Shown here piece by piece: positions 1-64,000 of a stretch of DNA of 64,000 nt. A program made the position numbers and the translations under genes. Each line of letters starts with the position of its first letter. Position 1 is the stretch's first letter. Source of the stretch: Gaiellales bacterium (GTDB lineage Bacteria; Actinomycetota; Thermoleophilia; Gaiellales; JAICJC01); the NCBI GenBank assembly GCA_036273515.1, contig DASUHM010000075.1, forward strand, positions 1-64,000, written 5' to 3'. The notes beneath the pieces were generated by a model. It saw only the letters and a program-made list of their open reading frames with translations. It had not been told where the DNA came from and made no database searches.

Positions 1-833
1 CCGGCCGGCGTCGTCAGCACCACCCGGTCCGGCGCCGACGCCCGCAGCGCGGCGAGGGCGGGCCCGGCCGGCTCCTCCCCGACCATCACGATCACGGGCG
101 CGCCGGCGGCGACCGTGGGGAAGGTCCCCGCGTCGCGCAGCGACGCCGTGCCCGCGGCCGGCGGCCGTCCCTCGACGCCCGCGGCGAGCTGGATGCGCGC
201 GCGGCCCGTCTCGCCCGCGGTGACGACGCGTGGCTCCGGCGGGATCGGCGAGGAGTACGACTTGTACGAGGCGTCGCCCCAGTTGCGCTGGTCCTCGAGC
301 TCGAACGGCACGTCGAGCGACGAGAGGGTCGTCCAGGCCCCGTCCGCCTCGAGCCGCAGCGTCGCGAACGGGCCGACCGCCGGCCGGTGCTCCCCCGCGA
401 TCACCGGCTGCGGCATCACCAGGGCGTCGAGCCGGCCGGCGGCATCGGCCCCGGCCAGCCGGGTGCTCCAGTCGGCGCCGGCCCACCGGGCGGTCGGATG
501 GTGGACGCAGAGGCCGATGCGATTGCACCGGAACCCGTCGGTGGCGCGCCACTCGAGGTCGGCCTCCAGCGCGCCCGCGGCCATCGCGGCCGCGCGCAGG
601 CGCCAGACGGCCACCGGCCGCCCTGTGAGCACGCTCTCCCCCTCGATGTCAACGCTGAAGCTGCCACGGCCGGACTCCGCCGCCGTGCCGCGCACGACCG
701 TGACCGCCGTGCGCCACTCGTCGTCGCGCACGGTGACATAGACGCGCTGGACGACCTCGACCCCGTGAACGGCGATGCCGCGGATGTCGCCGCCGTCGAC
801 GTCGGCGGTCAGCGGGCCTGCGCGCAGCTGCAT
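1..833 (-). CDS. D-apionate lactonase-like protein (3' end outside window)
   Basis: The first 277 residues are visible; the gene runs off the left edge. Recognisable family blocks are an N-terminal RVYVTVRDDEW (about 30-40), CNRIGLCVHHP (103-113) and a DQRNWGDASYKSYSSP block (about 181-196). I associate these with the ApnL D-apionate lactonase family, in which a DQRNW-DASYK signature is typical. ApnL hydrolyses D-apionolactone in apiose catabolism. It is the last visible gene of a minus-strand operon and starts 7 bp after the stop of the PLP-protein gene. No other apiose gene is visible, so the substrate could be another sugar lactone. The family call is from memory of the motif, and the exact substrate is inference. 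Confidence 0.6.
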   Translation of the reverse strand, partial: MQLRAGPLTADVDGGDIRGIAVHGVEVVQRVYVTVRDDEWRTAVTVVRGTAAESGRGSFSVDIEGESVLTGRPVAVWRLRAAAMAAGALEADLEWRATDGFRCNRIGLCVHHPTARWAGADWSTRLAGADAAGRLDALVMPQPVIAGEHRPAVGPFATLRLEADGAWTTLSSLDVPFELEDQRNWGDASYKSYSSPIPPEPRVVTAGETGRARIQLAAGVEGRPPAAGTASLRDAGTFPTVAAGAPVIVMVGEEPAGPALAALRASAPDRVVLTTPA

Positions 834-840
834 GGGCGCG

Positions 841-1938
841 TCACCGATACCGGCCGCGTACCGCCCACCGATCCACCACGGCGCCCCCGCTGAGGACGTG
901 GTAGACGTCGTGCAGGTTGACGGCGGTCGGCGCGTATCCGACGACGATCGACACCTGCTCTCCCACCCGCAGGCGGCCCGGCCCGACGCGGTAGCCGGAG
1001 TGCTCCTCGTGGACGAACGCGGTCTCGCCCAGCCGGCCCGCCAGCCGCGGCAGCGCGAGGTCGCCGCCGAGCGCCTTCCGCCCCGCGTCGACGACGACCA
1101 GGTCGTCGTGCACGCTGATGACCGTCCCGCGCACGGTCAGCGCGACCTCGAAGCCGGGCGCCGTGACGTGGTGGTACGTGTCCATGAGGACGTAGGAGCC
1201 GGCCTGGATCTCGGTGACCAGCGCGAGGCCGCTGGTGATGTCGGCGGTCCCGGTGCCGCCTGCCGAGACGACCTCCGGCGGCAGGCCGCAGCTCTCGAGC
1301 GCGGCGACCGCCTCGCCCAGGCGCTCGATCGCCTCGACGGTGCGGCGGCGGCGGCTGGCCGGGTCGGGATCGTCGACACAGTGGCCCTCGTAGCCCATCA
1401 CCCCGCGCAGCCTGGCGCCCGGGAGGCTTTCGGCCAGCTGCGCCAGGCTCGCCGCGGCGGCCGGCCGGCGCACGCCGCAGCGGCCCATGCCGATGTCCAC
1501 CTCGACCAGAACCCCGAGGTCGGATCCGGCCGCGGCGGCTCGCCTGGCCAGGTCGCGCAGGTTCTCCTCGCCGTCGACGGCCACCGTGATGCGCACGTCG
1601 CGGGCGGTCCGCGCGAGCGCGTCGAGCTTCTCCGGCACGGCGACCTGGTTCGCGATCAGGATGTCGTCGATGCCCTCGGCGGCGAAGGCGATCGCCTCCT
1701 CGGCCGTCGCCGTCGTGATGCCCGCCGCCCCGGCGGCGACCTGGCGCCGGGCCAGCTCGGGCGACTTGTGCGCCTTCGCGTGCGGGCGCAGGTTGCAGCG
1801 GTTGGCGGCCGCCAGCTCGGCCATGCGGCGGATGTTCGCGTCGGCGACGTCGAGGTCGAGCACGAGCGCAGGGGTGGACGGGACGTCGACGCCCAGCGCC
1901 GGGTCGGGCCGGAGCTGCGAGCCGGCGGGCTGGCTCAT
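841..1938 (-). CDS. PLP fold-III amino-acid enzyme, D-threonine aldolase/D-serine dehydratase-like
   Basis: A 365-residue protein with an alanine-racemase-type N-terminal barrel. The PLP lysine is probably K55 in RPHAKAHK, and a C-terminal D-serine-dehydratase-like domain ends in AVNLHD. Family members are D-threonine aldolases, D-serine dehydratases or related racemases. They usually carry a metal-binding H-x-C or H-x-D just before the VNLHD motif. Here that site reads Y-A-P (335-337), so the usual metal ligands are missing and an ordinary dehydratase or aldolase activity is doubtful. The ATG overlaps the stop of the upstream SDR (ATGA), so translation is coupled. The operon also contains an APC permease, which suggests uptake and conversion of an amino acid or hydroxy-amino acid. 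Confidence 0.8.
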   Translation of the reverse strand: MSQPAGSQLRPDPALGVDVPSTPALVLDLDVADANIRRMAELAAANRCNLRPHAKAHKSPELARRQVAAGAAGITTATAEEAIAFAAEGIDDILIANQVAVPEKLDALARTARDVRITVAVDGEENLRDLARRAAAAGSDLGVLVEVDIGMGRCGVRRPAAAASLAQLAESLPGARLRGVMGYEGHCVDDPDPASRRRRTVEAIERLGEAVAALESCGLPPEVVSAGGTGTADITSGLALVTEIQAGSYVLMDTYHHVTAPGFEVALTVRGTVISVHDDLVVVDAGRKALGGDLALPRLAGRLGETAFVHEEHSGYRVGPGRLRVGEQVSIVVGYAPTAVNLHDVYHVLSGGAVVDRWAVRGRYR

Positions 1939-2672
1939 GCGATCTCGGGGCCGACGGCCCGCAGGACGATCTCGCCGACCGAGACGCCCGGAGGCTGCTC
2001 GAGCGCGAGGAGGACGAAGCGGGCGACGTCGGCCGCGGACAGGCTCGGGTACTCGCCCAGCTCGCGGCGGCCGTCCTCGGTCGAGCGCACGAGCGGGGTG
2101 TCGACCATCGTCGGCTCGACGACCGTGACGCGCACCTCGTGGGGCGCGCATTCCTCCCGCAGCGACCGCGCCAGGCCGACCATGCCCCACTTGCTGGCGA
2201 TGTAGATCGGCTCGCCGACCCACGACTCCCGGCCCGCGATCGACGCCATCAGGACGACGTCGCCCGACCGGCGCTGCTTCATCTCGGCCAGCACCGCCCG
2301 CACCGTGTACGCGGCGCCGAGCAGGTTCACCTCGAGCAGCCGCCGCCACGCCTCGGGGTCGCCGTCGGACATCAGGCTGTAGTTGCCGACGCCGGCGTTG
2401 GCCACGACGAAGTCGACCTGGCCGTAGCGGTCGCGGCAGGCGCCGGCCGCGGCCTCGACGTCGGCGAACCGGCTCACGTCGCCGGCCGCGGCGGACGCGG
2501 TGGCGCCGGCCGCGGCGACGCGTGCCACGGTCGCGTCGAGCGCCTCCGCGTCGAGATCCATCCCGACGACGCGCGCGCCGCGCCCCGCGACCGCCTCGAG
2601 GACGGCCGCGCCGATGCCCTTCCCGGCACCTGTGACGAGCCCGGCGCGCCCCTCCAGCGGGCGCGCGGTCAC
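1935..2672 (-). CDS. SDR-family oxidoreductase
   Basis: A 245-residue classical short-chain dehydrogenase. TGAGKGIG (14-21) binds the NAD(P) cofactor, NAGVG lies at 92-96, and the catalytic set is Ser144, Tyr157 and Lys161 (Y-I-A-S-K). The GTG start overlaps the permease stop as GTGA; a longer upstream reading would run into the permease gene. The 3' end overlaps the start of the PLP enzyme by ATGA, so permease, SDR and PLP enzyme form one coupled operon. It probably oxidises or reduces the hydroxyl or carbonyl of the imported substrate. The substrate cannot be read from the sequence. Confidence 0.88.
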   Translation of the reverse strand: MTARPLEGRAGLVTGAGKGIGAAVLEAVAGRGARVVGMDLDAEALDATVARVAAAGATASAAAGDVSRFADVEAAAGACRDRYGQVDFVVANAGVGNYSLMSDGDPEAWRRLLEVNLLGAAYTVRAVLAEMKQRRSGDVVLMASIAGRESWVGEPIYIASKWGMVGLARSLREECAPHEVRVTVVEPTMVDTPLVRSTEDGRRELGEYPSLSAADVARFVLLALEQPPGVSVGEIVLRAVGPEIA

Positions 2673-4138
2673 CCGCTGGTCACCGGCGTCGACTCGTCCA
2701 CCGCGCGGCCGGCCCGCTCCATGAACTCCTGGCCCTTCCCGCGAGAGTGGATGTAGACGAGGATGACGATGCCGATCACGAGCCAGATCCCGACCAGCGG
2801 CGCCGCCCAGCTGTTGGGATAGGGCGGCAGCGGCCAGATCGACTTGTAGCCGACCCATACGAGGCCGACCGTCGAGACGATCGGGACGACGACGTGCTTG
2901 AGCGGGGAGAACTCGTTGGGATGCTCACGCCGGTAGAGACGGTAGACCCCGAGGTTGGCCAGCACCCAGGCCGGGATCACCGCGAAGATGAAGAGGAAGC
3001 CGAGCACCGAGAAGACGTTCTCGACGCCCCACGCGACGGCCAGCAGCAGGCCGAGCACGACGCTCAGCGCCGTCTGCGTCCAGATCGCGTTCGCCGGCGT
3101 CTGCCAGCGCGGATGCACCTCGCCGAGATAGCTCGGCAGGGCGCCGACCCGCGCCATCCGGAACCACATCCGGGTCGAGGCGTTCATCGACGAGATCAGC
3201 ACGGCCACCGTCGAGTTGATCAGGGCGATCAGGACGATGATCCATCCGGAGCCCCACACGCGCTTCGCGATGATGAAGCCGGGGTTGTCGCTCGCGTTCA
3301 CGAACGAGGTCGTGTGATGGATGCCCCAGCCGACCGAGAGGCCCCACGCGCAGACGACGAGGAAGATGCCCATGATGATGATCGACAGGATGACGCCGCG
3401 GCCGACGGTCGCGCGCGGGTTGGCCGTCTCCTCGGCCATTGGCGCCGCCGCGTCCCACCCTGTGAGCGCGAAGATCGCGAACGTGATGCCGAGGTAGAAC
3501 GTGCTCAGGTGCGGGGTGTTGCCGGGGTTGAAGCCGCCGAACGAGAACCCGCCCGGGCCGGGGCTGAAGAGGCCGCTGATCGCGAGCGCGAGCACCACCG
3601 CGAACTCGAACATCGAGAGGATGAAGAGCGTCCGGATGCCGACCGTGACGCCCGGCAGGCAGGCGATCGTGGTGACGGCGAGGGCGATCAGGAGGAACGC
3701 CCACCAGGGGAAGTTCCAGCCGTACTCGGCCTTGAGGACGTCGTGCACCGTCGCGCCCATCGCGTCGCCGGCCTGTGCGCCGACCAGCGGGAACGCGAAG
3801 AAGTAGAGCCAGGTGGCCAGGAATCCCACGTAGGGGTGCAGGGTGCGGCTGAGGTACGTGAAGTAGGACCCTGCGGACGGCAGCTTGTGCGCGAGCTCGG
3901 CCAGCACGATGCCCGAGCAGAGGGTCACGAAGAACGCGAGCAGGTAGGCGAGCGGCGCCGTGACGCCGGCGTAGCCCACGATGCTCTGCACGGTGAACAG
4001 GGCGGCGATCGCCGGCGCGATGTTCGCGATGTTCTGCATGATCACGCCCACCACGTGAACCGCCCCCGCGCGAAGCTCGCCCTCGTTCCCCGCGGCGTCG
4101 GCGACGACCGTCGTCGTCTCCATCGGAACTCCGTCCAT
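2669..4138 (-). CDS. APC-superfamily amino acid/polyamine permease
   Basis: A 489-residue integral membrane protein with about twelve hydrophobic segments. The first helices carry the APC-type substrate region (IAPAIAALFTVQSIVGYAG), followed by LPSAGSYFTYLSRTLHPYVG, typical of amino-acid/polyamine permeases. The ATG at 4138 is chosen because GGAGG lies ten bases upstream; an ATG fifteen bases further in (4123) has a closer GGAG and is an alternative. It heads a minus-strand operon with the SDR, PLP enzyme and lactonase-like gene. It diverges from a glutamine-synthetase-like gene, which suggests import of an amine or amino acid that one of the enzymes then modifies. Confidence 0.88.
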   Translation of the reverse strand: MDGVPMETTTVVADAAGNEGELRAGAVHVVGVIMQNIANIAPAIAALFTVQSIVGYAGVTAPLAYLLAFFVTLCSGIVLAELAHKLPSAGSYFTYLSRTLHPYVGFLATWLYFFAFPLVGAQAGDAMGATVHDVLKAEYGWNFPWWAFLLIALAVTTIACLPGVTVGIRTLFILSMFEFAVVLALAISGLFSPGPGGFSFGGFNPGNTPHLSTFYLGITFAIFALTGWDAAAPMAEETANPRATVGRGVILSIIIMGIFLVVCAWGLSVGWGIHHTTSFVNASDNPGFIIAKRVWGSGWIIVLIALINSTVAVLISSMNASTRMWFRMARVGALPSYLGEVHPRWQTPANAIWTQTALSVVLGLLLAVAWGVENVFSVLGFLFIFAVIPAWVLANLGVYRLYRREHPNEFSPLKHVVVPIVSTVGLVWVGYKSIWPLPPYPNSWAAPLVGIWLVIGIVILVYIHSRGKGQEFMERAGRAVDESTPVTSG

Positions 4139-4241
4139 GTCTGCAGAACCTCCGGTCATATGGTGGTCTGATCACCTGCGGATTGCGCTACTGTATCGGG
4201 CGAGCTCCCGGCGGGTCAACCCCCAGGAGATAATCCTCGCC
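4139..4241. promoter_or_regulatory. Divergent promoter region, permease operon / glutamine-synthetase-like gene
   Basis: These 103 bp separate two divergent transcripts and are less GC-rich than the flanking genes. Both genes have Shine-Dalgarno sequences here: GGAGG for the permease and AGGAGA for the synthetase. The stretch TGGTCTGATCACC near 4163 is an imperfect dyad (GGT-n6-ACC around TGATCA) that could bind a GntR-type repressor. No regulator gene is adjacent, and I cannot assign promoter boxes with confidence. Confidence 0.4.
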
Positions 4242-5582
4242 ATGACACTGCCGATCAGCGATCCCGACACGACCGCCGAGGCCCTGGAGCTCCTGGAGCG
4301 GGGCGGGATCGAGACCGTCGAGTGCTGCTTCCCCGATCTGTGGGGCAGGCTGTGCGGCAAGCGCATCCCGGCCGGGCGCTTCGCGGATGTCGCGGCGGAC
4401 GGGTACACGGTCGCGGAGGCGCCGCTCGCCTGGATGATCGACGGGTCGATCGTGCCCGTCGGCTTCACGAACGCCGACACCGGCTTCCCGAACATGGTGG
4501 CGATGCCCGACCCGGCGACGCTGCGCATATTGCCCTGGGATCCCTCGACGGCCTTCTGCTTCGCCGACACGCGCTCCCCGGCCGGCGAGCCGATGGCGCT
4601 CGACACGCGCGTCCAGGTGCGCCGGGCGGCGGGCCGGCTGGAGGCGCTCGGCATGTGCCCCTGGGTCGCGGTCGAGCTCGAGTTCCACCTCTGCACCGCA
4701 GACTGGCAGCCGTTCCTGCGTGGGACGCATTCCTACTCGATCTCGCGCAGCGAGCCGGCCGAGCCCGTCCTGCGCGACATCCGCAGGTGGCTGGAGGGAC
4801 TCGGAGTGGCCGTCGAGTCGAGCCAGGCCGAGTACGGCGAGGGCCAGTTCGAGGTGAACCTCTTGCCCACGGACGCGGCGGAGGCCGCCGACCATGGCCT
4901 GCTGCTGCGGCGGGTGGTGCGCGAGGCGGCCCGCCGCCACGGCCTGCGGGCGACGTTCATGCCGAGCCCCTTCGGCACGGTGTGCAGCGGCCTGCACGTC
5001 CACCAGAGTCTGCGCCCGCCGGCCGGCACGGAGAACCTGTTCGCGGCGGGGCCCGCCGGCGGCCCGCCGCCCGAGCCGATGGCGCGCTACATGGGCGGGG
5101 TGCTGGAGCATCTCGCCGAGGTCACGGCCCTCGTCAGCCCGACCGTCAACGCCTACAAGCGCGCGGCGGACTACACCTTCGCCGGGAACCGCGTGTCATG
5201 GTCGTACGACAACCGCACGGCCGCGGTGCGCGCGCTCGGGCTCGGCACGCCGGCGGCGCGGGTCGAGGTGCGAACCCCGTCGTCCGACGTGAATCCCTGC
5301 CTGGCCGTGGCGGCCTGTCTGCACGCGGGCGCGGACGGCCTCGAGCGGGCGGCGGGGCTTCCCGATCCGGTGGCCGGCAACGCGTACGCCGACGACGCGC
5401 TGCCGCCGCTGCCTTCATCGCTCGACCGCGCCATCGACGGGTTCGCGGCGTCGGCGTTCTGCCGCGCGGCGTTCGGCGATCTCCTCGTCGACACCGTCAC
5501 CGAGCTCGGCCGCCAGGAGGTCGCGCGCTTCGCCGCGCACGTGACCGACTGGGAGCTCGAGCGGTACCGCGACCTCGACTGA
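4242..5582 (+). CDS. Glutamine synthetase family protein (gamma-glutamyl-amine ligase type)
   Basis: A 446-residue member of the glutamine synthetase superfamily. It has the C-terminal catalytic domain: VELEFHL (144-150) and EYGEGQFEVNL (about 197-207) provide metal-binding glutamates, GLHVHQSL (250-257) the glutamate-site His, and later SPTVNAYKR, NRTAAVR and RVEVRTPSSDVNP. The sequence resembles GlnA3/GlnA4/PuuA-type enzymes, which glutamylate amines, rather than housekeeping GlnA. The start at ATG 4242 has AGGAGA eleven bases upstream. An in-frame ATG at 4137 would need a 35-residue extension lying inside the permease leader. Divergence from an APC permease supports amine or polyamine use as carbon and nitrogen source. 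Confidence 0.85.
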   Translation: MTLPISDPDTTAEALELLERGGIETVECCFPDLWGRLCGKRIPAGRFADVAADGYTVAEAPLAWMIDGSIVPVGFTNADTGFPNMVAMPDPATLRILPWDPSTAFCFADTRSPAGEPMALDTRVQVRRAAGRLEALGMCPWVAVELEFHLCTADWQPFLRGTHSYSISRSEPAEPVLRDIRRWLEGLGVAVESSQAEYGEGQFEVNLLPTDAAEAADHGLLLRRVVREAARRHGLRATFMPSPFGTVCSGLHVHQSLRPPAGTENLFAAGPAGGPPPEPMARYMGGVLEHLAEVTALVSPTVNAYKRAADYTFAGNRVSWSYDNRTAAVRALGLGTPAARVEVRTPSSDVNPCLAVAACLHAGADGLERAAGLPDPVAGNAYADDALPPLPSSLDRAIDGFAASAFCRAAFGDLLVDTVTELGRQEVARFAAHVTDWELERYRDLD

Positions 5583-5672
5583 CCAGGCCGGTCCTCGCCA
5601 GGTCGTCGGAGACCCCTTCGCCGGTCGCCGCGCAGGTTTGGCGGCCGGCACCGCGGGAAGGCTCATCACCAC

Positions 5673-6347
5673 ATGGCGTCGTTCGACACCAGCCGCCGCC
5701 TCGCCGACGCGCTCGACGCGGCGCGGACGTTTCGCCGCCAGTCGGCCGGGCTCCTGGCGATGGTGCTCGCGTGCGCGGCGTGGATCCTGTCCCTCGCCCA
5801 CACGCCGGAGCCGTTCGCCGGGCTGCTGCTCGGAGTCGCGGCCTGTGCGCTTCTGATCGAGCTCGCGCTCACCCTGGCCGCGCGCCGGCGGGCGGCGGCC
5901 TGCGCCGACGAGCTCATCCTGTCGGGGTTCGCGTGCGAGTCCACGCGGACGCCGGTCGAGCGCGCCATCGCCCGCCGCGCCGCCTGGCTCGAGCGGCCCC
6001 GCACGCGGCACCGCCTGGCGGAGCACCTGCGCTGGCGGCTGAGGCTGGCGGAGGGATCGCTCGGGCTCTCGCCCGGCTACATGCGCGCGAGCGTCCACCC
6101 GCCGCTCGCGAGGTACGAGCGCAACGCGCTGCTCGCCGACTACACGCTCATCCGTGAGATGGCCGACCGGCTCGATCGGGGGCCGGCCGATCCCCGCGCG
6201 CTCGTGCTCCTCTGGAGCGTCGTGTCGGCGCCGCCATCGCTCGACCGAGGCGCCGGCCGGGCTGCGGGGGAGGAGCTCTCGTCCCGGATCCGGCTTGCCC
6301 AGAGGATCGTCGGCCGCGACCGCGAGACGCCGGGCTCCCTCGACTAG
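5673..6347 (+). CDS. Hypothetical protein with two N-terminal membrane helices
   Basis: A 224-residue protein I do not recognise. A short polar N-terminus is followed by two hydrophobic stretches (about 27-42 and 49-68), then a long, Arg- and Ala-rich, predominantly helical cytoplasmic region with repeated RRLA/RHRLAEHL patterns. The layout resembles the unlinked protein at 22430-23059 (two helices, then an RTRLAGW-type segment), so the two may belong to one uncharacterised actinobacterial family. It lies 90 bp downstream of the synthetase gene on the same strand, with no strong ribosome-binding site. Confidence 0.6.
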   Translation: MASFDTSRRLADALDAARTFRRQSAGLLAMVLACAAWILSLAHTPEPFAGLLLGVAACALLIELALTLAARRRAAACADELILSGFACESTRTPVERAIARRAAWLERPRTRHRLAEHLRWRLRLAEGSLGLSPGYMRASVHPPLARYERNALLADYTLIREMADRLDRGPADPRALVLLWSVVSAPPSLDRGAGRAAGEELSSRIRLAQRIVGRDRETPGSLD

Positions 6348-6349
6348 GG

Positions 6350-6899
6350 CTCGGCAGGGCACGGGCCGCCACACGGCCACGTCCTGGCGCCTGGCGACGT
6401 GCAGGAGCGGCGGGCCCGCGAGCGGCTCGAGCGCCTGAGGCACGAGGCCGCTGCGGCGGAGCTCGCCCGACTCGCGCACGGCGAACAGGCAGTAGCGCTC
6501 GACGAGGAAGTGCCCAGCGACCCCGGGGTCGTCTCGGACGCTGATCCGGGGGCCGCGTAGTCCGCCTCGAGCTGCGCCTCGCCGTAGCGAGGGTCTGTGC
6601 GGCGGAGCCGGTAGCTCGTCTCCAGGAAGGGGTTGACCAGCGGGACCGGTGGCACGAATCGCGCGCGCAGGCCGCGCAGCCGAAACGGCGTGACGGCGAG
6701 CCAGGCGCGGCCGCCGAAGAGGTCGGGCTCGAGGCCCGGGGCAGGGCGCGCGCCATCGCCGCCGGGTCGACGCTCCAGTGGCGAGGAGGTGCTCCCAGAG
6801 CTCCTCGGGCTCGAGCTCCCACGAGCGGTCGGGGAGCGGCCACGGCCACCCGTTCGGCAGCGGCGGAGCATGGCGTCCCGGGATGTACCTCCACGGCAT
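6350..6899 (-). pseudogene. Decayed DUF2071 (YqjF-like) gene
   Basis: Pieces of a DUF2071/YqjF protein can be followed through three reading frames. An N-terminal block (WPWPLPDRSWELEPEELWEHLLA) ends near 6785. PDLFGGRAWLAVTPFRLRGL continues in another frame, then YRLRRTDPRYGEAQLEADY. The C-terminal block (HFLVERYCLFAV, then PPLLHVARRQDVAVW) is back in the first frame, and no proper stop follows. The central part expected in the family (the GVWFFSLDA region) is missing. At least two frameshifts plus an internal deletion make a functional product unlikely. The family is known only as a domain of unknown function. Confidence 0.7.
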
Positions 6900-6956
6900 C
6901 GTGGGTCGCGCCGTACCCGCTCCATGAGGCCGCCAGACGGACGGGGAGCGCAGCGG

Positions 6957-6982
6957 GTTTCACCCCGCGAGGCGACGGGTAG
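6957..6982 (+). promoter_or_regulatory. Sigma-B-like promoter upstream of the stress operon
   Basis: GTTTCA (6957-6962) and GGGTAG (6977-6982) are separated by exactly 14 bp. This matches the general-stress sigma-B consensus (GTTT, 12-14 bp, GGGTAT) known from Gram-positive bacteria. It lies about 140 bp upstream of a three-gene operon of stress-type envelope proteins. Assignment is by motif only. Confidence 0.45.
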
Positions 6983-7127
6983 AACGGTGCGCACTGACCG
7001 GCACGAACGGCGGGGATCGCCAGACGCCGGTCACGGTCTTTGGAGGTGCGCACGCTCGTCGAAGAGCGGCTGGGTGCGCGCAGGCACCTCCCCGTCAGCG
7101 TGGTCCGAGCGGAAAGGAAGGGATCGA

Positions 7128-7628
7128 ATGAACACGAACGCCGAGCAGGCACGAGAGCAGGCCGGCCAGACGGCCGGCAATGTCAAGCAGGCAGCGCAGG
7201 AGCAGGTCGGCGAGGCGGCCGAGAAGGGCCGCGGCGCCCTCCGGCGGCAGGTCGACGAGCGCTCCACGATGGCCGGGCAGCAGGCGTCCTCGGCTGCCGA
7301 GACGCTGCGGCAGACCGCGGTGCAGATGCGCCAGGAAGGCGACCCGCAGAAGGCGCGCATGGCGTCGTACGCCGACCAGGGCGCCGACCGGCTCGATCGG
7401 GTGGGCAGCTACCTGACGGACGCCGACGCGGACGAGCTGCTCGGGCGCGTCGAGCACGTGGCGAGGCAGCAGCCGTGGCTGATCGCGGGCGCCGGCCTCC
7501 TGGTCGGCATCGCGGCCGCCCGAGTGCTCAAGGCGTCGAGCACCGACCGCTACTACCGCACACGGCCCTCCTGGGAGGAGCACGATCCCGAGGCCGGGCG
7601 GCCGCAGCTCACGCCGGTGGCGCCATGA
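7128..7628 (+). CDS. Hydrophilic helical protein with one membrane segment (stress-operon protein)
   Basis: A 166-residue protein. The N-terminal two thirds are Gln/Ala/Glu-rich amphipathic helix with LEA/apolipoprotein-like repeats (QAAQEQVGEAAEKG, QQASSAAETLRQTA). One hydrophobic helix follows (about 123-139, WLIAGAGLLVGIAAARVL), then a charged tail. I recognise the architecture as common next to DUF3618 and actinobacterial holin-X genes, with no defined biochemistry. The ATG has a purine-rich GGAAAGGAAGGG upstream. It is the first gene of an operon whose next start overlaps its stop (ATGA), and it lies downstream of a sigma-B-like promoter, so an envelope stress role is inferred. Confidence 0.75.
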   Translation: MNTNAEQAREQAGQTAGNVKQAAQEQVGEAAEKGRGALRRQVDERSTMAGQQASSAAETLRQTAVQMRQEGDPQKARMASYADQGADRLDRVGSYLTDADADELLGRVEHVARQQPWLIAGAGLLVGIAAARVLKASSTDRYYRTRPSWEEHDPEAGRPQLTPVAP

Positions 7629-8041
7629 GCAGGGTCGAGGCCGACAAGCGCTCGGAGTCGACCGCCGAGCTCGTGAAGGACCTCTCCCGCGAGGTCAGCG
7701 AGCTGGTGCGGCAGGAGCTCGCGCTCGCGCGCGCCGAGATGATGCAGAAGGGTCGCAAGGCGGGCCGCGGCGCGGGGATGCTCTCCGGTGCTGCGGTGCT
7801 CGGGCTGGCCGCCGTGGGTGGCTCCATGGCGACGCTGATCCTGGTGCTCGACCTGGTCATGCCGGCGTGGCTGGCGGCGCTGATCGTCACCGCGGCCTAC
7901 GCCGCCGTGGCGGCCGTGCTCGGCCTGCGCGGCAAGGAGGAGATCTCGGAGGCCGGGCCGCCGGCACCCGAGCAGACTGTCGAATCGGTGAAGGAGGACG
8001 TGCAATGGGCGAAGACCCGCGCCACATCCAGCAACAGATAG
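7625..8041 (+). CDS. Phage-holin-superfamily / actinobacterial holin-X protein
   Basis: A 138-residue membrane protein. An N-terminal amphipathic helix (ELVKDLSREVSELVRQELALARAEM) leads into two hydrophobic helices (about 51-77 and 81-101). This is the Holin-X/DUF1469 architecture, found as a chromosomal stress-operon protein in actinobacteria. The name comes from fold similarity to holins and does not imply a prophage. Its ATG overlaps the upstream stop and its 3' end overlaps the next gene by 37 bp, so the three genes are translated as one unit. Membrane integrity or curvature functions are inferred from the family only. Confidence 0.82.
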   Translation: MSRVEADKRSESTAELVKDLSREVSELVRQELALARAEMMQKGRKAGRGAGMLSGAAVLGLAAVGGSMATLILVLDLVMPAWLAALIVTAAYAAVAAVLGLRGKEEISEAGPPAPEQTVESVKEDVQWAKTRATSSNR

Positions 8042-8496
8042 AGGAGACCCGCGAGCGCATGGGCGACACCGTCGGCGCGCTCGCCGGGAAGGCCGACGTC
8101 GCCGGGCGCGTGAAGGGCTCGGTGGCCGCGAAGAAGGATGCGGTGACAGATCGCATCTCCGGCGCGAAGGAGCGGATGCCGGACGCCGGCCGCGCCGCGC
8201 GAAAGGGCGCCGGCATGGCACAGGAGAACCCCCTCGGGCTCGCGGCGGGGGCGATCGCCGCCGGCTTCGTGGTCGGGATGCTGCTGCCGTCGACGCGCGT
8301 GGAGAACGAGCGCCTCGGGCCGGTGTCCGACCAGATCAAGGAGCAGGCCCGCGAGGTGTCCGGCGAGGCGGTCCAGCATGGCAAGGACCTGGCGCAGGAC
8401 GTCGCCGAGAGCGCGGCGGACGTGGCCCGTGACTCCGGGCGCGAGCACGCGGAGCAGCTGCGCGAGTCCGTCGCGCAGCGTGCGCCGACCAGCTGA
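8005..8496 (+). CDS. DUF3618-domain protein
   Basis: A 163-residue protein that begins with the DUF3618 signature (IQQQIEETRERMGDTVGALAGKADV). A basic linker, one hydrophobic helix (about 77-95) and a long amphipathic C-terminal helix rich in Glu, Ala and Gln follow. AAGGAGG lies seven bases before the ATG although the gene begins inside the preceding reading frame. DUF3618 proteins usually accompany holin-X proteins and are thought to be membrane-associated; their activity is unknown. It is the last gene of the stress operon. Confidence 0.85.
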   Translation: MGEDPRHIQQQIEETRERMGDTVGALAGKADVAGRVKGSVAAKKDAVTDRISGAKERMPDAGRAARKGAGMAQENPLGLAAGAIAAGFVVGMLLPSTRVENERLGPVSDQIKEQAREVSGEAVQHGKDLAQDVAESAADVARDSGREHAEQLRESVAQRAPTS

Positions 8497-8564
8497 CAAC
8501 GGCGTGATGGTGCCGCCGCCGAGGTGGCCGCGGCGCCATCACGCCAACCACCCGAAGGAGCGAG

Positions 8565-8964
8565 GGCAAGAAGGCCGTCGTCACGGGTGCCGACAGTGGC
8601 ATCGGCCGCGCGGTCGCGATCGCCTTCGCCCGCGAGGACGCGGGCGTGGTCATCAGCTACCTCGATGAGCACGACGATGCGAAGGACACGGGCCACGTGG
8701 GTGGACGCCGGCCGAACCGCCGTGCTCGTGCCCGGTCACCTTGCCGGCGCCACTGCGTGCGAAGAGGTGATCGACGCGGCTGTCCGCGAGCTGGGGACCG
8801 ACCAGGTCGAGGGCTTCGGCGCGCAGACGCCGGTCGGCCGTGCCGGCCAGCCCGCGGAGCTTGCGCCGGTGTTCGTCATGCTCGCCTCCGACGAGGCCGG
8901 CTACGTCATCGGCGCCCGCGTCGCTGTCACCGGCGGCGCCCGCCGGCGAGCCGACGGGCCGTGA
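8565..8964 (+). pseudogene. SDR oxidoreductase remnant with internal deletion
   Basis: An N-terminal SDR block ([24 protein letters not shown], then [13 protein letters not shown]) is read in one frame. It continues after a frameshift near 8690 as [25 protein letters not shown]. The sequence then jumps directly to a typical SDR C-terminus ([30 protein letters not shown]). The middle of the protein, including the NAG motif and the Ser-Tyr-Lys active site, is absent. No proper start codon remains. The parent looks like the GRP/YghA-type SDRs common in stress clusters, fitting its position after the stress operon. It is almost certainly inactive. Confidence 0.75.
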
Positions 8965-9009
8965 TCAAAACCGGTATCTTGCGCGGCCACCCGTCGACGC
9001 GAGAGCCGG

Positions 9010-9438
9010 ATGGAGCACGAGGGGCACCTTCCCACCGATCTCACGGTCGCCGATCCCACCGCGACCGTTGCCTACCGCCTGGGCAAGCCACGCTTCGTTC
9101 ACCGCGAAGCGCACTACCTGTCGGTGCCCGTGACCTGCCGCCAGGGCACCGCGGCACTCGTAACCGGCCCGGCGCTCCGGCACGCGCGCGCCTGGCTTCG
9201 GCGCTGCGACGTCGACCCGCGCACGCCCGAGCTGCTCGACGACGGATTCGCGCGCATCGTCGACCTCGAATGGCCCTTCCCGTTCCGGAGCGACAACCCG
9301 GCGTCGCCCGAGTTCAACCGGCTCGCCTTCGGGTGGCGCTACCTGGTCGAGTTCGCCGCGGGCGACATGCTCGTCGCCGCCGTGCGCTGGAACCGCTTCG
9401 GCGGCGGACGGCTCCGGCCGGTGGCCGATCTGCGCTGA
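9010..9438 (+). CDS. Hypothetical protein
   Basis: A 142-residue soluble protein with no recognised family. It is rich in aromatic and charged residues ([29 protein letters not shown]) and contains one Cys pair 20 residues apart near its centre. No signal peptide or membrane helix is evident. The ATG follows the SDR remnant by 45 bp, with only a weak purine stretch (GAGAGCCGG). Codon use is normal for the window, which supports a real gene. Confidence 0.55.
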
Positions 9439-9447
9439 GCCGCGTTC

Positions 9448-10251
9448 TCAGCGCCTCCCGCCGAGCGCCGCTCGGAGGCCGCCCTCGCGCACGAGCTGGT
9501 CGAGCTGCGCGCCCAGCAGGAACGCGATCGCGCTGGCATACAGGTAGCCGACCGTCGAGAGGACGAGCGCGAGGGTGCCTTCGGGCGTGCGCAGGTTGAC
9601 GACGTTCGCGAGCCAGTCCGCGTAGACGGCCGAGACGAGCAGCCAGGCGAGGACGATGAGGATCGAGCCGGCGCTCGCCCAGCGCCACGGCACGCGCTTG
9701 GCCGGGGCCACGTACACGAGCAGCGCGACGATGGCGTAGATCATGAGCGCCGGGACGACCACGCGCTCCGCGACGTCGATGGCCCTGACGTGCGGCTCGA
9801 AGGCGCCGCCGCCCGCGAAGGCCGCGACGATCCCGAGCACGGTGACGGCTACGGCCAGCGCGAAGGAGACGGCGAACCGGCGGACGAACCCCCGTCGCTC
9901 GGCGACGCCGTAGATGCGGTTGAGAGCGCCCGTGACGGCCCGCACGGCGCCCGAGACCTCCCAGATCGACACCGCGCAGCCGAAGGCGATCAACGCCGGG
10001 CTCGTCGAGGCGGCCTCGCGCTGGAGGCTCCAGATCACGGCGCCCATCCATTCCACCGGGAGGCGCGACGCAAGGCTCGGCTCGACCGTCCCTGACCAGA
10101 GCGACATCTCGTTCAGCGGACTCAGGAGCGCGACGGCCAGGAAGAGCAGCGCCGCCAGCGCCACGAGCAGCTGGAGCGCGATGGCGCTCGAATAGGTGAG
10201 GAGGGTGTTCGCCGCGAACCGCTCGGTCCAGGTGTCCACGAACGGCCGCAC
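9448..10251 (-). CDS. YihY/BrkB-family integral membrane protein
   Basis: A 267-residue protein with six hydrophobic helices. Conserved family features include the N-terminal [19 protein letters not shown] helix, [18 protein letters not shown] and the C-terminal [23 protein letters not shown] block. This is the YihY/virulence-factor-BrkB family (once mislabelled RNase BN), whose transport function is unresolved. The GTG start at 10251 leaves only a short cytoplasmic N-terminus before the first helix. It is convergent with the preceding hypothetical gene, 9 bp apart, and divergent from a VOC-domain gene. Confidence 0.85.
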
Positions 10252-10342
10252 CTCGGCACGCAGCCGCAGCGCGCCGGACGCGGATTCTCGGGATGCCGTT
10301 CGTCGGCATCCACCCAGGCAAACGCGCGACTATGCTGGCGGC

Positions 10343-10732
10343 GTGGCACCCGACGAGTGGCCCGGGGGGATCGCCGCCATCACGCTCTTCTTCGAAGACC
10401 TGGAGGCGGCCCGTTCGTTCTACGCCGAGGTCTTCGGCCTGCCCGCCGTCTTCGAGGACGAGAGCTCGACGGTGTTCCGGTTCGGAGACACGCTGGTCAA
10501 CCTGCTGCGTGCGACCGAGGCGCCCGAGCTCGTGCAGCCGGCGGCCGTGGCGTCGCCAGACTCCGGCGTCCGGTTCCAGTTCACGCTCGGCGTGGAGGAC
10601 GTGGACGCGATGTGCGAGGAGCTCTCACGGCGCGGCGTCGAGCTCCTGAACGGGCCGATCGACCGGCCGTGGGGCATCCGCACGGCGAGCTTCCGCGATC
10701 CTGGCGGGCACGTCTGGGAGATCGCGCACTAG
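10343..10732 (+). CDS. VOC/glyoxalase-superfamily protein
   Basis: A 129-residue single vicinal-oxygen-chelate domain. It shows ITLFFEDLEAARSFYAEVFGLP near the start and the C-terminal FRDPGGHVWEIAH, whose His and Glu are typical metal-site positions. VOC proteins include glyoxalase I, dioxygenases and antibiotic-binding proteins, so the reaction cannot be named. The GTG start is favoured because TATGCT (10331-10336) sits six bases upstream as a likely -10 box, so the mRNA would be essentially leaderless. It converges on the hydantoinase gene. Confidence 0.8.
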   Translation: MAPDEWPGGIAAITLFFEDLEAARSFYAEVFGLPAVFEDESSTVFRFGDTLVNLLRATEAPELVQPAAVASPDSGVRFQFTLGVEDVDAMCEELSRRGVELLNGPIDRPWGIRTASFRDPGGHVWEIAH

Positions 10733-10745
10733 CCGGTCGGGCCGG

Positions 10746-12128
10746 CTAGATCCCGAGCGGGTCGAACGTCTGGCGCCGCACGAACTTCCCGTGCCCCGGC
10801 TTGGTCACGATCCGGCCGTCGTCGAAGACGACCGTCCCGCGCGACAGCGTCAGCCGCGGCGAGCCGCGGAGCTCCTGGCCCTCGTAGATGTCGTAGTCGA
10901 CGTTCATGAACGACGTCTCCACCCCGAAGACATGCCGCCGGTTCGGGTCGAAGACGACGATGTCGGCGTCGGCGCCCGCCTCGATGACGCCCTTCTGCGG
11001 GTAGAGCCCGAACATCTTCGCGATCGCCGTCGAGGTGATCTCGACGACCCGGTTCATCGAGAGGCGGCCCTCGCGCACGCCGTGCTCCCACATCATCGGC
11101 AGCCGGTGCTGGATCGCCGCCAGGCCGTTCGGGATCTTCGAGAAGTCGCCCAGGCCCAGCCGCTTCTGCTCGTCGTTGAACGGGCAGTGGTCGGTCGAGA
11201 TGCTCTGCAGGTGGTCGAAGCGCAGCGCGTCCCACAGGAACGGTTGGTTGGAGGCGTCGCGCAGCGGCGGTGAGCACACGTACCGGGCGCCGACGAAGTC
11301 CGGCCGGCGCAGGTCGTCGATCGAGTTGAAGAGGTACTGGATGCAGGTCTCGCCGTAGGCGGCGACGCCGCGGCTGCGCGCTCGGATGATCTCCTCGGCC
11401 GCGTCGCGGCAGGAGACATGGACGACGAAGACCGGCGCGCCCGCGAACTCGGCGAGCCGCACGGCCCGCCCGGTCGCCTCCGCCTCCATCGTCTCGGGCC
11501 GGGTGAGCGCATGGTGGATGGGATCGGTCTGCCCGTTGGCGAGCGCGGTGTTCACGAGGTGCTGGATCGCGAAGCCGTTCTCGCAGTGCACCATCACGAG
11601 CGTCTCGAGCTCCCGCGAGTGCTCGAGCACGGCCAGGAACTGATCGTCGGTCACCATCAGCACGTTCGGGTAGGCGAGGAAGACCTTGAAGCTCGTGATG
11701 CCCTCGTCGACCATCGAGCGCATGTCGGCGATCGTCTCCTTGTCGGCGTTCGTGATCGCCATGTGGAAGCCGTAGTCGACGTGGGCGGCGCCCTCGGCGC
11801 GGCCCATCCACTCCTCGAGCGAGCTGCGCAGGCCGTTGGGGTGCACCTGCAGCGCGAAGTCGACGATGCACGTCGTCCCGCCCGCGGCCGCGGCCTGGGT
11901 GCCGGTGTCGTAGTCGTCGGAGCTGTGCGTGCCGCCGAACGGCATCGACATGTGCGTGTGGTTGTCGATCGCCCCCGGCAGGACGAAGCAGCCGGCCGCG
12001 TCGATCACCTCGGCGTCGACGTTCTCGAACGTCCCGAGGCCGGCGATCGTCTCGCCGTCGACGAGCACATCGGCCCTGGACGTCCCGGCGGCGTTGACGA
12101 CGGTGCCGCCACGGATGATCTTCCTCAT
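10746..12128 (-). CDS. hydA: Dihydropyrimidinase / D-hydantoinase
   Basis: A 460-residue cyclic amidohydrolase of normal family length. Metal-site motifs are visible: GAIDNHTHMSMPFGG (the H-x-H pair, about 57-59), the carbamylated-lysine region GITSFKVFLAYP, VMVHCENG, VVHVSCRDA and STDHCPF (metal Asp). It hydrolyses dihydropyrimidines or 5-substituted hydantoins to N-carbamoyl amino acids. AGGAAGG lies ten bases upstream of the ATG. The carbamoylase gene is 21 bp upstream in the same operon and would convert the product to a free amino acid, ammonia and CO2. Whether dihydrouracil or a hydantoin is the substrate is open. Confidence 0.92.
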   Translation of the reverse strand: MRKIIRGGTVVNAAGTSRADVLVDGETIAGLGTFENVDAEVIDAAGCFVLPGAIDNHTHMSMPFGGTHSSDDYDTGTQAAAAGGTTCIVDFALQVHPNGLRSSLEEWMGRAEGAAHVDYGFHMAITNADKETIADMRSMVDEGITSFKVFLAYPNVLMVTDDQFLAVLEHSRELETLVMVHCENGFAIQHLVNTALANGQTDPIHHALTRPETMEAEATGRAVRLAEFAGAPVFVVHVSCRDAAEEIIRARSRGVAAYGETCIQYLFNSIDDLRRPDFVGARYVCSPPLRDASNQPFLWDALRFDHLQSISTDHCPFNDEQKRLGLGDFSKIPNGLAAIQHRLPMMWEHGVREGRLSMNRVVEITSTAIAKMFGLYPQKGVIEAGADADIVVFDPNRRHVFGVETSFMNVDYDIYEGQELRGSPRLTLSRGTVVFDDGRIVTKPGHGKFVRRQTFDPLGI

Positions 12129-12149
12129 GGCTCTTTGCCCCTTCCTGAA

Positions 12150-13385
12150 TTAGCCGGCCGCGACCAGATCGACCGCGTGGCCCACGGTCTGCGCATATGC
12201 TCGGATGGCCAGCTCGAGGTGCTCGATCGGCGTGTCCTCCTCCTTCGCGTGGCTGATCCCGTTCGTGGAGGACGAGAAGAGCATCACGGTGGGGACGAGG
12301 CGCGCCATCTCCGCGGCGTCGTGCAGCGGGCCGGACGGGAGCGCGTGGTCCGTCCCGCTGACCGCCTGACAGGCCGCGCGCGCGGCCGCGATCAGGTCGG
12401 GATCGAACGGGAGCGGCTCGATCTGCCAGATCCGCTCCCACGCCACGGTGCATTTCTCGACCGCCGCGGCCTCGTCGGCGCTCGCCTTCGCCTCGGCGAG
12501 CATGGCGGCGAGCTCGCCGGCGTCGAGGTGGCGCTGGTCGAGCAGCACGGTCGTCACGCCGGGGATGACCGTGGCAACGCCGGGGACGCACTCGGCCGAC
12601 CCGACCGTGGCGACGCCCTTGTGGCGGACGGCCCCGTCGCGGGCCGCGAGCGCGAACCGCGAGGCGGCCAGGAACGAGTCGCGCCGGACCGGCATCGGCG
12701 TCGACCCGGAGTGGGCCGCCTGCCCGGTGAAGACGATGCGGTGCCGCTCGACGCCGAACGTCCCGAGCACCGTCCCGACGGCGAGGCCGGCCGCCTCGAG
12801 CACCGGGCCCTGCTCGATGTGCAGCTCGAGATAGGCGCGCACGTCCGCCAGCCGGCCGGCGGCGACATGGGCCTGGTCGAGGTCGACGCCGTACTCGCCG
12901 ACGACGTCCGCCAGCCGGTCGCCGGCGGCGTCGCGCAGGTCGCGCACGTCGTCGGGCTTGATGCTGCCGCTCAGCCACGACGAGCCGAACAGGCTGCGGC
13001 CGAAGCGCGCGCCCTCCTCGTCGGCGAAGTCGATCAGCGACACCGAGCACGGCGGCGTGCCCGCCTCGGCGATCGTCCGCAGCACCTCGAGCGCCCCGAG
13101 GACGCCGAGCGCGCCGTCGAGCCAGCCGCCGCTCGGCACCGAGTCGATGTGCGAGCCGATCACGACCGTCTCCGGCCGCGCGCCCTCGAGGCGGGCCCAC
13201 AGGTTGCCGGCTTCGTCGACGTCGACGCTGACGGGCAGCTCGCCCAGCCGCTCGCGCAGGAACCCGCGGGCGTTGTCCCACTCCGCCGTCCAGCACAACC
13301 GGCGGGCGCCGCCCGGGCCGCCGGTCAGGTCGGCGAGGGCGCGCAGGTCGGCGATGGCGCGGTCGGGGCGGGCGGCGATCTCCAT
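12150..13385 (-). CDS. M20-family N-carbamoyl-L-amino-acid hydrolase / beta-ureidopropionase-type
   Basis: A 411-residue amidohydrolase of the hydantoinase/carbamoylase branch of M20. Motifs are GSHIDSVPSGGWLDGALG (metal His and Asp), DFADEEGARFG (catalytic and metal Glu), ELHIEQGPVLE, GQAAHSGSTPM and the C-terminal SGPLHDA and SSTNGISH. It cleaves N-carbamoyl amino acids, so it follows directly on the hydantoinase reaction. The ATG at 13385 lies five bases after the LLM stop. Length matches HyuC/AmaB-type enzymes; stereospecificity and substrate are not readable. Confidence 0.9.
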   Translation of the reverse strand: MEIAARPDRAIADLRALADLTGGPGGARRLCWTAEWDNARGFLRERLGELPVSVDVDEAGNLWARLEGARPETVVIGSHIDSVPSGGWLDGALGVLGALEVLRTIAEAGTPPCSVSLIDFADEEGARFGRSLFGSSWLSGSIKPDDVRDLRDAAGDRLADVVGEYGVDLDQAHVAAGRLADVRAYLELHIEQGPVLEAAGLAVGTVLGTFGVERHRIVFTGQAAHSGSTPMPVRRDSFLAASRFALAARDGAVRHKGVATVGSAECVPGVATVIPGVTTVLLDQRHLDAGELAAMLAEAKASADEAAAVEKCTVAWERIWQIEPLPFDPDLIAAARAACQAVSGTDHALPSGPLHDAAEMARLVPTVMLFSSSTNGISHAKEEDTPIEHLELAIRAYAQTVGHAVDLVAAG

Positions 13386-13390
13386 CTCGC

Positions 13391-14395
13391 TCAGGCCTTC
13401 TGCTTGAAGAGCGGGATGATGTGCTCGCCGTACGCGCGCAGGATCTCCTCCTGGTGTCCCGTCATCAGGTAGATGTTGAACTGCTCGACGCCCTGCGCCT
13501 CGAGCGTGCGCAGCTTCGCGATGTGCTCCTCGATCGAACCGAGGATGCAGAACCGGTCGCAGGTCTCGTCGTCGACGAACTCGCCGTGCTTGGCGCCCTC
13601 GCGGCTGTGGTCGGCGTAGTCGTAGAACTCGCGCCGCGCGAGGTAGCTCGTGAGGCTCTCGGGGAGCATCGACTGGTCGTAGCGCTTGAGCAGGTCGACG
13701 ACGTGGTTCGAGACCATCGCGGGGAACCAGCGCACGGCGTCGCGGGCCACGGCCATGTCGTCGCCGATTGCAACGGGCGCGCAGACGATCGGCGCCAGCT
13801 CGCCCGGCGTCCGCCCGCCCTTCTCCGCCGCGCCGCGGGCCTGGCCCATGATCCAGTCGATGATGTCGGGGTCGGCCAGCTGGATCACGACGCCGTCCGC
13901 CTGGCGGCCGGCGACGCCGAGCGCCCGCGGGCCGTATCCCGCCGCCCAGACCGGGATCCGGGGCAGGTCCTTGGCCCACTCGAGCACGATGTCCTTGCCG
14001 TTCCAGGTCACCGGGCGGCCGTTGGACATGTCGCGGATCAGCGCCGTCGCGGCCTCGAACTCGGCGATCTTCACCGGCTGGAGCCCGATCGTGCGCCGGG
14101 CCGAGTCGCCCCGCCCGATCATCACGACGACCCGGCCGGGGATGATCGTGTTCAGCGTCGCGTGGAAGCTGGCCGTGACCGTGGGCTCGCGCGTGCCCGG
14201 GTTCGTCACGCAGAAGCCGAGCCCGATCGCTTGAGTCTGCACGGCGGCCGCGGTGACGAGAACGCACCCCTCCTGCCAGAGGATGTGCGAGTCGTACGTG
14301 TAGGCCCAGTCGAACCCGCAGTCCTCGGCCAGCCGCACGAGCTCGACGAACCGGGAGCACGGGGGATCGGGAAGGATCGTGACGCCGAACTCGAT
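13391..14395 (-). CDS. LLM-class flavin/F420-dependent oxidoreductase with apparent ATC start
   Basis: A 334-residue luciferase-like barrel: VRLAEDCGFDWAYTYDSH near the N-terminus, GLGFCVTNPGTREPTVTA, GRVVVMIGRGDSARR, and LPRIPVWAAGYGPRALGVAGRQADGVVIQ. It resembles methylene-H4MPT reductase/F420-type enzymes. The first beta-strand (EFGVTILPDPP) is clearly coding but has no NTG start. The only plausible start is ATC at 14395, seven bases after a perfect AGGAGG. The next standard start, GTG 14338, would delete that strand. As first gene of the hydantoinase operon it may oxidise or open a pyrimidine or hydantoin precursor, which is inference. Confidence 0.82.
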   Translation of the reverse strand: MEFGVTILPDPPCSRFVELVRLAEDCGFDWAYTYDSHILWQEGCVLVTAAAVQTQAIGLGFCVTNPGTREPTVTASFHATLNTIIPGRVVVMIGRGDSARRTIGLQPVKIAEFEAATALIRDMSNGRPVTWNGKDIVLEWAKDLPRIPVWAAGYGPRALGVAGRQADGVVIQLADPDIIDWIMGQARGAAEKGGRTPGELAPIVCAPVAIGDDMAVARDAVRWFPAMVSNHVVDLLKRYDQSMLPESLTSYLARREFYDYADHSREGAKHGEFVDDETCDRFCILGSIEEHIAKLRTLEAQGVEQFNIYLMTGHQEEILRAYGEHIIPLFKQKA

Positions 14396-14633
14396 CGGAG
14401 AACCTCCTGACGGCGGCCGCCTCGGCCGCGCCGCGCCACCCTATCAGCCCGGGCCGGCGCAATTTCGTCGCGCCCCCGGCGCACTCGTCACCTGCCGGTC
14501 GTCGCGCCTGGCGCGACGGCCTTGGTGGGCGCGGGCCCACTCCGCCACGGCGCCGGTGGGCTCCATCACGGGCGCGGGCGTCCCGTACCTGCTCGTCGTC
14601 TGCGCCGCGCGCGCTAGAGCGGCCGGGCCGAGG

Positions 14634-15323
14634 TCAGGCGAGGAAGCGCGGCTCCTCGCCGCCGACCAGCACGAGCACCTTGCCCGCCAGCGACTCGTCG
14701 CCGATCAGCCGGAGGGCGGCGTCGACGACCTCGTCCACGCCGATGACCGTTGGCGGGGGCGGCGCGATGTCCTCGATGGACGCAGTCTCGAGCGCCTCGA
14801 GCACACCCTTGGTCGCGACGGTGTGCGGGCACAGGCAGTTCACGCGCACGCCGTCGACCCGGCCGAGCGCCGTCGTGAGGCGGATCACGCCGGCCTTGGC
14901 CACCGCGTACTCGACTCCCGCGTAGGGATCGCGGCCCAGACCTGCGGACGAGGCCACGTTGACGACGCAGCCTCCGTTTGCGGCGAGCGCCGGAAGCGCG
15001 TGGCGGGTCGCCTCCATCACGGCGCCGAGGTTCAGCTCGAGCGGCGTGCGCCAATCGGCGTTCTGCGGATACGTCGGTGACGCGTAGCCGCCGGCGTTGT
15101 TCACCAGGATGTGCAGGCCGCCGAGCCGCTCCACCGCCTCGGCCACCATCCGGGCGCCCTCCCCGGGGCGGCCGAGGTCGCACCGGATCGGCGCGTGGTC
15201 GCGATCGGCGACGACGACCCGCGCGCCGTACGACTCGAGTGCGGCGGCGATGGCCGCGCCGATCCCGCGCGCACCGCCGGTGACGAGGGCCATACGGCCG
15301 GCGAGGCTGGATGGGGATTCCAT
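14634..15323 (-). CDS. SDR-family oxidoreductase
   Basis: A 229-residue short-chain dehydrogenase. TGGARGIG (15-22) binds NAD(P), NNAGGYA marks the substrate side, and the active site is Ser in NVASSAG plus YAVAK. The segment between the first strand and the NAG motif is short, so the protein is near the lower length limit for classical SDRs. The long acidic tail ends VGGEEPRFLA. It stands alone, divergent from the Ppx/GppA-like gene. The 238 bp between its 3' end and the LLM gene hold no convincing gene. Confidence 0.85.
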   Translation of the reverse strand: MESPSSLAGRMALVTGGARGIGAAIAAALESYGARVVVADRDHAPIRCDLGRPGEGARMVAEAVERLGGLHILVNNAGGYASPTYPQNADWRTPLELNLGAVMEATRHALPALAANGGCVVNVASSAGLGRDPYAGVEYAVAKAGVIRLTTALGRVDGVRVNCLCPHTVATKGVLEALETASIEDIAPPPPTVIGVDEVVDAALRLIGDESLAGKVLVLVGGEEPRFLA

Positions 15324-15391
15324 CGACCCATACGTACCCCGCCGCCACCCTGACCGTTTCTTCCGCCATATCTGCGGGTAGTTCGTAGCGA

Positions 15392-16585
15392 ATGAGCACG
15401 ACCGCCTACTACTTCGTCGTCATCCTCCTCGGCGTCTTCAACGTCGTTCTGGCAGCGGTGGCGTACATGCAGCGGGCGAGGCAGATCCGCGGAGGCCGGC
15501 TGCACGAGCAGCAGCTGAAGCTGGCGGAGTCGCGGAACGAGCTGGCCGAGTCGCGCTTGCGCCGCCTGGACGACCAGATCGAGCTGATGGGCCAGATCCG
15601 CGACACGCTCGCGGCGGTGCCTCCGCCCGGGAGCGGCGCGATCGTCGGCGTCATCGACGTGGGCTCGGCGACGATGCGCCTCACCGTCGCCCGGCGCGCC
15701 GGCGGCGAGTGGGAGCGGCTTGGCGGCGAGCGCGCGTTCCTGCGCCTCGGGGCCGAGCTCGAGCGCGAGGGCGGGTACTCGGACGAGGTGCTCGCCCGCG
15801 TCGGCGTCGAGGCGCGCAGGTTCATGGAGGCGGCCGACGCGCTCCGGTGCGAGCGCCTGGCGATCGTGGTCACCGCCCCGGGCCGCTCGGGCCGGAACCC
15901 CGACGCGCTGCTCTCGCAGATCACGCTTGCGACCGGCCGGACGCCGTGCCTGCTCACGCCCGCCCAGGAGGCCAGCCTGACCTTCGCCGGGGCGGCGACC
16001 GGCATGCTCGGCGGCGGCGAGGCGGGGGTCGTCTGCGATGTGGGCGGCGGCTCGACCGAGGTCTCGTACGGAACGCTGCGCGGCGGCGTGGACGTGGTCG
16101 GATCGTTCGACGTCGGAGCGGTGCGCCTGGCCGAGCGCGCATTCGGGCACGACCCGCCGACGCCGGAGGAGCTGGACGCTGCGCGCGTCTACACCCGCAG
16201 CCGGCTGGCGTTCGACCAGCGCGCGACGGCCCGGGTGGCGCTCGTCACGGGCGGGTGCGCCCACGCCCTGGCGAAGCTCGGGGTGTCGGTGCTCGAGCCG
16301 GTGACGTTCGAGGCGGTGACCGCGAGGCTGGCCGCCGGGAACGGTCAGGCGAAGGGCGTTCCCCGGCACCGCCGCCGGGCCCTCCCGGCCGGGATCGTCG
16401 TCTTCGAGCGGCTCCACGAGATCCTCGGGATGCCGCTCACGATCGCCGCGGGCGGGCTCAGACGGGGCGTGCTCGGCGAGCTCGACGAGGACCGCTTCCA
16501 TGACAAGCACGTGGCCGGCCCGCTGCCCGGCGAGCCTGACCTCGGGGACGCCGTCAGACGCCGCGAAGATCGAGCCTGCGGCTGA
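15392..16585 (+). CDS. Membrane-anchored Ppx/GppA phosphatase-like protein
   Basis: A 397-residue protein with an unusual layout: one N-terminal transmembrane helix (about 5-26), a charged coiled coil (about 30-70, with SRNELAESRLRRLDDQ), then a Ppx/GppA domain. The domain shows VIDVGSATMRL (87-97, phosphate loop), LTPAQEASL (188-196, with the likely catalytic Glu193), and CDVGGGSTEVS (215-225). The family hydrolyses polyphosphate or pppGpp; the enzymes I know are soluble, so the anchor is notable. The second phosphate loop is conserved, suggesting an active fold. The last 40 residues are low-complexity. The start has TAGTTC seven bases upstream, a possible leaderless promoter. Confidence 0.8.
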   Translation: MSTTAYYFVVILLGVFNVVLAAVAYMQRARQIRGGRLHEQQLKLAESRNELAESRLRRLDDQIELMGQIRDTLAAVPPPGSGAIVGVIDVGSATMRLTVARRAGGEWERLGGERAFLRLGAELEREGGYSDEVLARVGVEARRFMEAADALRCERLAIVVTAPGRSGRNPDALLSQITLATGRTPCLLTPAQEASLTFAGAATGMLGGGEAGVVCDVGGGSTEVSYGTLRGGVDVVGSFDVGAVRLAERAFGHDPPTPEELDAARVYTRSRLAFDQRATARVALVTGGCAHALAKLGVSVLEPVTFEAVTARLAAGNGQAKGVPRHRRRALPAGIVVFERLHEILGMPLTIAAGGLRRGVLGELDEDRFHDKHVAGPLPGEPDLGDAVRRREDRACG

Positions 16586-16668
16586 GCAGGAACGGCAGGC
16601 CGGCGCCGGCGACGCGCCACACGTTGCTGCGAGCCGGCGAGCGACCGGTCCCCGGTTACCCTTCGTCC

Positions 16669-17319
16669 ATGGCCGCCGAGCCGACGCTCCTCCAGGTGGT
16701 TCCGCGTGCATCGGCGCACCGGGCACAGCTCGTGCGCCGGGCCAAGCTGCTCGCCTGGGGCGGGAACGCATGGCACCTGGTCGAGTTCGCGATCGCCGTC
16801 GGCGCGGGGATCGCCGCCTCGTCCGTCGCGCTGGTGGCGTTCGGGATCGACTCGCTGATCGAGGTGGCCGCGGGCGGAGTGGTCGTGTGGCTCTTCACCG
16901 GCCGGCGGGTCGGGTCTGCCTCCGCCGAGCGGCTCGCCCAGCGGCTGATCGCGGCGAGCTTCTTCGCGCTCGCCGTCTACATCGCGTTCGACTCGATCCG
17001 CGCGCTCGGCGGCGTTCACCCGCAGGCGAGCTGGGTCGGCATCGGCCTCGCGCTCGTCACGGCGCCGGCGATGCCGCTGCTGGCACGCGCCAAGCGCAAG
17101 GTCGGCGTGGAGCTCGGCTCACGCGCGACGCAGAGCGAGGCAGGCCAGAACATGCTCTGCGCCTACCTGTCGGTCGCCCTGCTCGTCGGCCTCGGGGCGA
17201 ACGCCCTCCTCGGCTGGTGGTGGGCCGATCCGCTCGCGGGCCTCGTCATCGCCGCGGTCGCCCTCCACGAGGGCGTCCAGTCGTGGCGCGGCGAGGGCTG
17301 CGCGGACGGCTGCTGCTAA
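16669..17319 (+). CDS. Cation-diffusion-facilitator-like membrane protein
   Basis: A 216-residue membrane protein with five or six helices. SSVALVAFGIDSLIEVAAGGVV matches the CDF second helix (metal Asp kept, the usual preceding His or Asp replaced), and WWWADPLAGLVIAAVALHEG matches the fifth. The C-terminal cytoplasmic domain of true CDF zinc/iron exporters is missing; the protein ends in a short CADGCC tail that could bind metal. Start ATG 16669 follows TACCCT by nine bases, consistent with a leaderless mRNA. It overlaps the convergent small gene by four bases. Confidence 0.78.
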   Translation: MAAEPTLLQVVPRASAHRAQLVRRAKLLAWGGNAWHLVEFAIAVGAGIAASSVALVAFGIDSLIEVAAGGVVVWLFTGRRVGSASAERLAQRLIAASFFALAVYIAFDSIRALGGVHPQASWVGIGLALVTAPAMPLLARAKRKVGVELGSRATQSEAGQNMLCAYLSVALLVGLGANALLGWWWADPLAGLVIAAVALHEGVQSWRGEGCADGCC

Positions 17320-17522
17320 CCGGGTATCCGGGATTGGCAGCCGGCGTTCAGGGCGGGCCGCGCAGGCCGGAAGGCGGTGATCTTCGGGCCGCAGTCCCTG
17401 CGACCGAGCGCGTAGTAGTGCTGCATCGCATCGACGGTCGCGGTCGACTCGCCGTCGGAGCGGTCGATCGCGACCACGCCGAGAGCGGCGACGAGCGCAA
17501 GGACGACCGCAAGCGTGCGCAC
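17316..17522 (-). CDS. Small membrane-anchored or exported cysteine-containing protein
   Basis: A 68-residue reading frame from GTG 17522. The first 20 residues (MRTLAVVLALVAALGVVAID) form a signal peptide or anchor. A polar domain follows with two cysteines (GRRDCGPK and NAGCQSRIPG) that could form a disulfide outside the cell. I do not recognise a family. Its stop codon overlaps the stop of the convergent CDF-like gene. The clean signal sequence and the normal third-position GC support a real gene. Confidence 0.5.
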   Translation of the reverse strand: MRTLAVVLALVAALGVVAIDRSDGESTATVDAMQHYYALGRRDCGPKITAFRPARPALNAGCQSRIPG

Positions 17523-17539
17523 GCCCCAATCGTACGGCG

Positions 17540-17935
17540 CTAGCCGCCTCCCGCCCAGCCGTCCTCGACGAGCTCGCCGTCGCTGGCGTGGTGCGCGCCG
17601 AAGACGAGGAAGTCGAGGCCGTCGGCGCCCGCCTCGAACGCCCGCACCACGCGCGGTGAGACGCGGACGGCGTCGAGCGGGGCGACCTCGACGATCTCGT
17701 CGTCGAGCTTCATCCGCCCGCGCCCGCGCAGGACGACGTAGATCTCCTCGGCCTCGTCGTGGCGGTGGGCGAAGGCCGACCGGCGGCCGGGCTTCAGGCG
17801 GAAGAACGTGACGCCGGTCTGCTCCGCCTCGAGCGCCCTGCGGGCGACCCGCGCTTCCCAGAACCCGTCCAGCCCGTGCTCCGGCGCCGCGTCGTCGACC
17901 TCCGCGAGGTTCTTGAGCGTGTAAGGCTCGGACAT
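17540..17935 (-). CDS. Cupin-domain protein
   Basis: A 131-residue single cupin barrel. Metal-site motifs are visible: FAHRHDEAEEIYVVLRGRG (H-x-H with downstream Glu) and later APLDAVRVSPRVVRAFEAG, in which the usual last His is not obvious. Small cupins of this kind are sugar isomerases, dioxygenases or storage-type binding proteins. Its ATG shares one base with the stop of the upstream SDR (TGATG), so the two are coupled. Role undefined. Confidence 0.8.
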   Translation of the reverse strand: MSEPYTLKNLAEVDDAAPEHGLDGFWEARVARRALEAEQTGVTFFRLKPGRRSAFAHRHDEAEEIYVVLRGRGRMKLDDEIVEVAPLDAVRVSPRVVRAFEAGADGLDFLVFGAHHASDGELVEDGWAGGG

Positions 17936-18714
17936 CAGGCTGCTGTATAGCCGCCGTCGACAGCGATCGAGGCACCGGTCGTCGACGCGGACTCGTCCGA
18001 CGCGAGGTAGACCACGGCCGCCGCCACCTCCTCGGGCGTCGCGAAGCGGCCCTGCGGGATCGTCTCGGCGCGCGACTCCCGGAACGCCTCCGGGTCGGGC
18101 TGCTCGGAGATCCAGGTGTCGATCATGGCTGTCTGCGTGAGGCCGGGCGCCACGGAGTTCACCCGGACGCCGAGGCGCGCCCACTCGACCGCCGCGCCGC
18201 GGGTGAGCGCATGCAGCGCCCCCTTCGATGCGCCGTACCAGGCCGATCCCGACATGCCGACGAGCCCGAGACGGGAGGTGACGTTCACGATCGAGCCGCC
18301 GCCGGAGGCGGCCATCGCCCGGCCCGCTGCGAGCAGCATCCAGAACGCGCCGAACACGTTCACGTCGAAGATCGCCCGCGCCCGCTCGGGCGACGTCTCG
18401 AACAGCGGCACGCCGGAGAGGTCGTGGCCGGCGTTGTTCACGAGCACGTCGAGGCGGCCGAAGGCGTCGATCGCCGCGGCGACGGCGGCGTCGGCGGTCT
18501 CCGGGTCGGCCACGTCGCCGTCGACCGGCACCGCGCGCCCGCCCAGCTCGTCGGCCAGCGCGGTCGTCGGGCCGGCCCGGCGGGCAACGAGGACGAGCGC
18601 CGCACCCTCGCGCGCGAGCGCCTGCGAGACGGCCCGGCCGATCCCCTCGGTCGCGCCGGTCACGATCGCGGTCTTGCCTGCGAGCCGCCCGCCTGTCGGT
18701 TTCCCGTCCGCCAT
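17935..18714 (-). CDS. SDR-family oxidoreductase
   Basis: A 259-residue classical SDR: TGATEGIG (19-26), NNAGHDLSG, Ser in NVTSRLG, and YGASK as the catalytic Tyr-Lys, ending ASIAVDGGYTAA as usual for the family. It is translated first and coupled to the cupin gene. It diverges from a RidA/M20/epimerase/UxuA-like operon with only 27 bp between the start codons, so the two transcripts probably share control. Uronate or deoxy-sugar-acid oxidation is a reasonable guess from context only. Confidence 0.88.
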   Translation of the reverse strand: MADGKPTGGRLAGKTAIVTGATEGIGRAVSQALAREGAALVLVARRAGPTTALADELGGRAVPVDGDVADPETADAAVAAAIDAFGRLDVLVNNAGHDLSGVPLFETSPERARAIFDVNVFGAFWMLLAAGRAMAASGGGSIVNVTSRLGLVGMSGSAWYGASKGALHALTRGAAVEWARLGVRVNSVAPGLTQTAMIDTWISEQPDPEAFRESRAETIPQGRFATPEEVAAAVVYLASDESASTTGASIAVDGGYTAA

Positions 18715-18728
18715 GTCCTCGCGCAGCC

Positions 18729-18734
18729 TAATAT
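18729..18734 (+). promoter_or_regulatory. -10 box of a leaderless promoter (RidA operon)
   Basis: TAATAT, close to the consensus TATAAT, lies seven bases upstream of the GTG at 18742. Transcription would then begin at or next to the start codon. The whole divergent intergenic region is 27 bp, which explains why no room exists for a leader or a Shine-Dalgarno sequence. Confidence 0.55.
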
Positions 18735-18741
18735 CACCCCG

Positions 18742-19143
18742 GTGCCTCCAAGTCGCCTCACGCCGATGGGCTCCGACGACGCCTCGGGCGGCGACGGCCC
18801 GTACACCCCCGCCCTGCGCGCGGGCGACTTCGTCTACGTGTCGGGACAGGGACCGCTCGAGCCGGGCACGCTCACCGTCCTCGGCGAGACCGTCGCCGAG
18901 CAGACCACGCACACGCTGCGGAACGTGCTCGCGCTGGTCGAGGCGGCGGGCGGCGGCGCCGAGAGCATCGTGCGCTGCGGCTGCTACCTCTCCTCGATCG
19001 ACGATTTCGACGAGTTCACGGCCGCCTACGAGGCCTTCTTCACGCACCGGCCCCGCCCGACCCGGACGACCATCGGCTGCCAGCTGCTCGGCATCCTGGT
19101 CGAGATCGACTGCGTCGCGTACATCCCGCTCGGCGATGGCTGA
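18742..19143 (+). CDS. RidA-family (YjgF/YER057c/UK114) protein
   Basis: A 133-residue RidA-type protein: GPYTPALRAGDFVYVSGQGPLEPG near the N-terminus, HTLRNVLALVEAAGGGAESIVRCGCYLSSIDDF in the middle, and RPTRTTIGCQLLGILVEIDCVAYIP at the end. RidA proteins are trimers that hydrolyse reactive imine/enamine intermediates; the conserved Arg (in RPTRTT) is present. GTG 18742 is chosen because TAATAT lies seven bases upstream. It overlaps the following M20 gene by eight bases, so it probably protects against, or acts on, an intermediate of the same pathway. Confidence 0.85.
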   Translation: MPPSRLTPMGSDDASGGDGPYTPALRAGDFVYVSGQGPLEPGTLTVLGETVAEQTTHTLRNVLALVEAAGGGAESIVRCGCYLSSIDDFDEFTAAYEAFFTHRPRPTRTTIGCQLLGILVEIDCVAYIPLGDG

Positions 19144-20368
19144 CCGGGCGCGGACGGCGCCCGACGACTGGCTGGCGGAGCACCGCGACGACCTGGTGAC
19201 GCTCGTCCGCGAGCTCGTGTCGCGGCCGAGCGAGAACCGGCCGCCGCACGGCGACGAGGCCGCGTGCCAGGAGTTCGTTGCCGCCTACCTGCGCGACCTC
19301 GGCCTCGAGCCCGACCTCTTCCAGCCGGACGAGGTCGACGGCGCGACGGCCCACGAGGCCTGGTGGCCGGGGCGGGAGTATGCAGGCCGCCCCAACGTCG
19401 TCACGCGGCTCGCCGGGAGCGGAGGCGGCCGCTCGCTGCTCTTCACCGGCCACGTCGACGTCGTCCCCGCGCACGGCGAGGGCGCCCACGCCTGGTGGGA
19501 CGGCGCGGTCGAGGACGGCCGCCTCTACGGGCGCGGCGCCCTCGACATGAAGGGCGGCGTCGCCTGCTACCTGCACGCCCTCCGCTGCCTGGTCGAGTGC
19601 GGCGAGCGCCTCGCCGGCGACCTCATCGTGGAGACGACGGTCGACGAGGAGTTTGGCGGCGCGAACGGCACCCTCGCCTGCCGGCTGCGCGGCTACGACG
19701 CCGATGGAGCCGTCCTCCCCGAGCCCACCGGCCTGGCGGTCTGCCACGCCACCCGGGGCGGGATCCAGTACCGCCTGCACGCCAGCGGCGGCAAGGCCGG
19801 CATGGACTTCGGCGGCGGCTCGGGGCCGAGCGCGCTGACGGCGCTCGCGGCCGCCTCCGCCGCCCTCGCCGGCGCCGAGGCAAGCCGGGGCGCGCCGATC
19901 TACCAGTTCCTGCTCCAGTCGGGCGAGGAGCTGCCCTGGGGGACGGCCGAAGGCACGCCGACGGAAGGCGTGCTCGAGTTCTGGGCCGAGATCCTGCCCG
20001 GCACCTCGCGGGACGACCTCGAGGCCGAGCTGCGTGGCGTCGTCGAGCGCGCGGCCGGGGCCGGCGCACAGCTCGAGTGGGAGCAGCGCACCCGCTTCCT
20101 CTCGGCGCTCGCCGGTGATCCCGAGGCGGACATCGTCCAGGCCATGCGCGCCGCCCTGCCCAACCGCCCGGCCCCGACCACGGCCCCCTTTGCGTGCGAC
20201 GCGTTCATCCTCGCCGAGCACTCAACGACCCCGGTTGTCGTCTGCGGGCCGGGCGGCGACAATCCGCATGCCCCGGACGAGCACGTGAACCTTTGCGACC
20301 TGCACATCCTCGCCTCCGCATACGTGCGCCTCGCCCGGGACTGGTGTGGGGAGGGGGCCGCCCCGTGA
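19136..20368 (+). CDS. M20-family metallopeptidase / acetylornithine-deacetylase-like amidohydrolase
   Basis: A 410-residue M20 protein with LLFTGHVDVVPAHGEGA (metal His), YGRGALDMKGGVACYL (bridging Asp), VDEEFGGANGT (catalytic Glu) and the C-terminal FACDAFILAEHS. GDNPHAPDEHV supplies the last metal His. The family deacylates N-acyl or N-succinyl amino acids or cleaves dipeptides. The start ATG lies inside the end of ridA (eight-base overlap), and the stop overlaps the epimerase start (GTGA). The combination with RidA suggests release of an amino acid that passes through an imine. Confidence 0.85.
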   Translation: MADRARTAPDDWLAEHRDDLVTLVRELVSRPSENRPPHGDEAACQEFVAAYLRDLGLEPDLFQPDEVDGATAHEAWWPGREYAGRPNVVTRLAGSGGGRSLLFTGHVDVVPAHGEGAHAWWDGAVEDGRLYGRGALDMKGGVACYLHALRCLVECGERLAGDLIVETTVDEEFGGANGTLACRLRGYDADGAVLPEPTGLAVCHATRGGIQYRLHASGGKAGMDFGGGSGPSALTALAAASAALAGAEASRGAPIYQFLLQSGEELPWGTAEGTPTEGVLEFWAEILPGTSRDDLEAELRGVVERAAGAGAQLEWEQRTRFLSALAGDPEADIVQAMRAALPNRPAPTTAPFACDAFILAEHSTTPVVVCGPGGDNPHAPDEHVNLCDLHILASAYVRLARDWCGEGAAP

Positions 20369-21342
20369 GCGACGAGCGCTTCCTGGTGACGGGCGCGTTC
20401 GGCTGCATCGGCACGTGGGTCGTGCGCGACCTCGTCCGTGACGGCGTCGCCGTGACGGCGCTCGACCTGGGCGCCGAGCCGGCCCGCTGGCCGCTCGCGA
20501 TGAGCGACGACGAGATCGGCCGCGTGCGCCGCCGGCAGGGAGACATCACAGACCTCGAGCAGGTCGAGCGCGTGCTGGACGAGGACGGGATCACCCACGT
20601 CATCCACCTGGCGGCCCTGCAGGTGCCGTTCTGCCGGGCCGATCCGCCGCTCGGCGCGCGCGTGAACGTGCTCGGCACCGTGAACGTCTTCGAGGCGGTC
20701 AAGCGTCGCGCCGAACGGATCGCGGCCGTCGTCTACGCGTCGTCGATCGCCGCCTACGACGCACTCGAGGAGGGCGGCGGCACCGTCGAGATGAGCGGGC
20801 AGCCGGGCACGCTCTACGGTGTCTACAAGCGCGCGAACGAGGGCACCGCCCACGTCTACTGGGCCGATCACGGGGTCGCGAGCATCGGCCTGCGGCCGCA
20901 CACGGTGTTCGGGCCCGGCCGCGACCAGGGGCTGACGTCGGCCCCGACCACCGCGATGCTGGCGGCCGCCGCCGGCGCGCCCTACAGGATCCCGTTCGGC
21001 GGCACGAGCCAGTTCCAGTATGCGCCCGACGCCGCCCACGCGTTCGTCGCCGCCGCCCGCGCGGCCGCCGAGGGTGCGTCGGTGCACAACCTGGCCGGGA
21101 TGAGCGTCTCGATGGACGAGGTCGTCGCCGCCATCGTGGCCGCAGCGCCCGACGCCGCGGGCCGGATCGCCTACGACGACGTGCTCCTGCCCTTCCCGGG
21201 CGCCGTCGACGCCGCCTCGTTCGCCGCACTGGTCGGCCCGATCGCGGAGACGCCGTTCCCGGAGGCGGTGGCCGACAGCGTCGTCCGCTTTCGCGACCTG
21301 ATCGCGCGCGGCCTCGTCGACCCCGGTCGAGTCCTTCGATAG
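20365..21342 (+). CDS. NAD-dependent epimerase/dehydratase
   Basis: A 325-residue extended SDR. The N-terminal FLVTGAFGCIGTWVV (GxxGxxG) binds NAD, and HVIHLAALQVPFC plus YASSIAAYDA follow. The active Tyr-Lys is YGVYKRANEG. Members interconvert nucleotide sugars or oxidise uronates; uronate dehydrogenases have a similar length and C-terminus. With a UxuA-like gene eleven bases downstream, oxidation or epimerisation of a hexuronate derivative is plausible but unproven. GTG start overlaps the M20 stop. Confidence 0.85.
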   Translation: MSDERFLVTGAFGCIGTWVVRDLVRDGVAVTALDLGAEPARWPLAMSDDEIGRVRRRQGDITDLEQVERVLDEDGITHVIHLAALQVPFCRADPPLGARVNVLGTVNVFEAVKRRAERIAAVVYASSIAAYDALEEGGGTVEMSGQPGTLYGVYKRANEGTAHVYWADHGVASIGLRPHTVFGPGRDQGLTSAPTTAMLAAAAGAPYRIPFGGTSQFQYAPDAAHAFVAAARAAAEGASVHNLAGMSVSMDEVVAAIVAAAPDAAGRIAYDDVLLPFPGAVDAASFAALVGPIAETPFPEAVADSVVRFRDLIARGLVDPGRVLR

Positions 21343-21353
21343 GGTCCGCGATC

Positions 21354-22385
21354 GTGGTCAAGCCGGTCGAGTTCGCCGAGTACTTCCCGCCCACGCCGAT
21401 CCCCTTCTGGACGACGCTCCAGCAGGTCGGTGTGACCAGGGTCATCTCGGAGCTCGACCGCGCGCCGGACGGCATCCACGACGACACCGGCGACATGCCC
21501 TGGGACCTGACGCCGCTCGCGCGCATGCAGCAGCTCTACGCCGATGCCGGGCTCGAGCTTGTCGGCGTCGAGGACTACCCGCCGCTCGACCGTGCCCGCA
21601 CCGGCGCGCCCGGGGCGGAGGAAGAGACGGAGTGGTTCTGCACGCTCATCCGGAACCTCGGCACGCTTGGGATCCCGATGCTCTGTTACAACTGGATGCC
21701 GGGCGCGAACTGGGTGCGCACGAGCACGATCGCCCGCGGCCGCGGCGGCGCGCTCGTCACCGCGTTCCGGGCGGACGCGCTCCCGACCGACCAGCCGATG
21801 AAGGTGGGCGCGGCCGATGCCGAGCAGCTGTGGAAGGCGTACGAGCGGTTCGTCCGGGCCGTCGTGCCGGTCGCCGAGAAGGTCGGCGTCCGCCTCGCGC
21901 TTCACCCCGACGATCCACCTATCACCCACTACCGCGGCGCCGCCCGGATCATGAACTCGGTCGAGGCGTTCGACCGCGTGGTCGCGATGGCGGACTCCGA
22001 GGCGCACGCGCTCTGCTTCTGCCAGGGCAACATGACGCTCGTCACCGACGACGTTCCCGGCGCCATCCGCCACTTCGGCCGCCAGGGCCGGATCGCGTTC
22101 GGCCACTTCCGCGACGTGCGCGGCGTCCCGACGAGCTTCGTGGAGACGTTCCACGACGAGGGCCAGACCGACATGCGCGCCTGCATGGACGCCTGGCACG
22201 AGTTCGACTTCGACGGCGTGCTGCGGCCCGACCACGTGCCGACGATGCACGGCGAGGCGATGGACTCGCCCAGCTACGCGCTGCTCGGCCGGCTGCACGC
22301 CATCGGCTACATGCAGGGGCTGCGAGAGGCCAGCGTGCATCATGTGTCGAAGGCCACCGAGGCGGGAGTCGGCGCGGCGAGGTAG
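21354..22385 (+). CDS. Mannonate dehydratase (UxuA)-family protein
   Basis: A 343-residue TIM-barrel protein resembling UxuA. Blocks are LALHPDDPP (metal His), CFCQGNMTLV (metal Cys region), GHFRDVRGVP (metal His) and HDEGQTDM, ending HGEAMDSPSYALLGRLHAIGYMQGL. UxuA removes water from D-mannonate to give 2-keto-3-deoxygluconate. It is somewhat shorter than enterobacterial UxuA, as in many Gram-positive homologues. Start GTG 21354 has TAGGGT eight bases upstream, so an internal leaderless transcript is possible. It closes the 18.7-22.4 kb operon. Confidence 0.85.
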   Translation: MVKPVEFAEYFPPTPIPFWTTLQQVGVTRVISELDRAPDGIHDDTGDMPWDLTPLARMQQLYADAGLELVGVEDYPPLDRARTGAPGAEEETEWFCTLIRNLGTLGIPMLCYNWMPGANWVRTSTIARGRGGALVTAFRADALPTDQPMKVGAADAEQLWKAYERFVRAVVPVAEKVGVRLALHPDDPPITHYRGAARIMNSVEAFDRVVAMADSEAHALCFCQGNMTLVTDDVPGAIRHFGRQGRIAFGHFRDVRGVPTSFVETFHDEGQTDMRACMDAWHEFDFDGVLRPDHVPTMHGEAMDSPSYALLGRLHAIGYMQGLREASVHHVSKATEAGVGAAR

Positions 22386-22429
22386 GGGTACCATCAGGCG
22401 GTGGACACGTTCGCACTCCGCGGCCCCCG

Positions 22430-23059
22430 ATGAGATTGCGATCGCTGCTCGACCTCGATCTTCCGCCGCTCGTCGACGCCGAGCGGCTGCTGGCCGAGCT
22501 GCGTGACCAGCGGACGTGGCGGCTGGCGGGTGCGGTCGTGCTGATGGCGCTCGCCGTCGTCGCCGTCGTGGCGCTGCCGCAGGTGTGGCTCGTGCCCACC
22601 GCCGGCGCCATCGCCGCGCTGGCGACCGCCGCCATCGCCTTCGACCGGCGCCGGTCGCTGCTCGAGGGGCTGGTGCAGGTGCGGGAGGCCTACCGGCTCG
22701 AGGAAGTCTCGGCGGCCGGGTCGCGCTTCGCGACGCGCGAGCGGCGCACCCGACTTGCGGGCTGGATGCGCGACATCGTCGGCGCCGCCGAAGGCCGGGA
22801 CGTGCGCGTCGCGTACACGGCCGCGGCGCTCGACGCGCGCGTGCTCGCCCGCAAGGAGCGGCTGCTGCGGGTGGCCGCCGCGCTGGACGGCCGCGACGAC
22901 GAGCTGCATCCGGCAGGCGTCGCGATCGTCCACCGGCTCCTGACGCGGCCGTCGATCTCGCCGCTCTTCAACCCGCAGCTCGAGGAGCAGATCCTGGACG
23001 ACGCGCTGCACCGGGTCGAGGCCTGCGCGGCCCACGAGAACGCGCTCGCGTCGGTCTAG
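22430..23059 (+). CDS. Hypothetical protein with two membrane helices
   Basis: A 209-residue protein with no recognised family. Two hydrophobic helices (about 32-48 and 51-69) follow a polar leader. A cytoplasmic helical region comes next with RRTRLAGWMRDIVGAAEG and a C-terminal RPSISPLFNPQLEEQILDDALHRVEACAA. The layout is like the protein at 5673-6347. Its stop codon overlaps the 3' end of the convergent RraA-like gene by four bases. The start is the first ATG; no strong ribosome-binding site is seen. Confidence 0.6.
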   Translation: MRLRSLLDLDLPPLVDAERLLAELRDQRTWRLAGAVVLMALAVVAVVALPQVWLVPTAGAIAALATAAIAFDRRRSLLEGLVQVREAYRLEEVSAAGSRFATRERRTRLAGWMRDIVGAAEGRDVRVAYTAAALDARVLARKERLLRVAAALDGRDDELHPAGVAIVHRLLTRPSISPLFNPQLEEQILDDALHRVEACAAHENALASV

Positions 23060-23721
23060 ATGACGCCGTAGGTGCGGAAGGCGTCCCACACGGGCATGCC
23101 GTCCGCGAGCTTCGAGCGCACCAGGTTCTCGCCCGAAACCTTCTCCTCGGAGAGAGTGATCACCTCGTCGGCGACGGCGCTCGGCACCACGACGACCCCG
23201 TCGAAGTCGGCCAGCACGAGGTCACCCTGCTCGACGTGAACCCCGCCGCACTCGACGGGCACGCCGACCGCGTCGACGTCGATGCGCCCGAGCGAGTCGT
23301 GGGCATTGATCCCGGCGACGAAGGTGGGGAAGTCCATCTCGATCAGCTGCAGCGTGTCGCGCGTGTAGCCGTCGACGACGATGCCGCGGGCGCCGCGATA
23401 CCGCGAGGCGGTGGCGAGCAGCTCGCCCCAGTACGAGCCGCGGACGGTCGAGACGATCATGATGTCGCCGGGCCGCAGCGCGTCGACCGCCTGCAGCTCG
23501 CCCCGGTAGTAGTCGTCGCGGTTCGCCGGTGGGGCGTCCACCTCGACGGCGTGCACGGTCGAGGCGAAGCCGGCCATGCGCGCCTCGGGGTAGAGCGGGC
23601 GGATGCGCGGATCCATCACGTTCCCGCGCACGCCGACCTTGTCGAGGCAGTCGGCGACCACCGCCGGGTAGAGGCGGTCGAGCCGCTCGAGCAGCGCGTC
23701 ACGGTCAGGTTGATCGTTCAA
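23056..23721 (-). CDS. RraA-family / 4-hydroxy-4-methyl-2-oxoglutarate aldolase-like protein
   Basis: A 221-residue RraA-like protein: TVRGSYWGELLATASRYRGARGIVVDGYTRD matches the family's G-x-WGELL-A and RG-V-DG-x-RD motifs, and VEVDAPPANRD supplies charged pocket residues. Such proteins are class-II oxo-acid aldolases or decarboxylases in catabolic clusters. The start is TTG 23721, which is also the first base of the operator TTGAACGATCAA (minus strand), so the operator encodes residues 1-4. A promoter (TTGACC, 17 bp, TAGACT) ends nine bases upstream, making the mRNA nearly leaderless. The next NTG would remove the first helix. Confidence 0.85.
   Translation of the reverse strand: MNDQPDRDALLERLDRLYPAVVADCLDKVGVRGNVMDPRIRPLYPEARMAGFASTVHAVEVDAPPANRDDYYRGELQAVDALRPGDIMIVSTVRGSYWGELLATASRYRGARGIVVDGYTRDTLQLIEMDFPTFVAGINAHDSLGRIDVDAVGVPVECGGVHVEQGDLVLADFDGVVVVPSAVADEVITLSEEKVSGENLVRSKLADGMPVWDAFRTYGVI
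23710..23721 (-). promoter_or_regulatory. LacI-type operator, copy 1 (over the start of the RraA-like gene)
   Basis: The minus strand reads TTGAACGATCAA, a near-perfect dyad centred on CG with half-sites TTGA and TCAA, typical of LacI-family operators. It begins nine bases after the -10 box and contains the TTG start codon, so a bound repressor would cover the transcription start. Confidence 0.65.
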
Positions 23722-23730
23722 GGCGAGGCG

Positions 23731-23759
23731 AGTCTAACGAGCGCCCGCGGTCCGGTCAA
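23731..23759 (-). promoter_or_regulatory. Promoter of the RraA-like gene
   Basis: On the minus strand TTGACC (-35) and TAGACT (-10) are separated by 17 bp. The -10 box ends nine bases before the operator and start codon. Both boxes match sigma-70-type consensus well for this GC-rich DNA. Confidence 0.6.
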
Positions 23760-23776
23760 CCGCCCGCTCGGGCCGC

Positions 23777-23805
23777 TTGACACGCCATCGGGGACGAGCG
23801 AGACT
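23777..23805 (+). promoter_or_regulatory. Promoter of the APC permease gene
   Basis: TTGACA (perfect -35, 23777-23782) and GAGACT (weak -10, 23800-23805) are separated by 17 bp. The operator copy starts eight bases after the -10 box, the same geometry as in the divergent RraA promoter and the SMP-30 promoter. Confidence 0.5.
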
Positions 23806-23813
23806 ACCGCCGC

Positions 23814-23825
23814 TTGAACGATCAA
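23814..23825 (+). promoter_or_regulatory. LacI-type operator, copy 2 (permease leader)
   Basis: An exact TTGAACGATCAA placed at the expected transcription start of the permease transcript. With copy 1, 92 bp away, it brackets both divergent promoters, an arrangement that would allow repression by looping or by simple blockage of each start. Confidence 0.65.
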
Positions 23826-23849
23826 CCGAGGGAGGGTCGGTGATGGCGT

Positions 23850-25517
23850 ATGGCTAGCGAAACCACGGCGGGTGCCCAGACGCACTTCGCTCGCCGCGCG
23901 ACGGGGTTCGTGCGCGACGTGAAGGTGAGGGATGCCGTCATCTTCAACGTTCTTCCGGCATGTCCCGGCCTCGTCATGGCCGTATCGGTGTTCTGGGTGC
24001 TGTCCTCGTTCGCCGAGGTGAACGTATACGTCGCGATCCTCATCACGGCGCTGTGCTCGTTCCTGATCTCGGGCGCGTTCGGCCTGCTCTCCCAGATCAT
24101 GCCCCGCTCGGGGGCCGACTACATCCTGATCTCGCGGTCCCTGCACCCGGCCCTCGCGGTCGGGTCGAGCATCCTCATCGGCACGTCGTCGATGATCGCG
24201 ATGGGCTACTGGGGCGTCTTCACGGCCAAGATCTGCATCGGCCCGATGCTGACGATGGTCGGCGTGGCCGCCGACTCGTCGACCCTGCAGAGCTGGGGGA
24301 CGACGGTGACCTCGAACGGCTGGAGCATGGCGATCGGGCTGATCGAGATCGCCGTCCTCGCGCTCGTCATGGCCTACGGCATGCGGCTGATGATGCGGGT
24401 GCAGCTGTGGCTGTTCGCGCTCGGCAGCATCGGCTTCATCGTCGCGGCGATCACGCTGGTGACGACGTCGCGCTCGAGCTTCATCAGCTCCTACAACGAC
24501 TACGCGCGGCCGTTCACCCACAGGGCCGACACGTACCACTTCTTCATCGCGAAGGCGAACAGCGCCGGCGTGAACCTGTCGAACGGCACCGACTGGCACA
24601 ACACGATCGTCGCCTCCGGCGCGTTCATCGCCTTCGGGGTCTGGGTCTGGTTCTCGACCAACCTGGCCGGCGAGATCCGTCAGGCGGGCACCCGCAACAA
24701 CTGGTACTCGATGCTCGGCGGCCTCGCCTGCACGTTCGTGCCGATCCTGATCATGATCGCGCTGCTCTACCATACGGTCGGCCAGACGTTCCTGACGGCC
24801 GTGAACGGCGTCTCGGGCGACCCGACGGTCTACACGCTGCCGAACTCGCCGTGGTGGATCACGCTCGTGGCGGCCATCCACACGAACACCCTCTTCGTGG
24901 CGTTCCTGGGCATCACGTTCGTCGCCTGGGCGCCGCTGATCGTGTACATCCAGATCGTGCAGCCGGTGCGGGCGCTCTTCGCCTGGTCGTTCGACCAGGT
25001 GATCCCCGAGCGGGTGGCGTCGATCAACGAGCGGACGCACACGCCGGTCTTCACGCTGGCGCTGATCACGGTCTGCTCGATCCCGTTCCTCTACATGGCC
25101 GCCTACTCGGCCAACTTCCTCAAGGTGGTCGCCCTCTCGACGATCGTCGGCTTCCCGACGTTCGTGCTGGTCGGGATCGGGGCGATCCTGTTCCCATACC
25201 GGCGCAAGCCGGCGTACGAGGCGTCGGTCTCGAACATCTCGTTCCTCGGCTTGCCGCTGCTCGTGTACTTCGGCATCGGCTCGATCCTGGCGGGCCTGTT
25301 CGGCGCCTGGCTGTGGTTCGCGTACCCGACGCTGGGCCTGCCGCGGGCCGGCGACGGCATCGCCGCACAGCTCCTGACGAGCCCGTTCCGCGGCGGACTT
25401 GCCCTCGTCGTCTTCGACCTGATCCTCGGCGCGATCATCTACTACGCCGGCAAGGCGTGGCGCGCCTCGCAGGGGATCGACCTGTCCCTCAACTACCTCG
25501 AGATCCCACCGGAATAG
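23850..25517 (+). CDS. APC-superfamily permease
   Basis: A 555-residue transporter with about twelve membrane helices. The N-terminal helix pair contains the motif FNVLPACPGLVMAVSVFWV, the third helix region has FGLLSQIMPRSGADYILISRSL, and a large soluble loop lies around 200-260. It belongs to the amino acid-polyamine-organocation superfamily. The ATG at 23850 has a GGGAGGG stretch, somewhat distant, in its leader. It is controlled by operator copy 2 and is followed after four bases by a metallophosphoesterase. It is the only obvious transporter of the LacI regulon, so it probably brings in the unknown substrate. Confidence 0.88.
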   Translation: MASETTAGAQTHFARRATGFVRDVKVRDAVIFNVLPACPGLVMAVSVFWVLSSFAEVNVYVAILITALCSFLISGAFGLLSQIMPRSGADYILISRSLHPALAVGSSILIGTSSMIAMGYWGVFTAKICIGPMLTMVGVAADSSTLQSWGTTVTSNGWSMAIGLIEIAVLALVMAYGMRLMMRVQLWLFALGSIGFIVAAITLVTTSRSSFISSYNDYARPFTHRADTYHFFIAKANSAGVNLSNGTDWHNTIVASGAFIAFGVWVWFSTNLAGEIRQAGTRNNWYSMLGGLACTFVPILIMIALLYHTVGQTFLTAVNGVSGDPTVYTLPNSPWWITLVAAIHTNTLFVAFLGITFVAWAPLIVYIQIVQPVRALFAWSFDQVIPERVASINERTHTPVFTLALITVCSIPFLYMAAYSANFLKVVALSTIVGFPTFVLVGIGAILFPYRRKPAYEASVSNISFLGLPLLVYFGIGSILAGLFGAWLWFAYPTLGLPRAGDGIAAQLLTSPFRGGLALVVFDLILGAIIYYAGKAWRASQGIDLSLNYLEIPPE

Positions 25518-25521
25518 GTCC

Positions 25522-26505
25522 GTGGGGTTTCTGCGGCGCACGCAGGCGGAGGGCGGGGATGCCGCCCTCCGCCTCTACTACGCCTCCGACATCCATGGCA
25601 CCGAGGTGCTGTGGAAGAAGTTCCTGAACGCGCCCAAGTACTACAAGGCGCAGGTGCTCGTCATGGGCGGCGACATCACCGGCAAGATCGTCATCCCGCT
25701 GGTGGAGGACGGCGACGGCTGGTCGGCGCAGCTCTTCGGCAGCAAGCTGCGGGCGACGACGGACGCCGAGGTCGACGCCCTCGAGCGGCGCATCCGCGGC
25801 AACGGCATGTACCCGTACCGCACGACGGCCGAGGAGGTGGCGCGCATCTCCGGGCTGCCGGAGGCGGAGCGGGAGGAGTGGTTCGAGACGGTCATGGTGC
25901 ACACCTTCGACCAGTGGATCGCGCTCGCCGACGAGCGGCTCGAGGGGACGGACATCCGCTGCTTCGTGATGCCGGGGAACGACGACCCGCCCCGGATCGA
26001 GGACTCGATCCGCAAGGGCCGGAACGTCCGGGCCTGCGACGAGGCGGTGGTCGAGTTCGACGGCTACTCGATGCTCTCGCTCGGGTACTCGAACCGCACG
26101 CCGTGGGACTCCCCCCGCGAGCTCGACGAGGACGATCTCTACGCCCGCATCGCCGAGCTGGCGGCGCAGGTGCCGGACATGGGCCGGTGCGTCTTCAACC
26201 TGCACGTCCCGCCGTACGACTCACGGCTCGACACGGCGGCCGAGCTGGACGACGACTTCAACATGGTGCTGATCGGCAAGGAGCCGCACATGATCCCGGT
26301 CGGCTCGACCGGTGTGCGCCGGGCGATCGAGGAGTTCCAGCCGATCGCCGCCCTCCACGGCCACATCCACGAGTCGGCCGGCATGAACCGGATCGGCCGC
26401 ACGCTCTGCGTGAACCCCGGGAGCGACTACCACACGGGCCGCATCGCGGGCTGCCTGGTCACCCTGCGCGGCGACCAGGCCCAGCACCAGTTCGTGACCG
26501 GCTGA
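25522..26505 (+). CDS. Calcineurin-like metallophosphoesterase
   Basis: A 327-residue metallophosphoesterase. YYASDIHG (D-x-H), VLVMGGDITG (GD), MPGNDDP (GND in place of the usual GNHD), NLHVPPYDS and LHGHIHES (GHxH) form the binuclear metal site in order. The GNDD variant is common in a subgroup of such enzymes. The sequence around 40-130 is a long insertion with acidic residues. It lies four bases after the permease and is presumably co-transcribed. A phosphoesterase in a permease operon suggests dephosphorylation of a substrate or signal; nothing more specific is readable. Confidence 0.85.
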   Translation: MGFLRRTQAEGGDAALRLYYASDIHGTEVLWKKFLNAPKYYKAQVLVMGGDITGKIVIPLVEDGDGWSAQLFGSKLRATTDAEVDALERRIRGNGMYPYRTTAEEVARISGLPEAEREEWFETVMVHTFDQWIALADERLEGTDIRCFVMPGNDDPPRIEDSIRKGRNVRACDEAVVEFDGYSMLSLGYSNRTPWDSPRELDEDDLYARIAELAAQVPDMGRCVFNLHVPPYDSRLDTAAELDDDFNMVLIGKEPHMIPVGSTGVRRAIEEFQPIAALHGHIHESAGMNRIGRTLCVNPGSDYHTGRIAGCLVTLRGDQAQHQFVTG

Positions 26506-26526
26506 ACCGGAGCCAGGGTGGACGGG

Positions 26527-26602
26527 AGTAAACGGGGTCAGACCCCGAACGGTGCGCGTTGTACTTTCGTGACTGTTTCGTTCGGGGATCAGACCCTGAT
26601 CT
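26527..26602 (+). repeat. GGGGTCAGACCCC repeat, copy 1 (with degenerate second arm)
   Basis: AGTAAACGGGGTCAGACCCCG begins the element, followed by AACGGTGCGCGTT, a GTGAC motif and an inverted degenerate arm (TTCGGGGATCAGACCCTGAT). The 13-bp palindrome lies at 26534-26546. It sits 21 bp after the metallophosphoesterase stop. Copies with the same flank occur at 26870, 60030 and 61871. Confidence 0.7.
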
Positions 26603-26639
26603 ACATCCGGTGGTCGGGCTGGCCGATATCCGGATGGTG

Positions 26640-26807
26640 ATGAGCCACCACCCTCCGCCCGTGGACTCTGAAACGCGTGGACGTTGGTCGCCGTCCGCCC
26701 GGATCGCTCTCGCCATCGTGGTCACCTTCACGATCGGAACGATCATCTGCGCGGTCGTGGTCGCGGTTTTCGTCGACTGGTTCGTGAACCACATGGGCGG
26801 CCTCTAG
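26640..26807 (+). CDS. Small single-pass membrane protein
   Basis: A 55-residue frame starting at ATG 26640 (ATG 26634 or GTG 26637 are equivalent alternatives). A polar, His/Pro-rich N-terminus is followed by one strong hydrophobic helix (about 19-44, IALAIVVTFTIGTIICAVVVAVF), ending DWFVNHMGGL. No family is recognised. The gene is bracketed by two repeat copies in opposite orientation, so it may be cargo of, or simply trapped between, those elements. Confidence 0.45.
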   Translation: MSHHPPPVDSETRGRWSPSARIALAIVVTFTIGTIICAVVVAVFVDWFVNHMGGL

Positions 26808-26819
26808 GCGTACCGCTCG

Positions 26820-26888
26820 CTTCGGGGACCGTCCCTTGAAGCGTCACAGAGATGTCACGCGTCCCGTTCGGGGTCTGACCCCGGTTAC
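26820..26888 (-). repeat. GGGGTCTGACCCC repeat, copy 2
   Basis: On the minus strand the element starts TAACCGGGGTCAGACCCCGAACG; the 13-bp palindrome lies at 26870-26882. The TAA is the stop codon of the enolase-superfamily gene. The other end carries a related palindrome, GGGGACCGTCCC (26824-26835). Between the two arms lies GCGTCACAGAGATGTCACGC, similar in position to the GTGAC stretch of the other copies. Confidence 0.7.
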
Positions 26889-28048
26889 CAGTCGGCCACG
26901 GAGCCGTCGTCGTGGAAGTAGCGCATCAGCGGCTCCTGCTGGAACGGATGCTTGGCCGCCTCGCGCTCGTCCACCTCGACGCCCAGGCCGGGCTCGGTGG
27001 GGAGCTCGGCGGTGCCACCGTCGAACGGCAGGGTCTTCGAGAGCACCTCGAAGCGCCACGGAACGTCGGCCCGCCAGGTCTCCTGGATGATGAAGTTGGG
27101 CGTCGCGAACGCCACGTGCATCGAGGCGGCGTGGCCGATCGGGCCGGTCGACGAGTGGGGCGCGAGCGCCGCGTGGTACGTCTCGCCGATCGCCGCGATC
27201 CGGCGCAGCTCGGCGATGCCGCCGCAGTGCACGGCGTCCGGCTGGAGCACCGAGCAGGCGCCGATCTCGAGCAGGTGCGCGAATGGGTGGCGGGTGCAGA
27301 GCCGCTCTCCGGTCGCGATCGGGACGGTCGTCCGCCGGGCCAGCTCCGCCATCGCCTGCGGATGCTCCGGCGGGCAGGGCTCCTCGAAGAACCAGGGCCG
27401 GTACGGCTCGAGCACCGTGAAGTACTGCGCCGCCATCATCGGCGAGCAGCGGCCGTGCATGTCGACCATGAGCTCGACGTCGTCTCCGACCTCATCGCGC
27501 ACCGCCGCCATGACCGCGTCGGCGTGCCGCAGAGCGCCCGCGCCGTCGAGCCGGCCCGTGCGCGGGATGACGACCTCGAGCTTGATCGCGTCGAACCCGA
27601 GCTCGATCGATTCGCGGGCTCGCTCGCGCGCCTGCCCGGGCGTGAGCGCGTGGTACACCGAGTGCATCTCGCCGCCGCCCAGGTGGTCGTACAGCCGCAC
27701 GGTGTCGCGGACGGCGCCGCCCAGCAGCTGGTAGACGGGCACGCCGAGTGCCTTGCCGGTGATGTCCCAGCAGGCATGCTCGATCCCGCTCATCGCCGAG
27801 CACTCCACCATGCCGGGCCGGAAGAAGTGCTGCCGGTACATCATCTGCCAGATGTGCTCGATCCGGCGCGGATCCTCGCCGACGAGCAGCGTCCGGTAAT
27901 CCTCGATGCAGCCGACCACCGAGCGCGTCTTCCACTCGACGGTCGCCTCGCCCCACCCGACGATGCCCTCGTCCGTCGACACCTTGACGAACACCCAGTT
28001 GCGCATCTCGGCGTTGACGACGACCGTGTCGAGGGCGGTGATCTTCAC
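26885..28048 (-). CDS. Enolase-superfamily sugar-acid dehydratase (DgoD/mandelate racemase-like)
   Basis: A 387-residue protein with the two-domain enolase fold. Residues in order: AIKLEVV (Lys), MVDMHGRCS (metal Asp with the D-x-H pattern of galactonate/mannonate dehydratases), FFEEPCPPE (metal Glu), ATGERLCTRH (metal Glu) and APHSSTGPIG (general-base His). It likely removes water from a hexonate or pentonate. GTG 28048 overlaps the upstream hydrolase stop (GTGA). The TAA stop is inside the repeat copy 2, so the original C-terminus may have been altered slightly by that insertion. It is driven from the operator-controlled promoter near 29010. Confidence 0.88.
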   Translation of the reverse strand: MKITALDTVVVNAEMRNWVFVKVSTDEGIVGWGEATVEWKTRSVVGCIEDYRTLLVGEDPRRIEHIWQMMYRQHFFRPGMVECSAMSGIEHACWDITGKALGVPVYQLLGGAVRDTVRLYDHLGGGEMHSVYHALTPGQARERARESIELGFDAIKLEVVIPRTGRLDGAGALRHADAVMAAVRDEVGDDVELMVDMHGRCSPMMAAQYFTVLEPYRPWFFEEPCPPEHPQAMAELARRTTVPIATGERLCTRHPFAHLLEIGACSVLQPDAVHCGGIAELRRIAAIGETYHAALAPHSSTGPIGHAASMHVAFATPNFIIQETWRADVPWRFEVLSKTLPFDGGTAELPTEPGLGVEVDEREAAKHPFQQEPLMRYFHDDGSVADW

Positions 28049-29004
28049 GAGCGCCGGTACCTGGGCGGCCGCTCGCCCGCCGTGACGACCGCGGCCCTCC
28101 CGGAGCGGAGCATCCGGCGGACGTGGCCGTGGACGACGAACATCAGGTTGGCCGGCTCGGAGCCGAACGGGCCCATCCGCTCGTCGGCGTGGTCGCACAG
28201 CTCGGCCAGCGTCGCCGGCCGCTCCAGCCGCTCCTCGAGCGTGGAGTCCATCCGCGCGACGAACGCACGGCTCTCGGCCATGAAGTCGGCGATCTCGGCG
28301 CCCGTGCGGATCGGCCAGTGCCCGGAGTGGAGCTCGGCGGCCCCCAGCGACTCGAGCATGTCGATGGTCGCCAGGTAGTCGTCGACCTCCTCGTAGGTCG
28401 GACACAGCGCGGGCGACCCGTCGGCGGCCGGGCACATGCGCCAGTGGACTGCGTCGGAGCTGAACAGCAGCCCGGTGGCCGGCTCGTGCAGCACCAGATG
28501 CCCGGCCGAATGCCCCGGCGCGTGCCGCGCGACCAGCCGGCGGTCGCCGACGGCGATGGTCTCGCCGCCCGCGAGGCCGACCTCCACCGCCGCCGGCGCG
28601 CCGTAGTTCGCGCGCATCCACAGCTTGTCCGCGTCGGGGTAGCCGACGCCGTGCTCGACCTCGAACGCGCCGTAGCGGTCGCTCAGCAGCCGCTCGGGCT
28701 CGGCCACCATCATCCGGTCGGCGAAGCCGCAGGCGCCGACGGCGTTCGGCAGCACCTCGCGCAGGCCGGCGAGGCCGCCCTGGTGGTCGAGGTCGGGATG
28801 GGTGACGACCACCATCCTCACGTCGCCCTGATCGATCCCGGCGGCGCGCATGCCGGGCACGATCACGTCGCGGGGCGTCGCGGTCATCCCCGTGTCGACC
28901 ACGATCGCCTCGTCGCCGTCGGCGATCAGGTACTGGAACATGTTCCGCGGGCCGACCAGCGACTCGCACCGCCAGGTGCCCGAAGCGATCTCCGTCAGGG
29001 ACAT
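28045..29004 (-). CDS. Metallo-beta-lactamase-fold hydrolase
   Basis: A 319-residue MBL-fold protein. VVVTHPDLDHQGG gives the first metal motif, with Asp in place of the second His (H-x-D-x-D-H); HAPGHSAGHLVLHE and FSSDAVHW supply the remaining ligands. Similar proteins hydrolyse lactones or thioesters. The ATG begins with the last base of operator copy 3, so a repressor there would block both transcription start and ribosome entry. It is the first gene of a two-gene operon with the dehydratase; lactone opening followed by dehydration would be a sensible order, but this is inference. Confidence 0.82.
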   Translation of the reverse strand: MSLTEIASGTWRCESLVGPRNMFQYLIADGDEAIVVDTGMTATPRDVIVPGMRAAGIDQGDVRMVVVTHPDLDHQGGLAGLREVLPNAVGACGFADRMMVAEPERLLSDRYGAFEVEHGVGYPDADKLWMRANYGAPAAVEVGLAGGETIAVGDRRLVARHAPGHSAGHLVLHEPATGLLFSSDAVHWRMCPAADGSPALCPTYEEVDDYLATIDMLESLGAAELHSGHWPIRTGAEIADFMAESRAFVARMDSTLEERLERPATLAELCDHADERMGPFGSEPANLMFVVHGHVRRMLRSGRAAVVTAGERPPRYRRS

Positions 29005-29032
29005 TGAACGATCAAGTAAATCACACTAGACT
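29004..29032. promoter_or_regulatory. LacI-type operator, copy 3, within a divergent promoter
   Basis: TTGAACGATCAA occupies 29004-29015. For the plus-strand gene, TTGAAC doubles as the -35 box, followed by 17 bp and TAGACT (29027-29032), seven bases... six bases before its ATG. For the minus-strand gene the operator lies immediately before the ATG, seven bases after a possible -10 box TAGTGT. One operator could therefore control both directions. Confidence 0.65.
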
Positions 29033-29038
29033 GGCCCG

Positions 29039-29950
29039 ATGCCGAGCCCGACCGACGCCGCCGACGGCCCTCGCGGCCGCCACGCGAAGATGCTCGCGGC
29101 GGTAGGGCTCCAGCCTCCCGCACGCCCCTGGCCGGAGTCCGCCGGGCGCTTCCCCGACGGTGCCCGCTACCACTTCGAGATCGCGAGCGTGGAGGGCCCG
29201 CTCGTGCTGCGCGGCGTCCTCGCCGAGGCCGACGCCCAGGGCGTGCGCGTCCACCGGGTCTCGCAGGGGTCGGGCGTCATGATGCTTTCCGACGCCGAGC
29301 TCGACGAGATGGCCGCGATCGGCCGCGATCACGATGTCGAGGTGTGCCTCTTCCTCGGCCCGCGCGGCGGCTGGGACACCGGCGGCCAGGCGCTCGTGAA
29401 CGAGGCCGCCGCCGGCGTGGCCCGCGGGCCGGAGGCGGTCGAGGCGTGCCTGGCCGAGGCCGACCGGGCCTGTGCGCACGGCATCCGCAGCCTGCTCGTC
29501 GGCGACATCGGCGTGCTCGACGTCCTTGCCCGGCTGCGCGCGGCCGGCGACCTGCCGTCCGACCTGCGCTTCAAGACCTCCGCCGTGATGTGCGCCGCCA
29601 ACCCCGCCACCGCCGCCCTGTACGACCGCATCGGCGCCGACACGATCAACGTCGCCACCGATCTCGGCGTGGGCATGCTGGCGGCGATGCGCGAGGTGAC
29701 GGCGCTCCCGCTCGATCTCTACATCGAGGCGCCCGACGATCTGGGCGGCTTCGTCCGCACCTACGACGTGCCCGAGATCGTCCGCGCCGCCGCGCCGGTG
29801 CACCTGAAGTTCGGGCTGCGCAACGCCACCGCCGTTTACCCGACCGGCGGCCACCTCGAGGACGTTGCCGTCGCGCAGGCGCGCGAGAAGGTGCGCCGGG
29901 CCGCCCTCGCCGAGCGGCTCCTGCGCGACCTCGCCCCCGAGCTGGCCTAG
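29039..29950 (+). CDS. U32-peptidase-like TIM-barrel protein
   Basis: A 303-residue protein I place near the U32 peptidase-like family: YHFEIASVEGP, VHRVSQGSGVMMLSDAELDEM, EVCLFLGPRGGWD, GADTINVATDLGVGMLAAMRE and LYIEAPDDLGGFVRTYDVPEIVRAAAPVHLKFGLRN form successive barrel strands. The biochemical role is unknown; U32 proteins include proteases and tRNA/ubiquinone hydroxylation factors, but catabolic-cluster members may act on small molecules. The start lies six bases after TAGACT, so the transcript is leaderless, with the operator as -35 box. The 3' end overlaps the convergent SDR by four bases. Confidence 0.7.
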   Translation: MPSPTDAADGPRGRHAKMLAAVGLQPPARPWPESAGRFPDGARYHFEIASVEGPLVLRGVLAEADAQGVRVHRVSQGSGVMMLSDAELDEMAAIGRDHDVEVCLFLGPRGGWDTGGQALVNEAAAGVARGPEAVEACLAEADRACAHGIRSLLVGDIGVLDVLARLRAAGDLPSDLRFKTSAVMCAANPATAALYDRIGADTINVATDLGVGMLAAMREVTALPLDLYIEAPDDLGGFVRTYDVPEIVRAAAPVHLKFGLRNATAVYPTGGHLEDVAVAQAREKVRRAALAERLLRDLAPELA

Positions 29951-30717
29951 ACGGTCGGCACCCCGGCGCTCAGGCCGCCGTCCACGACGAACGCACCGGC
30001 CGTGCAGAACCCGGCCTCGTCGGAGGCCAGGAAGAGCGCCATCGCGGCCACCTCCTCCGGCCGGCCGATGCGGCCGAGCGCGTGCATGCGGCCCGCCTCC
30101 TCGCGAGCGGCGGCGGGGTCGGCCTGGATCTCGAAGTAGCGCTGCGCCATGCCCGTGTCGATGTAGCCGGGGCAGATGCAGTTGCAGCGGATGCCGTCGC
30201 GCCCGTTCTCGAGCGCGATCGCCCGGGTCAGGTTGATGACGCCGCCCTTCGCGGTGCAGTAGGCGGCCAGGGCCGGCTCGACCCAGAACCCGTTCACCGA
30301 CGCCATGTTCACGATGGAGCCGCCGCCGATCCTGCGCATGCGGGGGATGGCCGCCCGCGCGCACAGGTAGACGCCGCGCAGGTTCACGCCGAGCACCTTG
30401 TCCCAGTCGTCGGGCGGGGTGTCTTCGAGCGTGTGCTCGTATTGGATCGCGGCGTTCGAGACGATCGCATGCGGGCCGCCGTGGCGCTCCGCGGCCGCCA
30501 TCACCGCCTCGATCTGATCGGCGTCGGAGACGTCGCAGCGGTGGCCCTCGGCCCGGCCGCCGGCGGCGACGATCGCGGCGGCCGTCTCCTGCGCTCCCTC
30601 GCCGTTCACGTCGGCGCACAGCGTGAGCGCCCCCTCGGCCGCCAGCCGTTGCGCCACCGCCCGGCCGATGCCGGTCGCCGCGCCGGTGACCACGCTGACC
30701 TTGCCTTGCATCCGCAC
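29947..30717 (-). CDS. SDR-family oxidoreductase
   Basis: A 256-residue classical SDR: TGAATGIG near residue 12, NAAIQYEHT, Ser in NMASVNG, YCTAKGG as active Tyr-Lys, and the C-terminal FVVDGGLSAG. GTG 30717 is preferred because GGAGGG lies seven bases upstream; ATG 30711 would have the ribosome-binding site too far away. The gene diverges from the LacI regulator, and its upstream region contains operator copy 4, so it is probably part of the same regulon. It resembles the SDR at 31865 (both have NAAxQ and C-N-x-x-CPG segments). Confidence 0.87.
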   Translation of the reverse strand: MRMQGKVSVVTGAATGIGRAVAQRLAAEGALTLCADVNGEGAQETAAAIVAAGGRAEGHRCDVSDADQIEAVMAAAERHGGPHAIVSNAAIQYEHTLEDTPPDDWDKVLGVNLRGVYLCARAAIPRMRRIGGGSIVNMASVNGFWVEPALAAYCTAKGGVINLTRAIALENGRDGIRCNCICPGYIDTGMAQRYFEIQADPAAAREEAGRMHALGRIGRPEEVAAMALFLASDEAGFCTAGAFVVDGGLSAGVPTV

Positions 30718-30764
30718 GATCGCTCCCTCCCTCGACTCCTGGTCCGCGCCGAATACTCCGCCAC

Positions 30765-30783
30765 TTTGACGATCAAGTAAAGT
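30765..30783. promoter_or_regulatory. Degenerate LacI-type operator, copy 4, at the regulator's own promoter
   Basis: TTTGACGATCAA (30765-30776) keeps the CG centre and a perfect right half but differs in two left-half bases. The extended right flank GATCAAGTAAA is identical to copy 3. TAAAGT (30778-30783) follows as a likely -10 box, eight bases before the GTG of the regulator. This is consistent with weak autoregulation. Confidence 0.5.
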
Positions 30784-30791
30784 GGCCAACC

Positions 30792-31832
30792 GTGAAGAGC
30801 ACGTCCGGCAGGCGCCCGACCATGCGTGACGTCGCCGAGCACGCGGGCGTCTCCGCCCAGACGGTCTCGAACCTCGTGAACAACCGCCTGCGGCAGATGT
30901 CGGACGAGACCCGGCTGCGCATCGAGGGCGCGATGGAGCAGCTCGGCTACCACCCGAACCTGACCGCCCGCAGCCTGCGCTCGGCGCGGACGACGACGAT
31001 CGGATTCCTGCTGCTCGACGAGGGCGCGCGCTACCTGGCCGACCCCATGACCGACCAGGTCATCGCCGGTGTCGGCGACGTCGCCCGCGACCGCGGTTAC
31101 AGCGTCCTCATCCACGCCGGGCTGCCCGGCCCGCCCGACCGCGGCCTGCTGCGGCCGGTGCTCGAGTCGCGCGTCGACGGCGTGCTGCTCTTTCTCTCCG
31201 GCCCACCCGAGCAGCGGCAGTGGTACCCGGCCCGCGCGGCCGAGCTCGGCGTGCCCACCGTCGTGCTCGAGGAGGCCGGTCCCGATCATGGTGCGCAGAT
31301 GTCGGTCACGGCGGACAACCGCGATGGCGCCCGCCGCCTGGCCGACCACCTGATCGCCTCCGGCCACACCCGGATCGCCTTCATCGCCGCCCGCCAACCG
31401 TGGCCGATGGTCGAGCAGCGCCACCGGGGCTACTGCGAGGCGCTGGCGGCGGCCGGCCTCGAGCGCAACCCCGACTTCGAGCTCTTCGAGGGCATCTGGG
31501 ATGCGGCCGACGCGGGCGCGATGGTCGACCGGCTGCTCGACCTGCCCGAGCCGCCCACAGCGGTCATGGGCGGCAACGACCTGCTCGCCATCGGCGTCAT
31601 GCGCCAGGCCCGCGCCCGCGGCCTGCGCGTCCCGGACGACCTGGCGGTGACCGGTTTCAACGACTTCGCGTTCGCCGAGTTCGTCGAGCCGCCGCTGACG
31701 ACGGTGCACGTGCCCGGCTACGAGATCGGGCGCACGGCCGCACAGCTCCTGATCGAGCATCTGGACGGCGAGGCCGGCGCGAATCCGCAGGTGACCCTTC
31801 CCGTCGAGCTGCGCCTGCGCGGCTCGGCCTGA
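30792..31832 (+). CDS. LacI-family transcriptional regulator
   Basis: A 346-residue LacI/GalR protein. The helix-turn-helix is TMRDVAEHAGVSAQTVSNLVNNR (10-32), with hinge helix PNLTARSLRSAR. A periplasmic-binding-protein-like domain follows, with VTADNRDGARRLADHLIASGHTRIAFI and MGGNDLLAIGVMRQARARGLRVPDDLAVTGFND. It should bind a CG-centred palindrome, exactly the type found at 23710, 23814, 29004 and 37090. The GTG start is leaderless (TAAAGT eight bases upstream). A sugar or sugar acid is the expected inducer. Confidence 0.92.
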   Translation: MKSTSGRRPTMRDVAEHAGVSAQTVSNLVNNRLRQMSDETRLRIEGAMEQLGYHPNLTARSLRSARTTTIGFLLLDEGARYLADPMTDQVIAGVGDVARDRGYSVLIHAGLPGPPDRGLLRPVLESRVDGVLLFLSGPPEQRQWYPARAAELGVPTVVLEEAGPDHGAQMSVTADNRDGARRLADHLIASGHTRIAFIAARQPWPMVEQRHRGYCEALAAAGLERNPDFELFEGIWDAADAGAMVDRLLDLPEPPTAVMGGNDLLAIGVMRQARARGLRVPDDLAVTGFNDFAFAEFVEPPLTTVHVPGYEIGRTAAQLLIEHLDGEAGANPQVTLPVELRLRGSA

Positions 31833-31864
31833 CAGCATGAAGACCCCCGAGGAGGTCGAGGCGC

Positions 31865-32635
31865 ATGGCAACTGAGCAGGGACGGCGATCGCTCGAAGGG
31901 CGATGCGCGGTCGTCACCGGCGTCGGCTCCGGCCTCGGTCAAGCGATTGCACGCGAGTTCGCAGCCGAGGGGGCGCTCGTCGTCGGCTGCGACGTGAACG
32001 ACGCGGCCGGCGAGGCGACGATGGACGGCATCGGCACCTACCTCCACGCCGACGTCTCGCGCGAGGCCGAGGTCGAGGGGCTGGTCGCCGCCGCCGTCGA
32101 GCGCCATGGCCGCCTCCACGTGATGGTGAACAACGCGGCCGTCCAGATCGAGCAGGAGCTGGCCGAGACCACCGAGGAGCAGCTCGACCGCATCCTGGCG
32201 GTGAACCTGAAGGGTGTCTTCTTCGGCTGCAAGCACGCGGTGCGGTCGATGCGGCCGGCCGGCGGTGGCGCGATCGTCAACATCGCGTCGATCCTCGGCC
32301 TGGTCGGCGACGGCATCCTGGCCGCCTACTGCGCGGCCAAGGGCGGCGTGCTCGGGATCACCCGGGCGACCGCCGTCCAGTACGGCCGCGACGGCATCCG
32401 CTGCAACGCCGTCTGCCCGGGCGACATCGACACGCCGCTCGTGCAGGCCTACTTCGACACGGCGGCTGACCCCGCCGCCCTGCGGGCCGAGATCAGCGCC
32501 GAGTACCCGCTCGAGCGGATCGCCGCGCCGCGCGAGGTCGCCCGCGCCGTCGTGTTCCTCGCAGGCGAGGATGCATCGTTCATGAGCGGCCAGCCGCTCG
32601 TCGTCGACGGTGGCCTGCTGGCCACGTGCTACTGA
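31865..32635 (+). CDS. SDR-family oxidoreductase
   Basis: A 256-residue SDR with TGVGSGLG (19-26; first Ala of the motif replaced by Val), NNAAVQIEQ, Ser in NIASILG, YCAAKGG as active pair, and QPLVVDGGLL at the end. GAGGAGG lies nine bases before the ATG. It is 32 bp downstream of the LacI gene and overlaps the next gene by one base (TGATG). It is likely co-expressed with the regulator and oxidises a sugar or sugar-acid hydroxyl. Confidence 0.87.
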   Translation: MATEQGRRSLEGRCAVVTGVGSGLGQAIAREFAAEGALVVGCDVNDAAGEATMDGIGTYLHADVSREAEVEGLVAAAVERHGRLHVMVNNAAVQIEQELAETTEEQLDRILAVNLKGVFFGCKHAVRSMRPAGGGAIVNIASILGLVGDGILAAYCAAKGGVLGITRATAVQYGRDGIRCNAVCPGDIDTPLVQAYFDTAADPAALRAEISAEYPLERIAAPREVARAVVFLAGEDASFMSGQPLVVDGGLLATCY

Positions 32636-33618
32636 TGGGCGCCCGCGTCGACGACCGCTGGGCCTACAACGGCCTGCGGGTGGTCCGGCTCGAGAACGCG
32701 CGCCTCGCGGTCGACGTCATGCCCGAGCTCGGCGGGAAGATCCTGCGCCTGGTGGACAAGCGCGGCGACCGCGACGTCCTGTGGCACTCGCCCCGGGTGG
32801 AGCCGCACCGGGCCGAGCTGCATGCGAACTTCGACGACCACTGGCCGGGCGGGTGGGACGAGGCGTTCCCCGGCGGCGCGCCGTCGCCGAACCGCTACGG
32901 CGACATGCTGCCCTACATGGGCGAGCTGTGGACGACGAACGCCGAGCACCGCATCGTCCGCGCGGGGCCCGGCGCCGTCGAGCTCGAGCTCGTGCTGCAG
33001 ACGCCGATCACGCCCGCGCGCTGGACGCGCCGGCTCGTGCTCGAGGGCGACGACCCTGTGCTGCGCATCGACTACCGGCTCGAGAACGCCGGCACGATGC
33101 CGTTCGACTACAACTGGGGCCTGCACCCCGTGGCGGCCGTCTCGCCCGCCCACCGCTTCGACGTTCCCGCCGAGCGGGCGGAGGTCGACGAGAACGGCGG
33201 CGGCACGCTGGGGGTGAAGGGAGATCGCTACGAGTGGCCGGACTTCAACGGGCTCGACGTGCGCCGCGTGCTCGGGCCGGAAGCCGGCTGCTTCGCGCTC
33301 CACTACCTGACCGAGCTGCGGGAGGGCTGGGTGGCGACGACGGACACGGCGGCGCGGCGCGGCTTTGGCCTCACGTTCGACCGCGACGTCTTCCCGGTCG
33401 TCTGGCTGTGGATGGTGTACGGCGGCTGGCGCGGCTACTACCACGCCATCTGCGAGCCGTGGACGGGCTATCCGAGCCCCCTGGCCGAGGCGGTCGAGGC
33501 CGGGCGCGCCCGCGTGCTCGACCCGGGCGACGGGCTCGAGACCTCGGTCTCGGCCGTCGTCTACGAGGGCGTCGAGTCGGTGTCGCGGTTGGGTGCGGAC
33601 GGGTCCGTCGCGGGCTGA
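32635..33618 (+). CDS. Aldose-1-epimerase-fold (DUF4432/DUF5107-like) protein
   Basis: A 327-residue beta-rich protein of the galactose-mutarotase superfamily. VVRLENARLAVDVMPELGGKILRLVDKRGDRD is the typical N-terminal strand pair, with PYMGELWTT, YNWGLHPVAAV (conserved His) and VWLWMVYGGWRGYYHAICEPWTGYP near the end. Such proteins are mutarotases or unassigned sugar-binding enzymes. The start overlaps the SDR stop by one base. A hairpin 19 bp after its stop (33637-33668) probably ends the transcript. Mutarotation of the imported sugar is a plausible role. Confidence 0.8.
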   Translation: MGARVDDRWAYNGLRVVRLENARLAVDVMPELGGKILRLVDKRGDRDVLWHSPRVEPHRAELHANFDDHWPGGWDEAFPGGAPSPNRYGDMLPYMGELWTTNAEHRIVRAGPGAVELELVLQTPITPARWTRRLVLEGDDPVLRIDYRLENAGTMPFDYNWGLHPVAAVSPAHRFDVPAERAEVDENGGGTLGVKGDRYEWPDFNGLDVRRVLGPEAGCFALHYLTELREGWVATTDTAARRGFGLTFDRDVFPVVWLWMVYGGWRGYYHAICEPWTGYPSPLAEAVEAGRARVLDPGDGLETSVSAVVYEGVESVSRLGADGSVAG

Positions 33619-33636
33619 CGGGATCCCGGTCGCCCC

Positions 33637-33668
33637 GCCAATTGGCATCGCTACGGATGCCGATTGGC
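33637..33668. terminator. Imperfect 13-bp inverted repeat, possible terminator
   Basis: GCCAATTGGCATC and GATGCCGATTGGC pair over 13 positions with one mismatch around a six-base loop. It lies 19 bp past the stop of the mutarotase-like gene and ahead of the cyclase promoter. No T-run follows, so it could instead be an operator for the cyclase gene, though its position favours transcription termination. Confidence 0.45.
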
Positions 33669-33713
33669 TACGTCGACCATTCAACGCCTCCTCGGAGGGC
33701 GTACAGTCTCGAT

Positions 33714-36700
33714 ATGGCGGTCTGCGGGACGTGTGGGCAGACGAACCCGAGTGGGTTCCGCTTCTGCGGCGGCTGCGGGGCCTCACTCGAAGAGCCTCCG
33801 CCGACTGTTGCCTCAGAGCGCAAGGTCGTCTCGGTCTTGTTCTGCGACCTCGTGGGGTATACGGCGACAACTCAGGCGGCCGATCCCGAGGACGTCAGCC
33901 GGATGCTTGGCGTGTATCACGCCGCCGTACGGGAGCAGATCGAGCGCTTCGGCGGGGTGGTCGAGAAGTTCATCGGCGACGCGGCCGTCGGAGTGTGGGG
34001 TGCTCCGGTCGCCCACGAGGACGATGCCGAGCGCGCGGTGCGAGCCGCCCTGGCGATCCTCGACGCAGTGGGCGTCGAGGTTCGGCTGGCCGTCAACACG
34101 GGTGAGGCGCTCGTGAGGCTTGATCAGCGCCTCGACTTGGGTGGAAGCATGGTCGGCGACGTCGTGAACACCGCTTCGCGGCTGCAGGCGGTCGCGCCGG
34201 TTGGGGGCGTCCTCGTTGGCGAAGCCACTGCTCGGGCAACGCGAGAGGCGATCTCCTACGAGCGGCTCGACCCGGTCGCGTTGAAGGGCAAGCCGGAACC
34301 GGTGCCGGTGCTGAGGGTGCTAGGGGCGCATGTTGTGCCCAACAGCGACTCCCCACCAGAGCGGTCGACACCCTTCGTTGGCCGTGACCGTGAGCTCCGG
34401 CTGCTGAGAGACGCCTGGGAGCGAGTCGTCGCCGACTCGACGCTCGAGTTCGTGACCATTACGGGTGAACCCGGCATAGGGAAGTCGCGGCTCGTGTCTG
34501 AGTTCGTTTCCTGGCTCGACGATCAACATGCGGCTGCGACCTGTCGTCGTGGCCGGTGCCTCGCCTATGGCGATGGGATCGGGTTCTGGCCGCTCGCCGA
34601 GATCATCAAACAGCAGGTAGGGCTCGCCGAGACGGCCACCGAAGGTGAGGCCCGTGCTCGTCTTGAGGCTGCGGTCGAAGGTATGCCGGACGCTCCGTGG
34701 CTCCGTGCTCGACTGGCGCCGCTGGTTGGCCTTCCGGGGGAAGGTGGCGAGCGGGACGAGCTCTTCACCGCCTGGCAACGCTTCCTGGACGAGGTGGCCG
34801 CGCGCTCGCCGCTCGTCCTGGTGCTTGAGGACTTGCATTGGGCCGACCCCGCCCTGCTTGCCTTCATCCAACGGCTAGCTGAGTGGTCGACTGGCGTGCC
34901 GATGCTTGTCCTGTGCACAGCCCGGCCCGAACTTCACGAGAGACACCCCGGTTGGGCGGGGAGGGTCGCAAACGTCATAACTCTCAGCCTTGGCCAGCTC
35001 GACGAATCCGCGACGACGCTTCTTGCCCAGGCGCTGCTCGGCGCCGCTCTCTCTGCCGGGGACCCTACGACCGAACTCGTCGCGCGCAGCAGCGGCAACC
35101 CGCTCTACGCCGAGGAGTATGCCCGACTGGTGGCCGAACGGACGACGGCGCGGCTGGCCGATGCCGCGATCCCCGAAACGATCCAGGCGCTGATCGCAGC
35201 CCGCATCGACACACTGCCGCCCGCGCAGAAGCACCTCCTACAGGACGCATCAGTGATCGGCAAGGTGTTCTGGGCCGGCGCCGTGGCGAGCGTCGGCGAG
35301 CACGACCCCGGCGCTGTCGGCGAAGCCCTGCATGACCTCGCTCAGCGTCAGCACATCCGCCGAGCGCGGCGGTCGACGCTCCGCGGGGACGTCGAGTACG
35401 CCTTCTGGCACGACCTCGTGCAGGAGGTCGCCTATGGCCAGATTCCGCGGAGCCGGCGGGGACAGCTTCATCGCCGTACGGGCGAGTGGATTGAAGGGCT
35501 GTCCGGCGACCGGCTTGCCGACCGATCCGAACTGCTCGCGCATCACTATCGGTCGGCACTCGAGCTCGCCACCGCTTCCGGCGAGACCGACACGGAGTCA
35601 CTCCGCCGCGCGGCTGTCCACTACCTAGCGGTTGCGGGTGAACAGTCGATGGGGCTCGACCCGGTACACGCCGAGCAGCTGCTCCGGGACGCACGAACGC
35701 TCGCCACGGGCGATGACTCCGAACTCGTACGCATCCTCAGCACCCTGAGTCAGATCCGCAGTACCCAGGGGGACGTGGAAGGCGCCTACGCCTACGTCGA
35801 CGAAGCACGCACGCAGGTGCGCGATGACCCGGCGCTTGCCAAGGTGCTCCTTTGCGCCATCTCGGCGGGACTGATCGGGGGCGATCGTCCGCGTGTGGAG
35901 GCACTAACACGTGAGGGGATCGAGAAGCTCGGGAACGTCGAGCCGACCCGGGACTTCGCCGAGTTCCTTGTGTGGGCTGGTGCGGCCGCCGTCCTCGGCG
36001 GACGCGAACACGAGGCGGAGCGCTTGGTTACGTGGGCTATCGAGGCGGCTCGCCGAGTCGGCGACGACGCCACCGAGGCGATGGCGTTGAACTTCCACGG
36101 CATGGTGCGCTCCATGCTCGGCGATCCTGGCGGCCTGGACGAGCTCGAGCGAAGCGCGGAAAGGTTGGAGTCGCTCGGTTCCTACATAGCGTCGACGGCA
36201 CGCATGCAGCTCGCCGACCACCTCCTCCTCTTCGATGGGCCGCAGGCGGCCAAGCCGGTCTTTGAAGCAGCCATCGATCTCGGTGAGCGGATTCGCGTCG
36301 GATCGCACGTGATGTGGACTCGCGCCGAGTACGCCTGGTGTATGGACGATGCCGGCGAGTGGGACGCGATGCTCGAACAGGCAGACATCGTCCTGGGCTG
36401 GGCAACATCACATGAATCGTCCCAGCACGCCGGTCTGATCGGCGGACGTAAAGCACGTGTCCAGGCGCTGCGTGATGACGTCGACGGCGCCGCGGAGACC
36501 GTCGCCCTTGTCCTCGATCGGGTGCGACGTACCGGCGACCCACAGGGACTCGTCCCAGCTTTGGGAGCGGCGGCGCTCGTCGCCTACCTGCGAGGGCAGG
36601 AGTCTGAGGCGCGTCGGCACCTGGACGAGATCGGCGATCGCGCCGGCTACTGCTGGGCGCCGACGGCAGACATCTGTCGCCTACTGCTGGCGCTAGGCGA

Positions 36701-37001
36701 GGTTGAGCGCGTTGAAGGCCTTGTCCGAGGCACGAGGGAAGCGCCGCCTCGATTGGTCAACGCGCTCACAACCGCCAGAGGAATGCTCGCCGAGACACGC
36801 GGAGACAACCACGCAGCTTACGTGCTCTATACGGATGCCGCCGACGCCTGGCGCGCATTCGGAAACGCCTACGAACTTGCTCACAGTCTTGACGGTCAAG
36901 CGCGTGTCTTGCAAAGCCACGGCGAAGCTCCACCATCCTACGAGGCCCGGGCGATCTTCGACTCGCTGGGTGTGCAGCGGCCTCTTCGACCGCCAGCGTA
37001 G
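33714..37001 (+). CDS. Adenylate/guanylate cyclase with zinc ribbon, ATPase and TPR-like domains
   Basis: A 1095-residue regulator. A zinc ribbon (Cys4, 7, 18, 21) precedes a class III cyclase domain (about 36-200) with metal Asp45 (FCDLVGYT) and Asp89 (FIGDAAVGVWG), plus Asn152 and Arg156 for catalysis. An AAA/STAND-type ATPase has Walker A GEPGIGKS (251-258) and Walker B LVLVLEDLHWAD. A long alpha-helical repeat region completes the protein. All cyclase residues are present, so cyclic nucleotide synthesis is likely. The start has TACAGT six bases upstream. Codon use is visibly less GC-biased than in its neighbours, suggesting separate acquisition into the catabolic region. Confidence 0.9.
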   Translation: MAVCGTCGQTNPSGFRFCGGCGASLEEPPPTVASERKVVSVLFCDLVGYTATTQAADPEDVSRMLGVYHAAVREQIERFGGVVEKFIGDAAVGVWGAPVAHEDDAERAVRAALAILDAVGVEVRLAVNTGEALVRLDQRLDLGGSMVGDVVNTASRLQAVAPVGGVLVGEATARATREAISYERLDPVALKGKPEPVPVLRVLGAHVVPNSDSPPERSTPFVGRDRELRLLRDAWERVVADSTLEFVTITGEPGIGKSRLVSEFVSWLDDQHAAATCRRGRCLAYGDGIGFWPLAEIIKQQVGLAETATEGEARARLEAAVEGMPDAPWLRARLAPLVGLPGEGGERDELFTAWQRFLDEVAARSPLVLVLEDLHWADPALLAFIQRLAEWSTGVPMLVLCTARPELHERHPGWAGRVANVITLSLGQLDESATTLLAQALLGAALSAGDPTTELVARSSGNPLYAEEYARLVAERTTARLADAAIPETIQALIAARIDTLPPAQKHLLQDASVIGKVFWAGAVASVGEHDPGAVGEALHDLAQRQHIRRARRSTLRGDVEYAFWHDLVQEVAYGQIPRSRRGQLHRRTGEWIEGLSGDRLADRSELLAHHYRSALELATASGETDTESLRRAAVHYLAVAGEQSMGLDPVHAEQLLRDARTLATGDDSELVRILSTLSQIRSTQGDVEGAYAYVDEARTQVRDDPALAKVLLCAISAGLIGGDRPRVEALTREGIEKLGNVEPTRDFAEFLVWAGAAAVLGGREHEAERLVTWAIEAARRVGDDATEAMALNFHGMVRSMLGDPGGLDELERSAERLESLGSYIASTARMQLADHLLLFDGPQAAKPVFEAAIDLGERIRVGSHVMWTRAEYAWCMDDAGEWDAMLEQADIVLGWATSHESSQHAGLIGGRKARVQALRDDVDGAAETVALVLDRVRRTGDPQGLVPALGAAALVAYLRGQESEARRHLDEIGDRAGYCWAPTADICRLLLALGEVERVEGLVRGTREAPPRLVNALTTARGMLAETRGDNHAAYVLYTDAADAWRAFGNAYELAHSLDGQARVLQSHGEAPPSYEARAIFDSLGVQRPLRPPA

Positions 37002-37051
37002 ACCTCGACGCCCATGGTCAAGCGTGATCCCACCTCCACCTCGGTCGTCGG

Positions 37052-37101
37052 TTGACGCACCGGACGGACGTCCGGTAACGTCCCCCTCCTTGAACGATCA
37101 A
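37052..37101 (+). promoter_or_regulatory. SMP-30 operon promoter with LacI-type operator copy 5 and a second palindrome
   Basis: TTGACG (-35, 37052-37057) and TAACGT (-10, 37076-37081) are 18 bp apart. Almost the whole spacer is a perfect palindrome, ACCGGACGGACGTCCGGT (37059-37076, 8-bp arms). The LacI-type operator TTGAACGATCAA (37090-37101) begins eight bases after the -10 box and contains the TTG start codon. Two different regulators could act here. Confidence 0.6.
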
Positions 37102-37926
37102 GCACCACTCGTGGGCAGCGGCCTTCGCACGCTCGCAAACGGCCTTGATCATCCGGAGGGCGTGTGCTGGTCGCCCGCCGACGGCAAGGTCTACGCGGGC
37201 GGCGAGGCGGGGCAGCTCTACCGCTTCGACCTCGACGGCGGGGCCGTCGAGACCGTCGCCACGGTCGCCGGCGGCCTCATGCTCGGGCTCGCCCTCGACG
37301 TCGCCGGGAACGTCTACGCGTGCGAGCCGAACGCCGGCCACGTCCTGCGGATCGCGCCCGACGGCGCCGTCGAGCCCTTCGGCGATCGGATCGGCTGGCC
37401 CAATTACCCGGTCTTCGACCGCGACGGCAACCTGTGGGTGACCGACTCGGGCGCCTGGGACGAGGTCTCGGGCGGCCTGGTGCGGATCGCTCCCGACGGC
37501 GCCACCGAGCGCGTCGCCGGGCCGTTCCGGTTCGCCAACGGTCTCGCCATCGCCGGCGAGCACCTCTACATGGTCGAGTCGCAGATGCCCGGCGTGGTGC
37601 GGATGCCGCTCGCGGGCGGTGACTTCGAGCCGGTCGTCGAGCTCCCGCGCACCGTCCCCGACGGGCTCGCGTTCGATGCCGAGGGCGGCCTCTGGATCGG
37701 CTGCTACCAGCCGAACCACGTCTACCGCCTGGCTGCGGACGGCGGGCTCGAGCTCGTCGTCGACGACTGGACCGGCGAGTATGTGCTGTCGCCGACGAAC
37801 CTCGCGTTCGCGGGCGAGAACCTCGACGTGCTCGTGCTGGCGTCGCTGTGCGGCTGGTCGGTGAGGGCGATCGACCCGGGCGTGCGCGGGGCGGCGCTCG
37901 AACGTCCGGAGCCCGGCGATCGCTGA
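37090..37926 (+). CDS. SMP-30/gluconolactonase-like protein
   Basis: A 278-residue six-bladed propeller: DHPEGVCWSPADGKVYAGGEAGQ (metal Glu region), VFDRDGNLWVTDSG (Asp), RFANGLAI (Asn), VPDGLAFDAEGGLWIGCY (Asp) and LSPTNLAF. The family opens sugar lactones. The start TTG 37090 is the first base of the operator, giving M-N-D-Q as first residues, the same as in the RraA-like protein. GTG 37111 is an alternative but has no ribosome-binding site. Its stop overlaps the apparent ATC start of the FAD oxidoreductase, beginning a coupled operon that continues to the dehydratase. Confidence 0.85.
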   Translation: MNDQAPLVGSGLRTLANGLDHPEGVCWSPADGKVYAGGEAGQLYRFDLDGGAVETVATVAGGLMLGLALDVAGNVYACEPNAGHVLRIAPDGAVEPFGDRIGWPNYPVFDRDGNLWVTDSGAWDEVSGGLVRIAPDGATERVAGPFRFANGLAIAGEHLYMVESQMPGVVRMPLAGGDFEPVVELPRTVPDGLAFDAEGGLWIGCYQPNHVYRLAADGGLELVVDDWTGEYVLSPTNLAFAGENLDVLVLASLCGWSVRAIDPGVRGAALERPEPGDR

Positions 37927-39163
37927 CGTCGTCGTCATCGGCGGCGGCATCCTCGGCGCCACGGCAGCACTGCACCTGGCCGAGGCCGGCGCCGTTGTCG
38001 TCCTGCTCGAGCGCGAGCCGGCGCTGGGGACGCAGACCACCGCCGCCGGGGCCGGGTTCGTCGGCTACTGGGCCGGCGAGCTCGAGGCCGAGCTGGCCGA
38101 GTACGGCATGCGCTTCTACACGGGCCTGGCCGAGCGGGCTGGGACGGACGCCGGCGTGCGCAGGGTCGGGCTGCTGTTCCCGGCGCTGTCGGAGGCCGGC
38201 GTCGAGATGTTGCGGCAGGAGTACGAGCGCGAGCTCGGCTTCGCGCCCGACGTCGCCCTGATCGACACGGCGGACGCGGTGCGGATGGCGCCGATCCTCG
38301 CCGCCGACGCGGTGTTCGGCGCGCTGCACCAGCCGGACGGCCATCGCGTCGACACCGTGTGGGTGATGGCCGTGCTTGCCGGCGAGCTCGAGCGGGCCGG
38401 CGTCGACGTCCGCACCGGCGTGGCCGCCGAGGAAGCTCTCGTCTCGGGCGGCCGCGTGACGGGCATGCGCACATCGGCCGGCGAGATCCCCGCCGGCGCG
38501 GTGGTCAACGCCGCAGGCGCCTCGGCCCGGGCAGTGGGTGCCCGAAACGGCGTCGACATCGCGGCGGTGCCGCTGCTCGAGTCGCGCTTCACGACCGAGC
38601 CGGTGCCGGGAGTCGGTTGCGACCTGCCGATGATGCTCTTCTTCGAGCGCGACCTGCTCTACCTGCGCGAGCAGGCGGGCGGCCTCCTCGTCGGCGCGAT
38701 CGAGCACGCCATCGGGCCGCGTTCCCGCGTCGACCTGGCGGCGCCGCCGCGCACCGCCGACCTGTCCGACCACGCCGCCATCGAGCACGAGCAGCTGGCC
38801 CGCGAGCTGGCCGACGTCATTCCGGCGCTCGCGACCGCCCGGGTGCGCGAGCGGGCGAGCGGCCTGCCGACGTGGACGCCGGACGGGCGGCACATCCTCG
38901 GCTTCGCGCCGGAGATCGAGGGCTATGTCGTTCTGGCGGGGTGCAACGAGTGCTGCGTCACCCACGGGCCCGGGCTCGCCCGCATCGCCGCCGAGCTCGT
39001 CACGACCGGGGGCACCGACACCGACATCTCCGCCTACCGCGTCGACCGCTTCGCCGATCCCGGCGACGAGGAGATCCAGGCGGCAGCCGAGAGCCAGTAC
39101 CTGCTGCGGCACCCGCCCGAGGCGGGCGTGGCCGCGACCCCGTTCGGGATCGAGCTGCCGTGA
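37919..39163 (+). CDS. FAD-dependent oxidoreductase (DAO family) with apparent ATC start
   Basis: A 414-residue D-amino-acid-oxidase/glycine-oxidase-type flavoprotein. ADVVVIGGGILGATAALHLAEAG is a complete FAD-binding N-terminus, TTAAGAGFVG follows, and the C-terminal LPTWTPDGRHILGFAPEIEGYVVLAGCNECCVTHGPG completes the flavin site. The whole N-terminus is present but no NTG codon lies between the upstream in-frame stop (37862) and the motif. ATC 37919 fits the expected Met position, with GGAG eight bases upstream, and overlaps the SMP-30 stop. It may oxidise a hydroxy or amino acid of the pathway. Confidence 0.82.
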   Translation: MADVVVIGGGILGATAALHLAEAGAVVVLLEREPALGTQTTAAGAGFVGYWAGELEAELAEYGMRFYTGLAERAGTDAGVRRVGLLFPALSEAGVEMLRQEYERELGFAPDVALIDTADAVRMAPILAADAVFGALHQPDGHRVDTVWVMAVLAGELERAGVDVRTGVAAEEALVSGGRVTGMRTSAGEIPAGAVVNAAGASARAVGARNGVDIAAVPLLESRFTTEPVPGVGCDLPMMLFFERDLLYLREQAGGLLVGAIEHAIGPRSRVDLAAPPRTADLSDHAAIEHEQLARELADVIPALATARVRERASGLPTWTPDGRHILGFAPEIEGYVVLAGCNECCVTHGPGLARIAAELVTTGGTDTDISAYRVDRFADPGDEEIQAAAESQYLLRHPPEAGVAATPFGIELP

Positions 39164-40914
39164 GCCCCGAGCTGCGCAGCGGCCGCTGGTTCGGGACGCG
39201 CGACGTCGCCGGCCTCATGCACCGCTCCTACCTGAAGGCCGAGGGCATCTCGCAGGCCGCGATCGAGGGGCGGCCGGTCGTCGGCATCTGCAACTCGTGG
39301 AGCGAGCTCGTGAACTGCAACATCCACTTCCGCGGCCTCGCCGAGGCGGTGAAGCGCGGTGTGCTCCAGGCCGGCGGGCTGCCGCTCGAGTTCCCGACGA
39401 TCTCGCTCGGCGAGGCGTTCATGAAGCCGACGACGATGCTCTTCCGCAACCTCATGGCGATGGACGTCGAGGAGACGATCCGGGCGAACCCCTTCGACGC
39501 GATCGTCCTGATCGGCGGCTGCGACAAGACCGTGCCCGCGCAGCTGATGGGTGCCGCCAGCGTCGACCTGCCGACGATCATGATCACCGGCGGGCCGGCC
39601 CAGCCGGCCGTGTTCCGCGGCGAGCACATCTCGAACGGCACCGACCTGTGGCGCTACACCGCCGACCTCCGCGCCGGCCGGATCACCCAGGCCGACTACG
39701 ACGCGCTCGAGGCGGCGATGGTGCCCTCGGCCGGGCACTGCCAGGAGATGGGCACGGCCTCGACGATGACGGCGCTGATCGAGGCGCTGGGGATGGCGCT
39801 TCCCGGGACGGCGGCGATCCCGGCCGTCGACGCCCGCCGCGCGGCCGCGGCCGAGGCGACGGGGCGGCGGGCCGCCGAGATGGCGCTGGTCGGCGGGCCG
39901 CGGCCGTCGCAGATCCTGACCGCCGGCGCGTTCGACAACGCCATCACGCTGCTGATGGCCCTGGCAGGGTCGACGAACGCCGTGATCCACCTCCTCGCGA
40001 TCGCGGGCCGGCTCGGCGTCGACCTCGAGCTCGACCGGTTCGACGAGCTGTCCCGGCAGACGCCGGTGCTCGCGAACGTCCGACCCAGCGGGGAGCACCT
40101 GGTCGAGGATCTCTTTCACGCCGGCGGCGTGCCGGCGGTGCTGCGCGAGCTCGGGTCCCTCCTCCACGGCGACGCCCTGACGGTAACGGGGGCGACGCTG
40201 GCCGAGAACCTCGCCGCGGCGCCGTCGGCCGCCCCCGATCGCGCGGTCGTCGCCGCCTTCGACTCCCCGCTTGCCGGCGAGGGCGGGATCGCCGTGCTGC
40301 GCGGGTCGCTCGCGCCCGGCGGCGCGCTGATCAAGCGCAGCGCCGCGTCGCCCGAGCTGCTGCGCCACCGCGGTCCGGCAGTCGTCTTCGAGAACGTCCA
40401 CGATCTGGCCGCGCGGATCGACGATCCGAACCTCGACGTGAGCGCCGACTCGGTGCTCGTCCTGCGCGACAGCGGCCCCAAGGGGGCGCCGGGCATGCCG
40501 GAGTGGGGGCAGCTGCCGATTCCTTCGAAGCTGCTGCGCGAGGGCGTCTCGGACATGGTGCGGATCTCGGACGCGCGCATGAGCGGCACCTCGTTCGGGA
40601 CGGTCGTCCTCCACGTGGTGCCCGAGTCGGCGGCGGGCGGGCCGCTCGCGGCCGTGCGCAACGGCGACCCGATCGAGCTCGACGTCGAGGCCCGCACCCT
40701 CGAGCTCGCGGTCCCCGCAGAGGAGATCGCCGAGCGCCTGGCGGCGCTGCCGACACCGGAGCCGAAGTACACCCGCGGCTACGGCCGGCTGTTCCTCGAC
40801 CACGTGCTCCAGGCCGACACCGGGTGCGACTTCGACTTCCTGCGCCGCCGGCCCGGCGAGCGGATCGAGCCCGACCCGCTCGGCCTCGTCGGCGGGCCGA
40901 TCGGCGGGTGGTAG
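39160..40914 (+). CDS. IlvD/EDD-family dehydratase (sugar-acid dehydratase type)
   Basis: A 584-residue iron-sulfur dehydratase. Cluster ligands are visible in GICNSWSELVNCN (Cys44), GGCDKTVPA (Cys121) and GHCQEMGTAS (Cys194), with the C-terminal RISDARMSGTSFGT serine. NCNIHFRGLAEAVKRG is typical of the L-arabinonate/D-xylonate subgroup rather than of IlvD. It would convert an aldonate to a 2-keto-3-deoxy acid. GTG overlaps the FAD gene stop (GTGA). It is functionally similar to the enolase-type dehydratase at 26885, so the regulon may process two sugar acids or two steps. Confidence 0.9.
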   Translation: MSPELRSGRWFGTRDVAGLMHRSYLKAEGISQAAIEGRPVVGICNSWSELVNCNIHFRGLAEAVKRGVLQAGGLPLEFPTISLGEAFMKPTTMLFRNLMAMDVEETIRANPFDAIVLIGGCDKTVPAQLMGAASVDLPTIMITGGPAQPAVFRGEHISNGTDLWRYTADLRAGRITQADYDALEAAMVPSAGHCQEMGTASTMTALIEALGMALPGTAAIPAVDARRAAAAEATGRRAAEMALVGGPRPSQILTAGAFDNAITLLMALAGSTNAVIHLLAIAGRLGVDLELDRFDELSRQTPVLANVRPSGEHLVEDLFHAGGVPAVLRELGSLLHGDALTVTGATLAENLAAAPSAAPDRAVVAAFDSPLAGEGGIAVLRGSLAPGGALIKRSAASPELLRHRGPAVVFENVHDLAARIDDPNLDVSADSVLVLRDSGPKGAPGMPEWGQLPIPSKLLREGVSDMVRISDARMSGTSFGTVVLHVVPESAAGGPLAAVRNGDPIELDVEARTLELAVPAEEIAERLAALPTPEPKYTRGYGRLFLDHVLQADTGCDFDFLRRRPGERIEPDPLGLVGGPIGGW

Positions 40915-40919
40915 GCGGC

Positions 40920-41384
40920 GTGGAAACTCCGGCCGTGCAGGGGCTCTTCGAGGCCCACCTGACCGTCGCCGACCTCGCGGCCTCACTCGCGTTCTACCGC
41001 GACGTGGTCGGGCTGGAGCTGGCCTACGAGGTGCCGGAGCGGGGCGCCGCCTTCCTCTGGTGCGGCGAGCCGGGCGGATCGATGCTGGGGCTGTGGGCGG
41101 CCGGGTCGGCGCCGATGGGGATGCTCCTGCACGTGGCGTTCGCCGTCCGGGTCGAGGAGCTGCTCGACGCGCCGCGGGCGCTCGCGGCCCACGGCGTCAC
41201 GCCGCTCTCGTTCTTCGGCGAGCCGGCCGACGAGCCGAGCGTGATCGGGTGGATGCCCGCGGCGAGTGTTTTCTTCAAGGATCCGGACGGCCACTCGCTC
41301 GAGTACCTGGCCATGCTGGACGAGCCAGCCTGGCCGGACGCCGGCATCACGACCTGGTCGAGGTGGGTCGAGGGCCGGCGCTGA
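40920..41384 (+). CDS. VOC/glyoxalase-superfamily protein
   Basis: A 154-residue VOC domain: LFEAHLTVADLAASLAFYRDVVGLELAYEVPERGAAFLWCG at the start and VFFKDPDGHSLEYLAML at the end, with His and Glu at the usual metal positions. GTG 40920 lies five bases past the dehydratase stop. Its position suggests ring-opening, isomerisation or removal of a reactive keto-product of the pathway; none is specific enough to name. Confidence 0.8.
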   Translation: METPAVQGLFEAHLTVADLAASLAFYRDVVGLELAYEVPERGAAFLWCGEPGGSMLGLWAAGSAPMGMLLHVAFAVRVEELLDAPRALAAHGVTPLSFFGEPADEPSVIGWMPAASVFFKDPDGHSLEYLAMLDEPAWPDAGITTWSRWVEGRR

Positions 41385-41407
41385 GCGGCGACCTCTACGC
41401 GCGCGGT

Positions 41408-42121
41408 ATGGCGACGCTGGTCGCGTCGTGGGAGGAGTACGCGCGCGGGACGGAGGGCGCTTCGGTGCAGCGGCTGCCGGGCGTGACGGCGGCGGTGTTC
41501 CCGGACGGGCCGGAGCGGGCCGTCTACAACAACGCGGTGCTGGAGCGGGCGGAGGCGATCGCTGCGATGGAGGCCGCCTACGCCGAGGCCGGCGTCGAGC
41601 GCTTCGCCGCGTGGGTGCACGAGCGAGACTCCGTCCTGCGAGCCGCGATCGAGCGGCGCGGCTACGAGGTGGTCGAGGTGACGCGGGCGATGGGGATGCC
41701 GCTCGATGGCGTCGTGAAGCCGCGGGGCCACGGCGAGGTGGGCCGGGCCGGCTGGGCCGAGTACCTGCGCGTCGCCGACCTCCCGGCGGGGCTCCTGGCC
41801 GGGGTCGATGCGGATGCGTTCCGTGTCGTCGTCGGCCGGCTCGACAGCGAGGTCGTCGCCGCCGGCATCTCGTACGACCACGGAGGCGAGTGCGGCATCT
41901 ACAACGTCGTCACGCAGGAGCACGCCCGTCGCCGCGGTATCGGGACGGCGGTTACCGCCGCCCTCGTCCGCGAGGCGTGCGAGCGCGGCTGCGAGACGGC
42001 GAGCCTGCAATCGACGCCGATCGCCGAGCGCGTCTACGCCGCGGTCGGATTCCGGGATCTCGGCCGGATCCTGGAATATGCGCCGCGCGTTTCCCGCGCC
42101 GAGGCGGGCGGTAGGTCGTGA
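41408..42121 (+). CDS. GNAT-family N-acetyltransferase
   Basis: A 237-residue protein with an N-terminal GNAT-like half and a C-terminal canonical acetyl-CoA site (VVTQEHARRRGIGTAVTAALVREA, R-x-x-G-x-G/A), then SLQSTPIAERVYAAVGFRDLG. The N-terminal half (ERFAAWVHERDSVLRAAIERRGY) resembles a second, degenerate GNAT domain. ATG 41408 is the first standard start after the VOC stop; a few upstream codons remain open to a CTG. Substrate is unknown. It may end the SMP-30 operon or be independent. Confidence 0.82.
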   Translation: MATLVASWEEYARGTEGASVQRLPGVTAAVFPDGPERAVYNNAVLERAEAIAAMEAAYAEAGVERFAAWVHERDSVLRAAIERRGYEVVEVTRAMGMPLDGVVKPRGHGEVGRAGWAEYLRVADLPAGLLAGVDADAFRVVVGRLDSEVVAAGISYDHGGECGIYNVVTQEHARRRGIGTAVTAALVREACERGCETASLQSTPIAERVYAAVGFRDLGRILEYAPRVSRAEAGGRS

Positions 42122-42586
42122 GGATGGCGGAACGGGACGACAGACGGCGGCTCCATCATCACCCCGAGGAGGCGAGGGGCGGCGGCCCACCGGCGACCCT
42201 CACGACCCGCTGGCGACGCCCGAGGAGGAGACGACCCCCGAGGTCGTCGGGCGGTCACCGGAGCCGGACGGCATGGGCGGACGCCCGCCGGCCCGCGGCG
42301 AGCGCCGCGCCTCCCGCAAGATGCCTGACGCCGGGGAGTAGCGCTTCGGCGAGCGGGACGGCAGGCCGCGTGCCCTGTGGAGCGTTTTGGTGGGCCGATG
42401 TCACCGGTGTGTGTCGGGGTGTGGCGAGAGTGTCGGCGGCTCTCCCAGACGGCCCGTCCGGGCGCGTCGTCCCCGCTTGCGTCGACCGGGGCCTCGCGGT
42501 TGGCGCGGTCGATCCGGCACCTCGGTCGCCCCGGTGGGAACGTGCAGCGCGTCGGCGGTCCCAGGGTGCTCATCCGTCCACCTCCA
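42122..42586. other. 465-bp stretch without a confident gene
   Basis: Two weak candidates lie here. On the plus strand, a frame ending at 42341 reads as an acidic, disordered tail (PEEETTPEVVGRSPEPDG) but has no good start. On the minus strand, ATG 42573 has a good GGAGGTG seven bases upstream and an open frame of 179 codons that runs into the GNAT gene, with no recognised similarity and implausible composition. I see no tRNA, repeat or terminator. It may hold decayed small genes. Confidence 0.4.
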
Positions 42587-43350
42587 TCAGTAGCGCCCCG
42601 TTGCGCCGAGCCCGGCGGCGGCGTCGAGGTCGCGGCGGTCGGGATCGATCAGCTCCCACACCGTCCCGTCCGCCCGCAGGGTCGCCGACACGACCGCCTC
42701 GACTCCGTCGGGCTCGTGCTGCATGAACGCCTCGTCGTACGGACAGACGCGCGCCTCCGTCCCGAGCCGGCCGCACTGCGGGCACACGAAGACGTCCGGG
42801 GCGGCGCCGCGCGCGACGAGCAGCGTCTCGATCCGCCGGGTATAGGCAGCGTCCAGCACGCCCGCGAGCCCGCCTCCGACCTCGCCTCGGCCGACCTGCT
42901 CGGCTCGCCGCTCGACGAAGCCGCTCTCGCGGGCGGCATCGTGCTCGTCCGCGAAGCGGCGGACGAGATCGTGCAGCTCGGCCGTGCCGGCGTCGCGGGC
43001 GTTGCCGACGACGCCGATCACCGCCGCATCGATCGACCCGCTCATCGCATGTCTGACCGTCGCCGCGTGCTCCTCGGTCGCGGCGATCACGATCGGCGGC
43101 CGGTCGAGCGCCTCGTGCATCCGCTCGACGATCGCGACGACCTCCGTGAGATGCCGCTGGGCCTGGCGATCGATGTCGCGCTGGATGCGCGTCTGCCGCC
43201 ACTCGCCGCGATGGTGCCGGTTGGCGATGTGTTCGTCGGCGTCTGCGACCTCGATCATGTGGCCGTGGTCGAAGACGATCACCCGGCCGAGAGCACGCCC
43301 AGCCCGTCGATCGCCGAGCGGACCCGGGTCGCCAGATCGCCGGGAGTGGG
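42587..43350 (-). pseudogene. Truncated, frameshifted baeRF/Vms1-type eRF1-like protein
   Basis: The reading frame from about 43282 to 42587 encodes a baeRF-type C-terminal half: VIVFDHGHMIEVADADEHIANRHHRGEWRQTRIQRDIDRQAQRHL, a VERMHEALDRPPIVIAA segment, and a final zinc-like VCPQCGRL. Family members are bacterial relatives of eukaryotic release factor 1. The segment just upstream (TRVRSAIDGLGVLSAG) is in another frame and stops at the junction near 43290. The N-terminal domain is missing. GTG 43282 could still start a 231-residue product, so residual function is not excluded. Confidence 0.55.
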
Positions 43351-43431
43351 ACGGGCACTTCGACCTCCGCTACCCCGGCCGGCGAGGCGGCTGACAACGC
43401 GCGCCGGGGTGTTCGGATCCGGCGCCGAAGG

Positions 43432-43447
43432 GGTAATTGAGATTACC
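43432..43447. promoter_or_regulatory. Perfect palindrome abutting the Crp/Fnr gene start
   Basis: GGTAAT-TGAG-ATTACC is a perfect 6-bp inverted repeat with a four-base spacer, ending one base before the ATG. Spacing and size match Crp/Fnr-type sites (FNR: TTGAT-n4-ATCAA). It probably is the autoregulatory site of the downstream regulator. Confidence 0.55.
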
Positions 43448-43448
43448 G

Positions 43449-44207
43449 ATGGTTCATGCGACGCCCGCCGAACCGCCGCTCCTCCACGCGTCTCTGCTCG
43501 ACGCCGACCACGACCTGGCCGACGCGCTCGCAGGCGCGGCGCCGGCCGCCCGCGGGCTCGCGACGGCCCGCGTGCTCGGCCTGCGGGGCGGCGAGTGCGA
43601 CCTGGCGCCCTGGTTCGAGGCGGTCGGCCAGGGGCCTGGGCTCCTGATTCTCGGCGGCCTCGTCCTGGCCCAGACGCGGATCGCCGATCGCGTGGTCGCC
43701 GAGCTGCTCGGCCCGGGCGACCTGCTCCAGCCGCCCGTCGGCGACGGCGACGAGACCGTGCCGAGCAGGGCGGCCTGGCAGGCTCTGCGCCCCAGCCGTC
43801 TGGCGGTGCTGGACGCCGAGTTCGCGCAGCGGACGCTGCCGTGGCCGCAGATCGGCCAGACGCTCCTGCGGCGCAGCGAGCGGCGCACGGCCGACCTGCG
43901 CGCGATCCGGGCGATCTGCGCGCAGCCGCGGCTGGAGGTCCGGCTCGTGCTCCTGCTGCGCCGGCTGGCGGGGCGCTTCGGCACGGTGGAGCCGACGGGG
44001 CTGCGCCTGACGCTGCCGCTCACGCATCGCCTCCTGGGCCAGCTGGCCGCGGCGGAGCGGCCGTCGATCTCGAACGCACTCGGGAGGCTCGCGCGGGCGG
44101 GGCTCGTGACAGGCAAGCCCGGCGACTGGCACCTGCACGGGACGCTCGACGAGCAGCTGGCGCTCCTGGCCGGGAGCGGCCTGCCCCACACCATCCCGCC
44201 GGGATGA
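43449..44207 (+). CDS. Crp/Fnr-family transcriptional regulator
   Basis: A 252-residue regulator. An N-terminal beta-roll (GPGLLILGGLVLAQTRIADRVVAELLGPGDLLQPP) is a degenerate effector domain without the cAMP phosphate-binding motif. The C-terminal winged helix has RLTLPLTHRLLGQLAAAERPSISNALGRLARAGLV (recognition helix around SISNALG). No cysteine cluster for an Fe-S site is visible, so the signal is unknown. ATG 43449 directly follows a palindrome, suggesting strong autoregulation. It precedes two UPF0104 membrane genes that may be its targets. Confidence 0.82.
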   Translation: MVHATPAEPPLLHASLLDADHDLADALAGAAPAARGLATARVLGLRGGECDLAPWFEAVGQGPGLLILGGLVLAQTRIADRVVAELLGPGDLLQPPVGDGDETVPSRAAWQALRPSRLAVLDAEFAQRTLPWPQIGQTLLRRSERRTADLRAIRAICAQPRLEVRLVLLLRRLAGRFGTVEPTGLRLTLPLTHRLLGQLAAAERPSISNALGRLARAGLVTGKPGDWHLHGTLDEQLALLAGSGLPHTIPPG

Positions 44208-44246
44208 CGCTGGCGTGAGCGCGCCACCGTAGCGTGACCAGCGGCG

Positions 44247-45203
44247 ATGGTGGGGTGGCTCCAGCAGCTGTGGGACACCATCACGGCGGTGTCCGTGCCG
44301 TTGCTCGTGCTCGGAGTCGCGTTCCAGACGGCCCAGACCCTGTTCGTCGCGCTCGCCTGGCGCAACATCCTGCGCGCCGCCTATCCCGAGGCGGGGGTCA
44401 CCTACCGCCCGGTCATGCGCTACTACGCGGGCGGGGTCGGCCTGAACGCGATCCTGCCGGCCTCGGCCGGCACCGTGGCGATGCTCGGGTTCTTCCGCTC
44501 GAGCATCGCCGGATCGACGGTGGCCGGCCTAGTCGGTGCGACCGTGGTCGAGAACATCTTCTTCGTCTTCGTCAGCATCCTCGTCTACGGGTGGCTGTTC
44601 TTCGGCGTGGCGGGCTCGTTCGACGTCCACTTCGGCTGGTTCTCCGACCATCCCGTCGCCTCGGTGGTGATCCTCGTCGGCGGGGCGATCCTGATCTTCA
44701 TCGCCGGCCGGATCCTCTACCGCCGCTTCAAGACCACCTGGGAGAACGCGAAGGAGGGCGGCGCGATCCTCGCGGATCGGCGGAAGTTCCTCGTCGAGGT
44801 GGTCGGGGTCGAGGCGGTGTCGTACGCCGCCCGGATGGGCGTGAACGCCACGTTCATGCAGGCGTTCCACGTCCCGGTGTCGGTCAAGAACGTCTTCCTG
44901 ATCGTGGCCGCATCGTCGATCTCCTCGACCGTCGCCATCCTTCCGGGAGCCGCGGGGGCGCAGACCGCGCTCGCGTCGGTCGTCCTGCACGGCGTCGCGC
45001 CGCAGAGCGTGATCACCGCCTACACCGTCGGGCAGGCTCTCATCACGACGGCCTGGAACGTCGCCTTCGGGCTCGGGGCGCTCGCCCACCAGATCGGCTG
45101 GGCCGAGACGCGCAAGCTCGTGCACCGCAAGCACAAGGACGACGGGGAGAAGGATGCCGCGGTGGCGGCTGACGACGCCGCCGCCACGCCCGCGCGCGAA
45201 TGA
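44247..45203 (+). CDS. UPF0104/LPG-synthase-TM-family membrane protein
   Basis: A 318-residue protein with seven or eight helices. VMRYYAGGVGLNAILPASAGTVAMLGFFRSS and ISSTVAILPGAAGAQTALA are the two conserved membrane motifs of the lysylphosphatidylglycerol-synthase-TM (UPF0104) family. Members without the catalytic domain are thought to be flippases or transporters of lipids or isoprenoid-linked molecules. The C-terminus is a charged tail (HRKHKDDGEKDAAVAADD). It overlaps a second family member by ATGA. Confidence 0.8.
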   Translation: MVGWLQQLWDTITAVSVPLLVLGVAFQTAQTLFVALAWRNILRAAYPEAGVTYRPVMRYYAGGVGLNAILPASAGTVAMLGFFRSSIAGSTVAGLVGATVVENIFFVFVSILVYGWLFFGVAGSFDVHFGWFSDHPVASVVILVGGAILIFIAGRILYRRFKTTWENAKEGGAILADRRKFLVEVVGVEAVSYAARMGVNATFMQAFHVPVSVKNVFLIVAASSISSTVAILPGAAGAQTALASVVLHGVAPQSVITAYTVGQALITTAWNVAFGLGALAHQIGWAETRKLVHRKHKDDGEKDAAVAADDAAATPARE

Positions 45204-46264
45204 GCCGCGACTGGAAGGCGCTCGCCCGCCGCTGCGCCGGCCCCGCCGTCGGGCTGGCGGTCGTCGTCGGGATCTTCGCGGCGATCATCCCCCGGTTCGC
45301 CGACTACCAGGCGGTCTGGCAGGCGATGATCCACCTGACCGGGCGCGACTGGGCCGTGATCGCCGTCTGCACCGTGATGAACGTCGCCAGCGGCGGCCTG
45401 CCGTGGATGGCCGGCGTGCCCGGCCTGGGCTACCGCCGCTCGATGCTGCTCACGCAGACGTCGGGGCTGATGACGACGGCCCTGCCGATGGGCGAGGCGG
45501 TCGGGTTCGCGACGCAGGTCGCCATGCTGCGCCGCTGGCGCTTCCCGCCGGCGGTCGTCACGGCCGGCTTCGTCGTCGTCACCGCCTGGAACCAGGGAGC
45601 GAACATCGCGATCCCGGTCTTTGCAGTCGCCGCGCTCGGCACGGGCGACACGGGGCCGGCGCTGCTCGCGATCAGCCTGGCTGCGGTCGGCGTGCTGGTG
45701 GCCCTGATCGCGACCGCGGTGGTCGCGTTCCGAAGCGAGCCGCAGGCCCGCCGCATCGGCGCGTTCGCCGGGCGGGTGACGACGCGCGTGCTCGCCGTGG
45801 TTCACCGGCCGCCCCGCAGCAGCTGGGGCGAGAAGCTCGCGACCATGCGGGCCGAGACGATCGGCGTCGTCTCCGGCCACTGGCCGTTCCTGACCGCGGC
45901 GACGTTCGCGAACCAGCTCACCCTGTTCGGCGTCATGCTCGCCTGCATGCACGCGACCGGGGTGACCGGTGTCTCGTTCTTCGAGGCGCTCGCGGCGTGG
46001 TCGTTCGCGCGGCTGGTCGGCTCGGTCGCGATCACGCCGGGCGGCCTCGGCATCCAGGAGCTCGGGCTCACCGGCGCCCTCGTCGCGTTCGGGGGCAGCA
46101 CCGACGCCGTCGTCGCAACGGCGCTCCTCTTCCGCGTGCTGACGTTCGTGCCCACCGTCGTCGTCGGCTCCGTCTGCGCCGTCATCTGGCGGCGCGAGGA
46201 GCGGGCACGCTCAGTGCTCGACGGCGTGGATCAGGCCGACGTCGGCGAGCCCGTTCAGGGCTAG
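45200..46264 (+). CDS. UPF0104/LPG-synthase-TM-family membrane protein (paralogue)
   Basis: A 354-residue relative of the preceding protein, with the family motifs LPMGEAVGFATQVAML and SVAITPGGLGIQELGLTGAL. The coupled pair (ATGA overlap) suggests a two-subunit membrane carrier, a feature I infer from the arrangement. A divergent, small minus-strand frame near its 3' end (46261-46411) has a membrane helix but no standard start. Function of the family outside lipid flipping is not established. Confidence 0.8.
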   Translation: MSRDWKALARRCAGPAVGLAVVVGIFAAIIPRFADYQAVWQAMIHLTGRDWAVIAVCTVMNVASGGLPWMAGVPGLGYRRSMLLTQTSGLMTTALPMGEAVGFATQVAMLRRWRFPPAVVTAGFVVVTAWNQGANIAIPVFAVAALGTGDTGPALLAISLAAVGVLVALIATAVVAFRSEPQARRIGAFAGRVTTRVLAVVHRPPRSSWGEKLATMRAETIGVVSGHWPFLTAATFANQLTLFGVMLACMHATGVTGVSFFEALAAWSFARLVGSVAITPGGLGIQELGLTGALVAFGGSTDAVVATALLFRVLTFVPTVVVGSVCAVIWRREERARSVLDGVDQADVGEPVQG

Positions 46265-46456
46265 CTGCACCGCCAGCGCGGCGAGTGCAGCAGCCGCCGC
46301 AGCAGCTCCCCGAACACGACCAGGATCAGCGCGACCACGGCCGCCGTGGTCAGCACCGTGCGGACGATCCGGCGCTTGTCGCCGGCGTCCAGGTCGGCGG
46401 TCAGCTCGAATAGGGCTCGATCGTGGTCGTGTCCATCCCGTCAGCCGCGACGGCGG

Positions 46457-46825
46457 CTACGACGCGGTCCGGGCGGCGCCGCGGACGACCCAGCCGACGA
46501 CGATGGTCGCGATCGAGAGGACGATCGCCGCCCAGATCGCGTCCCAGAAGAAGCTGTTGATGGTCAGGTCGCCGGTGAGCGAGTCGGTGATGGCGAGCAC
46601 GACCGCGTTGATCAACACCAGCATGAGGCCGAGCGTCAGGATGATGAACGGGAGCGACAGGATCCGCAGGATGGTGCCGACGATCGCGTTGATGATCCCG
46701 AACAGGAGCGAGATCCACAGGTAGCCGGTGATCCCGCCTGACACCGAGACGCCGTCCAGCAGCCAGGCCGTGATCGCGAAGGCCACGGCCACGACGATCC
46801 ACGACAGCAGGAAGTTCCTCAGCAT
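46457..46825 (-). CDS. Phage-holin-family 4 (DUF360-like) membrane protein
   Basis: A 122-residue protein with four hydrophobic helices: LLSWIVVAVAFAITAWLLDGVSV, GYLWISLLFGIINAIVGTILRIL, SLPFIILTLGLMLVLINAVVLAITDSL and SFFWDAIWAAIVLSIATIVVG. It is a typical chromosomal phage_holin_4_2 protein, widespread in bacteria and not a prophage marker. It starts 15 bp after the aquaporin stop and may be co-transcribed. Role in envelope stress is assumed from the family. Confidence 0.85.
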   Translation of the reverse strand: MLRNFLLSWIVVAVAFAITAWLLDGVSVSGGITGYLWISLLFGIINAIVGTILRILSLPFIILTLGLMLVLINAVVLAITDSLTGDLTINSFFWDAIWAAIVLSIATIVVGWVVRGAARTAS

Positions 46826-46840
46826 GTGCAGCCGATCATC

Positions 46841-47653
46841 TCAGGCCGGCTCCACGGGGTCTTCCAGGGCGCCGCGGGCGGCGGCGAGGCCGCCTGCGTC
46901 GCCGCCCCTGCCGCGCAGCACGAATGCGAACCCGACCGCGATCGCCGCGCCGGCGAGCGGCCCTGCCAGGTACACCCAGTAGCTCGAGAAGTCGCCGCGC
47001 ACGAGGTCGGGGCCGAACGAGCGGGCCGGGTTCATCGACGCACCGCTGATCGGGCTCGACCACAGGCCGGCCAGGATGATGTACGAGCCCACGCCGAGGG
47101 CCGCGAGCGGCCCCACGTTCTGCGCGCGGGACGCGGTGCCCAGGATCGTGCTGACGAGGCCGACCGTCAGGACGAGCTCGATCAGCATCGCCTGCCAGTC
47201 GTGGACGCCGGGGCCGGGGAGCGTCGCGCCGAGGTCCCCGATATTGCCGAACACGGCCCGCAGGAAGAGGCACGCCAGCGACGCGCCGACCAGCTGGACG
47301 ACGATGTAGCCGGGTACGCGCTTGCCCGGGAAGTCGCCCCGCAGCCAGAACGCGAACGAGACCGCCGGGTTCAGGTGCGCGCCCGAGACCGCGCCCATGA
47401 ACAGGATGATCGCGAGCACCATGAGGCCGGGCGCGGTTACCGCCGCGCCGCGCTCGATCGCCCCGTGCGACTGTGCGTCCACGACCGCGCCGCCCGCTCC
47501 GACGAGCACCAGCATGAACGTCCCGAGGAGCTCCGAGAAGAGCCGGCGCCACTCGAGCGAAGGGTCGTCGAAGTCGCGCGTGCCGGGGTATTCGAGCGCC
47601 AGCAGCGCCGCGCGGGCGCCGTGGGCCGGGCTGGTATGGAGCTCGGAGGCCAT
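46841..47653 (-). CDS. Aquaporin/MIP-family channel
   Basis: A 270-residue major-intrinsic-protein channel with six membrane helices and both half-helix motifs, SGAHLNPAVSFAF (about 92-104) and SGASMNPARSFGPD (about 208-221). The residues after NPA suggest a water- or small-solute-permeable type (Arg after the second NPA is present). A hydrophilic N-terminus of about 35 residues is long for the family. It is divergent from the gene at 47742 and upstream of a holin-type protein, a combination consistent with osmotic or envelope response. Confidence 0.9.
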   Translation of the reverse strand: MASELHTSPAHGARAALLALEYPGTRDFDDPSLEWRRLFSELLGTFMLVLVGAGGAVVDAQSHGAIERGAAVTAPGLMVLAIILFMGAVSGAHLNPAVSFAFWLRGDFPGKRVPGYIVVQLVGASLACLFLRAVFGNIGDLGATLPGPGVHDWQAMLIELVLTVGLVSTILGTASRAQNVGPLAALGVGSYIILAGLWSSPISGASMNPARSFGPDLVRGDFSSYWVYLAGPLAGAAIAVGFAFVLRGRGGDAGGLAAARGALEDPVEPA

Positions 47654-47741
47654 GGCTGAGAGGCACCCTCGCGCAGCCCCGGAGCGCGAACATCGACCAG
47701 AAAGTATGAAAAGCCGGCGTCAACCCCTAGTATGAGACACG

Positions 47742-48215
47742 ATGAGCAACAAGCCTCTCCCCACCGGCGATGAAGCGCTGGCGCTCGAGCTGGGCCACCT
47801 GTACGTGAGCGCCCCGATGCGCCTCGAGACGCCGCGCCGCACCGGGCACGGAATGCCGCCGCTGCGGGTGCTGATCGGCGGCGTCTCGATCGACAACAAG
47901 GGGTGGCTGTACGCATGGGTGGCCTACGTGCCCACCGCCGCCGACGTGCCCACTCTGATGGTCTGGCCCCGCGCCCAGGGGAGCGTGCCGTTCTCGTCGG
48001 TGGTCTCGGCCACCTCCGAGATCGAGGTCGTCGGCCGGGTCGACACCCCGGCGCGCGCCGTCGCCCGGCTCTCGCACCACCTCTCCTCGGTTGCCCGCGC
48101 CCGCATCGACCCCGACGTCGAGTATCTCGACCGGGCCGCGGCCGCCTACCGCGCCGAGCTGCGCCGGCGGCGCGACCAGGCCGCCGCCTGGGGTGGCACC
48201 ACCCGCGCTGCCTGA
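47742..48215 (+). CDS. Hypothetical protein
   Basis: A 157-residue soluble protein of unknown family. It begins MSNKPLPTGDEALALELGHLY, contains a Gly/Val-rich strand region (LRVLIGGVSIDNKGWLYAWVAYV) and ends in a basic helix (AYRAELRRRRDQAAAWGG). TAGTAT lies eight bases upstream of the ATG, a good leaderless promoter. No motif suggests activity. It diverges from the aquaporin gene. Confidence 0.6.
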   Translation: MSNKPLPTGDEALALELGHLYVSAPMRLETPRRTGHGMPPLRVLIGGVSIDNKGWLYAWVAYVPTAADVPTLMVWPRAQGSVPFSSVVSATSEIEVVGRVDTPARAVARLSHHLSSVARARIDPDVEYLDRAAAAYRAELRRRRDQAAAWGGTTRAA

Positions 48216-48263
48216 AGCCCGCGGCGACGTTTCGGCGGGCCCCGATCGGGTATCCGACGGTAC

Positions 48264-48437
48264 ATGCCCGCCGACCCCAGCCCCGGACGCCACTCCCGAG
48301 ATCGCCGCTCGCACGGCGAGGACTACCCGGGCCACGGCGACGGCGAGGATCTCGAGGACCAGTACTCGGCTCCGGACGAGCCGTCGGCGCCCGACGACGA
48401 CGACAGCGACCGCGACCAGGAGGACGAGCCCGGGTAG
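48264..48437 (+). CDS. Small acidic, disordered protein
   Basis: A 57-residue frame, rich in Asp, Glu, Pro and Ser (GEDYPGHGDGEDLEDQYSAP, DDDDSDRDQEDEPG). It is unlikely to fold on its own. TATCCG lies eight bases before the ATG, so it may be leaderless. Similar short acidic proteins with a basic first third are found in actinobacteria, but I recognise no function. It lies 15 bp before the MFS gene. Confidence 0.45.
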   Translation: MPADPSPGRHSRDRRSHGEDYPGHGDGEDLEDQYSAPDEPSAPDDDDSDRDQEDEPG

Positions 48438-48452
48438 GCTGAGAGCGGTCCC

Positions 48453-49895
48453 TTGACGATCGCTCCCACAGCCGTGGACGTCGCGGCGCCTGACCGTCGC
48501 CGCTGGATCCTCATCGCGACCATCATCGGGTCGTCGATGACGTTCATCGACGGCACCGTCGTCAACATCGCCCTGCCGACGATCGGGCGGGAGCTGAACG
48601 CCGGTCTCGCGGCCCAGCAGTGGGTGATGCTCTCCTACTCGCTGGCCGTCGCGTCGCTCTACATCGTCTCCGGCGCGCTCGGCGACCGCTACGGGCGCTG
48701 GCCGCTCTTCGTCGCGGGCGTGGCCGGGTTCGCGATCGCGTCGGCGCTTGCGGGCATCGCGCCGAACACGTGGACGCTCGTGGCGGCGCGCGTGCTGCAG
48801 GGCGTGACCGGTGCGCTCCTGACGACGAACAGCCTGGCCCTGCTGCGGGCGACGTATGCCGCGGACAGCGGCCGCGCCGTCGGTCTGTGGACGGCGTGGA
48901 GCGGCATCGGTGCCATGATCGGCCCCCCCGTCGGCGGCCTCCTCGTCGAGTACGCGTCCTGGCGGTGGATCTTCTTCATCAACCTGCCCGGCGCCGCGCT
49001 CGCCCTGGTCATGGCCTTCGCCGGCCGCGGGCTCGAGCAGCCGCCCGCCGAGGTGCGGCCCGTGCAGTGGACGGGCGCCGCGGCCATCGCGGTCACGTTC
49101 GGCGCCCTCACGTTCGGGCTGATCGAGGGCGCCCAGGCCGGGTTCGGCGCGGTGTGGCCGGCGTTCGTGGTCGCGCTGATCGGGTTCGGGCTGCTGGTCG
49201 CCCTCGAGCGCCGGTCGGAGACGCCGCTGCTCCCGACCGAGCTCTTGCGCCAGCGGGTCTTCGTCGTCGCGAACGTCTACACCCTGCTCGTCTACGCGGC
49301 CCTGGGCGGGTCGACGTTCTACCTCGCCCTCTACCTGCAGTCCGCCGCGGTGGGCTACACGCCGGCGCGGGCGTCGCTGATCTTCCTGCCGATCAGCATC
49401 GTCATGTTCGTGCTGGCGCCCCGCTTCGGCCGCCTGGCCGACCGCGACGGGCCGCGCCGCTACCTCACGATTGCGCCCCTCATCATGGGTGCCGGGTTCC
49501 TGCTGCTCACGCTCATCCGCAGCACGAACCCGCTCGTGCCGCTCCCGGGCGTGATCGTGATGTCGGTCGGCCTGGCGATGCTCGTGGCGCCGATCACCTC
49601 GACCGCGCTTCGGGCCGCGCCGGACCGGTTCGCCGGCCTGGCGGCCGGCGTGAACACGACCGTCTCGCGTCTCGGCGGGCTGATCGCGACGCCGCTCGTC
49701 GGCGTGGTCATCACGCTGGTCTTCGCGAGCGCGGCGCCGCGCCCCGACGCGGACCCGTTCGCCACCCACGCCGTCCTGGCTGCCCAGCACGACGCGACCG
49801 CGATGGCCTTCCGGGCGGGCATCGGCGTGGTCGTCGCCCTGTGCGTGGCCGGCGCCGTGCTGGCCGCCCGCGGCCTGCGCTCAGACGACCGCTGA
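48453..49895 (+). CDS. MFS transporter, DHA2 family drug:H+ antiporter type
   Basis: A 480-residue major-facilitator protein with 14 predicted helices. SSMTFIDGTVVNIALPTIG (motif D1, helix 1), LGDRYGRWPLFVAG (motif A) and TGALLTTNSLALLRATY are diagnostic of the 14-TM DHA2 group (EmrB/QacA-like). Its likely role is proton-driven export of drugs or other toxic compounds. TTG 48453 gives the full N-terminus; GTG 48474 is an alternative seven codons later. It converges with a flavin monooxygenase gene (15-base overlap of 3' ends). Confidence 0.88.
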   Translation: MTIAPTAVDVAAPDRRRWILIATIIGSSMTFIDGTVVNIALPTIGRELNAGLAAQQWVMLSYSLAVASLYIVSGALGDRYGRWPLFVAGVAGFAIASALAGIAPNTWTLVAARVLQGVTGALLTTNSLALLRATYAADSGRAVGLWTAWSGIGAMIGPPVGGLLVEYASWRWIFFINLPGAALALVMAFAGRGLEQPPAEVRPVQWTGAAAIAVTFGALTFGLIEGAQAGFGAVWPAFVVALIGFGLLVALERRSETPLLPTELLRQRVFVVANVYTLLVYAALGGSTFYLALYLQSAAVGYTPARASLIFLPISIVMFVLAPRFGRLADRDGPRRYLTIAPLIMGAGFLLLTLIRSTNPLVPLPGVIVMSVGLAMLVAPITSTALRAAPDRFAGLAAGVNTTVSRLGGLIATPLVGVVITLVFASAAPRPDADPFATHAVLAAQHDATAMAFRAGIGVVVALCVAGAVLAARGLRSDDR

Positions 49896-50999
49896 CCGCG
49901 CCCGGGCAATCGCGGCGGACTCGAACCGCAGCTCGCGAAGCGCGCCGGTGATCGGGTTGCGGAAGCCGGTGAAGTGCAGGTTGGGCAGCGCGACGGCGCC
50001 GCCGTGGCGCAGCGGCAACCCGCCGCGCCCCAACACGCCCAGGTGGCCGACCAGCGGGGCGAGCGCCGGCCGGTAGCCGGTCGCGGCGACGACCGCGTCG
50101 GGGCGCAGTCGCCGGCCGCCCTCCAGCATGACCTCCTTGCCCTCGACCGCCTGGACGGCCGGGACGACCGCGACCGTGCCGGCCTTCACCGTCCGGGCGA
50201 AGCCGTGGTCGAGGACGGGCAGGACGCTGCGGCGGGCGTGGCGCGTGAACACGCCGTCGCCGCTCGCCGGCAGCCCTCGCGCCGAGAGGTCGCCGATGAG
50301 GAGCCGCCGCTCGAGCGCCGCGATCGTGTCGGCCAGCGGCCGTGGCGCCCGCGAGAGCGCGATGGCGGCGACCTGGGCCGGCAGTCCGAGCGCCTGGCGC
50401 GGGACGACGCCGGGGGCCGACCGGGCCGAGAGCCACACCTCGCGGGCGCCGCCGGCCGCGAGGTCGAGGGCGATGTCCGAGCCGGAGTTGCCTGCGCCGA
50501 CCACGAGCACGGCCTGGCCGCGGTAGGGCGCGGCGTCGCGGTAGCCGCTCGAGTGCACGACGGGAAGCGCGCTGCCGTTCGCCCGTGCCCAGGCGGGCAG
50601 CACGGGCTCGGCGTTGTACCCGGTCGCGATCACGACGGCCGCGGCCGCGATCGGCTCCGTCGCAGTCGTGATCACGAAGCCGTCGCCGTCGGCGTCGACC
50701 CGGCGCGCCTCGACGCCCGTGCGGATGTCGAGCCGCTCGCCCTCGGCGTAGCGCTCGAGGTAGGCGAGGAAGTCCGTCCCGGCCACCCAGCGCCCGCACG
50801 ACCGGGGGATGTCCACGCCCGGTAGGCTCGAGAGCGACCGCACCGTGTGCAGATGGAGCGACCGGTAATGGCGCCGCCAGCTCGCCCCGACGTGATCCCG
50901 TTCGAGCACGATCGCCTCGGCGCCGGCCCGGCGCAGCATGGCCGCGGCAGCCACCCCGGCTGGGCCCGCTCCCACGACGACGATCGGCGCGCTGCGCAT
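49881..50999 (-). CDS. Flavin-containing monooxygenase-like FAD/NAD(P) oxidoreductase
   Basis: A 372-residue two-dinucleotide-domain flavoprotein. VVVGAGPAGVAAAAML (GxGxxG, FAD) near the start, VVIATGYNAEPVLPAW as the ATG motif, LVVGAGNSGSDIALDLAAGG (NADPH site) at about 160-180 and a second AATGYRPAL near 310. These features match FMO/Trk-type oxidoreductases (YpdA/CzcO-like). The short length suggests a minimal FMO. It diverges from the pca operon, 102 bp apart. Substrate could be an amine or sulfur compound; not identifiable. Confidence 0.85.
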   Translation of the reverse strand: MRSAPIVVVGAGPAGVAAAAMLRRAGAEAIVLERDHVGASWRRHYRSLHLHTVRSLSSLPGVDIPRSCGRWVAGTDFLAYLERYAEGERLDIRTGVEARRVDADGDGFVITTATEPIAAAAVVIATGYNAEPVLPAWARANGSALPVVHSSGYRDAAPYRGQAVLVVGAGNSGSDIALDLAAGGAREVWLSARSAPGVVPRQALGLPAQVAAIALSRAPRPLADTIAALERRLLIGDLSARGLPASGDGVFTRHARRSVLPVLDHGFARTVKAGTVAVVPAVQAVEGKEVMLEGGRRLRPDAVVAATGYRPALAPLVGHLGVLGRGGLPLRHGGAVALPNLHFTGFRNPITGALRELRFESAAIARARSAVV

Positions 51000-51101
51000 C
51001 CGCCGGTATCCTCGCAGCCGCGGACCGGGCGGCGCACAGACGCGGCGGCGGCGAAGGCGCTAGCGTGCTTCGCACCGGAGCGTCGTACGAGGAGGGACGA
51101 G

Positions 51102-52577
51102 ATGAGCGCAACCGACACCCGCGCCAAGGACTGCCGCCACCTGATCGGCGGGAAGTGGGTGGATGCCGCCGCGGGCGGGACGTTCGCCGACCTCGATCCG
51201 TACACCGGCGATGTGGTCGCGAACGTCGCGGCCGGCGACCGCGAGGACGCCCGCCGCGCCGTCGAGGCCGCGGACGCCGCGTTCGCGGAGTGGTCGCAGG
51301 CCGGGCCCGGGCAGCGCCAGGCCGTGTTCCTGAAGGCCGCCGACATCCTCGAGTCGCGCCGCGACGAGGTGGTGGAGTGGCTGGCCAGGGAGACGGGCTG
51401 CAGCTTCGGCTTCGGCATGTTCCAGATGGGCTTCGTGCCGGGCCTCTTCCGCCAGGCCGCCGGGGCGGCGTACGCGCCGCTCGGCCAGGTGCTCCCGTCG
51501 GACATGCCCGGCGCATTCGCGATGGGCATCCGTCGCCCGGTCGGCGTCGTCGGGGCAATCTCGCCCTGGAACGCCGCGCTGATCCTTTCGGCGCGCGCGA
51601 TCGCCGCGCCGATCGTTTTCGGGAACAGCGTGGTCCTGTCTCCGTCCGAGGAGTCGCCGTACGTCGGCGGCCTCCTGTGGGGCGAGATCTTCGCCGAGGC
51701 AGGGCTGCCCGACGGCGTACTCAACATCGTCACCCACGACCGCGCCGGCGCGCCCGCCGTAGGCGAGGAGCTCGTCGAGAACCCGCGCGTGCGCCGCATC
51801 AATTTCACCGGGTCGACCGCCACCGGCCGCAAGCTGGCCGAGGCCGCCGGCCGCCACCTGAAGCGGGTCGTGCTCGAGCTGGGCGGCCAGAACCCGTTGA
51901 TCGTGCTCGCCGACGCCGACGTCGAGTACGCGGTGAACGCCACCACGTTCGGCGCCTACCTGCACCAGGGCCAGATCTGCATGTCGGCTCGCCGGATCAT
52001 CGTGGAGCGGCCGATCGCCGAGAAGTTCACCGCGGCCCTGGCCGAGAAGGTCGCCGGCCTCGGCGTGGGCGACCCGCGCGAGCACACCACCATCATCGGG
52101 CCGCTGATCAACCCGGCCGCGCTCGAGACCGTCAGCCGCCGAGTCGACGACGTCGTCAAGGCGGGCGCGAAGGTGCTCGCCGGCGGCAGCGCCGAGGGCG
52201 CCTGCTACCGGGCCACGCTGCTCGCGGACGTGCCCCGCGACAGCGAGTTCGCCCAGGTCGAGACGTTCGGGCCGGTGGCCGCGATCGAGGTGGTCGAGAG
52301 CGCCGACGAGGCGGTCGCCGCGGCCAACGCCACCAGCTACGGGCTCGCGTCCGGCGTGATCACGACCGACCCCGACCGCGGGCTCGCGATCGCCGGCCGG
52401 CTCCAGGCGGGCATCGTCCACGTCAACGACCAGCCCGTGCACGACGAGCCGCAGATGCCGTTCGGCGGTGTCAAGGACAGCGGCTGGGGCCGGTTCGGCG
52501 GCACGTTCGCGATGGACGAGTTCACCGAGATGCAGTGGGTGACCGTCCAGAGCGGCACGCGCCCCTTCCCGTTCTGA
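51102..52577 (+). CDS. Aldehyde dehydrogenase (aromatic aldehyde type)
   Basis: A 491-residue NAD(P)-dependent aldehyde dehydrogenase. VVGAISPWNAALILS, INFTGSTATGRKLAEAAG (coenzyme site), LELGGQNPLIV (catalytic Glu) and HQGQICMSARRIIVE (catalytic Cys) are in order. The sequence is close to benzaldehyde/vanillin dehydrogenases. GAGGAGG lies six bases before the ATG. It is first in the protocatechuate operon, nine bases ahead of pcaI, so oxidation of 4-hydroxybenzaldehyde or vanillin to the acid that PobA or the ring dioxygenase uses next is likely. Confidence 0.88.
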   Translation: MSATDTRAKDCRHLIGGKWVDAAAGGTFADLDPYTGDVVANVAAGDREDARRAVEAADAAFAEWSQAGPGQRQAVFLKAADILESRRDEVVEWLARETGCSFGFGMFQMGFVPGLFRQAAGAAYAPLGQVLPSDMPGAFAMGIRRPVGVVGAISPWNAALILSARAIAAPIVFGNSVVLSPSEESPYVGGLLWGEIFAEAGLPDGVLNIVTHDRAGAPAVGEELVENPRVRRINFTGSTATGRKLAEAAGRHLKRVVLELGGQNPLIVLADADVEYAVNATTFGAYLHQGQICMSARRIIVERPIAEKFTAALAEKVAGLGVGDPREHTTIIGPLINPAALETVSRRVDDVVKAGAKVLAGGSAEGACYRATLLADVPRDSEFAQVETFGPVAAIEVVESADEAVAAANATSYGLASGVITTDPDRGLAIAGRLQAGIVHVNDQPVHDEPQMPFGGVKDSGWGRFGGTFAMDEFTEMQWVTVQSGTRPFPF

Positions 52578-52586
52578 GGTTCGCAG

Positions 52587-53396
52587 GTGGCCCAGATCGT
52601 CACGCTGGAGGAGGGGATCGCCCAGCTGGTCTCGGACGGCGACACGGTCGCGCTCGAGGGCTTCACCCACCTGATCCCGCACGCGGCCGGCCACGAGCTG
52701 ATCCGCCAGGGCCGCCGCGGCCTCACGCTGATCCGGCTCACTCCCGACGTGATCTACGACCAGCTGATCGGCGCAGGGTGTGCGGCGAAGCTCGTCTTCT
52801 CGTGGGGCGGAAACCCCGGCGTGGGCTCGCTGCACCGGCTCCGCGAGGCGGTCGAGCACGGCTGGCCGGAGCCGCTCGAGCTCGAGGAGCACTCCCACGC
52901 CGGCATGGCCGCGGCCTATGCCGCCGGGGCGGCCAACCTGCCGTTCGCGGTGCTGCGCGGCTACGCCGGCACCGACCTGCCCGGGCACACGACGGTGAAA
53001 TGGGTGGACTGCCCGTTCACCGGCGAGCGGCTGGCAGCGGTGCGGGCGCTGCGGCCCGACGTCGGCATCGTCCACGCCCAGCGCGCCGACCGCCAGGGCA
53101 ACGTCCAGCTGTGGGGGATCAGCGGCGTGCAGAAGGAGGCGGTGCTGGCCTCGTCCCGGTCGCTCGTCACGGTCGAGGAGATCGTGGACGAGCTCGAGCC
53201 GGTGCCCGGCGCGATCATCCTGCCCGGCTGGGTCGTGACCGCCGTCGCGGCGGCGCCGGGCGGCGCCCACCCGTCCTACGTCCACGGCTACTACGAGCGC
53301 GACAACGCCTTCTACGTGCGCTGGGACGCGATCAGCCGCGACCGCGAGGCGTTCGGCGAGTGGATTCGCGAGCACGTCCTGGAGGCGGCCGGGTGA
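52587..53396 (+). CDS. pcaI: 3-oxoadipate CoA-transferase subunit A
   Basis: A 269-residue alpha subunit of a class I CoA transferase. GDTVALEGFTHLIPHAAGHELIRQG replaces the usual G-G-F-G loop region, followed by LTPDVIYDQLIGAG and the C-terminal GAHPSYVHGYYERDNAFY. This subgroup is typical of actinobacterial pcaI. It works with PcaJ to activate 3-oxoadipate with CoA from succinyl-CoA. GTG start is in a short gap after the aldehyde dehydrogenase, and the stop overlaps pcaJ. Confidence 0.87.
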   Translation: MAQIVTLEEGIAQLVSDGDTVALEGFTHLIPHAAGHELIRQGRRGLTLIRLTPDVIYDQLIGAGCAAKLVFSWGGNPGVGSLHRLREAVEHGWPEPLELEEHSHAGMAAAYAAGAANLPFAVLRGYAGTDLPGHTTVKWVDCPFTGERLAAVRALRPDVGIVHAQRADRQGNVQLWGISGVQKEAVLASSRSLVTVEEIVDELEPVPGAIILPGWVVTAVAAAPGGAHPSYVHGYYERDNAFYVRWDAISRDREAFGEWIREHVLEAAG

Positions 53397-54157
53397 GCCA
53401 CACGAGCGAGGAGATGATGGCGGTGGCCGCGTCCCGCCGGCTGCACGATGGGACCGTGTGCTTCGTCGGCATCGGCCTGCCCAGCAAGGCGGCGAACCTG
53501 GCCCGGGCCACGCACGCGCCCGGGTGCGTGCTGATCTACGAGAGCGGGACGATCGGCGCCAAGCCGCTCAACCTGCCTCTCTCGATCGGCGACGGCGAGC
53601 TGGCCGAGACCGCCGACGCCGTGGTCGGCGTGCCCGAGATCTTCGCCTACTGGCTCCAGGCCGGCCGGATCGACGTCGGCTTCCTGGGCGCCGCCCAGAT
53701 CGACCGCCATGGCAACCTGAACAGCACCGTCATCGGCGATTACGACCACCCGAAGGTGCGGCTGCCGGGCGGAGGCGGGGCGCCCGAGATCGCGGCATCG
53801 TGCAAGGAGACGCTCGTGATCCTGAAGCAGTCGCCGCGCACGTTCGTCGAGCGGCTCGACTTCCGCACGTCGGTCGGCTTCGGCGACGGCCCCGGGACGC
53901 GCGAGCAGCTCGGCCTGCGCGGCCGTGGCGTGACGGCGGTCATCACCGATCTGGGCGAGCTCGAGCCCGACCCGGAGACCTTCGAGCTCACCCTGGCCCG
54001 GGTGCACCCCGGCGTCACGGCCGCCCAGGCCGTTGCCGCCACCGGGTGGGCGCTTCGAGTGCGCGCCGACCTCGGGCAGAGCACGCCGCCGAGCGAGCGC
54101 GAGCTGGAGGCGCTGCGCGCCCTGCGCACCGCCGACGAGCGGGAGCCCGCCGGGTGA
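53393..54157 (+). CDS. pcaJ: 3-oxoadipate CoA-transferase subunit B
   Basis: A 254-residue beta subunit. IYESGTIGAKP carries the catalytic Glu of class I CoA transferases, and VGFLGAAQIDRHGNLNSTVIG is the conserved Asp/Asn turn. The C-terminus ends with HPGVTAAQAVAATGWALRV. GTG overlaps pcaI stop and its own stop overlaps pcaH (GTGA), so stoichiometric translation is likely. Confidence 0.88.
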   Translation: MSHTSEEMMAVAASRRLHDGTVCFVGIGLPSKAANLARATHAPGCVLIYESGTIGAKPLNLPLSIGDGELAETADAVVGVPEIFAYWLQAGRIDVGFLGAAQIDRHGNLNSTVIGDYDHPKVRLPGGGGAPEIAASCKETLVILKQSPRTFVERLDFRTSVGFGDGPGTREQLGLRGRGVTAVITDLGELEPDPETFELTLARVHPGVTAAQAVAATGWALRVRADLGQSTPPSERELEALRALRTADEREPAG

Positions 54158-54867
54158 GCCCTCCGCCGATCGAGCGCGTGCGCGACGACGAGCGCGAAAG
54201 CGTCGACCCGCGCTACCTGTCCCCGGACTACCGCGCGACCCGCCTGCGGGCGCCGGACCGGCCGCTGATCCTCCTGCCGGAGTCCATGCACGACCCGGCC
54301 GGCCCCGTCTACGGCGAGAGTCCGCTGGCCGAGACCGACTCCGACCTCACCCGGCAGCACGACGGCGAGCCGCTCGGCGAGCGCATCATCGTCAGCGGGA
54401 CGGTGCGGGACGGGAGCGGCCGGCCGGTGCCGGGTTCGCTGGTCGAGATCTGGCAGGCGAACGCCGCCGGCCGCTACATCCACCAGCGCGACCAGCACCC
54501 GGCCCCGCTCGACCCCAACTTCACCGGCGCGGGCCGCGTGCTCACCGACTCCGAGGGCCGCTACCGCTTCACGACGATCAAGCCCGGCGCCTACCCGTGG
54601 CGAAACCACGAGAACGCCTGGCGACCGGCCCACATCCACCTCTCGGTCTTCGGCCGCGCCTTCACCGAGCGGCTGGTGACGCAGATGTACTTCCCCGGCG
54701 ACCCGCTTCACTCCGCCGACCCGATCTTCAACTCCGTCCGCGACCCGGCCGCCCGGGAGCGGATGATCTCGCGGTTCGACTGGCAGACGACGACCGAGGA
54801 GTGGGCGCTCGGCTTCCGTTTCGACATCGTCCTCGGCGGCCGCGACGCGACCCCCCTCGAGGCCTGA
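54154..54867 (+). CDS. pcaH: Protocatechuate 3,4-dioxygenase beta subunit
   Basis: A 237-residue intradiol dioxygenase subunit. Non-heme iron ligands are readable: Tyr108 (GRYIHQRD), Tyr147 (GAYPWRNHENAWRP), His160 and His162 (AHIHLSVFG). The Tyr-Tyr-His-His spacing of 39, 13 and 2 equals that in the Pseudomonas enzyme. The ring-opening product is 3-carboxy-cis,cis-muconate. GTG start overlaps pcaJ stop; pcaG follows after one base. Confidence 0.95.
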   Translation: MSPPPIERVRDDERESVDPRYLSPDYRATRLRAPDRPLILLPESMHDPAGPVYGESPLAETDSDLTRQHDGEPLGERIIVSGTVRDGSGRPVPGSLVEIWQANAAGRYIHQRDQHPAPLDPNFTGAGRVLTDSEGRYRFTTIKPGAYPWRNHENAWRPAHIHLSVFGRAFTERLVTQMYFPGDPLHSADPIFNSVRDPAARERMISRFDWQTTTEEWALGFRFDIVLGGRDATPLEA

Positions 54868-54868
54868 C

Positions 54869-55366
54869 GTGGCAGGGGCGACACCCTCGCAGACAGTGGG
54901 GCCGTTCTTCTCGTTCGGGCTCTGCGTCCGGCCGCAGCACGAGCTGGTCGACCCCGGCCGGGCCGATGCGCTGCGCATCGAGGGCCGGGTGCTCGACGGC
55001 GCCGGCGAGCCCGTCGTCGACGCGATGGTGGAGATCTGGCAGGCGGACGCGGAGGGCGGCCACCGCGACGGCTTCGGATGGGGGCGCAGCGGCACCGACG
55101 CCGCCGGCCGCTACGCCTTCGTCACGGTCAAGCCGGGCGGGGACGGTGCGCCGTACCTCACCGTGCTCGTCTTCGCCCGCGGCCTGCTGAAGCCCGTGAT
55201 GACGCGCATCTACTTCCCGGACGAGCCCGGCAACGCCGCCGACCCCCTGCTGGCGGCGCTCACCGACGCCGAGCGGGCCGGCCTCACCGCCGTCGCGGAG
55301 AATGGCGGCATGCGCTTCGACATCCACCTCCAGGGCGAGCGGCAGACGACGTTCCTCGCCCTGTGA
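54869..55366 (+). CDS. pcaG: Protocatechuate 3,4-dioxygenase alpha subunit
   Basis: A 165-residue alpha subunit with the same intradiol fold but lacking the iron ligands: SQTVGPFFSFGL, VVDAMVEIWQADAEG, AGRYAFVTVKPGG and MRFDIHLQGERQTTFL. It builds the substrate pocket with PcaH in the alpha-beta heteromer. It is shorter than the usual 200 residues, having lost or shortened a loop between residues 60 and 90. GTG start lies one base after the pcaH stop; the stop overlaps pcaB. Confidence 0.92.
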   Translation: MAGATPSQTVGPFFSFGLCVRPQHELVDPGRADALRIEGRVLDGAGEPVVDAMVEIWQADAEGGHRDGFGWGRSGTDAAGRYAFVTVKPGGDGAPYLTVLVFARGLLKPVMTRIYFPDEPGNAADPLLAALTDAERAGLTAVAENGGMRFDIHLQGERQTTFLAL

Positions 55367-56679
55367 CGACGTTCGCGCCCCTGTTCGTGCCGGACGAGAT
55401 CGCGGCCGCGGTGTCCGACCGGGCCTGGCTCGCGGCCATGCTCGACGCCGAGCGGGCGCTCGTGAACGCCGGGGCGATCGCCGGTGTCGTTCCGGCCCAC
55501 CTGGCCGGCCGCATCGCCGAGCGCTGCTCCCCGGATCTCTACGACGCCGGCGACCTGGCCCGGGCCGGGCGCTCGGCCGGGAACCCGGTGGAGCCGCTCG
55601 TGGGCGCGATCCGGGCCGGACTCGGCTCCGAGGAGGCCGGGTTCGTGCACTGGGGGGCGACCAGCCAGGACATCCTCGACAGCGCCGCCATGCTGGTCGC
55701 GAAGCGCGCGCTCGCGCCGACCGCGGCCTGGCTGGACGACGCGGCCGCACGGTGCGCCGCGCTTGCCCGGGCGCACCGGACGACCCCGATCGCGGGCCGG
55801 ACGCTGCTGCAGCAGGCGACGCCGACGACGTTCGGGTTGAAGGCGGCGGGCTGGCTCGTCGGCCTGCGCGAGGCCCGCGCCCTCGTGGCGGCCGTGTCCG
55901 CGCGGCGGCTGCGCGCGCAGCTGGGCGGGGCCGTCGGCTCGCTGACCGTGCTCGGCCCACGCGGCCCCGAGGTGGCGCGGCTCTATGCCCGCGAGCTCGA
56001 CCTGGCCGAGCCGCTCGCCCCGTGGCACACCGAGCGCAGCGCGCTGATCGAGCTCGGCGCCGCCCTCGCCGCGGTCGCCGCGGCGTGCGCGAAGATTGCC
56101 GGCGACGTGGTGCTGCTCGCCCAGACCGAGGTGGCCGAGGTGCGCGAGGGAGCGGGCGGCGCATCGTCGACGATGCCGCACAAGCGCAATCCGGCCGTGT
56201 CGGTTCGCACGTTGGCCTGCGCGGCCCAGGCCCGCCGCAACGCCGCCGCGCTCGTGGCGGCCGAGCCGCACCAGCACGAGCGCGCGGCCGGGCCCTGGCA
56301 CGCCGAGTGGGACGCGCTGACCGGCGCGCTCGCCGGCGCCGGCGGCGCGGCGGCCGGCACGCGTGAGCTGCTCGCCGGCCTGGAGATCGACACCGCCCGC
56401 ATGCGCCGCAACCTCGACCTGACCCGCGGCCTCGTCATGGCCGAGCGGGTCACCTACGCCGCGGCCGCGCGCATCGGCCTCGTCGAGGCCCGGCGGCTGG
56501 TCACGGCCGCGGCCGAGCGGACGGCGGCCGAGGACGTGACGTTCCGGCAGGCGCTCGCCGAGGCGGACGGCCTCGGCCTGCGCCCGGACGAGATCGACGC
56601 CGCCCTCGACCCGGCGGCGGGACTGGAATCGGCGGCGGCGCTCGTCGACCGCGTGCTCGACGGAGGGGAGAGCGGATGA
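55363..56679 (+). CDS. pcaB: 3-carboxy-cis,cis-muconate cycloisomerase
   Basis: A 438-residue fumarase/aspartase-superfamily enzyme: [35 protein letters not shown] and the signature [12 protein letters not shown] (mobile catalytic loop, GSSxMPxKxNP). It lactonises 3-carboxy-cis,cis-muconate to 4-carboxymuconolactone. GTG start overlaps pcaG stop, and its end overlaps pcaC by ATGA. Length is normal for bacterial PcaB. Confidence 0.92.
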
Positions 56680-57049
56680 CGGACGACCGGTACGAGCGGG
56701 GTATGGGGGTGCGCCGGGAGGTGCTGGGCGACGCCCACGTCGACGCGGCCGGCGCCGGCGGCTCGCCGCTCACGGCCGACTTCCAGGAGCTGATCACCCG
56801 CTACGCCTGGGGCGAGGTGTGGGCCCGGCCCGGCCTCGACCGGCGCACGCGCAGCTGCATCACCCTGACCGCGCTCGTCGCCGGCGGCCACGACCACGAG
56901 CTCGCCGTGCACCTGCGGGCGGCCCGCCGCAACGGGCTCAGCTGGGACGAGATCAAGGAGGTGCTGCTGCAGGCGGCCATCTACTGCGGCGTGCCGGCGG
57001 CCAACTCCGCCTTCGCGGTCGCCCAGCGCGTCCAGGAGGAGGAGGGCGG

Positions 57050-57053
<4 letters not shown>
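56676..57053 (+). CDS. pcaC: 4-carboxymuconolactone decarboxylase
   Basis: A 125-residue CMD/AhpD-like protein: [47 protein letters not shown] and [26 protein letters not shown]. It decarboxylates 4-carboxymuconolactone to 3-oxoadipate enol-lactone. In many actinobacteria this domain is fused to PcaD as PcaL; here it stands alone and no PcaD is encoded in the window. Coupled by ATGA to both neighbours. Confidence 0.92.
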
Positions 57054-58221
<1,168 letters not shown>

Positions 58222-58225
<4 letters not shown>

Positions 58226-59409
58226 CCGCCGAGACGACCCAGGTCGGGATCGTGGGGGCGGGGCCGGCCGGGCTGACGCTGGCCCAGCTCCTGAAGGGGC
58301 GGGGGATCGAATCGGTCGTGCTCGAGAGCCGCAGCCGCGAGCACTGCGAGGGGCGCATCCGGGCGGGCGTGCTCGAGCAGGGAGCGGTCGACCTCTTGCG
58401 GGGGATCGGCGCCGGCGAGCGGATGGACCGCGAGGGCATCGTCCACCACGGCGTCTCGCTCCAGTTCGACGGCGAGCGCCACCGCATCCCGCTCTCCGAG
58501 CTCACCGGCGGCGCGGCGATCGTGATCTACGGGCAGACGGAGGTGGTGAAGGACCTGATCCGCATCCGGCTCGACGCGGGCGACCCGCTGCGCTTCGAGG
58601 CGGCCGACGTGGCCCTGGCGGACATCGACGGCGACCGCCCGCTGATCACCTACCGTCACGAGGGCCGCGAGCACGAGCTGCGCTGCGACCTCGTCGCCGG
58701 CTGCGACGGCTTCCACGGCGTCTCGCGCGAGTCCATCCCGGCGGGGGTGCTGCGGGTGAGCGAGCGCGACTACCCGTTCGGCTGGCTGGGGATTCTGGCC
58801 GACGTCGCGCCGTCGAGCGAGGAGCTCGTCTACGCCCACCACGAGCGTGGGTTCGCGCTGCTCAGCCTGCGCTCGCCGACGCTCAGCCGCCTGTACGTGC
58901 AGGTGGCGCACGACGAGGACGTGGGCGAGTGGCCGGACGAGCGCATCTGGGCCGAGCTCCAGACCCGGCTCCGCGTGCCCGGCTGGACGCTCTCCGAGGG
59001 GCCGATACTCGAGAAGGGCGTGACCGGGATGCGCAGCTTCGTGGCCGCGCCGATGCAGTACGGGCGCCTGTACCTGGCCGGCGACGCGGCCCACATCGTG
59101 CCGCCGACGGGCGCGAAGGGCCTGAACCTGGCGATCGCCGACGTGGAGCTGCTGGGCGAGGCGATCGCCGCCTGGTACGAGTCGGGCGACCGCTCGGGGC
59201 TCGACGGCTATACCGGCGCCTGCCTGCGGCGGGTGTGGCGGGCGGAGCACTTCTCGTGGTGGATGACGTCGATGCTGCACCGCCTGCCGGGCGACGACCC
59301 GTTCGACCTCGAGCTGCAGCTGGCCCAGCTGCGCTACGTCGTCTCCTCGCCGGCGGCCGCAACGACGCTGGCCGAGAACTACGTCGGCATCGCCGGGCGC
59401 CGGGCCTGA
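58222..59409 (+). CDS. pobA: 4-hydroxybenzoate 3-monooxygenase
   Basis: A 395-residue class A flavin hydroxylase. [17 protein letters not shown] binds [22 protein letters not shown] is the DG motif and [29 protein letters not shown] the GD motif, as in Pob[23 protein letters not shown] is characteristic for this enzyme. It produces protocatechuate for PcaGH from 4-hydroxybenzoate. It is last in the operon, with TGATG overlap to an unknown gene that may be an accidental read-on. Confidence 0.93.
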
Positions 59410-60038
59410 TGGCGCTCCGGAACCGCGTCACGCCGCTCGGGGAGCTGATCCCGGCGCCCGCACGCGGGCTCGTCTACGGCAACCGCGGCTGTCTGCACGA
59501 CGACGGGGGGACCATCCGCCGCCGCTGGGCGGTGCGCCGCTGGATCGCCTGTCGGCTCGAGTTCAAGGGCTGGCAGCGCGGCCCGATGATGCAGCCGGGC
59601 AAGTTCACGGAGCTCTTCTTCGTCGACGAGGCCACGGCGTTCGCCGCCGGCCACCGCCCGTGCGCGCTCTGCCGGCGGGAGGACTACGACCGCTTCGGCA
59701 CGATCTGGGCCGGGCTGCACGGCGGCGAGTCCGGCGCCGACCCCATCGACCTGCGCCTGCACGGCGAGCGGGTCGACCCCGAGACGCGCGCGCACCGCAC
59801 CCACACCGCGCCGTTCGGCTCGCTCCCGGACGGGGCGTTCGTGCTCCGCGACGGCGACCCCCACCTGGTGCTCGGCCGCGAGCTGCTGCTGTGGTCGCCC
59901 TCCGGCTACGCCGCCCGCCGCCCCCGCCCGGCCGCGGGCGCGGCCACGGTGGTCACCCCGCCGTCGCTGGTGGAGGTGCTGCGCGCCGGCTGGCAGGACG
60001 CCGCGGTCCCGCTGCTCCACCCGTCAATCGGGGTCTGA
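59409..60038 (+). CDS. Hypothetical protein with CxxC-like motif
   Basis: A 209-residue protein of unknown function. Motifs I can see are GLVYGNRGCLHDD, RRWIACRLEFKGWQR, PCALCRREDYDRF (Cys-x-x-Cys) and SLPDGAFVLRDGDPHLVLGRELLLWSPSGY. The CxxC and other cysteines might bind a metal. It is coupled to pobA by a one-base overlap, but a role in aromatic breakdown is not evident. Its TGA stop lies in the repeat copy 3, so the original C-terminus may have been truncated or extended by that element. Confidence 0.65.
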   Translation: MALRNRVTPLGELIPAPARGLVYGNRGCLHDDGGTIRRRWAVRRWIACRLEFKGWQRGPMMQPGKFTELFFVDEATAFAAGHRPCALCRREDYDRFGTIWAGLHGGESGADPIDLRLHGERVDPETRAHRTHTAPFGSLPDGAFVLRDGDPHLVLGRELLLWSPSGYAARRPRPAAGAATVVTPPSLVEVLRAGWQDAAVPLLHPSIGV

Positions 60039-60074
60039 CCCCGAACGGTGGCCGTTGCACTCTTGTGACGCTGT
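60027..60074 (+). repeat. GGGGTCTGACCCC repeat, copy 3
   Basis: The 13-bp palindrome lies at 60030-60042, followed by GAACGGTGGCCGTTGCAC and TTGTGACGCTGTG, matching the flank of copy 1. The TGA inside the palindrome is the stop codon of the upstream gene. No transposase or target duplication is apparent. Confidence 0.7.
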
Positions 60075-60124
60075 GGACCAATCCCTCCGGGATGCTGGGC
60101 ATCGACGATTGGTCCAGGCCTCTG

Positions 60125-60160
60125 GGCCGCCGGGCCGGGGAGAGGGCCGGCCCGGCGGCC
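60125..60160. terminator. Strong 14-bp hairpin between convergent genes
   Basis: GGCCGCCGGGCCGG and CCGGCCCGGCGGCC form a perfect 14-bp GC stem with an eight-base loop. Just upstream, a second inverted pair (GGACCAAT at 60075-60082 and ATTGGTCC at 60108-60115) is also perfect. The site lies between the 3' ends of the unknown gene and the convergent DoxX gene, so it probably stops transcription from both sides. There is no T-run. Confidence 0.65.
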
Positions 60161-60177
60161 GCATCGCCGCGGGCGGG

Positions 60178-60621
60178 CTAGTCCCGGCGGAACGGCGGGT
60201 CGTAGATGCTCGCGAGGCGCGCCAGCGTGAGGGCGGCGAGCATCAATCCGAAATCGCGCAGGGCGATGTCGTAGTAGCCGGAGTAGGTGAGCAGGTTGAC
60301 GACGATGCCTGCGAGCCACGCGGCGACCAGATAGGCGCCGTAGCGGGGCTTGATCGCGACCGCCAGGCCGGCGAGGATCTCGACGACGCCGACGACGTCC
60401 ATGAACTGGTGGGCGGTGCCCGGGATCAGGCGGTTCACCCAGGGCGCCAGATAGATCTCCCAGTTGACGAGGACGTTGAAGAACTTGTCCAGGCCGAACA
60501 CGATCGGCGCGACCGTGAACCCGATCCGGAGCAGGGTGAACGCCTGGAACGCCGGGTCGCGGCGCAGGGCATCCGTCGAGAACCCGGCAACGCGTGTCGG
60601 TGCGACGGTGTGGGTTGTCAT
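60178..60621 (-). CDS. DoxX-like membrane protein
   Basis: A 147-residue protein with four membrane helices: FTLLRIGFTVAPIVFGLDKFFNVLVNW, FMDVVGVVEILAGLAVAI, YLVAAWLAGIVVNLLTYSGYYDIALRDFGLMLAALTLARL. The FGLDKFF motif and helix order fit the DoxX/DUF417-like group, small membrane proteins linked to redox or thiol stress. AGGAGG nine bases upstream supports the ATG. It diverges from an HTH regulator with a cysteine-rich C-terminus, which probably controls it. Confidence 0.82.
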   Translation of the reverse strand: MTTHTVAPTRVAGFSTDALRRDPAFQAFTLLRIGFTVAPIVFGLDKFFNVLVNWEIYLAPWVNRLIPGTAHQFMDVVGVVEILAGLAVAIKPRYGAYLVAAWLAGIVVNLLTYSGYYDIALRDFGLMLAALTLARLASIYDPPFRRD

Positions 60622-60633
60622 CTAGGGGCCTCC

Positions 60634-60707
60634 TTCTATCGTAAGTCGAATCATTCGATAGAATAGCCGTCCTTCCGATTTACGTCAAATCTGACTCGCG
60701 TTAGAAT
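60634..60707. promoter_or_regulatory. Divergent promoter region with nested palindromes
   Basis: TTCTATCG (60634-60641) and CGATAGAA (60656-60663) are a perfect inverted pair; inside lies TCGAAT-C-ATTCGA (60646-60658). A further perfect dyad, GATTT-ACGTC-AAATC (60677-60691), overlaps the -35 box TTTACG (60679-60684) of the plus-strand regulator. Its -10 box TAGAAT (60702-60707) follows after 17 bp and ends six bases before the ATG. The region is AT-rich compared with its surroundings. Confidence 0.65.
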
Positions 60708-60713
60708 GAGGGC

Positions 60714-61379
60714 ATGAGCCGAGACCCCCTCCGTGCCATCGGCCGCCTGGCCGACCCGGTCCGCCGCCGCCTCTACGACATCGTCGCCTCGCGGTCGCAG
60801 CCGACCTCGCGCGAGGCGGCCGCCGAGGAGGCGGGGATCCGCCGCTCGCTGGCCGCCTACCACCTGGACAAGCTGGTCGCCGACGGCCTGCTCGAGACGA
60901 GCTATGCCCGCACCGGCGAGCGCACCGGGCCCGGTGCCGGCCGCACGGCGAAGCTCTACCGCCGGTCGGACGCCGAGTTCTCGGCCAGCCTGCCGCCGCG
61001 CGACTACGAGCGAGCCGCGATCCTGCTCGCCGCCGCGCTCGACCACGAGCCGACCGGCGCGGCCCGCACCGCCCTGGTCGACGGCGCCTACCGGCTCGGC
61101 CGCGAGACCGTGGCACCGGCCGGCGATGACGCCGACCCGCTCGTGAACGCGCTTGCCGCGACGGGCTACGAGCCGGTGTGCGCCGGCGACGACATCCGCC
61201 TTCGCAACTGCCCGTTCCACCACCTGGCGGCCCAGCACCGCGACCTCATCTGCGGGATGAACGTCTCGCTCGTGCAGGGCATGATCGACGCGCTGCCCGA
61301 CGACGGGCGGACGGCCCGCCTCGACCGCGGCGCGACCGGCTGCTGCGTCGCGGTCGCATCGCGTAGTCCGCGATCCTGA
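60714..61379 (+). CDS. HTH regulator with cysteine-rich C-terminus (SufR/DeoR-like)
   Basis: A 221-residue regulator. A winged helix-turn-helix at the N-terminus (REAAAEEAGIRRSLAAYHLDKLVADGLLE) resembles ArsR/SufR proteins. The second half carries Cys at about 157, 166, 180, 210 and 211 (NCPFHHLAAQH, DLICGMN, GATGCCVAV), a spacing typical of SufR-type Fe-S or other metal/redox sensing. The ATG is leaderless. Palindromes in the divergent promoter suggest that it represses itself and the DoxX gene in response to iron, oxygen or thiol state. Confidence 0.78.
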   Translation: MSRDPLRAIGRLADPVRRRLYDIVASRSQPTSREAAAEEAGIRRSLAAYHLDKLVADGLLETSYARTGERTGPGAGRTAKLYRRSDAEFSASLPPRDYERAAILLAAALDHEPTGAARTALVDGAYRLGRETVAPAGDDADPLVNALAATGYEPVCAGDDIRLRNCPFHHLAAQHRDLICGMNVSLVQGMIDALPDDGRTARLDRGATGCCVAVASRSPRS

Positions 61380-61404
61380 CCCGCGGTCGAGACGGGGCAG
61401 TGCT

Positions 61405-61417
61405 GGGGACTGTCCCC
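61405..61417. repeat. GGGGACTGTCCCC palindrome
   Basis: A perfect 13-bp palindrome between convergent gene ends, related in form to the arm GGGGACCGTCCC in repeat copy 2. It may act as a small hairpin terminator or be the trace of another repeat unit. Confidence 0.4.
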
Positions 61418-61427
61418 GGGTTGCTGG

Positions 61428-61796
61428 TCAGCCGCCGTTCACCAGGCCCACCACGTGTCCCTCCGGGTCGGTGAAGAGGCCGACGACCAGCCTGTCCATG
61501 ACCTGCTCGGGCCCGAACATGCGCGTGCCGCCGAGCTGCTCCACCTGCGCCAGCGCCGCCTCGACGTCGGGCACGGCGACGTAGAACGTCGCGTGCCCGC
61601 TGTAGCCCTCGGGCGCCTCGCCGATGCCGCCGCCGATGCCGCCGCCGTCGGCCGTGCTGTTCGCATCGCGGTCGACGACGGCGTAGCTCATGGGGTTGGT
61701 GGTGTCGAAGTCCCACCCGAACGCCTCGCCGTAGAACGCCTGGAGCTTCGCCGAGTCCTGCCCGACGACCTCGAAATGGACGACCGGCTGTCCCAT
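61428..61796 (-). CDS. VOC/glyoxalase-superfamily protein
   Basis: A 122-residue VOC domain: VVHFEVVGQDSAKLQAFYGEAFGWDFDTTNP at the start, then a Gly-rich GGGIGGGIG loop, ATFYVAVPDVEAALAQVEQLGGT, and FTDPEGHVVGLVN at the end. The first metal His and the later Glu are kept, whereas the C-terminal Glu is replaced (GHVVGLV). This subgroup is often annotated as bleomycin-resistance or glyoxalase-like, without known substrate. It converges on the HTH regulator gene. Confidence 0.82.
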   Translation of the reverse strand: MGQPVVHFEVVGQDSAKLQAFYGEAFGWDFDTTNPMSYAVVDRDANSTADGGGIGGGIGEAPEGYSGHATFYVAVPDVEAALAQVEQLGGTRMFGPEQVMDRLVVGLFTDPEGHVVGLVNGG

Positions 61797-61829
61797 GGGG
61801 TTCCCTCCTGATCGGTGTGGCGCTATTCA

Positions 61830-61888
61830 AGACCAACGAAAGCGCCAAGAACGTGTCACAGCCGACGTTCGGGGTCAGACCCCGGTTA
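61830..61888 (-). repeat. GGGGTCAGACCCC repeat, copy 4
   Basis: Minus strand: TAACCGGGGTCTGACCCCGAACG, followed by TCGGCTGTGACACGTTC, again with a GTGAC motif. The palindrome is 61871-61883 and the TAA (61886-61888) is the stop codon of the upstream small gene. This copy is nearly identical to copy 2 at its gene-proximal end. Confidence 0.7.
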
Positions 61889-62224
61889 CTGGGCGGCGAG
61901 GAAGCGGGTGAGCGCGGCGGTCGAGCGCGGCTCGATCGACGGCAGGCCGGAGACGCCGTAGGCGGCGAGCGCCTCGTCGAGCCCGGCCCGGCGGCCGATC
62001 ACGGCGACCGTGTAGCCGTGGCGGGTGAACTCCTCGGTCTGCTCGGCGACGAGCTCGAGCAGCGGCGCCGCCACCTCGTCCGGGTAGTCGCCGGAGGGGA
62101 GCTGGATCGCGCCCCAGCCGGCCGACTCGAGCGCGGCCAGGCCGTCGATCCCGCGGGCCGCCGGGTTCACCAGCTCGTCCGCGATCAGGGCCACCCGGTA
62201 GCCGCGCGCGTCGCCCGCGTCCAC
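61886..62224 (-). CDS. Hypothetical small protein
   Basis: A 112-residue soluble protein. It shows alternating strands and helices (YRVALIADELVNPAARGIDGLAALESAGWGAIQLPSG, YTVAVIGRRAGLDEALAAYG), reminiscent of a receiver-like or nucleotide-binding half-fold; I do not recognise the family. GTG start lies three bases after the stop of the TudS-like gene, suggesting an operon. The stop codon is part of repeat copy 4, so the present C-terminus (FLAAQ) may have been set by the repeat. Confidence 0.6.
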   Translation of the reverse strand: MDAGDARGYRVALIADELVNPAARGIDGLAALESAGWGAIQLPSGDYPDEVAAPLLELVAEQTEEFTRHGYTVAVIGRRAGLDEALAAYGVSGLPSIEPRSTAALTRFLAAQ

Positions 62225-62227
62225 CGC

Positions 62228-62770
62228 TCAGGCCTCCAGGAGCGCGACGATGCTCTCGAGCTCGCCCGGGCCGTGGTGGTCGGGCAGCTGGTGGGTGATC
62301 CCGGTCGCGCGCGGCATCGGCACACCCCGCTCGGCCAGCTCGGCGGAGAGCTCGTCGATGAAGATGCCGCTCCCGGGCGTGAGCTCGTCGGCGCCGTCCG
62401 GCCACTCCGGCCGGCCGCCCCGCTCCGGGTCGGAGCTCGTGACGTGCACGCCCATCGAGGGGCTGCCCTCGAGCCCGACGAGGACGACCTCGTCGCCCGC
62501 GCGGACGTGCACCTCGATGGCCCCGGCGACGCCTTTGGCGATCCGCCGGCAGTGGCGCCGGTAGGCGGACGTGTCGAGCTGCTCGCGCACCGCCCAGAAC
62601 CGGTTCAGGCCCGTGAAGGCGAGCTCGGGACAGGGCATCTGCTGGATCTGCCAGCCCCGCTCGCGAAGCGCCGCCACGAGCGGCGAGTACACCCCGGGGC
62701 AGCGGGCGCCGCCGCTGCACTTGGAGTTCTGGTTCAGCAGGCAGTGGGCGACGAACGCAACTCCGGGCAT
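62228..62770 (-). CDS. TudS-related (DUF523-like) putative desulfidase
   Basis: A 180-residue protein. VAFVAHCLLNQNSKCSGGARCPG carries the conserved cysteines and the H-C-L-L-N-Q-N motif of the CD3072/TudS-like group; MPCPELAFTGLNRFWAVREQ and LVGLEGSPSMGVHVTSS are further family blocks. TudS enzymes remove sulfur from thiouracil using a Fe-S cluster held by three cysteines; here Cys residues at about 9, 17 and 22 and one at about 49 are candidates. The ATG follows TATACT by six bases, a strong leaderless promoter. Activity is inferred. Confidence 0.78.
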   Translation of the reverse strand: MPGVAFVAHCLLNQNSKCSGGARCPGVYSPLVAALRERGWQIQQMPCPELAFTGLNRFWAVREQLDTSAYRRHCRRIAKGVAGAIEVHVRAGDEVVLVGLEGSPSMGVHVTSSDPERGGRPEWPDGADELTPGSGIFIDELSAELAERGVPMPRATGITHQLPDHHGPGELESIVALLEA

Positions 62771-62776
62771 GCGTCG

Positions 62777-62803
62777 AGTATAGGTCTGGCCGCTCGGTAC
62801 GCT
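62777..62803. promoter_or_regulatory. Back-to-back leaderless promoter boxes
   Basis: TATACT on the minus strand (62777-62782) is six bases upstream of the TudS-like ATG. TACGCT on the plus strand (62798-62803) is seven bases before the ATC that begins a globin-like fragment. The two boxes share a 40-bp divergent region. Confidence 0.5.
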
Positions 62804-62810
62804 GCCTGCC

Positions 62811-62926
62811 ATCGCCCACGACCACACGCTCTACGACCGTGTCGGCGGCCTCCGCGCCGGCGACGCCGCGCCGCCGGACGTCGAGCACTGCTCACGTACT
62901 TCCGCGACGCGTCCACGATGTCGTGA
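62811..62926 (+). pseudogene. Possible truncated-hemoglobin-like remnant
   Basis: ATC 62811 opens a frame reading IAHDHTLYDRVGGL, like the beginning of truncated hemoglobins (TLYDRVGG). After about 30 further codons of unrelated sequence, another frame ends in LLTYFRDASTMS, reminiscent of a globin C-terminus. The heme-binding core is absent. A promoter-like TACGCT box is kept upstream. The identification is tentative, since it rests on two short blocks. Confidence 0.3.
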
Positions 62927-62941
62927 ACCGGCCGGCGTGAC

Positions 62942-64000
62942 CTACGGCTTGTAGCCGGGCGGCGGCGGCCGGCATTCGCGGGCCGTCAGCCGGCGCATGT
63001 GGGCGAGCTCGCCCGCCTGCGACGGCTCGCCGGCGATGTTGCGCAGCTCGTACGGATCGGTCTTCAGGTTGTAGAGCTCCTGGTATCCGCCGGTGTACCG
63101 GGCGTACATCCAGCCGATGCCGCGGATGCCGCAGAAGGCGGGCGCGAGCGAGGGCGGGTTCCCGTTCATGTGCTCGAGCAGGAACTGCGTCCGCCACGGC
63201 CGGACGGACTGCTGGTGCTGCAGGAACGGCAGGAAGCTGCGGCCCTCGACGGCGGGGTGGGACGCGCCCGCGATCGCGGCCAGCGTCGGCGCCCAGTCGG
63301 TGTTCACGATCAGATGGTGGTCGGTCGACGGATGGGTCGTGTCCGGCTCGTAGCGGACGACGAGCGGCACCCGCAGCGCCTCGTCGTAGGGCACCTGCTT
63401 GCTGCCGACCGTGAGCCGGTGCTCGCCCCAGCTGACGCCATTGTCCGACGCGAACAGGATCACGCTGTGCGCGAGCCGATGCGTGGCGCGCAGGGACGCG
63501 ACGATGTTCCCGACCTCGTTGTCGACCGTGATCAGCGTCTGGTACTCCGCTTGGCGCTGGGCCATGATCTGGGCGTTCTCGATGCCGTCGAAGCGGCCGA
63601 GCCGGCGGATCCACGGCGGCTTGTCGGAGACGTCCTTCTCGTTGTAGCTCGGCGGCCGGTACGGCTTCAGGTTGGCGAACCGGTTCGCGTACTTGTGCTG
63701 CGGGAACGACGGCAGGTGCGGGGCGTACGGCGCGTAGTAGACGAACACCGGCTGCTTCGCCGGGGCCGAGTCGATGAAGTCGGCCGCCGCGTTTCCGAAG
63801 TACTTGGTCGAGTAGGTCGAGACCTCGCGCTTCAGCCGGCAGGCCGGCCGGCCGGGGCAGCGGTGGGGGGCGTTCGTGAACACGTAGTAGGGGTGGTACT
63901 GCGGCTCGTAGTCGAAGGCGACCCAGCGGCTCCACCCGGGCGGGACGCCGCCCGTGTACGAGTTCAGGTACTTGCCGAAGAGACCGGTCTGGTATCCGGC
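62942..64000 (-). CDS. Sulfatase-family hydrolase (N-terminus outside window)
   Basis: 353 residues of the C-terminal part of a sulfatase. GYQTGLFGKYLNSY is the segment after the active-site formylglycine motif (which lies outside the window), FVYYAPYAPHLPSFP contains the substrate-binding His, ILFASDNGVSWGEHRL is the metal DN site, and QELYNLKTDPYELRNIAG is the classic sulfatase C-terminal motif. The protein probably belongs to the arylsulfatase/N-sulfoglucosamine group. Presence of a signal peptide or the formylglycine site cannot be checked here. Confidence 0.85.
   Translation of the reverse strand, partial: AGYQTGLFGKYLNSYTGGVPPGWSRWVAFDYEPQYHPYYVFTNAPHRCPGRPACRLKREVSTYSTKYFGNAAADFIDSAPAKQPVFVYYAPYAPHLPSFPQHKYANRFANLKPYRPPSYNEKDVSDKPPWIRRLGRFDGIENAQIMAQRQAEYQTLITVDNEVGNIVASLRATHRLAHSVILFASDNGVSWGEHRLTVGSKQVPYDEALRVPLVVRYEPDTTHPSTDHHLIVNTDWAPTLAAIAGASHPAVEGRSFLPFLQHQQSVRPWRTQFLLEHMNGNPPSLAPAFCGIRGIGWMYARYTGGYQELYNLKTDPYELRNIAGEPSQAGELAHMRRLTARECRPPPPGYKP

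Follow-up and report, generated by a model that had tools for sequence, protein, structure and literature searches.

The fusion locus

The window, that is, the whole 64-kb stretch of DNA analysed here, contains an open reading frame of 397 codons whose product carries a Ppx/GppA phosphohydrolase domain behind a membrane helix and a charged, helical stalk (Table 1). The frame begins with ATG and is open for just one codon 5' of it, so that a longer start is impossible. Codon usage in both halves of the gene agrees with that of the neighbouring genes (0.56 and 0.58), and the other frames score below zero. The gene lies in a segment that G002, a genome of the same genus, does not share. Window positions 10743-14451 match G002:C88 at 88%, and positions 16651-17301 and 17550-17906 match onward on the same G002 contig at 82%, with order and orientation kept. 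The 812 bases between these flanks in G002 carry other reading frames, and the 2,199 bases of the window hold the fusion gene and a short-chain dehydrogenase (SDR) gene. On this comparison, the fusion locus can be described as a lineage-specific 2.2-kb replacement. A chimeric contig was also considered; it is very unlikely, since both flanks are colinear with G002, and was ruled out on that ground.

The SDR gene has no hit at E ≤ 1e-30 in the four nearest genomes (G001-G004). Such hits are present in 4 of 81 genomes, its own genome counted, and the closest relatives, 44-47% identical, belong to more distant genomes of the same order. A search for direct or inverted repeats at the ends of the insert gave 9-base matches alone.

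Table 1. Features of the fusion locus, in window coordinates.
Feature	Position	Strand	Basis or remark
Fusion gene (membrane helix, helical stalk and Ppx/GppA domain; 397 aa)	15392..16585	+	ORF, Pfam, alignment, AlphaFold
Transmembrane helix (residues 8-26), predicted N-out/C-in	15413..15469	+	Hydropathy 2.57; charges on either side
Helical stalk (residues 27-75), homologous to P0002/P0003	15470..15616	+	Alignment, predicted models
Linker VPPPGSGA (residues 76-83)	15617..15640	+	First codon GTG, a possible internal start
Ppx/GppA catalytic domain (residues 84-368)	15641..16495	+	Pfam, alignment, model, structure match
First phosphate loop DVGSATMRL (residues 89-97; Ala93 in place of Asn)	15656..15682	+	Alignment
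Conserved Arg165	15884..15886	+	Invariant in 63 other rows
Catalytic-position Glu193	15968..15970	+	Invariant in 63 other rows; aligns with Aquifex enzyme
Second phosphate loop DVGGGSTE (residues 216-223)	16037..16060	+	Alignment
Segment without counterpart in same-genus G002 (2,199 bp)	14452..16650		G002 has 812 other bases there
Short-chain dehydrogenase (SDR), divergent from fusion gene	14634..15323	-	Same insert; 68 bp between

The N-terminal membrane part and its free-standing relatives

Residues 1-74 of the fusion protein are homologous to two free-standing small membrane proteins, P0002 (114 aa; G001, same genus; L054:6725-7069, minus strand) and P0003 (102 aa; G003, same family; L055:7245-7553, minus strand), with 49% identity to each. 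In a whole-protein search of 151 genomes, these were the two listed matches restricted to the N-terminal part (residues 2-83 in G001, frame 117; residues 3-83 in G003, frame 105), and their genes sit on contigs different from those of the listed Ppx genes of G001 and G003. All three proteins align without gaps from M1 to residue 73, 36 columns being invariant, and DNA identity across this part is 70% over 215 bases (G001) and 68.5% over 200 bases (G003). Because residues 1-74 are about 50% identical to two free-standing membrane proteins and share their start codon, the window gene is, on this alignment evidence, a genuine in-frame fusion, in which a small membrane protein restricted to the family has been joined to an additional ppx copy that has diverged fast. 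The first-pass annotation had named a non-conserved helix with a true start further downstream as grounds for abandoning its reading. Ppx homologues indeed do not conserve the helix, but the true start is not downstream: the shared M1 and the 36 invariant columns uphold the assigned start, and conservation with P0002 and P0003 from M1 onward speaks against a later one.

The most hydrophobic 19-residue segment of the fusion protein is FVVILLGVFNVVLAAVAYM, with a mean Kyte-Doolittle value of 2.57; the corresponding helices of P0002 and P0003 reach 2.35 and 2.36. A hydrophobic helix of about 19 residues, kept in the homologues of the N-terminal part, is what an integral membrane protein should have, and the single N-terminal membrane helix first proposed is thereby borne out. 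The orientation of membrane helices follows the positive-inside rule. In fusion protein, P0002 and P0003 alike, Lys and Arg are absent N-terminal to the helix, and residues 26-40 contain four of them, so the predicted topology is N-out/C-in, with the catalytic part expected in the cytoplasm. The Ppx domain would most likely be cytoplasmic and tethered to the inner membrane.

In the AlphaFold model, residues 3-75 of the fusion protein form one 73-residue helix, of which the stalk makes up about 49 residues, and the same long helix (residues 3-74) is predicted for P0002 from a shallow, 3-row alignment. Hydrophobic stalk residues recur at spacings of seven (37/44/51/65 and 45/52/59/66/73). The heptad-like periodicity near 3.5-3.6 residues per turn is equalled by 50, 73 and 384 of 500 shuffles in the three sequences, and its mean over residues 35-75 of all three by 459 of 2000. 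The '40-residue coiled coil' of the first-pass annotation is thus better described as a helical stalk some 49 residues long; its periodicity does not rise above that of the shuffles and so lends a coiled coil no support.

The free-standing gene has a different genomic context in each of its two genomes. In G001, the P0002 gene lies between an SDR and a gene that by eye looks YciE-like; in G003, the P0003 gene lies 57 bases from a tRNA-Ser. The window genome (G000) and G002 keep both neighbours of the P0002 gene, with an epimerase-like frame (by eye) between them instead (G000:C42, L113:3526-4572; G002:C126, L114:3326-4324). No Pfam family over cut-off covers a protein of the P0002/P0003 type. 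With residues 1-82 as query, 7 of 299 genomes match at E ≤ 0.01, strongly only in G000, G001 and G003; the remaining four have E values of 0.003-0.006, and in one of them, L053, a stop adjoins the matched region. Profile A1 of the N-terminal part matches at least 3 of 399 genomes of the class and at least 2 of 296 of the phylum, with at most 12-16 candidates scored per genome and with these samples and that of the residue 1-82 search overlapping; the second phylum match, G476, covers profile positions 35-86 alone (E 5.2e-5). Among the genomes searched, the N-terminal membrane protein is family-restricted and the anchor is not widespread.

The Ppx/GppA domain

The Pfam scan assigns residues 99-362 to Ppx-GppA (PF02541; 95.4 bits, cut-off 27; E 5.5e-27), and phmmer matches the Aquifex Ppx/GppA protein at E 8.3e-18, plus further solved members of the family. 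The 11 columns that do not vary among the 63 other Ppx rows are all kept (D89, G91, R165, E193, D216, G218, G219, S221, G242, G288 and R327), and 36 of 42 listed conserved columns agree with the close clade, the departures being A93, T98, V298, F306, F338 and R358. The earlier description of a domain with both phosphate loops and the catalytic Glu is confirmed by these results, and the domain search together with the hydrophobic helix bears out the predicted membrane-anchored Ppx/GppA architecture. At the first of these departures, Ala93 replaces a loop-1 Asn found in 94% of the other rows. The residue at this position is Tyr in Aquifex Ppx (1t6c/1t6d), so this Asn is not universal, and its replacement need not abolish activity.

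The AlphaFold model of the fusion protein has a Ppx fold (mean pLDDT 89.6) and matches E. coli PPX (2flo_B) with Z 33.0 over 297 residues (rmsd 3.0) and the two-domain Aquifex Ppx/GppA protein with Z 28.4. PPX-type matches overall span Z 26-33, whereas the NTPDases (GDA1/CD39), which have a related fold, come next with the weaker values of about 19-22.5. Profiles for individual enzymes score below their cut-offs: the exopolyphosphatase profile TIGR03706 gives 131.1 bits (curated cut-off 307), and the GppA equivalog PRK11031 (NF008260) gives 50.1 bits (cut-off 624), over residues 84-272 alone. The fusion protein is like the two-domain Ppx/GppA of Aquifex aeolicus (1T6C/1T6D) in domain length, fold, both phosphate loops, Glu and Arg, but differs in its added membrane helix and stalk, in Ala93 and in its strong divergence. 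Relative to P0002 and P0003, it adds an enzyme domain that they are without.

Relationship to other ppx copies

The window genome has three PF02541 genes, that is, two ordinary ppx genes besides the fusion copy. In a 64-row tree, the C88 copy of this genome falls in a second clade, and the G000:C54 copy, which adjoins PPK1, falls in the clade of the window copy (clade A). The ppk1-linked Ppx proteins of the same order in clade A are the nearest relatives. PPK1-like sequence occurs in the fetched stretch of 32 of 36 clade-A rows (rows assigned by the analyst), whereas the fusion gene has no adjoining PPK, and none was found anywhere in the 64-kb window; conversely, the anchor occurs in none of the clade-A rows. 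The end branch of the fusion Ppx measures 1.55 against a median of 0.39 in the 64-row tree and 2.18 against 0.47 in a careful 33-row tree, which kept 32 of the 63 other Ppx rows. Such a very long branch can mean new function or decay. Grouping the window copy with the copies of its family was not rejected (p-AU 0.52), nor was grouping it with just the two ppk-linked copies in G000 and G002 (p-AU 0.48), so the trees allow the Ppx part to be a fast-evolving duplicate that arose within the family.

Occurrence of the anchored architecture

A helix before the Ppx domain was found in 1 of 94 distinct Ppx proteins, the fusion protein itself; 48 of the 94 had at least 19 in-frame upstream residues to examine, and the set comes from best-match loci rather than random sampling. 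Among the matches listed in the 151-genome search, Ppx-domain matches in other genomes start at residue 24 or later, most of them near 80, and no hydrophobic helix directly precedes the domain in the best-scoring relatives whose frames were read. A scan of named genomes returned 13 Ppx relatives, and in none of them did the alignment take in residues 1-68. Viral contigs gave 22 pattern matches, of which none was confirmed, and phages gave no match. Plasmids yielded 10 records, every one distant and none covering 80% of the query, and a viral fold library gave weak general matches alone.

To our knowledge, bacterial Ppx/GppA enzymes have been studied as soluble proteins. Membrane exopolyphosphatase activity has reportedly been seen in tick mitochondria (PMC3131576). 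Searches of an open-access literature library brought up no report of a bacterial Ppx/GppA protein anchored in the membrane. Another study deals with how polyphosphate affects protein localisation in E. coli disrupted in gppA and ppx (PMC2435150). Ppx/GppA proteins are thus already known; what was not found in this literature or in the 93 other Ppx proteins compared, and appears new, is anchoring by being fused with a small membrane protein that elsewhere stands alone.

Proposed function and alternative explanations

The favoured reading, held with reasonable but far from full confidence, is that the gene is a genuine fusion encoding an inner-membrane protein whose cytoplasmic catalytic domain removes terminal phosphates, probably of short polyphosphate, near the membrane. 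Such a single-pass protein would have a short outside N-terminus, one helix and a cytoplasmic stalk of about 49 residues, which, at 1.5 angstrom per residue, would hold the Ppx domain some 73 angstrom beneath the inner membrane; a short Pro/Gly linker joins the stalk to the two-domain phosphohydrolase. Anchoring would then be the point of the fusion. Against this reading count the single genome, the very long Ppx branch, Ala93 and the five other departures from the clade, the enzyme profiles scoring below their cut-offs and the absence of a PPK from the window. The mycobacterial protein Rv0496 is a Ppx of the two-domain kind, to which the fusion domain would also belong. Terminal phosphates would most likely be cleaved from short polyphosphate, as by Rv0496. 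In M. tuberculosis, Rv0496 acts as an exopolyphosphatase on short chains, Rv1026 of the same family is without exopolyphosphatase activity, and pppGpp is hydrolysed by neither homologue (PMC3411833). Family membership therefore does not tell the substrate.

A membrane sensor or scaffold, in which the domain binds polyphosphate or a nucleotide, hydrolyses it poorly and signals through the stalk to a membrane partner, is an unlikely alternative. The long branch and the change of Asn93 to Ala would suit it, as would the conservation of the stalk in P0002 and P0003, which carry no enzyme, and the lack of exopolyphosphatase activity in Rv1026. However, the full set of invariant residues, catalytic Glu and Arg among them, is kept, the loop-1 Asn is not universal, with Tyr in its place in the Aquifex sequence, and no signalling gene was noticed near the fusion gene. 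Improbable, too, is an ordinary soluble Ppx translated from the GTG at 15617, with the fused membrane part incidental. That codon stands directly before the linker, and the helix is a singular occurrence among the Ppx proteins compared (about half of them examinable upstream), but the N-terminal part is conserved as protein in P0002 and P0003, its codon usage is that of coding sequence, and no obvious ribosome-binding site precedes 15617 (by eye).

Eukaryotic NTPDases are membrane-anchored with the catalytic domain facing outside, and the fold superfamily to which the Ppx domain belongs includes membrane-anchored ecto-enzymes. An outside-facing analogue of these CD39-type enzymes would agree with the NTPDases being the next structural matches, but it is highly improbable: charges indicate C-in in all three proteins, the PPX matches are far better, and the Pfam scan gave no match to PF01150, the GDA1/CD39 NTPDase family. 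An assembly or frameshift artefact uniting two genes has been largely refuted already and keeps only a very slight probability. The fusion is known from a single genome, which limits the reach of the finding, and that genome is in 98 contigs with an estimated contamination of 3.9%. However, one unbroken frame with fitting codon usage spans both parts, and with both flanks in the order and orientation of G002 a false join would need two errors that restore synteny.

Within the favoured reading of an anchored phosphohydrolase, a membrane-wired Ppx copy would show that turnover of polyphosphate (or alarmone) can be placed at a site through gene fusion. The fusion also gives a first functional lead for an unnamed family of small membrane proteins. 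By Rosetta stone reasoning, the free-standing proteins could be membrane adaptors through which a soluble Ppx, or another polyphosphate enzyme, is normally brought to the inner membrane, a partnership that the fusion would hard-wire; this suggestion is speculative and on balance doubtful. If it were true, the family would possess its own system for spending polyphosphate at the membrane.

Other features around the insert

The 22 residues encoded at window positions 14532-14597 match a portion of a small membrane protein at the same place in G002 (L100:1426-1914, minus strand; 59% identity, E 0.002) and may be a remnant of a gene displaced by the insert. Further upstream, positions 10746-14338 (minus strand) carry genes for an amidohydrolase (hydantoinase-like by eye), an M20 peptidase-family hydrolase and a luciferase-like monooxygenase, all on one strand and conserved in G002, a set that looks like a cluster for nitrogen-heterocycle breakdown.
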